Positions 1 through 36,812 of a DNA stretch of 36,812 bases are shown here, one piece after another. The stretch comes from an uncultured Pseudomonadota bacterium (GTDB taxonomy: Bacteria > Pseudomonadota > Alphaproteobacteria > Rs-D84 > CASDRH01): assembly GCA_949283075.1 (NCBI GenBank), contig CASDRH010000005.1, positions 1 through 36,812 of the forward strand. Reading direction: 5' to 3'. The position numbers and the translations under genes were made by a program. A model generated the notes under the pieces. It had not been told where the DNA came from. It saw nothing but the letters and a program-made list of their open reading frames with translations, and searched no databases. Each line of letters starts with the position of its first letter. Positions within the stretch are counted from its first letter, which is position 1.

Positions 1-1
1 T

Positions 2-564
2 GTTGCTACTAGACATTTAATTCCAATATTGTATAATATCAATAGACTTATTAGGTAGTTGTTTTAAGTTGCTACTAGACATTTAATTCCAATATTGTAT
101 AATTTTTATAGTATAAAGAGTATAAAAGGATAAGTTGCTACTAGACATTTAATTCCAATATTGTATAATTATACATACAATAAAAAAAAAGAACATTAAG
201 TTGCTACTAGACATTTAATTCCAATATTGTATAATTATTGTCTACTTCATTTAGCAAGTATTCATGTTGCTACTAGACATTTAATTCCAATATTGTATAA
301 TAGATTGTAGTAATGGAGAGTATAAAGATTAGTTGCTACTAGACATTTAATTCCAATATTGTATAATTTTTTTTCTAATTGTTTTTATATTGTTTTCGTT
401 GCTACTAGACATTTAATTCCAATATTGTATAATTCTTAATGTTTTTATAACATTATTGAATGTGTTGCTACTAGACATTTAATTCCAATATTGTATAATT
501 AAAAATATATGTCTATTATATAAAAGGTGTTGCTACTAGACATTTAATTCCAATATTGTATAAT
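2..564 (+). CRISPR. CRISPR array, type II-C, nine repeats, open at left edge
   Basis: Nine identical 36-bp repeats begin at 2, 68, 134, 200, 266, 332, 398, 464 and 529. Each starts GTTGCTACTAG and ends TTGTATAAT. Eight spacers separate them, seven of 30 bp and the last of 29 bp (500-528). Position 1 is the base before a repeat, so the array probably continues beyond the window and its leader is not visible. The orientation is plus: the anti-repeat of the tracrRNA at 5419-5441 is the reverse complement of repeat positions 5-27, so the crRNA must read rightward. Spacers are about 19% GC by hand count. No repeat is degenerate, not even the last one next to the terminator at 575. The array is convergent with the cas genes. 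Confidence 0.98.
537..564 (+). promoter_or_regulatory. Sigma70-like promoter inside every CRISPR repeat (last copy given)
   Basis: Within the repeat, TAGACA (repeat positions 9-14, 5 of 6 to TTGACA) is followed by 16 bp and then a perfect TATAAT (positions 31-36). The same arrangement is present in all nine repeats, for example 10-15 with 32-37 in the first. Transcription would start about 7 nt into each spacer and run through the next repeat, giving guides of roughly 23 nt. In Neisseria type II-C loci crRNAs are known to start from repeat-embedded promoters, which supports the reading. Activity here is inferred. Confidence 0.75.
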
Positions 565-574
565 ATATATTAAT

Positions 575-600
575 AAAGCCCAGTATTTCTGGGCTTTTAT
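575..600 (+). terminator. Terminator at the end of the CRISPR array, possibly bidirectional
   Basis: A 9-bp perfect stem AAAGCCCAG / CTGGGCTTT (575-583 and 589-597) has a 5-nt loop and ends in a short T run. It sits 10 bp after the last repeat and would end crRNA transcripts. On the minus strand the same hairpin is followed by TTTATTAATA and lies beyond cas2, so it may also stop the cas operon. Confidence 0.7.
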
Positions 601-675
601 CATCAATAAACAAAACAAAAAATAACAAATATCGATTCGTTTCATACATAAAAATATTATTTTTTTTTACAAAAA

Positions 676-1026
676 CTAAAATAATTGAAATTGTTCAGGT
701 TTTTCATCCAATTTCTGTTCAGAATGATTTTTATATAAATGTATTATTTCTCCAAATTGATAATCAGTAAAAAACAATATACAAACATCCCCTGTTTTAG
801 GATTATTATCTTTTAATAATCTAACATATTTCTGACTATTTTCTTTTGTTCCAGTAAATCTGACATAAACAGAATACTGAGCCATCCCAAAACCATAATC
901 TAATAAAAAGCTTCTAAATTTAGCAGCTTGTTTCCTTTCAAAACTAGTTTCAGTTGGAAGATCAAACATCACCATCATCCACATATATTTAAGACCTCGT
1001 GTTTTAAAATATTGATTTTCAATCAT
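676..1026 (-). CDS. cas2: CRISPR-associated endoribonuclease Cas2
   Basis: This 116-aa protein is a Cas2 subunit of the spacer-acquisition complex that pairs with Cas1. The N-terminal beta strand ends in MFDLPTET, with the conserved Asp at residue 22, followed by a ferredoxin-like fold with the YGFGMAQYSVY segment typical of type II Cas2. The ATG overlaps the cas1 TGA by four bases (ATGA, 1023-1026), so translation is probably coupled. It is the last gene of the leftward cas9-cas1-cas2 operon. About 110 bp separate its stop from the CRISPR array. No csn2 or cas4 follows, as expected for subtype II-C. Confidence 0.95.
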   Translation of the reverse strand: MIENQYFKTRGLKYMWMMVMFDLPTETSFERKQAAKFRSFLLDYGFGMAQYSVYVRFTGTKENSQKYVRLLKDNNPKTGDVCILFFTDYQFGEIIHLYKNHSEQKLDEKPEQFQLF

Positions 1027-1922
1027 AATTTAATCATATATTGGTTATAATTAAGTTTTACTTTCTTGTCTTTTACAGAGCTAACAAAATTCCAAACATC
1101 TTGTTGGATTATGTTATAAAGTTCAGAAAAGCCTTCTCCATTATATACTTCTAAATGAATAACCTCTGCTAATTTTTTCTTATATTCAGGAGACAAGATT
1201 TTTGTTTCATCATCTATACCATTAAAAATATTATAAACAATAGCATCAGTTATAGGTCTATAAGGCTCTATCAAGTCATCAACTAAACAAAAAGGATTTA
1301 ATTTATTATGATGTTTAATACCAAAAGAAGGATTTAATCCTGATGCAACAACTATTCTAGCAATTGTAGCTCTTAATATACTATAACCATAATTTAAAAA
1401 TGAATTAATACCATTTAAATCATGATTTCTTATAAAGCCATTTCCAAATAACGAAGGAAAATAAAGCCTAGCAGCATAAGCTTCAATATTACCAGAATCA
1501 CCAGATAAAACTTTACTATGTAGCTTATCTATTGGATTTGATTTTTGTAACAAATTTAATAATTTTGACTGATTTTTTATTTTTTCTTTTACTATTTCCG
1601 CCCACAAATTCTTTTGCAAAGGTTTAGAAATCGATATTTGTAATTCTTGAATATTAGTCTGTCTTTGTTGTCCAATTAAAGAAAGTAATATTCCGCTTGG
1701 ATGAAAATTATCAGATAAAATTATTAAAGGAATATTATTTTCACATAAATTCTGTAATAAATTATTTGTATAAATAACTCCTCTTGCAGTTACTATCAAA
1801 GAACATATGGAATCAAAAGGGACATCTTTAATAATGTCCCCCTTCTCTTTTATTCTTAAAAAACCTTTGTAACAGGATAACTCCTTATTATCCGTAGATA
1901 TTTCAAGTATGTTGTTTATCAT
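1023..1922 (-). CDS. cas1: CRISPR-associated integrase Cas1 (type II)
   Basis: Cas1 is the integrase that inserts new spacers at the leader end of the array. The protein is 299 aa from the chosen ATG at 1922, which has GGAG about 8 nt upstream; a longer reading from a TTG at 1946 lacks such support. Probable metal ligands are visible: Glu147 in GNIEAYAARLYF, His204/205 in GIKHHNKLNPF and Glu219 in DDLIEPYRP. These match the type II Cas1 pattern. The start lies inside the last 20 bp of cas9 and the stop overlaps cas2, so the three genes form one tight operon. All expected residues are intact. Confidence 0.96.
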   Translation of the reverse strand: MINNILEISTDNKELSCYKGFLRIKEKGDIIKDVPFDSICSLIVTARGVIYTNNLLQNLCENNIPLIILSDNFHPSGILLSLIGQQRQTNIQELQISISKPLQKNLWAEIVKEKIKNQSKLLNLLQKSNPIDKLHSKVLSGDSGNIEAYAARLYFPSLFGNGFIRNHDLNGINSFLNYGYSILRATIARIVVASGLNPSFGIKHHNKLNPFCLVDDLIEPYRPITDAIVYNIFNGIDDETKILSPEYKKKLAEVIHLEVYNGEGFSELYNIIQQDVWNFVSSVKDKKVKLNYNQYMIKL

Positions 1923-4900
1923 TTTCAGAACTCCACTTATTATCAAACCCAGGATCTATAAGTTCTCCAATAGGAGAAATATAAACCTTTCGCATTTTCT
2001 TTTCTTTTAACTCATTAAGATAAGGTTCAAAAGTTCTAGATTTATCATCTAAATCTTTAGTATCTTTATTATGTCTTAATTTAAATTGTTTATTTTGCCC
2101 AATAGATTTCAAATTATATATTTGTTTTTGCCCATTAAATTCCAACATAATTTGATCATTAGTCTTTAAAGTCATAACTTTTCTGGTAGTTGGATATTTC
2201 AAACGCCATAAAGACTTACCATTATTTATAGTTGCCATATAATTTGACATAACCTCTATTTGCCAAGATCCAGCATCTTTAACATAAACTTTATCATTAG
2301 GATTTATCTGATATATTTCAGATTTATATATATTACCGGCAACATACCACTTATAAGCTTTTTTTGCAGCCTCTCTTAATATAAATAAAAGATTATCCTC
2401 CTTTAATTTCTGTTCTTTCTTTTTACTCTTATCAAAGATATGTTTTGATTTACCATCTTCAATATACCAATTTATATAAGCCTGTCTGTAATTTTCTTTA
2501 TCCTCTTTTGTCCTAAAAACAGGAACATAAGTTGATATATCAACTAATTTTTTCACTTTTATTTTTTGCTTATTATTTTTTTCACAATGATAAATAAATT
2601 CACTTAAAGCACCATCATTTTCTCCAATAGTCCTTAATACTTTGTCTGCATATGTATCCACAACATTTTTCAAATCTTTTACTGTTTTTAAACTATCAAT
2701 ACTTTCTTTTACAACAAACCAAGCTTTTAATCCATTATCAAATGAAAATAAACTATAAGCGGTATCTTCGTGTAATCCCCCAACAGTAGTATGAGAAGTG
2801 TTATCAACTTTCTTATTCCTTGTTCTGTAAGATATAGCCATATTTTCTAACCTATTTTTGAAATCAACTCTATTAAAGTTGTTAAAAGGTTCAGTATTAC
2901 CATTAAACAAAGCTTTTCTAAATTCCTTAATCTCTCCATATTGAGACGCAGCTAATATTTCAATTTTATCAGCATTTTTTGCAATTAATTGCAAATCTCC
3001 TACTTTTAAACAAGCAATAACAAAAGCATCAACCGCATGATGTAAATGAGAAACTCTATACATTTCTTCATTATCTTTATTTTTAAATACATTAAGTCCC
3101 CATTGCTCTCTAAATAAAGCAGTCATCTGACCAGGTAATCCAATAACTGAATTTTTATTATTACAAATATATTTTAAATAATTAACAGCTAACTTAGACA
3201 TATATTTTGTATCATTAAGTTGTCTAGCAATACAATTATTTTCATCATTAAATTTATCCATGGCATTTTTTTCAAATCTCCATTTAACATTATCGGGTAA
3301 AACTTGAGCTCTTTCATAAATCTCTTCCCAAATAAACCTAGGATCATTACTAAAAGCAAAAGCTTCATAAGGAGTTTTATTACCCTTAAAATAATTTCCT
3401 TCTGAAAAAGCAACAATTTTATTAGCCATACTATCATCTAAAGTTCTAGAAAAAGGTAAAATATGTTCAACTTGAACATTAGGAGAATACAAATCATTCA
3501 CAGATATTTGTCTGCCAGTATATATACAAATTTTTTTATTATCTTTTACAGGTAATCTTTCCCATAATTTATATTTTTGAATATCATCTTTTGATATATT
3601 AACTTCACTACTAAACAAAACTGTATTAACAAGCTCTTGTTTAATTCTATCATTTTCTTTTTTACTTTTTGTTTGTTCTTTATCTATATCTGATAATCCT
3701 TTTGTACCAACCTTTAATTCTCTTGCTAATTCTATAGAAACAGCATCAGGTTTACCATATTTGCTGATAAGAGAATTAACAATCAATCTAAGTTGATTCA
3801 AAGCTATATGAACAGAAACATTTGTTATTTTACCATACCTTTTTTCAAGATTTTGTTCATTTTGATCACTATTACCTCCAATACAAGATTTTCTAATCAA
3901 ATCTAATGAAGCATAATATGGTAGATAGTCTAGACCTTCAATATTACTATCAACATCAGAATGGTGATATCCAGCCTTTTTACAAGCATCATGATATAAA
4001 AAACCATCTTCAAGATATGGAATAATATTTTCAATAGCTTTTTGAGATAAACTAGCAGTTCCTTCATCTATTTGAGCTTGTAATATGTTATTAGCTTTTT
4101 CTTCCGATAAAGAATAAAAATTAATTAGTTCAATTAATAAATCATCATCTTCAATTTTATCATCTGATAACTTATCTAATATTAAATTTTGCTCATTTAT
4201 ACTAAACTCAAACCACTTATTCCCAAAACAATTATCATTAGATAAAACAAAAGCAGTGGTATCAGCATATATAGATTTTCTTTTTTCACTTTCTAAATTA
4301 AATTTAACATTTTTTTTCAAACCAAGTTGTTTTTTTAATTCAGCAAATGTAATTTCACCTTTTTTATTAACACCAATAAAAGAAGTTAATAAAATATCTT
4401 TAATTTTATTTTTTTGTTCTAATGTTAAAGAAATAATATCAGAATTAGAGTTTATCTCTAATTGATTTATAGTCTGCAATACTCTAAATTTCTGAAACAA
4501 AGGATTTCTTTTATAAGCTCTACGTTCACCATTTTCAAACATACAGAATCCAACTTCTTGTTCCTTTAAAGGCCTTTGATAAAAAATAGCATTATAAAAC
4601 TTATGCTTTAAATCATCAGTTAAATTAGGATAAAAAGACTGTTGTTTATCCCAAATCATATTAAATTCATCAATATACATCTGCCTTGTAGGGTACAAAA
4701 CATTTATATCTTTATTATCTTTTTCATTAAATCTAATACTTTTTGCAAAAACACCTTTTTCTTTTTCTTCAAGATATCTTTTTGATAACCACTCACCAAT
4801 AGTTTTACAACCAGAATCATATATTTCTGTTTCTAATTTTTTAGAAGCAACAGCCAACTTTCCGCCATCAGTTTTTTTTAATTCTTTTCTATTACTTTTA

Positions 4901-5271
4901 AAACCTCTTCTTAAAGACAAATGAAATAATACACGGCCAAATTCTGGCAGAGTCAATTTATCATACAAAGCTTTTGCTCTTAAGACATAAGGATTTTGTC
5001 TTTCTTCAATATCAGAAAAAGACATAGAATTGTTATTTATCAAATCAAGAACTTTCTTTTTTCTAATCAAAATTCTATCATGTCTATTCCTAGAACCTCT
5101 AGCAATTCTTCTTCCAACACATAAAGGCTCATGAGATTTAACATCACGACCATCAGGAAATATTCTAACCCCCATATCAAGTAAATCAGAAGGATTATTA
5201 TTATCATCTAATTTAACGACAGCCCATCCAAGAGAAGTAGAACCTAAATCAATACCTATTTTATATTTCAT
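1903..5271 (-). CDS. cas9: Type II-C Cas9 RNA-guided endonuclease, compact (1122 aa)
   Basis: Cas9 cuts both DNA strands under guidance of crRNA and tracrRNA. RuvC-I is at the N-terminus (KIGIDLGS, Asp8) and is followed by an arginine-rich bridge helix near residues 52-72. RuvC-II has VSIELARE (Glu514). The HNH domain has VEHILPFSRTLDDS (His603) with Asn617 and Asn626. RuvC-III is HHAVDAF (His745, Asp748). All catalytic residues appear intact, so an active nuclease is expected. At 1122 aa it falls in the short class with other II-C enzymes (about 1000-1130 aa) rather than the ~1370 aa of Streptococcus pyogenes. The ATG at 5271 has AAGGAA six bases upstream and a good promoter at 5304-5332. 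The PAM cannot be read from the sequence. Confidence 0.98.
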   Translation of the reverse strand: MKYKIGIDLGSTSLGWAVVKLDDNNNPSDLLDMGVRIFPDGRDVKSHEPLCVGRRIARGSRNRHDRILIRKKKVLDLINNNSMSFSDIEERQNPYVLRAKALYDKLTLPEFGRVLFHLSLRRGFKSNRKELKKTDGGKLAVASKKLETEIYDSGCKTIGEWLSKRYLEEKEKGVFAKSIRFNEKDNKDINVLYPTRQMYIDEFNMIWDKQQSFYPNLTDDLKHKFYNAIFYQRPLKEQEVGFCMFENGERRAYKRNPLFQKFRVLQTINQLEINSNSDIISLTLEQKNKIKDILLTSFIGVNKKGEITFAELKKQLGLKKNVKFNLESEKRKSIYADTTAFVLSNDNCFGNKWFEFSINEQNLILDKLSDDKIEDDDLLIELINFYSLSEEKANNILQAQIDEGTASLSQKAIENIIPYLEDGFLYHDACKKAGYHHSDVDSNIEGLDYLPYYASLDLIRKSCIGGNSDQNEQNLEKRYGKITNVSVHIALNQLRLIVNSLISKYGKPDAVSIELARELKVGTKGLSDIDKEQTKSKKENDRIKQELVNTVLFSSEVNISKDDIQKYKLWERLPVKDNKKICIYTGRQISVNDLYSPNVQVEHILPFSRTLDDSMANKIVAFSEGNYFKGNKTPYEAFAFSNDPRFIWEEIYERAQVLPDNVKWRFEKNAMDKFNDENNCIARQLNDTKYMSKLAVNYLKYICNNKNSVIGLPGQMTALFREQWGLNVFKNKDNEEMYRVSHLHHAVDAFVIACLKVGDLQLIAKNADKIEILAASQYGEIKEFRKALFNGNTEPFNNFNRVDFKNRLENMAISYRTRNKKVDNTSHTTVGGLHEDTAYSLFSFDNGLKAWFVVKESIDSLKTVKDLKNVVDTYADKVLRTIGENDGALSEFIYHCEKNNKQKIKVKKLVDISTYVPVFRTKEDKENYRQAYINWYIEDGKSKHIFDKSKKKEQKLKEDNLLFILREAAKKAYKWYVAGNIYKSEIYQINPNDKVYVKDAGSWQIEVMSNYMATINNGKSLWRLKYPTTRKVMTLKTNDQIMLEFNGQKQIYNLKSIGQNKQFKLRHNKDTKDLDDKSRTFEPYLNELKEKKMRKVYISPIGELIDPGFDNKWSSENDKQHT

Positions 5272-5303
5272 AACAATTCCTTATTTTTAATTAAATATAT
5301 AAA

Positions 5304-5332
5304 ATGATACAATCCCAAAAGAACCTTTTCAA
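5304..5332 (-). promoter_or_regulatory. Promoter of the cas9-cas1-cas2 operon
   Basis: On the minus strand, TTGAAA (5332-5327) and TATCAT (5309-5304) are 17 bp apart, each 5 of 6 to consensus. The predicted start near 5297 gives a leader of about 25 nt before the cas9 ATG at 5271. It is divergent from the tracrRNA gene. Confidence 0.65.
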
Positions 5333-5358
5333 TAGAAATATATTCCTATTAATTAATA

Positions 5359-5392
5359 TTGACTTTAAAAAAAATAAAAGTAAACTTATAAA
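5359..5392 (+). promoter_or_regulatory. Candidate tracrRNA promoter
   Basis: Two overlapping plus-strand solutions exist: TTGACT (5359-5364)-N16-TAAACT (5381-5386), and TTTAAA (5364-5369)-N17-TATAAA (5387-5392). Both predict a start at about 5393-5400, just before the anti-repeat at 5419. I cannot choose between them by eye. Confidence 0.45.
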
Positions 5393-5398
5393 AGTTGA

Positions 5399-5495
5399 AA
5401 TCAATAACTTCTAAATTTTATTGGAATTAAATGTCTAGTAGTTAATAAGAGATTTCACAATTTAAAGTGGCAACTTCGCGTTGCCATTTATTTTT
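5399..5495 (+). ncRNA. tracrRNA for the type II-C Cas9
   Basis: A 23-nt block (5419-5441, TATTGGAATT to GTCTAGTAG) is the exact reverse complement of CRISPR repeat positions 5-27 and would form the repeat:anti-repeat duplex cut by RNase III. The tail continues through an AU-rich stretch to a 9-bp hairpin, AGTGGCAAC (5466-5474) and GTTGCCATT (5480-5488), followed by a T-rich run (5487-5495) that should terminate transcription. I see only this one stable hairpin after the anti-repeat, so the tail is short, about 55 nt. The 5' end is estimated from the candidate promoter. It is divergent from cas9 and on the same strand as the array. Confidence 0.9.
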
Positions 5496-5577
5496 GAAAA
5501 AAATTTTATAAAACAGTTTTATTCTAATACAATTATTTAGATAAATTTAAAAAGAAACAGGAGATTATTAAAATAAA

Positions 5578-5653
<76 letters not shown>

Positions 5654-5665
5654 ATAGATGATATA

Positions 5666-5694
5666 TTTTTACACTAAATCAAATTTTATTGCAA
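5666..5694 (-). promoter_or_regulatory. Candidate promoter for tRNA-Asn
   Basis: On the minus strand, TTGCAA (5694-5689) and TAAAAA (5671-5666) are spaced by 17 bp. The predicted start is within a few bases of the mature tRNA 5' end at 5653. The -10 match is only moderate. Confidence 0.4.
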
Positions 5695-5703
5695 GCAAAA
5701 ATT

Positions 5704-5728
5704 AAAAAAAAGAGGGTTTCCCCTCTCT
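5704..5728 (-). terminator. Rho-independent terminator after the membrane-anchored helical protein
   Basis: On the minus strand, AGAGGG-GAAA-CCCTCT (5726-5711) is followed by a run of seven T. It lies about 27 bp beyond the stop of the gene at 5754 and separates that gene from the tRNA. Confidence 0.85.
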
Positions 5729-5753
5729 ATAAAATAAAAATTAACAATATAAA

Positions 5754-6473
5754 TTACTTTTTATCAGCTTTTTTATCAGAAGCTTCTGTCATTTTTTCTA
5801 TGTCTTTACCAAGTTTTTTAATACTTTCAACAATATTTTTATCTAATCCAGCAGGCATCAACTTAACAGCTTCTTTTATATTTTCAACAGCTTTTTCTTT
5901 ATTTTCAACTCTCATATAAAGTTTAGCCAATTCAAAATAATATTTATAATTTTTCTTTGCTTCACGATCAATCTTTGGAGTATAAATAGAAATACTTCCA
6001 GCTTTATCCAAGATTGTTTCATAAGTTTTGATAGCACCTTCTGGATCAACAGGAACTAAAACATTTGCTTTTATTTCCAAATTTTCCAATGTTGGATAAA
6101 TACCAGCAATTTTAACAATATAATTTTTCATATTGTTATAAATTTCCAATGTTGGACCTTCCAATTTAATTTTTTTATTTGGTTCCAATTGAGCAACAAT
6201 CAAAGCCCAACCCAAGAAAGATTTCTTAAAACCTTCACTTGTTTGATATTTTTCAGAAATCTTTTTAGAAGCATATCTATAAGTAGGAACAGAAGCAAAA
6301 ACTAAAACTAATAAAATTGCAATAATTTTAACGGCATTTAATTGGAAGTGTTTTTTAACTTTCTTAACTTTATCTTCTTTTTTAATTTTAACATCAACTT
6401 TTGCTTTTACATTAGCAGATTTATTAACTAATTTTGCTTTAATATTTTTTGAAACTTTATTCTTTTTTTGCAT
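5754..6473 (-). CDS. Membrane-anchored protein with TPR-like C-terminus, function unknown
   Basis: The 239-aa protein starts at the ATG at 6473, which has a perfect GGAGG seven bases upstream; an upstream in-frame extension of 12 codons lacks this signal. The first ~50 residues are strongly basic (many Lys) and should be cytoplasmic. A single transmembrane segment follows (NAVKIIAILLVLVFASVP, about residues 44-61). The remaining ~175 residues are probably periplasmic and mostly helical. YYFELAKLYMRVENKEKAVENIKEAVKLMP near the C-terminus looks like one tetratricopeptide-type repeat. The C-terminus is again Lys-rich. I do not recognise the family. It follows ruvA on the same strand, 73 bp away, and is closed by its own terminator. 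Confidence 0.75.
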   Translation of the reverse strand: MQKKNKVSKNIKAKLVNKSANVKAKVDVKIKKEDKVKKVKKHFQLNAVKIIAILLVLVFASVPTYRYASKKISEKYQTSEGFKKSFLGWALIVAQLEPNKKIKLEGPTLEIYNNMKNYIVKIAGIYPTLENLEIKANVLVPVDPEGAIKTYETILDKAGSISIYTPKIDREAKKNYKYYFELAKLYMRVENKEKAVENIKEAVKLMPAGLDKNIVESIKKLGKDIEKMTEASDKKADKK

Positions 6474-6546
6474 AATTTTCCTCCAAAACTGATTTATAAC
6501 AGACAACAAATTATATCACCAAGAAAGTAAAAAAAAAAGAAAATAA

Positions 6547-7269
6547 TTAAAATATATTAAATTCCTTTAAAGCTTCTTTTATTAACAAAGCAACACCAAT
6601 TTTAGTTTCAGGATTAGAATTTTCTTGCAATTTTGCAGATACTTTAGCAACAGCTTCAAAAGCTTCAACCTTTTTATATCCCAAATTAACCAAAGCAGAA
6701 ACAGCCTCCATTTTTAAATCATTGATATTATCTTTAATCAAAGATTGTTTTTGTTTATTTGTATCAAAATTATCTTTATCATTTTTATTTTCAATAGTAT
6801 CAGGGTTATAATTTAAAGAAATATCACTTTCACTATCACCAGAAATAAATCTAGAATTATTTATAGCTTTTTCAACTTTATCTTTCAATTCAGAAACTAT
6901 ACGAAGCGCCATTTTAGGACCAACTCCATTAGCAGTAGCAATAAAATCCTTATCACCAGCAACAATAGAGTTAAACAATTGATCAGATGATATAGAAGAC
7001 AAAATAGATAAAGCAACCTTTGCTCCGACTCCTTGAACAGTGCATAATAAATTAAACCAAGCTTTTTCTTCCTGTGAAGGAAAACCATATAAATGGATAT
7101 AATCTTCTCTAACATTAGTTTCAATAAAAAAAGATACTCTCTGTCCTATTTTTAAAACAGATAAATTATGAAGAGTAGTAAAAACCTGATACCCAACTCC
7201 AGAAGAAGTCATCAAAACAAAATAACCATCAGCAATTCCATCAACAACACCAATTAATTTTGCAATCAT
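6547..7269 (-). CDS. ruvA: Holliday junction branch migration protein RuvA
   Basis: RuvA binds four-way DNA junctions and loads the RuvB helicase. The 240-aa protein begins MIAKLIGVVDG at the ATG at 7269, preceded by AGGTGG; a GTG three codons earlier is the alternative. Domain I (OB fold) includes residues 1-60 with the conserved REDYIHLYGF. Two helix-hairpin-helix motifs follow (TVQGVGAKVALSIL and TANGVGPKMALRIVSEL). Domain III at the C-terminus has SALVNLGYKKVEAFEAV. The usual length is about 190-205 aa. The excess is an Asp/Asn/Lys-rich linker, roughly residues 140-175, before domain III. ruvB and ruvC are not beside it, unlike the common ruvCAB order. Confidence 0.95.
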   Translation of the reverse strand: MIAKLIGVVDGIADGYFVLMTSSGVGYQVFTTLHNLSVLKIGQRVSFFIETNVREDYIHLYGFPSQEEKAWFNLLCTVQGVGAKVALSILSSISSDQLFNSIVAGDKDFIATANGVGPKMALRIVSELKDKVEKAINNSRFISGDSESDISLNYNPDTIENKNDKDNFDTNKQKQSLIKDNINDLKMEAVSALVNLGYKKVEAFEAVAKVSAKLQENSNPETKIGVALLIKEALKEFNIF

Positions 7270-7556
7270 AATTACCACCTAAAATAATTGTTAAACTAAA
7301 CAAAATATAAAATAAATACATATCAAAATCTACAAAAAATAAAAATCAAATTCAAAAAAATCTTGTTTTTTTCACTTTAAACATATATTTTATAAATATC
7401 TAGAAACAGAAATATTATATATGAAATACATTATAACAAATAATTGCTTTATAATATTATGGAATTCTTGGTGTTAATACACCAATCTTTAAAACACACA
7501 AATATACAATCTAATTTTATAAAAATATTAACTAAACAAGAATATAGGAGTAAAAA
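7270..7556. other. Divergent intergenic region between ruvA and yebC
   Basis: This 287-bp AT-rich gap must hold the promoters of two divergent genes. A perfect TATAAT is at 7450-7455 on the plus strand, but its -35 region is weak. AGGAG at about 7545 is the yebC ribosome site. I see no convincing gene, hairpin or repeat. ruvC, which often lies here in related bacteria, is absent. Confidence 0.5.
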
Positions 7557-8273
7557 ATGTCAGGACATTCAAAATGGGCAAATATACAACATAGAAAAGG
7601 TAAACAAGATAAAGCTCGTGGTAATTTATTTACAAAAATTGCAAGAGAAATAACAATAGCAGCAAAACTTGGAGATCCTAATCCAGATTATAACCCTCGT
7701 TTAAGATTAGCAGTTACATTAGCAAAGAAAAACTCTATGCCAAATGATAACATAAAAAAAGCAATCGACAGAGCAAGAGGAAATGAAGGAGCAAATTTAG
7801 AAGAAATCAGATACGAAGGATACGCTCCAAACTCAGTTGCAGTAATAGTAGAATGTTTAACAGATAACAGAAATAGAACAGCAACAGAAGTCAGAACAAT
7901 ATTTGGGAAAAATGGAGGATCAATAGGAGCAGAAAACTCAGTTGCATTTAATTTCAACAGATGCGGAATAATAGTATATCCAAAATCAAAAGGAACAGAT
8001 GAAGAAATAATGGAACTTGCAATAAACGCAGGAGCAGATGATATAGAATCAGATGAAGAATACCACACAATAATTACAGCGGTAGATAAACTTCACAGTG
8101 TTGGAAATGAACTAAATGCAAAATTGGGAGACCCAGAAAAAATGGAATTAACATTTATGCCAATAAACACCGTGCAATTAACAGAAGAACAAGGACAAAG
8201 TTTAGAAAGTTTCATAGAAAAAATGGAAGAAAGCGACGATGTCCAAAATGTATATACAAACGCAGAATATTAA
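7557..8273 (+). CDS. yebC: YebC/PmpR family protein
   Basis: The 238-aa protein has the family signature at its start (MSGHSKWANIQHRKGKQD, then LFTKIAREI) and is close to the usual length of about 245 aa. The conserved middle block RYEGYAPNSVAVIVECLTDN and the GGSIGAENSVAFNF segment are present. YebC proteins were long annotated as DNA-binding regulators, and more recent work links them to ribosome function at difficult-to-translate sequences; I cannot distinguish these roles here. The ATG has AGGAG seven bases upstream. A strong terminator follows. It is divergent from ruvA, a neighbour it commonly has in alphaproteobacteria. Confidence 0.95.
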   Translation: MSGHSKWANIQHRKGKQDKARGNLFTKIAREITIAAKLGDPNPDYNPRLRLAVTLAKKNSMPNDNIKKAIDRARGNEGANLEEIRYEGYAPNSVAVIVECLTDNRNRTATEVRTIFGKNGGSIGAENSVAFNFNRCGIIVYPKSKGTDEEIMELAINAGADDIESDEEYHTIITAVDKLHSVGNELNAKLGDPEKMELTFMPINTVQLTEEQGQSLESFIEKMEESDDVQNVYTNAEY

Positions 8274-8280
8274 AAATAAA

Positions 8281-8311
8281 AATCCCCTCCTCATAGAGGG
8301 GATTTTTTCTC
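8281..8311 (+). terminator. Rho-independent terminator of yebC
   Basis: A perfect 9-bp stem AATCCCCTC / GAGGGGATT (8281-8289, 8296-8304) with a 6-nt loop is followed by a T-rich run. It begins 8 bp after the yebC stop. Confidence 0.93.
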
Positions 8312-8409
8312 TCTACAAGTCCAAAACAACATTTCTCCTTTTGCAATGAACTTAACTAAAAGGATATTACTTTCAAAAAAATAATGCAAACAAAAAATAC
8401 ATAAAAATA

Positions 8410-8425
8410 TTTTGTTTAAACAAAA
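8410..8425. repeat. 16-bp perfect palindrome upstream of mltB
   Basis: TTTTGTTTAAACAAAA reads the same on both strands. It lies 20 bp before the mltB start codon, between the yebC terminator and the gene. It could be an operator or a chance result of the AT-rich composition. Confidence 0.4.
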
Positions 8426-8444
8426 ATTATGATAAAATAAATAT

Positions 8445-9725
8445 ATGATGAGAAACAACAAAATACTCAGCATTATTTTATGCTCAATTTTGTTAAGCAA
8501 TAATATTGCTATTAAAAATGCACACTCAAAAGATAACTCAATTACAGAGAAAAAAGAAGAATCCAAAGAATCAAAAAATTTCACAAAATGGTTATTAGAT
8601 TTTAAAGAAAAAGTGTTAAATCATAAAGATTATAATATATCTGATAAAACTCTACAAATTGCATTTGAAAACATAAAATTTAACGAAAAAATTTTAAAAA
8701 GCGATGCAAAACAAGCAGAGTTTGCAGAAACATTTTGGGAGTATATAGAAAAAAGAATAAATGAATACAGAATAAATAAAGGAAAAGAATTATATAAAAA
8801 ATACAAATCATTATTAAGAGATATTCACAAAAAATACGGAGTTCCACCTGAATACATATTATCATTCTGGGGATTAGAAACTGGATACGGAAATTATTTT
8901 GGATCAACAAATATATTTGAAGCATTAGCATTATTAACATTTGAAGGTAGAAGAGCCCAAATGTTTGAAACAGAATTATTAACAGCACTAGAAATTTTAG
9001 AACAAAATAAATTAGAAGCATCTCAAATGAAAGGTTCTTGGGCTGGAGCAATGGGAAATTTCCAATTTATGCCTACAACATTTAAAGCATACAAAATTGA
9101 TGGTGATGGTGATGGAAAAATAGATGTATGGAACAGTATTCCTGATGCAATGCATTCTGCTGCAAACTACCTTCATAAAATTGGTTGGAAGGATGGAAAA
9201 AGATGGGGACGTGAAGTATTCTTACCCAAAAATTTTAATTGGATGCAAGTTGACGATTACGATATAAAAAGGACAACAACAGAATGGAAAAAACAAGGAG
9301 TAATGAAAACTAATGGAAAACCATTAGATGAATCTGATGTAAAAGGATATATAATAGCTCCGCAAGGTAAAGATGGGCCAACTTTTTTGGTATACAATAA
9401 CTTTGACAAAATATTAAATTGGAATTACTCATATAATTATGCTATTGCAGTAGGATTACTAGCAGATGCAATATCAAGAAATACAAATAATACAATAATA
9501 ACAAAAGAAAAAATTAATAATAAAATTCCTATAAAGAATATAATTGAAATACAAAAAGAATTAAAAAGATTAGGATATTACAAATCTGATGATTTCAGAG
9601 GAGTATTAAATATAAAAACAAAATTTGCTATAAAAAGATATCAAAGAGATAATAAAATGCTTCCAGATGGATATCCATTAAAAGAATTATATTTAAAAAT
9701 ATTCAATAAAAGCATTAGCAATTAA
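8445..9725 (+). CDS. mltB: Lytic murein transglycosylase, MltB family, with peptidoglycan-binding domain
   Basis: The enzyme cleaves the MurNAc-GlcNAc bond of peptidoglycan, forming 1,6-anhydro ends. The 426-aa protein has a signal peptide (hydrophobic residues about 6-23, likely cut after NAHS, residue 28) without a lipobox, so it should be soluble in the periplasm. The SLT_2 domain covers about 50-355, with catalytic Glu145 in FWGLETGYG, the GAMGNFQFMPTTF substrate-cleft motif and an EF-hand-like loop (DGDGDGKIDVWN) as in Slt35. A peptidoglycan-binding_1 domain (IQKELKRLGYYKSDDFRG) ends the protein. No clear Shine-Dalgarno precedes the ATG pair at 8445/8448. Its last 33 bp overlap the convergent surA-like gene. 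Confidence 0.93.
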   Translation: MMRNNKILSIILCSILLSNNIAIKNAHSKDNSITEKKEESKESKNFTKWLLDFKEKVLNHKDYNISDKTLQIAFENIKFNEKILKSDAKQAEFAETFWEYIEKRINEYRINKGKELYKKYKSLLRDIHKKYGVPPEYILSFWGLETGYGNYFGSTNIFEALALLTFEGRRAQMFETELLTALEILEQNKLEASQMKGSWAGAMGNFQFMPTTFKAYKIDGDGDGKIDVWNSIPDAMHSAANYLHKIGWKDGKRWGREVFLPKNFNWMQVDDYDIKRTTTEWKKQGVMKTNGKPLDESDVKGYIIAPQGKDGPTFLVYNNFDKILNWNYSYNYAIAVGLLADAISRNTNNTIITKEKINNKIPIKNIIEIQKELKRLGYYKSDDFRGVLNIKTKFAIKRYQRDNKMLPDGYPLKELYLKIFNKSISN

Positions 9726-10631
9726 TTTATTCAAATATTTTTCAGCCATTGCTTCAATCTTTTGATTTGAAACAGAATCATTTATATTATTTTTTAAAGT
9801 ATCATCATCAAGCAATTTATCAGCAACTTTATCATCAATTTTTTTATCACAAATCATATAAATATAATAAGATGAATCAATATTTTTTAAAGGAGTTGAT
9901 GGAACACGAACTTCTAAATCTTTAATATGCAATCCAACAGTCTGAGATAAATCTTGTAATTTTAAATCACCTAAATTACCAGAACCAACACCGCCATCTT
10001 TTGCAGCAATACTATCAAAATCCTTACAATTATTAACATTATCAGATTTTAATTTTTTATAAACCTCATCAGCCTTATCTTTGCTATCAAAAACGATTTG
10101 AGATATATTCATATTAGAAAACATAAAATCAACATAAGTTTTATATTTTTTAAATTCTTCATCAATTTCAACATCAGAAACAGAAGCAACAGGTGCAAAA
10201 TACATAACAGAAAATTTTGACCAAATAACCTGAGCAACAAACTGCTGATGACAAATAAGTTTATTAGAACCACAAACATCATTTATAACTTTTTTAATAG
10301 TACCAGCAGGCAATTTAGTATTCTTCTCCATAAACTCCATAGCCTTATCAACATCGGACGGAGCAAATGTCATATTATATTTTTTACCTTCTGCAATTTG
10401 AACTTTTTCACGGATTAAAACATCTAAAATATCTTTTTTTAAAGATTTATAATCATCTGGAACACTTTTACCACCAGCTTTTGCCAAAGCTTTTAATAAA
10501 TCAACTCGTGTCTGTAAATCAAAACTAGTAATCGGTTCACCATTAACAGAAGCAACTAAATCAACATTAGCTGCATTCAAATCAGTAAAATAAACAAAAA
10601 TAAATAAATAAATAATTAAAAATCTAAACAT
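9693..10631 (-). CDS. surA: SurA-like periplasmic peptidyl-prolyl isomerase/chaperone
   Basis: SurA-type proteins escort outer-membrane proteins through the periplasm; LptD is a classic client. The 312-aa protein has a signal peptide (about residues 1-20, cut near DLNA). An N-terminal SurA-like region follows (VDLVASVNGEPITSFDLQTRVDLL and DVLIREKVQIAEGKKY). One parvulin (PpiC) domain at about 165-260 contains NISQIVF, KDFDSIAAKDGGVGSGNLGDLKLQDL and the late YYIYMICDKK. E. coli SurA is 428 aa with two parvulin domains, so this is a one-domain form, as is common in alphaproteobacteria. It lies 5 bp downstream of lptD in the same operon. Confidence 0.88.
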   Translation of the reverse strand: MFRFLIIYLFIFVYFTDLNAANVDLVASVNGEPITSFDLQTRVDLLKALAKAGGKSVPDDYKSLKKDILDVLIREKVQIAEGKKYNMTFAPSDVDKAMEFMEKNTKLPAGTIKKVINDVCGSNKLICHQQFVAQVIWSKFSVMYFAPVASVSDVEIDEEFKKYKTYVDFMFSNMNISQIVFDSKDKADEVYKKLKSDNVNNCKDFDSIAAKDGGVGSGNLGDLKLQDLSQTVGLHIKDLEVRVPSTPLKNIDSSYYIYMICDKKIDDKVADKLLDDDTLKNNINDSVSNQKIEAMAEKYLNKLIANAFIEYF

Positions 10632-10636
10632 AACTA

Positions 10637-13009
10637 TTAATATTCCAAACCAATTTGTTGTCTATTTGTTAAACTACCACCGCTTTTTGTACTAAAAGTA
10701 CCTAAGTTTTTAAAAGCAAATGTAAATAAGAATATTGTATCACCCTTATAATCTCTATCATACGAATATTTCTTTTCCATTTCAATAGCAAAAGCAAAAC
10801 AATCATTTTGATATCTAGCACCTAGTCCATAACTAACAGCTCTTTTATCATAAATATTATAACGAGCATTAGCATAAGTTGCCCAATATCTATTCAAATT
10901 AACTCTAATACCAGAAAATATTTCTTCTCTATCATATATTTTACCAGAACCATCATCAACATCACGCAAAAAGACATAATCTGTAAATAACCTTACATTA
11001 TAAATCCAAGTTGAAATAGAAAATTCATTTTTATTAAATTGAGATAAATCATTACTTATTCTAAACCTATAATGTAAATCCAAATATTTATTTCTTATAT
11101 AAGAAAACCTACCAACTATATCAGAAATACCATTTTTATAATTTAAACCACTATAATCAGGATAATCATTATTATCAGAATAACTTAAAGATTGTCCTAA
11201 CATAAAAGAAATATTATCATCAGCACGAACTGTATACCAATTGAAACCATAATTAATTCTATTACCAACATCAACCATATCATAACCAGAGTTTCTATTT
11301 AAAGAAAACAAGTTTTTATCATCTAATTCAATATCAATAGAATCTCTATTTTCAATCTTCAAATTTCTCTCAATATCAGGAGATAAAACAACCTGAACAA
11401 TAGGTTCTAAAACTTCTGTTCCTAAAAAACCATTTCTATACATTGGATATTTCGCTAAAACACTAGCTTCTGCATATCCTCTAAAAATATCATCCTTTAA
11501 AAAAGAACCATTATTAGGATAATTCGGATCTAAAAAAACAAGAGAATTATCAACATTATAATAATCACCTCTTGCATATAAAGCAGTTTCTAACACAACA
11601 CCATTATTTAAAAAATGATTATTCTGCCTTAAAATAGAAGCAGAAAGACGAGTATTACGATAATTCCTATCTTGCCACATATTATTTTTATGAAGACTTA
11701 CAGTATTAAAATTCATTTCCCAGAAACCACCAAATGAATCTCCATCTGTTCTTCCAACATAATTAATAGAAGGATAAACATCAACAATATCAAAAGAAGT
11801 AGTATCGCTACGCAAATCTTGATATAAAATACCAGAAACTTCTAATCTGCTTCTTTCCCAGAAGCCTTCTAATAAAAGATTTGAAGTCAACCAAGGTTCA
11901 TTAGATAAATCATACCTTCTTAAATAAGTATCATCAGACACTCTTCTAATATTCAAAGCACCACGAAAAATTTCATTAAATATAAAATAACTTTGATAAT
12001 TAACATACCAAGACCTATCCATATCTTTTTCGGTATTAAAAATATCATTAACACTTCCATCAAAAGAAACTCTTAAATTTTTAAAATTTTGCTTATATTC
12101 GCCAATTAAAACACTACCATTTTTAGTATTCAACATAGGCGTTAATTTTAAATAAGAATAATCATTCAAATAAATATAAAAAGGTATACTTAAAGACGTT
12201 CCCGTATAAACAGAAGTACTAATTGTTGGAAATAAAAAACCAGTTCTATGAGTAATTGAAGGGTCAGGATGCAACATATAAGGAATATAAAAAACAGGGA
12301 CTCCCCATAAATAAACAAAAGCATTAGTATAACTCATAGTCTTATCATCTAAATCATGACTAATAGTTGAAGCTTTAATTTCCCAAGTTGGATGCTCTTT
12401 CTTTAAAGCGACATCATCATTTAAAGATAATTGTTTCACATCATCAGACTCGGAGCAGTCTTTATATTCATTTTCCCCTTCAAAAACCAACCTAACAGGA
12501 CAAGCAGTATAAGAAGCCCCTTTTAACGAATGAACATTATCAATTCTTCTTTCCAAACTATCAGCTTCAGCAACAGAACCATCAACTAATTCAACTTTTG
12601 TATGTCCAGCTTGAATTTGTTTAAAATCAGAAGACATAACAACATTTTCAGTTTTCAATATGTTATCATCTCTTTTAAGAACGACATCTCCATTAATCAT
12701 TAACAACTGTTCTTTAGTATTATAAATTAAATTATCAGAATCAAAAGCAGTCCTTCCATCAGGAGAAACAGAATGAACCCCTCCAACAGTAGTTATAATA
12801 CCAGTCTTCATATCATACAAAACAGAATTAGTTTCAAAAATAGTATTATCAAAATCATTATCAATATTTAATGAAAAGTTTTTAAAACCTTCATTTGAAA
12901 ATGTAATACGTTGAAACTGAGCATAAGAATCTTTTACAGATAAAATACAAAAAATTGCAAAAGCTTGCAAAATAAGAAAATGTAATAAAGCATTTATTTT
13001 ATATTTCAT
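10637..13009 (-). CDS. lptD: LPS-assembly outer membrane protein LptD
   Basis: LptD with LptE places lipopolysaccharide in the outer leaflet of the outer membrane. The 790-aa protein has a signal peptide (cut near DSYA, residue 30). An OstA/LptA-like jellyroll domain covers about 55-190 (TGIITTVGGVHSVSPDGRT, LMINGDVVLKRDDN). The large beta-barrel domain covers about 210-790, beginning at WEIKASTISHD and VFYIPYMLHPDPSITHRTGFLFP. Cys170 and Cys185 in the N-terminal half and Cys737 near the end could form the inter-domain disulphide needed for function in E. coli, although the pattern differs. An AAGGAAG about 10 nt before the ATG lies inside the end of lptF. Its presence implies an LPS-bearing outer membrane. 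Confidence 0.97.
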   Translation of the reverse strand: MKYKINALLHFLILQAFAIFCILSVKDSYAQFQRITFSNEGFKNFSLNIDNDFDNTIFETNSVLYDMKTGIITTVGGVHSVSPDGRTAFDSDNLIYNTKEQLLMINGDVVLKRDDNILKTENVVMSSDFKQIQAGHTKVELVDGSVAEADSLERRIDNVHSLKGASYTACPVRLVFEGENEYKDCSESDDVKQLSLNDDVALKKEHPTWEIKASTISHDLDDKTMSYTNAFVYLWGVPVFYIPYMLHPDPSITHRTGFLFPTISTSVYTGTSLSIPFYIYLNDYSYLKLTPMLNTKNGSVLIGEYKQNFKNLRVSFDGSVNDIFNTEKDMDRSWYVNYQSYFIFNEIFRGALNIRRVSDDTYLRRYDLSNEPWLTSNLLLEGFWERSRLEVSGILYQDLRSDTTSFDIVDVYPSINYVGRTDGDSFGGFWEMNFNTVSLHKNNMWQDRNYRNTRLSASILRQNNHFLNNGVVLETALYARGDYYNVDNSLVFLDPNYPNNGSFLKDDIFRGYAEASVLAKYPMYRNGFLGTEVLEPIVQVVLSPDIERNLKIENRDSIDIELDDKNLFSLNRNSGYDMVDVGNRINYGFNWYTVRADDNISFMLGQSLSYSDNNDYPDYSGLNYKNGISDIVGRFSYIRNKYLDLHYRFRISNDLSQFNKNEFSISTWIYNVRLFTDYVFLRDVDDGSGKIYDREEIFSGIRVNLNRYWATYANARYNIYDKRAVSYGLGARYQNDCFAFAIEMEKKYSYDRDYKGDTIFLFTFAFKNLGTFSTKSGGSLTNRQQIGLEY

Positions 13010-13014
13010 AAAAA

Positions 13015-14187
13015 TTACACTTCCTTAATTTTAACTTTTCGTCCATTTCTTTTAACTTTCCAAATAGCAAACTTATCAGAAAGTAAAATATAAAACTCAA
13101 TACATATAATAACAAAAGTAATAATATAAACCAAAGGCCATAAATTATAAGCTTTAACCAAAAACTGCAAAAACAATATATAAAATGTTTGAATAAGGCC
13201 CATAAAAAATATAACCCAAATTAAAGCAAAATTTTTATTTCTATTAAACTTTGCACGCAATAAACCAATTAAAGCAAGCAAGCCAAATATTATATTGTAA
13301 AGAGGAGTAATTATACGCTTATGCCCCTCCATTCTATATAAATCAAAAGATGAATCAGTTTTAGCATATCCAAGCTTTCTAGCATTAAATAACTGATGAA
13401 CAAATAATTCATTAGGCTTATAAGATGAACGACTACTTTCTTTTAAAATACCCATATCAACAGAGTAAGTTTCAAAATTTCCAAAAGCATAATTATTATC
13501 TCTTTTTTCCTGCAAAGTACCATTTGCTAAAACAATTTTCATACCATTTTCGCTATCAGAAATTTTGCCTTGTTGAGCAAGAACAGTCCTAGGTCTATCA
13601 GGTCTGCGACTATCATGAATAAAAACCTCAAACAACCCTTCTTTTTTAGCTTCTTTAACATATAAAGTAACACCTTTTGTAATTTCTGTAAATTCCCCTT
13701 CTTTTATAAGCATAGCAACAACAGAATTAGTAATATTAAATTTATAATCCCTAAACTTTAAAGAAAAAGATGGAGACAAATAAAAAGTAATAAAATAAGT
13801 AAACAAAGTAATTATAGCAATAAATATAAAAGCAGGTTTAGATAAAAATTTAATATTCATACCGGTTGCTTGCATAGCAATTAATTCTCTATCCGAAGCA
13901 AGTCTATTGTAAACAAACAAAACAACAGCAAATAAAGTAATAGGCAATATAACCATCAATATATTTGGTAATAACAAAGTAGTAAAATGCAAAAAAGAAA
14001 ATATAGAAATACGACTTGTAACCATAAAAGATATAAGTCTTAAAACTTGGGTCAACCAAGCAATTCCTGTCAAAACAAAAAGCATAGAAAACAATGTAAT
14101 AAACAAATTTCGTAAAATATATCTGTTAATTACATTTTTTTCTAATTTTGTACTAATACTACGTTTTTTTCGTTTAGCAACTTTCAT
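13015..14187 (-). CDS. lptF: LPS export permease LptF (YjgP/YjgQ family)
   Basis: LptF is an inner-membrane subunit of the LptB2FG transporter that extracts LPS and pushes it towards LptD. The 390-aa protein has a basic cytoplasmic N-terminus, then NRYILRNLFITLF and LTQVLRLISFMVTS, which are the LptF-type start. Three N-terminal transmembrane helices lie in about 25-135. A periplasmic beta-jellyroll (about 140-275) and three C-terminal helices (about 290-375) follow. The ATG is separated by one base from the pepF stop, and lptD begins 5 bp after its own stop. LptG, usually next to LptF, is not in the window. The F rather than G assignment rests on the N-terminal sequence. Confidence 0.9.
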   Translation of the reverse strand: MKVAKRKKRSISTKLEKNVINRYILRNLFITLFSMLFVLTGIAWLTQVLRLISFMVTSRISIFSFLHFTTLLLPNILMVILPITLFAVVLFVYNRLASDRELIAMQATGMNIKFLSKPAFIFIAIITLFTYFITFYLSPSFSLKFRDYKFNITNSVVAMLIKEGEFTEITKGVTLYVKEAKKEGLFEVFIHDSRRPDRPRTVLAQQGKISDSENGMKIVLANGTLQEKRDNNYAFGNFETYSVDMGILKESSRSSYKPNELFVHQLFNARKLGYAKTDSSFDLYRMEGHKRIITPLYNIIFGLLALIGLLRAKFNRNKNFALIWVIFFMGLIQTFYILFLQFLVKAYNLWPLVYIITFVIICIEFYILLSDKFAIWKVKRNGRKVKIKEV

Positions 14188-14188
14188 A

Positions 14189-16060
14189 CTATAACTTCAA
14201 TTTATCAATTAAACATTCAATTTCATTAAGCCATTTTTTAATAGATACATTAATACCATTATTCCAGAAATCAGTATCATTTGGATTTAAACCAAAAGGT
14301 TTCATCAACTCAACTGCATTTCTAGTACTACCAGATTTTAACATATCAATATATAATTTTTCAAACTCATCTTTTGAAAACCTATCACGAACAGCAAACA
14401 AGCTTTGAGTAAACAACTCCCCAAAAGCATAAGCATAAACATAATAAGGTCTCATAAAATGGCTAACATAGCTCCATAAAGAATCAATATTTTCATATTT
14501 AAATACCTCTCCATCTTTACCATAAAATTTAACAGTATTATTTATCCAAGCAGAATTAAAATCATCAACTGTTAATTTACCATTTCTACGTTTAGCGTGA
14601 ATATCTTGTTCAAAGAAAGAAAAACTAATCTGCCTTACAACAGTATTAATCCAATCAGAACACTTATTCATCAATAAAGATAATTTATCTTTATCAGAAG
14701 AAGTATTATTCAACATATATTCAAAAGTAACCATTTCATTAAAAATACTTGCAGTTTCCGCATAAGCCATAGGAGCATGCTGCATTAAAGCCCCCTGCTC
14801 TTTACCAGCTAATAATCCGTGTACAGCATGTCCTAACTCATGAGCTAATGTCATAACATCACGACTTTTATTCATATAGCTTAATAAAACATAAGAATCT
14901 GGTTTATTATCAGGAACAACAAGACTACAATTAAAAGCTCCTGTCATTTTTCCATCATATACAGCAGAATCAATTTTATTATTCGCAACCATTTCATCAA
15001 TAAATTGCAACATAACATTAGAAAAAGAACCCGTTGCTTTACGAACGATATTCAAAGCTTCATCATAAGGAATATCTTTATCACAATCAAAAGGCAAAGG
15101 AGCATTTCTATCAGACCAAAGTAATAAATCCTTCCCAATAAGTTTAGCAACAATTTTATAATATCTTTTTGCTTGTTCAGCCCCACTAATCAAAACAGAA
15201 TTATGCAAAGCATCAACAGTTTCACGGTCAACCATATTTGATAAGTTTCTTGATTCCATAGAGTAAGTAAATCCTCTATCATCATCTTCAACAATTTTCT
15301 TACCGATTAAAGCATTCAAAGCTCTTGCTCGCATATTAGCATAAGAAAAACCACCAACATCTTTGCTAGGATTTTTTAAAGTATCATTTAAAATAAACAT
15401 AGCTTTCTTTCTAACAGAACTACTTTTAGAAGAAGATAAAATATGCAAAATCTGATGAAATGAAATTTTCAAATTTTTACCAAAGCCAAATAATTTTTTC
15501 AACTTACCAAACAAAGATAACTCAGGATTGTCAAATTTTAAAACAGTATCATATTCATCCATTAACTCATCAAGAATACCAGGACCAAAAGCAGATCTTT
15601 TAGCCAAAGCAATTGAAATATCCTCTGGCAAATAATATTTAGCATCTTTTCTTATCTGATCCAAATAACTTTTATGTTTTCTTAATATTTCCGAATTATC
15701 CAATTGTCTTTGATAATCCTCATCAGGCATTTTACCAAGTTCAATAACAAAATACTCAGAACAAGAAGATGTTTCTTTTAAAATCTGTTCACTAAGCCTA
15801 CTTTCAATAACCCTAACCTTTTCATTACTTGCATCAGTAGACAGAATTAAAAATAAATAAGTAAACACCTTATCTTGTAATTCTGATATCTTAATATCAA
15901 GCTTTAACACCTCCTCCAAAGCATCATTAAGTCTACCTTTAAATTTTTTAAATTCCTTTGATAATTCAATAATTTGATTAACATCTTTTTGCAACTGCTC
16001 ATCATCAACAGAAGAATAAAAACAACTCAAATCCCAGCGGTTTTTCAAACTTAAATTCAT
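14189..16060 (-). CDS. pepF: M3 family zinc oligoendopeptidase (PepF type)
   Basis: This is a cytoplasmic thimet-type oligopeptidase. The 623-aa protein carries the zinc motif HELGH at 407-411 (TLAHELGHAVHG), with Glu435 as the probable third ligand (AYAETASIFNE). It has the PepF/M3B N-terminal helical domain (residues ~1-190) and no signal peptide. AAGG lies eight bases before the ATG. It is the first gene of the leftward pepF-lptF-lptD-surA set, with only one base before lptF, so it shares an operon with LPS export genes. A functional reason is not evident from the sequence. Confidence 0.94.
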   Translation of the reverse strand: MNLSLKNRWDLSCFYSSVDDEQLQKDVNQIIELSKEFKKFKGRLNDALEEVLKLDIKISELQDKVFTYLFLILSTDASNEKVRVIESRLSEQILKETSSCSEYFVIELGKMPDEDYQRQLDNSEILRKHKSYLDQIRKDAKYYLPEDISIALAKRSAFGPGILDELMDEYDTVLKFDNPELSLFGKLKKLFGFGKNLKISFHQILHILSSSKSSSVRKKAMFILNDTLKNPSKDVGGFSYANMRARALNALIGKKIVEDDDRGFTYSMESRNLSNMVDRETVDALHNSVLISGAEQAKRYYKIVAKLIGKDLLLWSDRNAPLPFDCDKDIPYDEALNIVRKATGSFSNVMLQFIDEMVANNKIDSAVYDGKMTGAFNCSLVVPDNKPDSYVLLSYMNKSRDVMTLAHELGHAVHGLLAGKEQGALMQHAPMAYAETASIFNEMVTFEYMLNNTSSDKDKLSLLMNKCSDWINTVVRQISFSFFEQDIHAKRRNGKLTVDDFNSAWINNTVKFYGKDGEVFKYENIDSLWSYVSHFMRPYYVYAYAFGELFTQSLFAVRDRFSKDEFEKLYIDMLKSGSTRNAVELMKPFGLNPNDTDFWNNGINVSIKKWLNEIECLIDKLKL

Positions 16061-16180
16061 AAAACACCCTTCATATCAAAATTAAAAATTAAAAACTAAT
16101 AAACTAACAGCATTTTAAATAATTATGACAATATTACAAATAAAAAAATAGCATTTTTTTATTTACAAAGCCTAATAATT

Positions 16181-16209
16181 TTGCTTTTCTATTACCAATA
16201 ATACATAAT
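16181..16209 (+). promoter_or_regulatory. Candidate promoter of olsB-olsA
   Basis: TTGCTT (16181-16186) and CATAAT (16204-16209) are 17 bp apart on the plus strand. The predicted start near 16216 leaves a leader of about 37 nt that includes AAGGAAGG before the olsB ATG. Confidence 0.5.
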
Positions 16210-16252
16210 AAAGTACTATTATAAAGATAAAAAGGAAGGTTTAAAACTAAAT

Positions 16253-17098
16253 ATGGTAGCATTTAACAACGATTATATAGAGCCATTAATAGTAAATAAT
16301 CTAGAAATAAGATTAGCAAAAAATGAAAAAGAAGTATTAGCTTGTCAAAAGTTAAGATATGAACACTTCATAAAAGAATACATAGAAGAAGGTTCAAAAG
16401 GAGACAACAACAACGGAGTAAATCCAACAGATTCAGAATCAGCAAGATTAGGAATAGACAAAGACCAATTTGATGATTATTGTGCTCATTTAATAATAAT
16501 CGATAAGAATTTAGGAGAAGACCCAGAAAAAAACATTATTGCTACATATAGGTTGATGAGAAAAGAACAAGCAAAAATGATTGGTCGTTTTTATTCAGAA
16601 ACAGAATTTAATATAGATAAAATAAAAGATATGGACTGCGAAATCTTAGAATTAGGAAGAGCAACAGTTCACAGAGATTACAGAAACAATATAACATTAA
16701 AGCTATTATGGGAAGGAATTGCAGAATTCGTATATACATATAATATAAAATATATGTTTGGGACAGCATCTTTTCACGGAGTAAATGAAAAAGAATATTC
16801 AGAAGAATTAGCATTTATATATCATTATTGCAAAATGCCAAAAGATTTAATGGTATACGCACTTACAGAAGATGCAAGAAAAATGGATTTAATAGATAAA
16901 GATAAATTAGATACTAAAAAAACACTATTAAAATTACCAACAGTTATAAAAGGATATTTAAGAACAGGTGGTTGCACATTTGCAGATACAGCATTCATAG
17001 ACTTTCCTTTTGGCTGTATTGATGTATTTGTATTTTTCGATACATCAAAGGTAAATGATAAATACTTAAAACTATTTTCAAAATTGGATAAATCATAA
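16253..17098 (+). CDS. olsB: L-ornithine N-acyltransferase (OlsB-type GNAT)
   Basis: OlsB adds a 3-hydroxy fatty acid from acyl-ACP to the alpha-amino group of ornithine, giving lyso-ornithine lipid, a phosphate-free membrane lipid. The 281-aa protein has the OlsB/hemolysin-like GNAT signatures: RLAKNEKEVLACQKLRYEHF at the start, YCAHLIIIDKN, IATYRLMRKEQA, EILELGRATVHRDYR and the late GYLRTGGCTFADTAFIDFPFGCIDVFV, normally 'GA…D..F...DV'. Its stop overlaps the olsA start (TAATG), so the two acyltransferases are translationally coupled, which strongly supports the pathway call. The Shine-Dalgarno AAGGAAGG is rather far (about 13 nt) from the ATG. Confidence 0.85.
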   Translation: MVAFNNDYIEPLIVNNLEIRLAKNEKEVLACQKLRYEHFIKEYIEEGSKGDNNNGVNPTDSESARLGIDKDQFDDYCAHLIIIDKNLGEDPEKNIIATYRLMRKEQAKMIGRFYSETEFNIDKIKDMDCEILELGRATVHRDYRNNITLKLLWEGIAEFVYTYNIKYMFGTASFHGVNEKEYSEELAFIYHYCKMPKDLMVYALTEDARKMDLIDKDKLDTKKTLLKLPTVIKGYLRTGGCTFADTAFIDFPFGCIDVFVFFDTSKVNDKYLKLFSKLDKS

Positions 17099-17862
17099 TG
17101 GGATTATTACTAGCATACACCAGAATAATTTTAATAATATTCTGGCTTTTATCACAATCAATAGTAGTAGCAATATTCTACGCAATATGTTTTGGAAGAA
17201 TAGATTGGTATAGGTATATTTTTTGGAAAGTATTCGGTTTTTTAATAGGTATAAAAATTAAAAAAACTGGAAGCTTAACAAAAGATAGACCATTAATGAT
17301 AGCAATAAATCATACATCATTTTTTGATATAATAGCATTAGGTTATGCCTTTAACCCAAACTTTATATCAAAGGCAGATGTTCAACACTGGCCAATATTT
17401 GGTTTCCTAGCAAAATGTGGCGGAACACTATTTATATCAAGAAGCCGTTCATCAATAGGAAAAGAAGCAACAGAACTTTCAAAAAGAATATTAAATCAAA
17501 AAAAGCCAATTATATTTGCACCAGAAGGAACAACAAACGATGGTATAGAGTTATTACCATTCAAACCTGCTATGTTTGAAATAATGCTTGAACACAAAGG
17601 TAAATTAAATTTACAACCAATGATAATAAAATATACACATATAAATGACAAACCAACAACAGATGAGCAAAAACAATTAATCAGTTGGACAGTAAATGAT
17701 AACTCATCAGTAATACAAAAAATGTTAAAAGTATTAAGAAATAGAAACATAACATTAACTGTTAAAATTCTTGAACAAATAGACACTACAAAATTTAATG
17801 ACAGAAAAGAATTATGCAAATACACAGAAGACATAATGAAAGCAGAATATAAAAAGATATAA
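17098..17862 (+). CDS. olsA: Lyso-ornithine lipid O-acyltransferase (OlsA, PlsC family)
   Basis: This 254-aa member of the 1-acylglycerol-phosphate acyltransferase family carries the H(x4)D catalytic motif at 72-77 (NHTSFFD) and the EGTT motif at 143-146 (FAPEGTTNDG). One or two hydrophobic segments at residues 3-32 and 41-52 anchor it to the inner membrane. Placed directly after olsB, with a one-base overlap, it most likely adds the second acyl chain to lyso-ornithine lipid. A general PlsC role in phosphatidic acid synthesis is the alternative, since OlsA and PlsC cannot be separated on motifs alone. A terminator follows immediately. Confidence 0.85.
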   Translation: MGLLLAYTRIILIIFWLLSQSIVVAIFYAICFGRIDWYRYIFWKVFGFLIGIKIKKTGSLTKDRPLMIAINHTSFFDIIALGYAFNPNFISKADVQHWPIFGFLAKCGGTLFISRSRSSIGKEATELSKRILNQKKPIIFAPEGTTNDGIELLPFKPAMFEIMLEHKGKLNLQPMIIKYTHINDKPTTDEQKQLISWTVNDNSSVIQKMLKVLRNRNITLTVKILEQIDTTKFNDRKELCKYTEDIMKAEYKKI

Positions 17863-17889
17863 AAAAACACCTTTTCAGGTGTTTTTCTT
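17863..17889. terminator. Bidirectional terminator between olsA and rlpA
   Basis: AAACACCT-TTTC-AGGTGTTT forms a perfect 8-bp stem flanked by an A run on the left and a T run on the right. It can therefore end olsA (plus) and rlpA (minus), which converge here. Confidence 0.9.
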
Positions 17890-17908
17890 TAACATCATAA
17901 AAAATATA

Positions 17909-19099
17909 CTAACTCCATTTGTACATATTTGTATCATCTTCTTGTTTCTCAATTACTCTAGAATCTGAATCTTCAATAACACTATTTACACGTTCTTGAA
18001 CTTTTTTAGCATCATCTTTTGTTTTAAAACTACCAACACGAACTTTATACCAAGTTTCACCACCAGTAGTTCTCTTAACAACATGAGCATTTACTCCATT
18101 ACTACGTAATTGGTCTCTAACCTTCTGTGCACCAGTTTCAGAAACAAAAGCTCCAGCCTGAACATAGAAAGGATATTCATAATTTAAAACATCAGACATT
18201 TCTGGCAATTCTTTTGCTTTTTGTTCATTCAATTTAACAGCATTAGAATTATCAGCAGGTTCATCACCTTTACTTAAAATTGGTTTTGGTTCTTTAATTT
18301 CTTGCTTCTTTTCAGATTCTTGAACAGGAGCAGATGTAGGAGTTGGTTCAGGTTTATCAACATTTCTAACTTCTATTTGAGGATTTTTAAAGTCAGTAGG
18401 TTGACAATTCAAAGCCATTTCTTTAACTTTTTTACTAGCTTCTTCTAAAACCTCAACACGAACCAAAGCAGAACCTTTATCTTTCATTTTCAACAATTCA
18501 GCTGCATGTTGAGATAAGTCAATAATACGGTCACGAGCAAAAGGACCTCTATCATTAACCTTTACAACGATAGAAATACCATTTTCCAAATTTGTTACAC
18601 GAACAATTGAAGGCATAGGCAAAGTTCTATGAGCAGCAGTCAAAGTCATAGTATCAAACACTTCTCCATTTGAAGTTAGCTTATCATGAAACCCTGGACC
18701 ATACCAAGAAGCCATACCTTCTTCAACATAAGAATAATCTTCATTTGGATAATACCAAATACCATCTTGTTGATAAGCATCACCGACTTTGTAATAACCT
18801 TTACCACTTACACACTTTGGAGTAGAATCTTGTTGGTTTTTTGCCTCTTCTTGTTTTTTCTTTTCTTCTTCTTTTGCTTTTTTCTCAGCTTCTTCTTTTT
18901 GCTTATTTGAATTATCTTTCATTGGATTATTATCACCAGAAGCAATAATTTCAGTTGCAGTAGAACCGTCAACGACACCTTCTTCTTCTGGATTTAAAAC
19001 AGACATAACAGGCAATTGTTGAGCAGATGAAGAACAGCCAACAACAAATAAACCCAATGTTGACAATAAAACTGTCATACTTAATTTCTGAATTTTCAT
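17909..19099 (-). CDS. rlpA: RlpA family septal lipoprotein with SPOR domain
   Basis: RlpA is an outer-membrane lipoprotein of the septum; in Pseudomonas it is a lytic transglycosylase acting on naked glycan strands. The 396-aa protein has a lipoprotein signal with lipobox VVGC (Cys22). A long Lys/Glu/Gln-rich linker follows (about 55-90). The double-psi beta-barrel domain is at about 123-215 (EEGMASWYGPGFHDKLTSNG; TAAHRTLPMPSIVRVTN; VKVNDRGPFARDRIIDLS). A Pro/Glu-rich linker and a C-terminal SPOR domain (about 310-385, YPFYVQAGAFVSETGA) bind denuded peptidoglycan. GGGAGA precedes the ATG. It lies downstream of topA with 68 bp between, and the linker runs are typical low-complexity insertions rather than errors. 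Confidence 0.95.
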   Translation of the reverse strand: MKIQKLSMTVLLSTLGLFVVGCSSSAQQLPVMSVLNPEEEGVVDGSTATEIIASGDNNPMKDNSNKQKEEAEKKAKEEEKKKQEEAKNQQDSTPKCVSGKGYYKVGDAYQQDGIWYYPNEDYSYVEEGMASWYGPGFHDKLTSNGEVFDTMTLTAAHRTLPMPSIVRVTNLENGISIVVKVNDRGPFARDRIIDLSQHAAELLKMKDKGSALVRVEVLEEASKKVKEMALNCQPTDFKNPQIEVRNVDKPEPTPTSAPVQESEKKQEIKEPKPILSKGDEPADNSNAVKLNEQKAKELPEMSDVLNYEYPFYVQAGAFVSETGAQKVRDQLRSNGVNAHVVKRTTGGETWYKVRVGSFKTKDDAKKVQERVNSVIEDSDSRVIEKQEDDTNMYKWS

Positions 19100-19167
19100 A
19101 ATATATATCTCCCTTTAATATAAAAAATATAAAAGGATTATATCACAAAAATATCATAATTGCAAAT

Positions 19168-21765
19168 TTATGAAGGCTTTTTTTTATCCAATTTATCCTT
19201 AATAATTTTAACAGCGATATCAATATTCAAAGTTTTCCCAGAATCTAATTCTTTTCTAATATCATTTGGAATAGAATAAAAATCCTTTCCCATTTGTAAA
19301 TAAGGCCCATATCTTCCCTTTTCAAAGAATAAAATTTTCTCTTTATTATCAGGATATTCTCCTATTTCAACGCCAACTGGTTTTTGATATTTAACATTAT
19401 TAGATTTTTCAGAATGTTGCTTAACATTCGCATTGAATATCTCAATAGCTTTATCAAGCTTTATATCAAAAAAGCTAGGTAAAATATCAGCAGGAATATT
19501 ACTATATTTATCATCTTTTTTTATATATCCGCCAAATTTACCATAACCTATTTCAACAGCAACTCCATCAGAATCTTTACCTAATTTTTTAGGAAGTTCC
19601 AATAAAAACAAAGCTTTTTTTAAATCAATATCAGAAGGATTAAAAATCTTAGGTATACTAGCTCTTGCAGGCTTTTCTTTTTTACCTTTTTCCATATCAC
19701 CTTTTTGGACGTAAGGACCATAAGGACCATTTCTCAAAGTAATTTCAATACCAGATTTATCATTACCTAAAACAATAACATCATCAGTTTTAGCATTCTT
19801 ATCATCAACATAAGAATCAGAAGGTTCAATTGCTAACTGTCTAGTATATTTACAATCGGGATATCTATCACAACCTAAAAAGCCACCAAATTTTCCTAAT
19901 TTTAAATGAAGCTTACCAGTTTTACATTCTGGACAAACATCTGAACCATCAGCTTTAAAAAAATGAAAAGCTAAATCAGAAGTAATCTTTGCAGAAACAT
20001 CATCAGGAGTAATTTTCTTTGCTCCTAAAACAGCATCATTAAAAGCCCCCCAAAAATCATTTAATAGATTTTTATAATCCAATTTACCATTAGATATATC
20101 ATCTAATGAATCCTCCATTTGAGCAGTAAAATCATACTCAACATACTTTGAAAAATAGTTTTTCAAGAAAGATATAACAATACGACCTCTTTCTTCACAA
20201 ACAAATTTACGTTTTTCAATTCTTGCATAATTTCTATCTTGTATAACAGATAAAATATTAGCATAAGTAGAAGGACGTCCAATACCTTTTTCTTCTAAAG
20301 CTTTAACCAAAGAAGCTTCAGAGTATCTAGGAGGTGGTTGAGTAAAATGCTGATCTTTAATGATGCAATCAAGAGATAAAACATCATTTTCATTCATAAC
20401 TGGCAACATTTTATTATCAGAATCTGTATTATTAACTTCTTTATCATCAGAAGCATCATCTTTATTTTTAACAGATTTCTTTTCAGGTTCTTGATTATCA
20501 GTATCTTCACGATACAACTTTAAAAATCCATCAAAAACAACCATTGAACCATTTGCACGGAATAAAGCTTTTTTATCATCAGAAGAAATATCAACAGCAA
20601 CCTGATTAATTTGAGCATTACTCATTTGAGAAGCAACAGCACGTTTCCAAATTAACTCATATAATTTAGCATTATCTGTGCTAGACATACCAGGACAGAT
20701 AGAAGCAGGCGTCTTATTAATATCAGTCGGACGAATAGCTTCGTGAGCCTCTTGAGCATTTTTAGATTTATTAGCATAAACAACAGGATTATCAGGTAAA
20801 TATTTATCCCCATAATCAGACTTAATCAAATCACGAATTGCGGAAATAGCAACATCAGACAAATTAACAGCATCTGTTCTCATATAAGTAATTAGCCCTT
20901 CTTCATATAATTTTTGAGCAACAGACATAGTTTGTTTAGCAGAAAAACGTAATTTTCTTGAAGCTTCCTGTTGCAAAGTAGAAGTAGTAAATGGAGCAAC
21001 AGGTTTTCTTTGAGAAGTTTTCTTTTCAATAGAAGAAACGAAATAATTTTTTGTTTCTAAATCAGATAAAACGACAGAGGCATCTTGTTCTGTTTTATAA
21101 GAAAATTTTTCAACTTTCTGACCATTATAATTAGTTAAATGAGCATCAAAAATTTCCCCATTAGATGTTTTAAAATTACCATCAATTGACCAGTATTCAA
21201 CAGATTGAAATTGTTCAATTTCATCTTCACGTTCACACAACAAACGCAAAGCAGTTGATTGAACACGACCAGCGGATTTAGAACCTGGTAATTTACTCCA
21301 TAAAACAGGTGAAATATTAAAACCGACTAAATAATCTAATGCTCTTCTTGCCAAATAAGCATCAACCAATTTCAAATCTATTTCTTTTGGCTTTTTAATA
21401 GCGTCATTAACAGCCCCTTTTGTAATTTCATAAAAAAGTATTCTTTTAAAATTAGATGTATCAATCTTATCTTCTTTTAAAATTTCAGTAATATGCCAAG
21501 AAATAGCCTCCCCTTCTCTATCAGGGTCAGTTGCAAGAAAAACTTCATCAGCTTTTTTAACAGCAGCTTCAATTTCCTTTATCTGTTTTTGTTTTCCTGG
21601 CATAATTTCCCATTTAAAAGAAAATCCATTATCAACATCAACAGACCCATCTTTTGCTTTTAAATCACGAACATGACCAATGGAAGGAATAACTTTAAAA
21701 TCATTTCCAAGATATTTAACAATAGTCTTTGATTTTGCAGGCGACTCAACAATTACCAGTTTCAT
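19168..21765 (-). CDS. topA: DNA topoisomerase I (type IA)
   Basis: TopA relaxes negatively supercoiled DNA by single-strand passage. The 865-aa protein starts MKLVIVESPAKSKTI at the ATG at 21765; a TTG 12 codons upstream is not favoured. The TOPRIM domain has Glu7 and DPDREGE at 80-86. The catalytic Tyr is Tyr294 in GLITYMRTD. A four-cysteine zinc ribbon (CPECKTGKLHLK … GCDRYPDC) follows the core, and further C-terminal repeats of 'G.YGPY(L/V)Q' type (GPYGPYVQKGD, GKFGGYIKKDD, GRYGPYLQMGKD) bind DNA. An acidic, low-complexity insert (about 438-465, DDASDDKEVNNTDSDNK) interrupts the core. dprA, often adjacent in alphaproteobacteria, is absent. Confidence 0.97.
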   Translation of the reverse strand: MKLVIVESPAKSKTIVKYLGNDFKVIPSIGHVRDLKAKDGSVDVDNGFSFKWEIMPGKQKQIKEIEAAVKKADEVFLATDPDREGEAISWHITEILKEDKIDTSNFKRILFYEITKGAVNDAIKKPKEIDLKLVDAYLARRALDYLVGFNISPVLWSKLPGSKSAGRVQSTALRLLCEREDEIEQFQSVEYWSIDGNFKTSNGEIFDAHLTNYNGQKVEKFSYKTEQDASVVLSDLETKNYFVSSIEKKTSQRKPVAPFTTSTLQQEASRKLRFSAKQTMSVAQKLYEEGLITYMRTDAVNLSDVAISAIRDLIKSDYGDKYLPDNPVVYANKSKNAQEAHEAIRPTDINKTPASICPGMSSTDNAKLYELIWKRAVASQMSNAQINQVAVDISSDDKKALFRANGSMVVFDGFLKLYREDTDNQEPEKKSVKNKDDASDDKEVNNTDSDNKMLPVMNENDVLSLDCIIKDQHFTQPPPRYSEASLVKALEEKGIGRPSTYANILSVIQDRNYARIEKRKFVCEERGRIVISFLKNYFSKYVEYDFTAQMEDSLDDISNGKLDYKNLLNDFWGAFNDAVLGAKKITPDDVSAKITSDLAFHFFKADGSDVCPECKTGKLHLKLGKFGGFLGCDRYPDCKYTRQLAIEPSDSYVDDKNAKTDDVIVLGNDKSGIEITLRNGPYGPYVQKGDMEKGKKEKPARASIPKIFNPSDIDLKKALFLLELPKKLGKDSDGVAVEIGYGKFGGYIKKDDKYSNIPADILPSFFDIKLDKAIEIFNANVKQHSEKSNNVKYQKPVGVEIGEYPDNKEKILFFEKGRYGPYLQMGKDFYSIPNDIRKELDSGKTLNIDIAVKIIKDKLDKKKPS

Positions 21766-21925
21766 ATAAAAACTTTCTTTTTGATTAAATATAAAAAACA
21801 ATGATAATAATATACCATATAAAATATAAAAAAAGCAAAAAAAATATATATAAATTTTTTACTTGTTTTTAATAAATCAAAATATATATACTTAACAATA
21901 AACCCTATAAACGAAAGGAATAACA

Positions 21926-22750
21926 GTGAAACATAAAAAAACTGTTATAAGAAATAAGGGAAAACCCAGAAATTTCTCTCAAGTAGAAATACATACAGAT
22001 TCATCATTTGATAACAACAATTATAATTGCGGAATTGCATACATAGCAGAATATAAAACCAAAAACAAAAAAACTACAACAGAATATAAAGAAGGGTTAA
22101 AAATACCAGATAATAATTTAGGCGAATTATTAGCAATCACAAAAGCATTATCAGATTATATAAATACATTTAAAATAATAAATATATATACAGATTCAAA
22201 ATTTAGCTTAGATTTCATAAACAAAACAATAAAATCAATTAATAATGTCACAAATAACCATGCAAAAAATAAAATAAAGAAACAAAAACATAAAGAAAAC
22301 AATAAAGATTTTAAAAACCAACAAAATGCAATATTAAAACAAATATCAACTTACTTATTTTATATATTCATAAAATCGGAAAGTATGATAAATATAAATA
22401 TTACAAAAAGAGAAAATAATATTAAGGCAGACAAATTAGCTAATAAAGCTAGAAAAAGATACCATTATGAGCAAGAACAAAACAAAGAAAATAAAACTGT
22501 AGAAAAAATAATAAATCCAGAAATTACAAAAATAAAGAAAACAAAAATAAAAAAATTAAAAGCAAAAGAAGAAGAATTTCATAAACAACAAAACTATAAT
22601 ATATTTAAAACACAACCAACCAAATTAGAACTAACTTATAAAGAAGAAGCTGATGATATAGAAAGAATAAAAAATATAGAAGCTGCACAAAATGAAATTA
22701 AGAATATATACATTCAAATAATTAATATGAAAAAAGAAAGAGTATATTAA
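21926..22750 (+). CDS. RNase HI-like protein with Lys/Asn-rich insertion and long basic C-terminal tail
   Basis: RNase H cleaves RNA in RNA-DNA hybrids using four acidic residues. Here they can be matched to Asp25 (EIHTDSSFD), Glu67 (NNLGELLAI), Asp90 (NIYTDSKFS) and Asp169 (NNIKADKLANKA). The usual histidine of the flexible loop before the last Asp is not seen. Residues about 105-140, around the handle region, are an almost pure Lys/Asn/Gln stretch. After residue 175 there is a ~100-aa Lys/Glu-rich, probably coiled tail of unknown role. Standard RNase HI is about 150-160 aa; this is 274. GTG at 21926 is the start, with AAAGGA seven bases upstream. The stop abuts the convergent engB stop with no intervening base. 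Confidence 0.7.
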   Translation: MKHKKTVIRNKGKPRNFSQVEIHTDSSFDNNNYNCGIAYIAEYKTKNKKTTTEYKEGLKIPDNNLGELLAITKALSDYINTFKIINIYTDSKFSLDFINKTIKSINNVTNNHAKNKIKKQKHKENNKDFKNQQNAILKQISTYLFYIFIKSESMININITKRENNIKADKLANKARKRYHYEQEQNKENKTVEKIINPEITKIKKTKIKKLKAKEEEFHKQQNYNIFKTQPTKLELTYKEEADDIERIKNIEAAQNEIKNIYIQIINMKKERVY

Positions 22751-23353
22751 TTACATAACTTGTAGTATTTGAAATTTTAAATCATCTATACCACGTTTTT
22801 TTTCAGAAGAAGTAAATATTACACACTTAATCATAGCAGGATGTTTAGTATATAAATCATTAACAGAAGCTTTTAATTTATCCTCTAACATAGCTTTTGA
22901 TTTATCACATTTTGTAAAAACAATTATATAAGGAACAGCAGCTTCATCAAGCAACTTCATCATCTCAATATCAATATTCTTTATACCTTGTCTAGAATCC
23001 ACCAATAAAAAAACTCTTCTTAAATCTACACGCCCACATAAATAAACTTTAGTAAAATCATTCCATTTTTTAACTTCATCTTTTGGAGCTTTTGCAAACC
23101 CATAACCTGGCAAATCAGTAATAATCAGCTTACCGATATAGTCAAATAAATTTATAGTCTGAGTCCTTCCAGGAGTACTTGAAGTTTTTGCTAATCCCGG
23201 AACAGAAGTTAATATATTTATCAAAGAAGATTTACCAACATTACTACGACCAATAAAGCAAATTTCAGGTAAATTATAAAAAGGTATCTGATTTAAATCG
23301 GTAAAAGAACCTACAAATTTTGTTTTTTCTTTAAATAAATCAGATACTTTCAT
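22751..23353 (-). CDS. engB: Ribosome biogenesis GTPase EngB/YsxC
   Basis: This essential GTPase helps assemble the large ribosomal subunit. The 200-aa protein has G1 GRSNVGKSS (35-43), the TPGRTQ switch region, G3 DLPGYGFA (from Asp80) and G4 TKCDK (145-149). Length and motifs match the family. It is the last gene of the rnpA-yidC-engB set, beginning 7 bp after the yidC stop; this order is common in alphaproteobacteria. Its stop codon is directly adjacent to that of the convergent RNase H-like gene. Confidence 0.97.
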   Translation of the reverse strand: MKVSDLFKEKTKFVGSFTDLNQIPFYNLPEICFIGRSNVGKSSLINILTSVPGLAKTSSTPGRTQTINLFDYIGKLIITDLPGYGFAKAPKDEVKKWNDFTKVYLCGRVDLRRVFLLVDSRQGIKNIDIEMMKLLDEAAVPYIIVFTKCDKSKAMLEDKLKASVNDLYTKHPAMIKCVIFTSSEKKRGIDDLKFQILQVM

Positions 23354-23359
23354 AATAAA

Positions 23360-25060
23360 CTATTTATAAACTCTATTTGCAATTTCTTGTTGAGCTATTC
23401 CTAAAATATTACTAATGACATAATATAAAATCAAACCACTTGGCAACATAGCAAACATTGCAGTCATAATCCAAGGCATATATTTCATAGTTTTTGACAT
23501 AGGATTAGATTCATCAGAAGAAGAATTCTGCAAACGCATCTGAATCCACATAGTAATCCCCATTAAAATAGGTAATATATAATAAGGGTCTTTTGCAGAT
23601 AAGTCAGATAGCCATAAAAATTCTGCATGACGCATATCCATAGTAATTGCCAACGCTCTCCACAAAGCAATAAATATTGGAATTTGAATCAATATTTGCA
23701 AGAAAGAAGCAAAAGGATTTATACCATGCTTTTTATATAACAAAGCCATTTGCATCTGCATTTGCATTTTATTATCTCCGTAATAAGTTTGAATTCTCTT
23801 CAATTCAGGAGCAATTTTTTTCATTTTAACCATCATTTTTGTTTGTTTCAAAGATAAAGGTATCAACAAAATTTTCATAATAATAGCAAATAATATAATA
23901 GCAATTCCTACACTTCCCAAAGAAGAATTCAAATAACGCAACAAAGCAGCAGCAGGATTAGCAATAAAGAAAAATGTTCCATAATCAATTAACAAATTAA
24001 ACTTATCAACATTAAAATCTTTTGAAATACTACTCAATAAATCAACTTCTTTTGCTCCAATAAAAAATTTATCATCAGAAACATAAGATTTACCATTTTC
24101 TAAAACAACAGGGGCTTTCATAACTTGAATATTATAAGTTTTAATATTCTTTTTATCTTCTCCCTTAAAAGAATTATCAGCATATATAACAACTTTAACA
24201 TCACCATTAAAAATCATTGCATTTGCGAAATAATTATCAGTAAAAGCAACATATCCATCTTTACCAGAAACAGATATAACATTAGCTTTGTTAATTTTTA
24301 AATATTTATAAGACTTAAATTTCTTATCAAAAACAGTAATAACACCAGCAAAAGATGAATTATCAAGATTTTTAATATTAAAAGAATTAACTAAAGATGT
24401 TTTAGGAATAAAACTAATTTCTTTACCAGATTTATTAACTATTTCATTTTTAACTTGAATAATACTATGCTTATCATCAATAACATAAGTACGAATAAAA
24501 TCCAAACCTTTACCATTATTCCAAGTCAAAGAGTATTCATTATCAGATAACTTTTTATACTTCCATTTAGTTTGAGCATTAGGAATATCAAAAAATACTC
24601 CACTATCATCAGCAGCTTCATATCCAAACTCAATGAAAGAATAAGTATCCTTTTTATTTTTATTATCATCAAAAACAGAAGATAAAACAGAAACATTATC
24701 AGAATCTTTATTTACCGTTTGTTTATACTTTTTTAAAGAAACAGAATCCAATCTATTTCCATTCATATTCAAATTACCAAATAAATTATCACCATCAAAA
24801 GAAACATCATTTCTTTCAAAAAATTTATCAGTTTTCAAAGAAAATCCTGTTTGATTATTAGGCTTTGGCATAAAAAAATAATTTATCAATAAAGCAAAAC
24901 ATAAAGACCAAAGAAAAATATTTAAAAAACTAGAACGACGAACAGGTTGATTATTCCGCTCATTATAAGAATTATTATTTTTATTACGTTGTTGAGCTTC
25001 AACTTGGCGCTGATATTCTTCCATTTTTTTCTGCATATTTTTCTTAAAATTTTCAAACAT
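23360..25060 (-). CDS. yidC: Membrane protein insertase YidC
   Basis: YidC inserts and folds inner-membrane proteins, alone or with Sec. The 566-aa protein has a Gln/Asn-rich cytoplasmic start and a first transmembrane helix at about 46-64 (FLNIFLWSLCFALLINYFF). A large periplasmic beta-sandwich domain covers about 70-345, as in Gram-negative YidC. The conserved core of five helices covers about 355-560 (AIILFAIIMKILLIPLSLKQTKMM; NPFASFLQILIQIPIFIALWRAL; LPSGLILYYVISNILGIAQQ). AAGAGGA lies about six bases before the ATG, which overlaps the end of rnpA by 8 bp. Confidence 0.97.
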   Translation of the reverse strand: MFENFKKNMQKKMEEYQRQVEAQQRNKNNNSYNERNNQPVRRSSFLNIFLWSLCFALLINYFFMPKPNNQTGFSLKTDKFFERNDVSFDGDNLFGNLNMNGNRLDSVSLKKYKQTVNKDSDNVSVLSSVFDDNKNKKDTYSFIEFGYEAADDSGVFFDIPNAQTKWKYKKLSDNEYSLTWNNGKGLDFIRTYVIDDKHSIIQVKNEIVNKSGKEISFIPKTSLVNSFNIKNLDNSSFAGVITVFDKKFKSYKYLKINKANVISVSGKDGYVAFTDNYFANAMIFNGDVKVVIYADNSFKGEDKKNIKTYNIQVMKAPVVLENGKSYVSDDKFFIGAKEVDLLSSISKDFNVDKFNLLIDYGTFFFIANPAAALLRYLNSSLGSVGIAIILFAIIMKILLIPLSLKQTKMMVKMKKIAPELKRIQTYYGDNKMQMQMQMALLYKKHGINPFASFLQILIQIPIFIALWRALAITMDMRHAEFLWLSDLSAKDPYYILPILMGITMWIQMRLQNSSSDESNPMSKTMKYMPWIMTAMFAMLPSGLILYYVISNILGIAQQEIANRVYK

Positions 25061-25631
25061 TTTTAAATCCTCTTAAAGCATTATCCAATTTATTTCTTTC
25101 ATAATCTTCAGGAGGCAAAGGCCCAAAGATTTTTTCATCAATCAACCTATTAACATGTTTAGAAGCCCAAATAAACTCTTTTTGAAGGCTCCACATAGGC
25201 AATCTCATAAATTCTTTTTTAGCAACAAAAATATAATCATAAGTCAAATTCAAATTTTCACGAATTAAATCATTAACAAGAACACGCAATCTTCTTTTAG
25301 TATTATTTCTCCAATTAGCATATTTACCAACAGTTTTTTTAGAAGCCAAAAAAGCGACTCTAACAATTTTTTTACCATTAGGAGTAATATTGTCGTCATT
25401 AAACCTTGAAGGAGCACAAGAAATCACAAACCCAGGAGTATTCCATATAATAACCCCTTGAGCTTCAAGCTTTTTCTTCTTTTTCATCATAGCTTTTCTA
25501 GCATCTTCACGTTTATAACGTCTATTAGGATGAAGAATAGGCTCATCAGAACCACGAATACGAATAAAATCTTTTTCGTTATTCGTCATAGTTTTTAAAA
25601 TAATATCTGAATTTTTCTTACGTAATAACAT
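25053..25631 (-). CDS. rnpA: RNase P protein component RnpA, extended at N-terminus
   Basis: RnpA is the protein subunit that helps the RNase P RNA mature tRNA 5' ends. The core is recognised by RVAFLASKKTVGKYANWRNNTKRRLR, the family's RNR-type basic helix (about residues 90-116), followed by YDYIFVAKKEFMRL. At 192 aa it is longer than the usual 115-150. The extra length is an N-terminal segment of about 35 residues, a basic KMMKKKKKLE run and a Pro-rich C-terminus. The start is uncertain: neither the ATG at 25631 nor the one at 25589 has a clear ribosome site. The overlap with yidC supports the assignment. rpmH (L34), its usual upstream neighbour, is not present. Confidence 0.85.
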   Translation of the reverse strand: MLLRKKNSDIILKTMTNNEKDFIRIRGSDEPILHPNRRYKREDARKAMMKKKKKLEAQGVIIWNTPGFVISCAPSRFNDDNITPNGKKIVRVAFLASKKTVGKYANWRNNTKRRLRVLVNDLIRENLNLTYDYIFVAKKEFMRLPMWSLQKEFIWASKHVNRLIDEKIFGPLPPEDYERNKLDNALRGFKNV

Positions 25632-25675
25632 AGGTTACATTATCAACAACAAAACATTTTTATCAACAAAAAAGA

Positions 25676-27619
25676 TTATTCGTGTCTTAAAGCATCAATA
25701 GGATTCAATTGAGAAGCCTTCTTCGCAGGATAAATACCGAAAATCAAACCTATACCAACAGAGAAGAACACTGATAATAATATAGAGCTTAAAGAAATAA
25801 CAGTAGTCCATCCAGTTGCCAAAGAAAGAATTGTCGCAATAATCCAAGCAAGTAAAACCCCACTAATACCTCCAGTTAAACTAATAACAACAGATTCTGA
25901 CAAGAACTGAGCCAAAATATCACTCTGTTTAGCACCAACAGATTTACGCAAACCAATTTCTCTAGTTCTTTCTGTAACAGAAACCAACATAATATTCATA
26001 ATACCGACACCACCAACTAACAAAGAAATACCAGCAATAATAGCTAAAAGCATAGTCAAAGTATTAGACTGAGCTTGTGCAGTTTCTTTAATATCAGCCA
26101 TATTTCTAATACGGAAAGCCTCTTCTCTTTGAGATAAAGGAACCTTATATTTTTTATACATCAAATCAAGGATACCCTTTTCCAATTTATCCAAAGATTC
26201 AGCATCAACAGCTTCAACCTCAATATGTTTAACAAATTCAAGACCCATCAATCTACGCATAGCAGTATTCAAAGGAACAATCACCATATCATCTTGGTCT
26301 TGGAAAGCATTTGCACCCTTTGAAGGCAATACTCCAATAACTTGGAAAGGAATTTTATTTATTTTAATAATTTTACCGATTGGATTTTCACCAGGGAATA
26401 TATTATCAACAACAGTCAAACCAACAACAGCAACACGCATACGCTTTAAGTCTTCTTGAGAATTAAAGAATCTACCAACAGTAGGTTGCAAAGAACGAAT
26501 TATTTCATAATCAGCATTAGCACCCATAACCTGAGTACCCCAGTTTTTATCTTTATATGTAACCTGAGCTCTAGCACTAACAGTTGCAGATATAGCCTTA
26601 ACAGGAATATTATTTTTAATATAATTCACATCTTCTGGACGAATACGAATAGCAGCATCTTCACCAGCAACACCAGCAACTCTTTTAGGGCCGGGACGAA
26701 CAATAAGCAAATTAGAACCCAAAGCCCTTAATTGTTCTTCAATAGCAAGTTGCGCACCTTTACCAATAGCCAACATTGCAACAACGGAAGCAACACCAAT
26801 CAAAATACCAAGCATAGATAAAAATGTTCTAACTTTATTATTCATCAAAGTTTTAAAACCTTGAGTAACAAAATTTATCCATTCAAAAACCCAAGATTTA
26901 CCTTGTTTTTCTTCAATAATATTGCAAGAAGGAACATTTGACGGCAAAGGTCTTTTTCTCTCATCAGAAACAATTTCACCATCACGCATTCTTATAACAC
27001 GATTAGCTTCTTCTCCAATTTCATCTTCGTGAGTAACAACAACAACAGTAATACCTTGATCATTTAAATCATGCAATATTTGCATAATTTCACGTTCACT
27101 TTTTGAATCCAAATTACCAGTAGGCTCATCAGCAAAAATAATTTTAGGAGAATTCACTAAAGACCTAGCAATAGCAACACGCTGTTGCTGACCACCAGAT
27201 AATTCGCTAGGCTTATTGTATAACTTTGTTCCAAGACCAACTTGTTCCAACAAAGCTTTAGACTTATCAAAATTAAAATTATGTTCAGTATATAGCAAAG
27301 GTAAAGAAACATTTTCCCAAGAAGGAACCTTTGGTATCAAATTAAACTGCTGAAATATAAATCCAATAGTTCTACGACGAATAATAGCCAAATCATTTTC
27401 AGGTAATTTAGCAACTTCTTTACCACACAATTCATAAGAACCAGATTGAGGAATATCAAGCAATCCAAGAATATTCATCAAAGTAGTTTTACCAGAACCA
27501 GATGGTCCCATAATAGCAACAAAATCGCCATCATCAATTGTAAGGTTTATATCTTTCAACGCGTGAAAGATTTCATCACCCATTTTATATGTTTTACTTA
27601 TATGTTCTAATTTAATCAT
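25676..27619 (-). CDS. macB: MacB-type ABC transporter (ATPase fused to FtsX-like permease)
   Basis: This 647-aa protein joins an ATP-binding domain to a permease of the MacB type, which uses ATP to drive a periplasmic adaptor and TolC rather than passing substrate through the inner membrane. Walker A is GPSGSGKTT (38-46), the signature is LSGGQQQRVAIARSL and Walker B is IIFADEPTG. A linker of about 40 residues leads to the first transmembrane helix (FKTLMNNKVRTFLSMLGILIGVASVVAML), then a periplasmic domain. Three C-terminal helices follow (TLTMLLAIIAGISLLVGGVGIMNIMLVSV … RTREIGLRKSVGA). It follows the adaptor gene by 24 bp. The substrate (macrolide, peptide or lipid) cannot be told. Confidence 0.93.
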   Translation of the reverse strand: MIKLEHISKTYKMGDEIFHALKDINLTIDDGDFVAIMGPSGSGKTTLMNILGLLDIPQSGSYELCGKEVAKLPENDLAIIRRRTIGFIFQQFNLIPKVPSWENVSLPLLYTEHNFNFDKSKALLEQVGLGTKLYNKPSELSGGQQQRVAIARSLVNSPKIIFADEPTGNLDSKSEREIMQILHDLNDQGITVVVVTHEDEIGEEANRVIRMRDGEIVSDERKRPLPSNVPSCNIIEEKQGKSWVFEWINFVTQGFKTLMNNKVRTFLSMLGILIGVASVVAMLAIGKGAQLAIEEQLRALGSNLLIVRPGPKRVAGVAGEDAAIRIRPEDVNYIKNNIPVKAISATVSARAQVTYKDKNWGTQVMGANADYEIIRSLQPTVGRFFNSQEDLKRMRVAVVGLTVVDNIFPGENPIGKIIKINKIPFQVIGVLPSKGANAFQDQDDMVIVPLNTAMRRLMGLEFVKHIEVEAVDAESLDKLEKGILDLMYKKYKVPLSQREEAFRIRNMADIKETAQAQSNTLTMLLAIIAGISLLVGGVGIMNIMLVSVTERTREIGLRKSVGAKQSDILAQFLSESVVISLTGGISGVLLAWIIATILSLATGWTTVISLSSILLSVFFSVGIGLIFGIYPAKKASQLNPIDALRHE

Positions 27620-27643
27620 ATTCTAAATAACAATAATTATTTT

Positions 27644-28633
27644 CTATCTTTTTCTTGAAGGAGGTCCAAACATAGCTTTTTTAGCTTGTGTACGCTTTGA
27701 TAAATCTGTTGACCTCATCAAAACAACATCATTTTCATTAATACCAGATAAAATTTCTGTCATATTACCATCACTAGAACCAACTGAAATATTTTTTCTA
27801 ATTCTATTTTCAGGTTCATAAGATTTATTTTTATCTTTTTTAACCAAAACATAAAACTCACTACCTTCTGCACGAATAGCATCAGTAGGCAAAGCTAAAA
27901 CACCTTTCTTTTCTTCAACATAAGAAGTAATATTTGCCGTCATACCACTACGCATAAAATTAGGGACCTCATAAGGAACAACATCAACAATGTAAGTAGT
28001 AACACTATTAACTGTAGTAGCATCATAAGCAATTTTATCAATATAAGATTCAATAGGTTTATCAGGATAAGCATCTAAAACGATAACAGACCTATCACGT
28101 AATTTAACAGAAGCTATATCTGTTTCATCGACCTGAGCTTTAACAGTCAATCTATCAGACATAACAAAAATTTCAGTAGAATTTGTAACAGTTTGTCCTT
28201 CTTCAACATTACGAACGATAATAGTACCATCAATCGGAGCAATAATAGGAGTAGGTTTATATAATTCCTCCCATTTAGCCACAGCTTCCTTACCAGAAGC
28301 ACGAGCAGCATCAATCAAAGCAGCTCTTTCAGTTGAACTCATCCAAGCAATAATTTGTCCTTTTGAAACATTATCACCTTCATCAACAGAAATAGTTTCC
28401 ATTCTTCCGGCAACAGTTGGAGTAATCGCCAACCTATTTTGAGGGTCAACAGAACCAGTTGATAAAACAGTAATAGTCATATCAACTTTTTTAGGCTTAA
28501 TTTCAGTAAAAACTTCATCACTAGCTGAATCACCAGAAGTGAATTTAAATAAAGTAATAGCTAAAATAAAAGCAACACCAAATATAATTAAAACATTTTT
28601 CTTTTTAAATAAATTTTTATTCAACTTAACCAT
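27644..28633 (-). CDS. Periplasmic adaptor (HlyD/MacA family) with a very short helical hairpin
   Basis: The 329-aa membrane-fusion protein links the MacB-type transporter to TolC. It has one N-terminal transmembrane segment (about 13-32). The two halves of the lipoyl domain (VAGRMETISVDEGDNVSKGQ, about 73-92, and PIIAPIDGTIIVRNVEEGQTV, about 131-151) are separated by only about 35 residues. In E. coli MacA the long coiled-coil hairpin here contacts TolC, so the tip is greatly shortened. Barrel and membrane-proximal domains follow (VDETDIASVKL; GMTANITSYVEEKKGVLALPTDAI). A basic tail (KAMFGPPSRKR) ends the protein. It is 45 bp downstream of tolC. Confidence 0.85.
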   Translation of the reverse strand: MVKLNKNLFKKKNVLIIFGVAFILAITLFKFTSGDSASDEVFTEIKPKKVDMTITVLSTGSVDPQNRLAITPTVAGRMETISVDEGDNVSKGQIIAWMSSTERAALIDAARASGKEAVAKWEELYKPTPIIAPIDGTIIVRNVEEGQTVTNSTEIFVMSDRLTVKAQVDETDIASVKLRDRSVIVLDAYPDKPIESYIDKIAYDATTVNSVTTYIVDVVPYEVPNFMRSGMTANITSYVEEKKGVLALPTDAIRAEGSEFYVLVKKDKNKSYEPENRIRKNISVGSSDGNMTEILSGINENDVVLMRSTDLSKRTQAKKAMFGPPSRKR

Positions 28634-28678
28634 TATTCAAAACCTCTTTATTTTTAGAGAATTTAAAAATTAGAGCAG

Positions 28679-29986
28679 CTATTCAAAAGCAGCTGCAATT
28701 CCTAAAGCTTGCTCAAAAGCGGCCTCAGAAACAACTCTATTTTGTTTACTTAAAATATATGCCTTTTGTTGAGAAATTAAATCATTTTCAATTCTATCCC
28801 ATTCATCAAAAGTCATCAAACCATTATTATATTTCTGTCTTGCGATTTCCGCACGAACCTGTGCAGCATCACGATAAATTTCTTTAACTTTCAACTGCTC
28901 AATAGATTGCTTATAAGAAGATAACTTATCAGATATATCAGCCAAAACAGAACGTGCAGAATTAATACGGTCTAAAGATTTAGCCTTCAAAGTCTCTTTT
29001 TTAGCTTTATAATTCATATAATTAGAACCGCCAGCAAACAAAGGCATTCTAACATTCACAGCAACAGACCAAGCATCTTTTGCGGGATAAAATTCTTCAT
29101 CTTGATTTGCAATTTTTGCACTTAAATCGACAGAAGGTAAAAAGTTAGAAAAAGCATCATTTCTATTAGCCTTCGCCAACTCTTCCGTAGCCAAAGCTTT
29201 TTTATATGTTGGTGTCTGCAAGGCAAGAGATTTCAAGCTTGTCTCAATATCATCTTTTAATACAGAAACAGGGACATCACCAACAACATCAACATTTTGA
29301 TAATCATCAATACCCAATACTTGCGCTAATTGTTTTTTAGCAACTTCAATATCATTTAATGCTTTAAACTCATCAAACTTTGCCTCAGAATAATAAGCTT
29401 CTGACATCATAACGGAACCCTTATTTTCCAAACCATTAGCAAATCTTAATTGAACTAATTCCATATTTTCGCGACGTCTTTTTAAAATATCACGAGATAA
29501 ATCTAAATATTCTTTTGCATAAACAAGACTTTCGAAAGCAGCTTTTAAATCATAGCTAACTTTAGCCTTTGTAAGATAAGCATCCCATATAGCAATATCA
29601 GCATTAGCATCAGCAGCATCATATTTTGCTAAATTACTACCACCTTTAAATATACTTTGAGAAACTTGAAGCCCAATATTATAGTTATCCTTTATATCCA
29701 TAGATGCAAAAGGATTGTCAACAGTAGGCTTTTCGTTATAAGATTTTGTATAAGTACCACTTGCATAAATCTGAGGTAAAAAATTACCAATAGTACCAAA
29801 TTTTTCTGCATCAGCAGCAGCTACACTAGCATTAGAAGATTGCAATTCTGGGTTATTTAACTTTGTCTGATGGACAGCATTATCCCAAGTAAAGACAAGA
29901 GCATCTGAATCAGCATTGCCAGCAATAACAGCAGAAACAACACATAAATTCAAAACGAAAAATGAAAGAATAGTTCTTTTAAACAT
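28679..29986 (-). CDS. tolC: TolC family outer membrane efflux protein
   Basis: TolC forms the outer-membrane channel of tripartite pumps. From the ATG at 29986 (a TTG six codons earlier is not favoured) the protein is 435 aa with a signal peptide cut near VIAGNA. Two outer-membrane efflux protein repeats follow, starting WDNAVHQTKLNNPELQSSNASV and again near KALATEELAKANRNDAFSNFLPSVDLSAKI. They have long alpha-helical stretches rich in Ala/Lys/Glu. The order tolC-adaptor-macB indicates a complete pump transcribed leftward. Its promoter must lie in 29987-30090, divergent from the small RNA at 30128. Confidence 0.93.
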   Translation of the reverse strand: MFKRTILSFFVLNLCVVSAVIAGNADSDALVFTWDNAVHQTKLNNPELQSSNASVAAADAEKFGTIGNFLPQIYASGTYTKSYNEKPTVDNPFASMDIKDNYNIGLQVSQSIFKGGSNLAKYDAADANADIAIWDAYLTKAKVSYDLKAAFESLVYAKEYLDLSRDILKRRRENMELVQLRFANGLENKGSVMMSEAYYSEAKFDEFKALNDIEVAKKQLAQVLGIDDYQNVDVVGDVPVSVLKDDIETSLKSLALQTPTYKKALATEELAKANRNDAFSNFLPSVDLSAKIANQDEEFYPAKDAWSVAVNVRMPLFAGGSNYMNYKAKKETLKAKSLDRINSARSVLADISDKLSSYKQSIEQLKVKEIYRDAAQVRAEIARQKYNNGLMTFDEWDRIENDLISQQKAYILSKQNRVVSEAAFEQALGIAAAFE

Positions 29987-30093
29987 AAAAAAATAATACA
30001 ACAAGATTCGATAAAAATCAAAATTTTTTTTAAAACATAAAAAAATTACAAATTTTTAAATACATATTTTTAAATAACGAACTAAAACAACTG

Positions 30094-30121
30094 TTGAAAA
30101 AAACTTTTTATAAACTATAAT
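30094..30121 (+). promoter_or_regulatory. Strong sigma70-like promoter for the structured RNA
   Basis: TTGAAA (30094-30099) is followed by 16 bp and a perfect TATAAT (30116-30121). With 11 of 12 consensus bases it is, after the CRISPR repeats, the best promoter I see. The predicted start is near 30128. Confidence 0.75.
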
Positions 30122-30127
30122 GAAAAA

Positions 30128-30300
30128 CAGGATTAAAAAATCCAGAGGGCTTCAAAACTCTCACAACAGACAACAAATCAGCATTTGACTGGAATGTGGT
30201 CAAATAAGCCGATTTGATTTTGATACGATTTATCGCACAAATTCTTTTGTGGTCAATAAACCACGCTATCTTCTGTTGTATAGTTTTGAAGTTCCAGTCA
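30128..30300 (+). ncRNA. ssrS: Structured RNA, probably 6S RNA
   Basis: The ends of a ~150-nt segment pair closely. GGGCTTCAAAACT (30147-30159) matches AGTTTTGAAG plus TTC (30282-30294), and ACAACAGA (30163-30170) matches TCTGTTGT (30272-30279), with a small internal loop between. Inside are a TTTGAC / GTCAAA hairpin (30184-30204) and a GTGGT / ACCAC hairpin (30249-30264) on the 3' side of a large open region. This long rod with a central bubble and a small 3'-side hairpin fits 6S RNA, which binds RNA polymerase holoenzyme as a mimic of melted promoter DNA. It has its own strong promoter. A cis-acting leader of the gene at 30339 is the main alternative, because I see no clear terminator before that gene. 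Confidence 0.6.
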
Positions 30301-30338
30301 TCAAAAGATGAACTTAAAAAACATATAAGGAGGTTGTG

Positions 30339-30806
30339 ATGATAAATAAAAAAATAAAAAGTATTTTTACAAAATGCATAATATTTTTAATAGCAATTAT
30401 AAACATAAACAATTTAAAGGCTGAAGAATTAAAAGAAGTCAAAGTAAAAGTAAGAAGTAAAGGTAATATATCAGTTTCTTTAAGATGTAGTGCAGATAAT
30501 GGAAACTATTGTAATGAAATAATAAGAAATTTTCAAGATTCAGACAGTATTCCACAAAACATTGGAGCAGAAAGAGGAGGCTGCAATATAAAACTAGGAC
30601 ATAATTATTATACATACTGCGTAACACAAAACATATATAAACATACTTTTCCAGACGGAAGAATAATGTATAGTGCAAGCTCTGACCCAAATCACTTTGC
30701 AAATTCACTAAATAATCTTGAATGGTATTTCAATCCTATGGACTTACTAAAAGTAATGCCAGAAATAGGTATATCAAGAATAGATCCAAATCTAATTGAA
30801 TACTAA
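30339..30806 (+). CDS. Small exported protein, unknown
   Basis: The protein is 155 aa from the ATG at 30339, which has AAGGAGG five bases upstream; the GTG three bases earlier is too close to that site. A signal peptide is evident (basic start, IFTKCIIFLIAIININN, likely cut after LKAEE, about residue 29). The mature part is about 125 aa with four cysteines (LRCSADNGNYC, RGGCNIK, YTYCVTQ), which could form two disulphides in the periplasm. It ends with short helical segments. I do not recognise the family. It lies 40 bp after the probable 6S RNA and may be cotranscribed with it. Confidence 0.65.
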   Translation: MINKKIKSIFTKCIIFLIAIININNLKAEELKEVKVKVRSKGNISVSLRCSADNGNYCNEIIRNFQDSDSIPQNIGAERGGCNIKLGHNYYTYCVTQNIYKHTFPDGRIMYSASSDPNHFANSLNNLEWYFNPMDLLKVMPEIGISRIDPNLIEY

Positions 30807-30847
30807 AAACACAAACATATTTTTAATACAATTATTTTTAACGAACT

Positions 30848-30900
30848 AAAAAAGTCAGAAATATACGCACTCACAAAACATCCGTTGTATATTTCTGGCA
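30848..30900 (-). terminator. Long-looped terminator of the 28-aa microprotein gene
   Basis: GTCAGAAATATAC (30855-30867) pairs with GTATATTTCTGGC (30888-30900) over 13 bp with one G-U pair. On the minus strand the stem is followed by six T (30854-30849). The 20-nt loop is unusually large for a terminator. On the plus strand no T run follows. Confidence 0.65.
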
Positions 30901-30924
30901 TCTTAAAATAAATAAATATAAATC

Positions 30925-31011
30925 CTAACCAAAAACTTTTTCAGCTAATTTAAAAACAATAAAAGCTCCAAAAGTCCAAGCTAACATATAAAATATATAA
31001 TTCAAAGTCAT
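30925..31011 (-). CDS. Membrane microprotein of 28 aa
   Basis: This short reading frame encodes MTLNYIFYMLAWTFGAFI and a further ten residues ending KLAEKVFG. It has a single hydrophobic helix (about residues 3-21) and a short amphipathic, basic end. The ATG at 31011 is preceded by AAGGTG with five bases between, and a hairpin with T run lies 25 bp after the stop, so the frame has start and stop signals of its own. The layout recalls CydX-like single-helix subunits of cytochrome bd (Tyr, Trp and Gly spaced along one helix), but no cydAB is in the window and similarity over so short a length is weak. It is divergent from ileS. Confidence 0.6.
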   Translation of the reverse strand: MTLNYIFYMLAWTFGAFIVFKLAEKVFG

Positions 31012-31110
31012 TACATCACCTTAATTTTTTCTTGAATTTTCAATAAAAAAATACATTATATTATAAATAATAAAATGTCAAATTACAAAAAAACAAACAA
31101 AGGATAAAAT

Positions 31111-34100
31111 ATGACAAAACATTACCCAGAAACAAATGCGACAGCACATTTTCCGAAAATAGAAGAAGAAATACTAAAATTCTGGGAAGAAAATAAGATT
31201 TTTGAAAAGTCAATTGAAAATAGAAGCAAAGCAGAAGAATTTGTATTTTACGATGGTCCTCCATTTGCTAATGGATTACCTCACTATGGTCATTTAATGA
31301 TATCATTAACAAAAGACCTTGTAGCAAGGTTCCAAACAATGGACGGTAAAAAAGTCGAAAGAAGGCTAGGATGGGATTGCCACGGCTTACCAGCAGAAAT
31401 GGGGGCAGAAAAAGCTTTAAACATCTTCGGTAAAAAAGCAATTGAAGAATACGGAATAGAAAAATTCAACGAATATTGTCGTTCAGATGTTATGAAATAT
31501 TCAACAGAATGGATTGAAACATTAAAAAGACTCGGAAGATGGGTAGATTATAAAAACGATTACAAAACTATGGACTTACCATATATGGAATCCGTAATAA
31601 ACAACTTCAAACAACTATATGATAAAGGATTGATATTTGAAGATTACAGAATATCTCCATATTCTTGGAAAGCTGAATCAACAGTATCAAATTTTGAAGT
31701 AAACCAAGCATACGCTGACAGAACGGACCCAGCAATCACAGTATCATTTGAATTAGAAAATGGAATGTATGCATTAGTATGGACAACAACTCCTTGGACA
31801 TTACCATCAAACTTAATGTTGGCAGTAAATGAATCAATCACTTACTCAATAATGGAAAATCCAGCGGATAAAAAACAATATATCATAGCAAGCAAGCTTC
31901 AAGCAAAATATAAAAAACAACTTGAAGGATTTAAAGAAGTAAAACAAATATCTGGAAAAGATTTAGTTGGGCTATCATATAAACCAATATTCACATATTT
32001 ATCAGAAAATACAAAATATGCAGAAGAAATAAAACAAGCAAAAGCGTTCCATATCTTATCAGGAGATTTCGTATCAGAAGAAGACGGAACAGGAATAGTC
32101 CATATGGCACCAGCATTTGGAGAAGACGACTTCAACGCTTGCAGAAAATACGGTGAAAATATAGGAGTAAAATTTCCAATAATCTGCCCGATAGATGAAA
32201 AAGGAAACTTCACAGAAGATATCAAAGACTACGAGGGAGAAAACGTATTTGAAGCAAACGATAAAATAATAGATAAGTTAAAATTAACAGGACAATTATT
32301 TAAAAAAGAATCATATACTCACTCATACCCACATTGTTGGAGAACAGATACTCCTTTAATTTACAAAGCTATGAAATCTTGGTATGTAAGGATGTCAGAT
32401 TTTCAAAAAAAAATGGTAGAAATAAATAACCAAATAAATTGGATACCATCACATTTAAAAGAAGGAAGAATGGGAAAATGGCTTGCAGGAGCAAAAGATT
32501 GGAGCATATCAAGAAACCGTTTCTGGGGAGCTCCAATACCAGTTTGGAAGTCAGACGATGATAATTATCCAAATATAGAAGTATTAGGGTCAATAGAAGA
32601 AATAGAAAAAAAGTGTGGAAAGAAAATAAAAGATTTACACAGACCGTATATTGACGAAGTAGTATATCCAAACGAAAAAGACCCAACAGGAAAATCAATG
32701 ATGAGAAGGGTTGAAGATGTATTTGATTGCTGGTTTGAATCAGGTTCAATGCCATACGCACAAATACATTATCCATTTGAAAATAAAGAATGGTTTGAAC
32801 AACACTTTCCAGCAGATTTCATAATAGAAGCAATCGACCAAACAAGAGGATGGTTTTACACTCTAATAGCATTATCAACAACACTACATAATAAGCCATC
32901 ATTTAAAACATGTATGTGTGCAGGACACGTTATGGGTGCTAATAATCAAAAGCTATCAAAAAGATTAAAAAACTATCCAGACCCAAAAGTAATGTTTGAT
33001 TCAGTTGGTTCAGATGCATTACGTTGGTTCTTTATGTCATCACCGATATTAAAAGGTGAAGGCGCTGAAATAGATAAAGAAGGAACAGTAGTAAGTAAAG
33101 TATCAAGACTTGCTCAAATACCTTTATATAACTCTTATCATTTCTTCACATTATATGCTAATGCTGATAACATAAAAGCAGAAGAAATAACAAAAGATAA
33201 CATATCAAAATTTGAACAAAACTTTGATGAATTGGATAAATATATACTTGCTAAATTAGATACATTATCTGAAAAGGTATATGGATATCTAAAATCATAT
33301 GAAATTGCATATGCTTGTAAAGAAATAGAAAAGTTTTTAGATATATTAAACAACTGGTATATAAGATTAAATCGCCGTCGTTTCTGGGGAACAGGAATAA
33401 ATCAAAATGACCAACAAATTGCATTTAATGTATTATACACTGTTATAATAAATATATGTAAAATATCTGCTCCAATACTACCATTTACAACAGAATATAT
33501 ATATAAAAACTTAACAGGTGATTTATCAGTTCATCTTTGCGATTATCCAAAATCATTAAACTTTGCAAACAACGAATATGCTACAATTTTAATGAACTCA
33601 ATGGATAAAGTTTCAAATATATGTAAAATTGTAAAAAATCTACGAGAACAATTTAATTTAAGAAATCGTTTACCAATCTCTGATATAAAGGTTGTTGGAT
33701 TGTCATTAGAAAATTTAAGCCAATTCACAGACATAATAAAATCAGAATCAAACTCAAAAGAAGTAATATATGAGGATAAAATAGAAAACTATGCGGAAAA
33801 ATTCTTGTATATATATACTCCAATAATCGGTAAAAGACTAGGTGCTAAATTAGCAAACATAATAAAAGCTTCAAAAGCTGGAGAATATAAAATAACTAAA
33901 AACGATAATAATGAAACAATCTGTGAAATTGCAGGAGAAGTATTATTTGCAAATGAATTTGAAGAAAGATTAAATATAAAAGATAAAATCACAGGAAAAG
34001 CATTAGAAGACAACTCAGCAATAGTAATAATAAACACAGAAATAACTGATGATTTACGTATCGAAGGAGTTGCAAGAGACTTCATTCGTCAAATACAAGA

Positions 34101-34269
34101 AGAAAGAAAAAATCAAAACTTAAATGTATCTGACAGAATAAAGATATATTACAACGAAGACGATACAGATATATCAAAAGCAATAGAAAAATTTGCTGAA
34201 TATATAAAAGACGAAACATTATCAACAGAAATAATACCAAGCAAAGAATTTAAGATTGCTTTGATATAA
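31111..34269 (+). CDS. ileS: Isoleucyl-tRNA synthetase, eukaryote-like class (IleRS2)
   Basis: IleRS charges tRNA-Ile and edits mis-charged valine. The 1052-aa protein has the class I motif as HYGH (58-61, in PPFANGLPHYGHL) and the KMSKS loop as KLSKR (614-618, in NNQKLSKRLKNYPDP). The editing domain lies between them with ALVWTTTPWTLPSN. The sequence around GWDCHGLPAEMGAEKAL and WVDYKNDYKTMDLPYMESV is of the IleRS2 type found in eukaryotic cytosol, Rickettsiales, Chlamydiae and some others, instead of the common bacterial type. This class is generally resistant to mupirocin. The promoter is not clear. Its last 20 bp overlap the convergent Mur ligase gene. Confidence 0.95.
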   Translation: MTKHYPETNATAHFPKIEEEILKFWEENKIFEKSIENRSKAEEFVFYDGPPFANGLPHYGHLMISLTKDLVARFQTMDGKKVERRLGWDCHGLPAEMGAEKALNIFGKKAIEEYGIEKFNEYCRSDVMKYSTEWIETLKRLGRWVDYKNDYKTMDLPYMESVINNFKQLYDKGLIFEDYRISPYSWKAESTVSNFEVNQAYADRTDPAITVSFELENGMYALVWTTTPWTLPSNLMLAVNESITYSIMENPADKKQYIIASKLQAKYKKQLEGFKEVKQISGKDLVGLSYKPIFTYLSENTKYAEEIKQAKAFHILSGDFVSEEDGTGIVHMAPAFGEDDFNACRKYGENIGVKFPIICPIDEKGNFTEDIKDYEGENVFEANDKIIDKLKLTGQLFKKESYTHSYPHCWRTDTPLIYKAMKSWYVRMSDFQKKMVEINNQINWIPSHLKEGRMGKWLAGAKDWSISRNRFWGAPIPVWKSDDDNYPNIEVLGSIEEIEKKCGKKIKDLHRPYIDEVVYPNEKDPTGKSMMRRVEDVFDCWFESGSMPYAQIHYPFENKEWFEQHFPADFIIEAIDQTRGWFYTLIALSTTLHNKPSFKTCMCAGHVMGANNQKLSKRLKNYPDPKVMFDSVGSDALRWFFMSSPILKGEGAEIDKEGTVVSKVSRLAQIPLYNSYHFFTLYANADNIKAEEITKDNISKFEQNFDELDKYILAKLDTLSEKVYGYLKSYEIAYACKEIEKFLDILNNWYIRLNRRRFWGTGINQNDQQIAFNVLYTVIINICKISAPILPFTTEYIYKNLTGDLSVHLCDYPKSLNFANNEYATILMNSMDKVSNICKIVKNLREQFNLRNRLPISDIKVVGLSLENLSQFTDIIKSESNSKEVIYEDKIENYAEKFLYIYTPIIGKRLGAKLANIIKASKAGEYKITKNDNNETICEIAGEVLFANEFEERLNIKDKITGKALEDNSAIVIINTEITDDLRIEGVARDFIRQIQEERKNQNLNVSDRIKIYYNEDDTDISKAIEKFAEYIKDETLSTEIIPSKEFKIALI

Positions 34270-35791
34270 TTTCTTTGACTACATCAACATCATAAAACGG
34301 AACAGGGATACCATACTCAACAATAAATTTCTCGTGTCCCTGCCCGTTTATAAAAATACTATCACCATTTTCAGCCATATCAATAGCCATTTTAATAGCA
34401 TCATAACGAGTAGGCCCACCATGCAACCCAGAAGGTAAATACTTCTGTTGAGCAGCAACCATAACATCAGTTGGCTCGAATCTAGGAGATATATAAGTAA
34501 ATATAACAACATCAGCATATTTACCAGCAGTTTCAGCAGTTCCCTTTGTTCTCACCTCAGCTTTTCCAGAGCTAATACCATTAACATTTATAATACGACC
34601 TGATGTAATAGTTCTTAAATCCTGTAAAGAAGTCTTTAAAGCATCTTCATTATGAGCATAATCAACAAAAACTTTTGCACCAGTCCTTGTTGCGGCAACA
34701 TATTCCATACGCCCAACAGTTCCAACAAGACTATTCAAACCTAAAATAGCATCATCATACTTATCTTTGCCGATACAAGACAAAACAAAACATAAAGCAT
34801 TTAAACAATTATAAATTTGGAAACTACCAAACATATTAATACTAACATCATATTTTTTACCAAAAACACTTAAAGAAAGATTATATCCAGATTTATCATC
34901 ATTAATATCTGAGGATAATATTTTAACATTATTTTCATCAGCATTTTTACCATAAGAAATAACATTTAAATCTTTATCAGATAAGCCAGAGATAAAATCA
35001 CAAATTCTTTCATAATAAGGTATATCAGAATTTATAATAGCAAAACCATTTTGTTTTAAATAACTATAAAGCTTAATTTTAGTATTAGCATAATTCTCAA
35101 GAGTTTTATGAGTATTCAAATGGTCTTCTGTAATATTCGAAACAGAACAAGCTTGAAATTCCACACCATAAATACGATTTCTCATAATTCCATCGGAAGA
35201 AGCTTCCATAACAAAATGAGTAATTCCATATTCATAAGCTAAATTCAAAATTTTATGTAAACGAATTACATCTTGTGTAGTATTAGGATTCACCCCAATC
35301 AATTTATTAACTTTATCAGCAAAATTAGCTAAATAAAGATTACGTGTAGTAAGCCCCATAGTCCCCAAACAAACAACAGATTTAATTCCAATAATATTCA
35401 ATAACTGCTCTGTCAAATCAACAGTAGCAGTTTTTCCATTTGTTCCAGTAATTGCAAAAACGAACTCTGGTTGATTTGGATATAGAATTTTAGCAATTTT
35501 TCCAGCATATTGTTCAGAATCTTCAACTTGAAAAACGAAAACTTTTTTTGAATTAAAAAAATCAATTAAATCAGAAGTTAAATTAGATTTCTTATCACAA
35601 ACGACAGCAACAGCACCATTATTAACAGCATCAATTGCAAATGATAATCCATCTCTTTCAGCTCCATAAATAGCAACAAAAACATCTCCAGATTTAATAT
35701 CTTTTGAATTCAAAGATGCTCCTGTAATTTCGACATCACAATCAATATTAATGATAGATTTTTTTAAATCAAAAAGTTCAGATAATTTCAT
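34250..35791 (-). CDS. MurE-like Mur ligase with altered substrate motifs
   Basis: Mur ligases use ATP to add an amino acid to a nucleotide-linked acceptor; MurE adds the third residue of the peptidoglycan stem peptide. The 513-aa protein (start MKLSELFDLKKS, ATG at 35791) has the MurE N-terminal fold (GDVFVAIYGAERDG), the P-loop GTNGKT (116-121), the probable carbamylated Lys238, YAHNEDAL and GQGHE (483-487). Several MurE signatures differ. The usual DSR near the start reads NSK (28-30). The usual EVSSHG reads EASSDG (196-201). The FGCGGDRD...KRP loop is replaced by VNGISSGKAEVRTKG. The diaminopimelate motif DNPR reads ISPR (434-437). It may be a MurE with a different acceptor or a paralogue with another job. 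Confidence 0.8.
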   Translation of the reverse strand: MKLSELFDLKKSIINIDCDVEITGASLNSKDIKSGDVFVAIYGAERDGLSFAIDAVNNGAVAVVCDKKSNLTSDLIDFFNSKKVFVFQVEDSEQYAGKIAKILYPNQPEFVFAITGTNGKTATVDLTEQLLNIIGIKSVVCLGTMGLTTRNLYLANFADKVNKLIGVNPNTTQDVIRLHKILNLAYEYGITHFVMEASSDGIMRNRIYGVEFQACSVSNITEDHLNTHKTLENYANTKIKLYSYLKQNGFAIINSDIPYYERICDFISGLSDKDLNVISYGKNADENNVKILSSDINDDKSGYNLSLSVFGKKYDVSINMFGSFQIYNCLNALCFVLSCIGKDKYDDAILGLNSLVGTVGRMEYVAATRTGAKVFVDYAHNEDALKTSLQDLRTITSGRIINVNGISSGKAEVRTKGTAETAGKYADVVIFTYISPRFEPTDVMVAAQQKYLPSGLHGGPTRYDAIKMAIDMAENGDSIFINGQGHEKFIVEYGIPVPFYDVDVVKEIISKQS

Positions 35792-35934
35792 AGCAGGAGT
35801 ATAACTATTAAAGAAATACATTACAAGAAAAAATATTCAAAACATATATGAGTATTCAAAATAATATTGATAAAAAAAGTTAAATCTTGTAAAATAAAAC
35901 TCAAAATAATAACAAAAAGAAAGGTAAGGTAAAT

Positions 35935-36378
35935 ATGAATCCAGCATGCGCAGTATGCACAGTAATGGTCGGAGCATCTTTAGGTATAGCAAGAAAATTA
36001 GGAGTAGATGACACAATAATCGCTGTATGGTTTGGAGCATTAATGGCTCTTGGTGGTTATTGGTTAATTAAATGGTTTGACAAAAAAAACTGGAATTTTA
36101 AATTCAGGAATAAAGTATTAATGGCTTTATCATTATCAACTGTAATACCAATGTATTTTGGTATGCTAACATATACTCCACAAAAATATCTATTATATTT
36201 AGATAAATTTTTAGCAGTATATTTATTAGGAGCATTAGTAATACCATTAACATCAAAACTATACCAATATATGAAAGCAAAAAATGGAGGACACGCACAC
36301 TTCCCATTTGAAAAAGTAGTAATTCCAGTATTAACCTTGACATTAATATCATTAATACTACATTTTATAGCAAAGTAA
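35935..36378 (+). CDS. Four-helix membrane protein with N-terminal CxxC, unknown
   Basis: The 147-aa protein starts at an ATG preceded by AAAGGTAAGG. Residues 5-8 are a CxxC pair (MNPACAVC) directly before the first hydrophobic segment, which ends in GASLGIARKLGVDDTIIAVWFGAL. I count four likely membrane helices, at about 8-18 with 26-44, 60-78, 90-107 and 126-145. A cytoplasmic KKNWNFKFRNK loop and a His-containing GGHAHF stretch separate some of them. Position of the CxxC suggests metal or thiol chemistry, but nothing here proves it. I do not recognise a characterised family. The next gene starts 21 bp after the stop and probably shares the transcript. Confidence 0.75.
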   Translation: MNPACAVCTVMVGASLGIARKLGVDDTIIAVWFGALMALGGYWLIKWFDKKNWNFKFRNKVLMALSLSTVIPMYFGMLTYTPQKYLLYLDKFLAVYLLGALVIPLTSKLYQYMKAKNGGHAHFPFEKVVIPVLTLTLISLILHFIAK

Positions 36379-36399
36379 TATTCAAAAAAGGACACAACA

Positions 36400-36812
36400 A
36401 TGAATATAAAGAAGATAAAAAACGTAAAAGAGTTTGTTGAAAAATATGATGCTGCAAAAAAAGTAAATCCAAAAGATTTATCATCAGATCAAGATTTAAC
36501 AATAGCTATAATGAACTTAATATCAATAGAAGAACATTTAGTTTTTTCAGGTGCAAAGACAGAAAAAACATCATTTTACGATATGATACAAGACATAAGA
36601 GAAATGCGAAAAAACTTAATGCAAAAAGTAATACCAGCATATGAAGGAGAAGTTTGGTGCATATCAAAACACTTACTAGCAACATCAATGCGCTTAATGG
36701 AAGTAGGAACAAAACAACAAAGCTTAAACAACAAAGAAGAAGCATATAAATTATTCAATCAAGCTTATGAATTATATTGCATATTCTGGGGTTTAAATAT
36801 GGGTATGATTAA
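36400..36812 (+). CDS. Helical cytoplasmic protein, unknown, cut by window edge
   Basis: A reading frame opens at the ATG at 36400, with AAGGA about seven bases upstream. It remains open to the window end, giving 137 complete codons with no stop. It starts MNIKKIKNVKEFVEKYDAAK. It is mostly helical and charged, with no signal peptide or membrane segment. The segment NNKEEAYKLFNQAYELYCIFWGLNMG resembles a helical-repeat turn. A single Cys pair is widely spaced (EVWCISK and ELYCIFW). It directly follows the CxxC membrane protein, so the two may work together. I do not recognise the family. Confidence 0.7.
   Translation, partial: MNIKKIKNVKEFVEKYDAAKKVNPKDLSSDQDLTIAIMNLISIEEHLVFSGAKTEKTSFYDMIQDIREMRKNLMQKVIPAYEGEVWCISKHLLATSMRLMEVGTKQQSLNNKEEAYKLFNQAYELYCIFWGLNMGMI

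What the first reader, a model, noticed from the sequence alone, without database searches (positions are those of the whole stretch)
2..564. Every CRISPR repeat carries a near-consensus promoter with both -35 and -10
TAGACA-N16-TATAAT is present in all nine repeats, reading into the next spacer. In Neisseria-type II-C arrays the known repeat promoter relies on an extended -10 element; here the repeat seems to contain a full two-box promoter. This would make each spacer an independent transcription unit, with no need of a leader promoter or 5' crRNA processing. Expression would not fall off with distance from the leader.
Basis: partly seen in the sequence, partly recalled or inferred. Interest (0 to 1): 0.72.

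Follow-up and report, generated by a model that had tools for sequence, protein, structure and literature searches.

The report
CRISPR repeats that double as promoters
Each copy of this Cas9-type CRISPR repeat looks like a small promoter that switches on the memory unit next to it; promoters inside repeats are already known for this CRISPR subtype, and the only new point is a second promoter box that is shared by many relatives but not yet shown to matter.

Summary
Nine identical 36-nt repeats each carry TAGACA-N16-TATAAT, 11 of 12 consensus, reading into the next spacer. The locus is a type II-C system: cas9, cas1, cas2, tracrRNA and an array convergent with cas. Promoters inside every II-C repeat are known from C. 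jejuni and Neisseria, so the main idea is not new. Comparison with 117 II-C repeats shows that the 3'-terminal -10 is near-universal. The nearest relatives add an extended -10 (TGATATAAT), which this repeat lacks. A -35-like box is shared by a subset: 11 of 34 repeat families match TTGACA at 5/6 or better, always at 16 or 17 nt, and host-order tracrRNA promoters use the same TTGACA-N16-TATAAT layout. Against a promoter role, the box lies inside the stretch that pairs with tracrRNA. It is also lost without trace of selection in eroded first repeats that keep the -10. Only its first T is conserved beyond what pairing explains. Verdict: the repeat is very probably a promoter (about 0.85), and the -35 box more likely than not contributes (about 0.55 to 0.6). 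Whether leader transcription and 5' processing are dispensable here is untested. This is a plausible two-box variant of a known kind.

The parts
2..564 (+). type II-C CRISPR array, 9 identical 36-nt repeats and 8 spacers (seven of 30 nt, last of 29 nt); truncated by the contig start
10..15 (+). -35-like TAGACA, repeat nt 9-14 of the first repeat (also at 76, 142, 208, 274, 340, 406, 472, 537)
   Evidence: inside the tracrRNA-paired stretch
32..37 (+). -10 box TATAAT, repeat nt 31-36 (also at 98, 164, 230, 296, 362, 428, 494, 559)
   Evidence: near-universal in II-C repeats
529..564 (+). last repeat, expected acquisition end (cas2 side); intact
   Evidence: last repeats are intact in nearly all related arrays; acquisition at the last repeat per PMC12080349
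575..597 (+). terminator-like hairpin starting 10 nt after the last repeat, about where a transcript from the last repeat would begin
   Evidence: fold -14 kcal/mol, z -4.85; conserved position in relatives
676..1026 (-). cas2
   Evidence: TIGR01573, 7e-18
1023..1946 (-). cas1, type II; the true start may be further inside
   Evidence: TIGR03639, 4e-72
1903..5271 (-). cas9, 1122 aa
   Evidence: TIGR01865, 2e-173
5359..5386 (+). predicted tracrRNA promoter TTGACT-N16-TAAACT
   Evidence: relatives have TTGACA-N16-TATAAT here
5412..5446 (+). tracrRNA anti-repeat; pairs with repeat nt 1-27, including TAGACA
5465..5489 (+). tracrRNA terminator

Best explanation
This is a type II-C CRISPR-Cas9 locus of a reduced-genome alphaproteobacterium in which every repeat is a sigma-70 promoter for the spacer that follows it. 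RNA polymerase binds TATAAT at repeat nt 31-36, helped by TAGACA at nt 9-14, and starts about 5-8 nt into the spacer. That leaves a guide of roughly 22-25 nt without 5' cutting. The transcript runs into the next repeat, whose 5' part pairs with tracrRNA and is cut to give the 3' end. The stretch that holds TAGACA thus serves twice: as a -35-like box in DNA and as part of the crRNA:tracrRNA duplex. A hairpin just after the last repeat stops transcription before the convergent cas genes. Shown by sequence: the boxes, the spacing, the system type, the anti-repeat and the hairpin. Inferred: promoter activity, start site, 3' processing and a role for the -35 box. The core claim (each repeat is a promoter) I put at 0.85; that both boxes contribute in this organism at 0.5 overall.
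For: Boxes present in all nine repeats. Host TATAAT sites upstream of genes are enriched for a -35 of 5/6 or better at 16-18 nt, 9/88 against 5/700, and for TGn, 20/88 against 40/700. Over 34 repeat families the best -35 match at 16-18 nt averages 3.80 of 6 against 2.38 (sd 0.14) for shuffled repeats. Matches of 5/6 or better occur at spacing 16 (9 families) and 17 (2) and at no other spacing from 13 to 21. The forward strand gives 8.24 of 12 against 5.67 on the reverse strand. T at nt 9 is conserved more than its anti-repeat partner by 0.87 bits (bootstrap 0.52-1.24); the -10 positions 29, 32 and 36 are too, and 31 in point estimate. tracrRNA promoters of the same order are TTGACA-N16-TATAAT or nearly so: 12 loci at 10/12 or better, 9 of them with spacing 16. 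Eroded first repeats keep at least the last 11 nt, never 6-10 and never only the 5' part. C. jejuni precedent: transcripts start at spacer nt 5 from per-repeat promoters (PMC3656092).
Against: No RNA data for this organism. TAGACA is fully paired with the anti-repeat. The conservation of nt 12-14 is explained by pairing, that of nt 11 almost so (0.16 bits), and nt 10, the second T of a -35, varies T/G/A. In eroded first repeats of families with a -35-like box, that region is lost about as often as its 3' neighbours, and what remains is no better than letter shuffles (3.76 against 3.71). Thirteen of 34 eroded first repeats lack part or all of the -35 hexamer but keep the -10. No -35/extended -10 trade-off. 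No purine preference at the expected start site over 1825 spacers. The families are related by deep descent, so the family count overstates independence.
Confidence: 0.5

Rival explanations
1. Each repeat is a promoter, but only through its -10 region; TAGACA is a by-product of the crRNA:tracrRNA duplex and adds nothing or little.
For: TAGACA lies in the anti-repeat duplex. Eroded first repeats keep the -10 and lose the -35 region in 13 of 34 cases with no sign of selection. Neisseria-type and other II-C repeats lack a -35. C. jejuni promoters in general lack a clear -35 (PMC3656092).
Against: This repeat lacks the extended -10 (TGn) that such promoters lean on. All 8 repeats that end in TATAAT without TGn have a -35 of 5/6 or better, although they fall into about three families. 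T at nt 9 is conserved even where it is mispaired. Spacing is confined to 16-17 nt. The oldest spacer may tolerate weak expression, so first repeats are an imperfect test.
Confidence: 0.35
2. The array is transcribed from a leader or upstream promoter as one precursor and the repeat boxes are inactive in this organism.
For: The 5' end of the array is off the contig and cannot be examined. R. anatipestifer was reported to lack repeat promoters (PMC5006608).
Against: Near-universal TA---T 3' ends that are retained in eroded first repeats. Last repeats, at the acquisition end, are intact and lie downstream of transcription (PMC12080349).
Confidence: 0.1
3. The conserved 3' end and nt 9 are read by another DNA-binding protein, for example Cas1-Cas2 during spacer insertion, not by RNA polymerase.
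For: nt 1 and nt 7 also show conservation beyond pairing, as expected for insertion signals.
Against: The conserved letters are those of a sigma-70 -10 at the right place and match the tracrRNA promoters of the same order. In eroded first repeats, which are not the insertion site, the 3' end is kept.
Confidence: 0.05

Closest known systems
Campylobacter jejuni type II-C per-repeat promoters (Dugar et al. 2013, PMC3656092)
   Same: minimal cas9-cas1-cas2 system, 36-nt repeats, a -10 box as the last nt of every repeat, transcription into the spacer, tracrRNA-dependent 3' processing
   Different: C. jejuni relies on an extended -10 (GGTAAAAT) and its promoters lack a clear -35; here TAGACA stands at 16 nt and TGn is absent
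Neisseria meningitidis type II-C repeats (Zhang et al. 2013, not held; described in PMC5006608 and PMC7038990)
   Same: promoter embedded in each repeat, 5' processing dispensable
   Different: repeat with TGCTACAAT and no -35-like box (TCCCTT at nt 9-14, L179)
Flavobacterium columnare II-C repeats (Hoikkala et al. 2021, PMC8092290)
   Same: a TTG motif at -33 in the repeat was proposed as a repeat-encoded promoter element
   Different: Bacteroidota-type promoter, no -10 TATAAT reported; no systematic comparison
Clostridium cellulolyticum II-C repeats (PMC7038990)
   Same: last nine nt resemble an extended -10; array transcribed opposite to cas
   Different: no -35 described

Membership tests
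Type II-C CRISPR-Cas | cas9, type II cas1, cas2 and no csn2 or cas4 next to them | tested here: met
   names cas9, cas1 and cas2; the other long ORFs next to them do not look like csn2 or cas4 by their translations, though these neighbours were not searched against families
Type II-C CRISPR-Cas | 36-nt repeats, 30-nt spacers and a tracrRNA with an anti-repeat | tested here: met
Type II-C CRISPR-Cas | array transcribed opposite to the cas genes, new spacers added at the downstream end | tested here: inconclusive
   anti-repeat strand and terminator agree with convergent transcription; in relatives the 5' repeat is eroded and the 3' repeat intact; acquisition was not observed
[quoted passage not shown]
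   TATAAT in all nine repeats
II-C repeat-embedded promoter | extended -10 (TGn), as in the characterised examples | tested here: not met
   TTG-TATAAT, no TG at the canonical place; nearest relatives have TGATATAAT. This excludes the extended -10 form, not a promoter in the repeat
II-C repeat-embedded promoter | primary transcripts starting inside each spacer | not testable with these tools
   no RNA data
Two-box sigma-70 promoter | -35 and -10 hexamers 16-18 nt apart, used by the host | tested here: met
Two-box sigma-70 promoter | -35 box under selection as promoter DNA | tested here: inconclusive
   for; against:

The most novel reading that the evidence does not exclude
A widespread branch of II-C systems (many Alphaproteobacteria, Treponema, Opitutales) has repeats that are complete two-box sigma-70 promoters, TTGAC-N16/17-TAnnnT. 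The -35 box is overlaid on the tracrRNA-pairing region, so one 36-nt sequence is at once promoter, processing signal and guide scaffold.
Probability: 0.45. Interest if true: 0.55.

Novelty: new variant of a known kind. Interest (0 to 1): 0.4.

Why it matters
If both boxes work, repeat strength could be tuned by a -35 that must also pair with tracrRNA, a readable case of one short sequence under two constraints. It would predict per-spacer transcription in a large, unstudied set of II-C systems and explain why arrays can grow at the end farthest from any upstream promoter. In practice it would supply compact arrays that need no external promoter.

Tried and rejected
Chance: rejected as a full explanation (about 1% for this box combination in the host, and 11 of 34 families share it), though a single repeat alone would be weak evidence. 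-35/extended -10 trade-off: tested at three cluster cut-offs, none found. Selection for the -35 in eroded first repeats: tested, none found. Purine bias at the start site: none. Protospacers to fix the strand by PAM: exact search of viral contigs with two complete spacers and a 26-nt core of a third found nothing. Cas9 relatives in viral contigs: none. Finding the missing 5' end of the array in other contigs: no copies. An anchored scan of eroded repeats was replaced by a fixed-offset one, because the anchor forced the -10 to look conserved. Zhang 2013 and Chylinski 2013 are not in the library, so an earlier remark on a -35 cannot be excluded.

Full report
What is there. The window is a complete contig of a 0.93-Mb genome. 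It is probably a reduced alphaproteobacterium, judging by the names of the records with the nearest Cas9s. At its left edge lie nine identical 36-nt repeats with 30-nt spacers (the last 29 nt) on the + strand. They face the cas2, cas1 and cas9 genes on the - strand. Upstream of cas9, on the + strand, lies an anti-repeat followed by a terminator, that is, a tracrRNA. This is the standard layout of a type II-C system. The contig begins 1 nt before a repeat, so the upstream end of the array is missing, and no other contig carries the repeat.

The observation. TAGACA-N16-TATAAT is in every repeat and scores 11 of 12. These are the nine best promoter-like sites of the first 6 kb, although the total number of promoter-like sites is what shuffled sequence gives. 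In 370 kb of this genome, TATAAT sites upstream of genes have a -35 of 5/6 or better at 16-18 nt in 9 of 88 cases, against 5 of 700 inside genes. The extended TGn is enriched too, 20 of 88 against 40 of 700. The host therefore uses both kinds of promoter, and the repeat has the two-box form without TGn.

What is known. Promoters in each II-C repeat were shown in C. jejuni, with transcripts starting at spacer nt 5 from an extended -10 (PMC3656092). [quoted passage not shown] For F. columnare a TTG at -33 was proposed (PMC8092290). I found no paper describing a -35 plus -10 pair in proteobacterial repeats, but key papers are not held.

Relatives. I collected II-C arrays by Cas9 and Cas1 searches in the order, class, phylum and named genomes and obtained 117 usable distinct repeats. 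The last nine nt are the most conserved part apart from the first three. The nearest repeats keep TAGACA but end in TGATATAAT, a perfect extended -10. A TTGAC or TAGAC box of 5/6 or better is present in 11 of 34 families, 9 at spacing 16 and 2 at spacing 17. No other spacing from 13 to 21 has any. The mean match is 3.80 against 2.38 (sd 0.14) in shuffles. Neisseria-type repeats lack it. The families share deep ancestry, so the count is not a count of independent events.

Confounding by tracrRNA. The anti-repeat pairs with nt 1 to about 27, including TAGACA. Over 100 repeats in 32 families, the repeat is more conserved than its partner at nt 1, 7, 9, 29, 32 and 36, with bootstrap intervals that exclude zero; nt 8 and 11 lie at the border. 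nt 29, 32 and 36 belong to the -10 region and nt 9 is the first T of the -35. In many alphaproteobacterial systems nt 8-10 are mispaired with U in the tracrRNA and T9 is still kept. The rest of the -35 box (nt 11-14) is as conserved as, or barely more conserved than, its pairing partner, and nt 10 varies. DNA-level constraint is therefore clear for the -10, suggestive for T9, and absent or untestable for the rest.

A natural experiment. The first repeat of an array is needed as the promoter of the oldest spacer but not for any guide's scaffold. With a fixed offset of 66 nt upstream of the first near-perfect repeat, eroded copies keep a 3' stretch of 11 nt or more, never 6-10, and never only the 5' part. 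This supports selection for the -10. Thirteen of 34 eroded copies have lost part or all of nt 9-14. The -35-like quality that remains equals that of shuffled letters (3.76 against 3.71), and there is no dip of mutation at the box. This speaks against a strong need for the -35, though the oldest spacer may tolerate weak expression.

tracrRNA promoters. In the same order the tracrRNA gene, whose promoter has no pairing constraint, is preceded by TTGACA-N16-TATAAT or close variants in 12 loci, 9 of them with spacing 16 (window: TTGACT-N16-TAAACT). The spacing seen in the repeat is thus normal for this lineage.

Ends of arrays. A strong hairpin follows the last repeat at about 9 nt. A terminator-like hairpin is found within 70 nt in 51 of 120 arrays, against 3 of 102 upstream flanks. 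The median fold energy is -19.7 against -7.0 for shuffles. In the window it folds at -14 kcal/mol, z -4.85. It starts about where a transcript from the last repeat would begin, so it would stop such transcripts before the convergent cas genes. It may also be an acquisition signal.

Judgement. Per-repeat promoter: about 0.85. Contribution of the -35 box in this organism: 0.55-0.6 given that, because TGn is missing here. Independence from a leader and from 5' processing: plausible by precedent, untested here. 3' processing by tracrRNA and a host ribonuclease is still expected.

Noticed in passing
window 575-597; 3' flanks of II-C arrays generally: A hairpin, often terminator-like, starts about 9 nt after the last repeat (51 of 120 arrays against 3 of 102 upstream flanks). 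A short AA..TTGA-like motif at about +12 to +22 is conserved even in arrays without a clear hairpin, possibly the acquisition leader.
   Followed up: partly
II-C repeat nt 8-10 against anti-repeat (L128, L132, L227, L235, L204): Many alphaproteobacterial II-C duplexes have a conserved UUU/UUU-type internal loop at repeat nt 8-10, while Treponema keeps the same repeat letters fully paired.
   Followed up: partly
L110 (G007:C4), 85345-85380 and 86980-87015, - strand: Two solitary copies of the same repeat core, with different nt 27-30 but both ending in TATAAT, in a genome of the same order without a detected Cas9.
   Followed up: partly
G037: L040 and L043: One genome carries two II-C loci whose repeats differ by one nt (CTGATATAAT and GTGATATAAT).
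   Followed up: no
L050, reverse strand near 11758 of the oriented locus: A perfect solitary repeat on the opposite strand, away from the array.
   Followed up: no
window 1: The contig breaks 1 nt before a repeat and no other contig has the repeat; the array is an assembly break and its true length is unknown.
   Followed up: partly
window 5578-5653, - strand: tRNA-Asn just beyond the tracrRNA gene.
   Followed up: no
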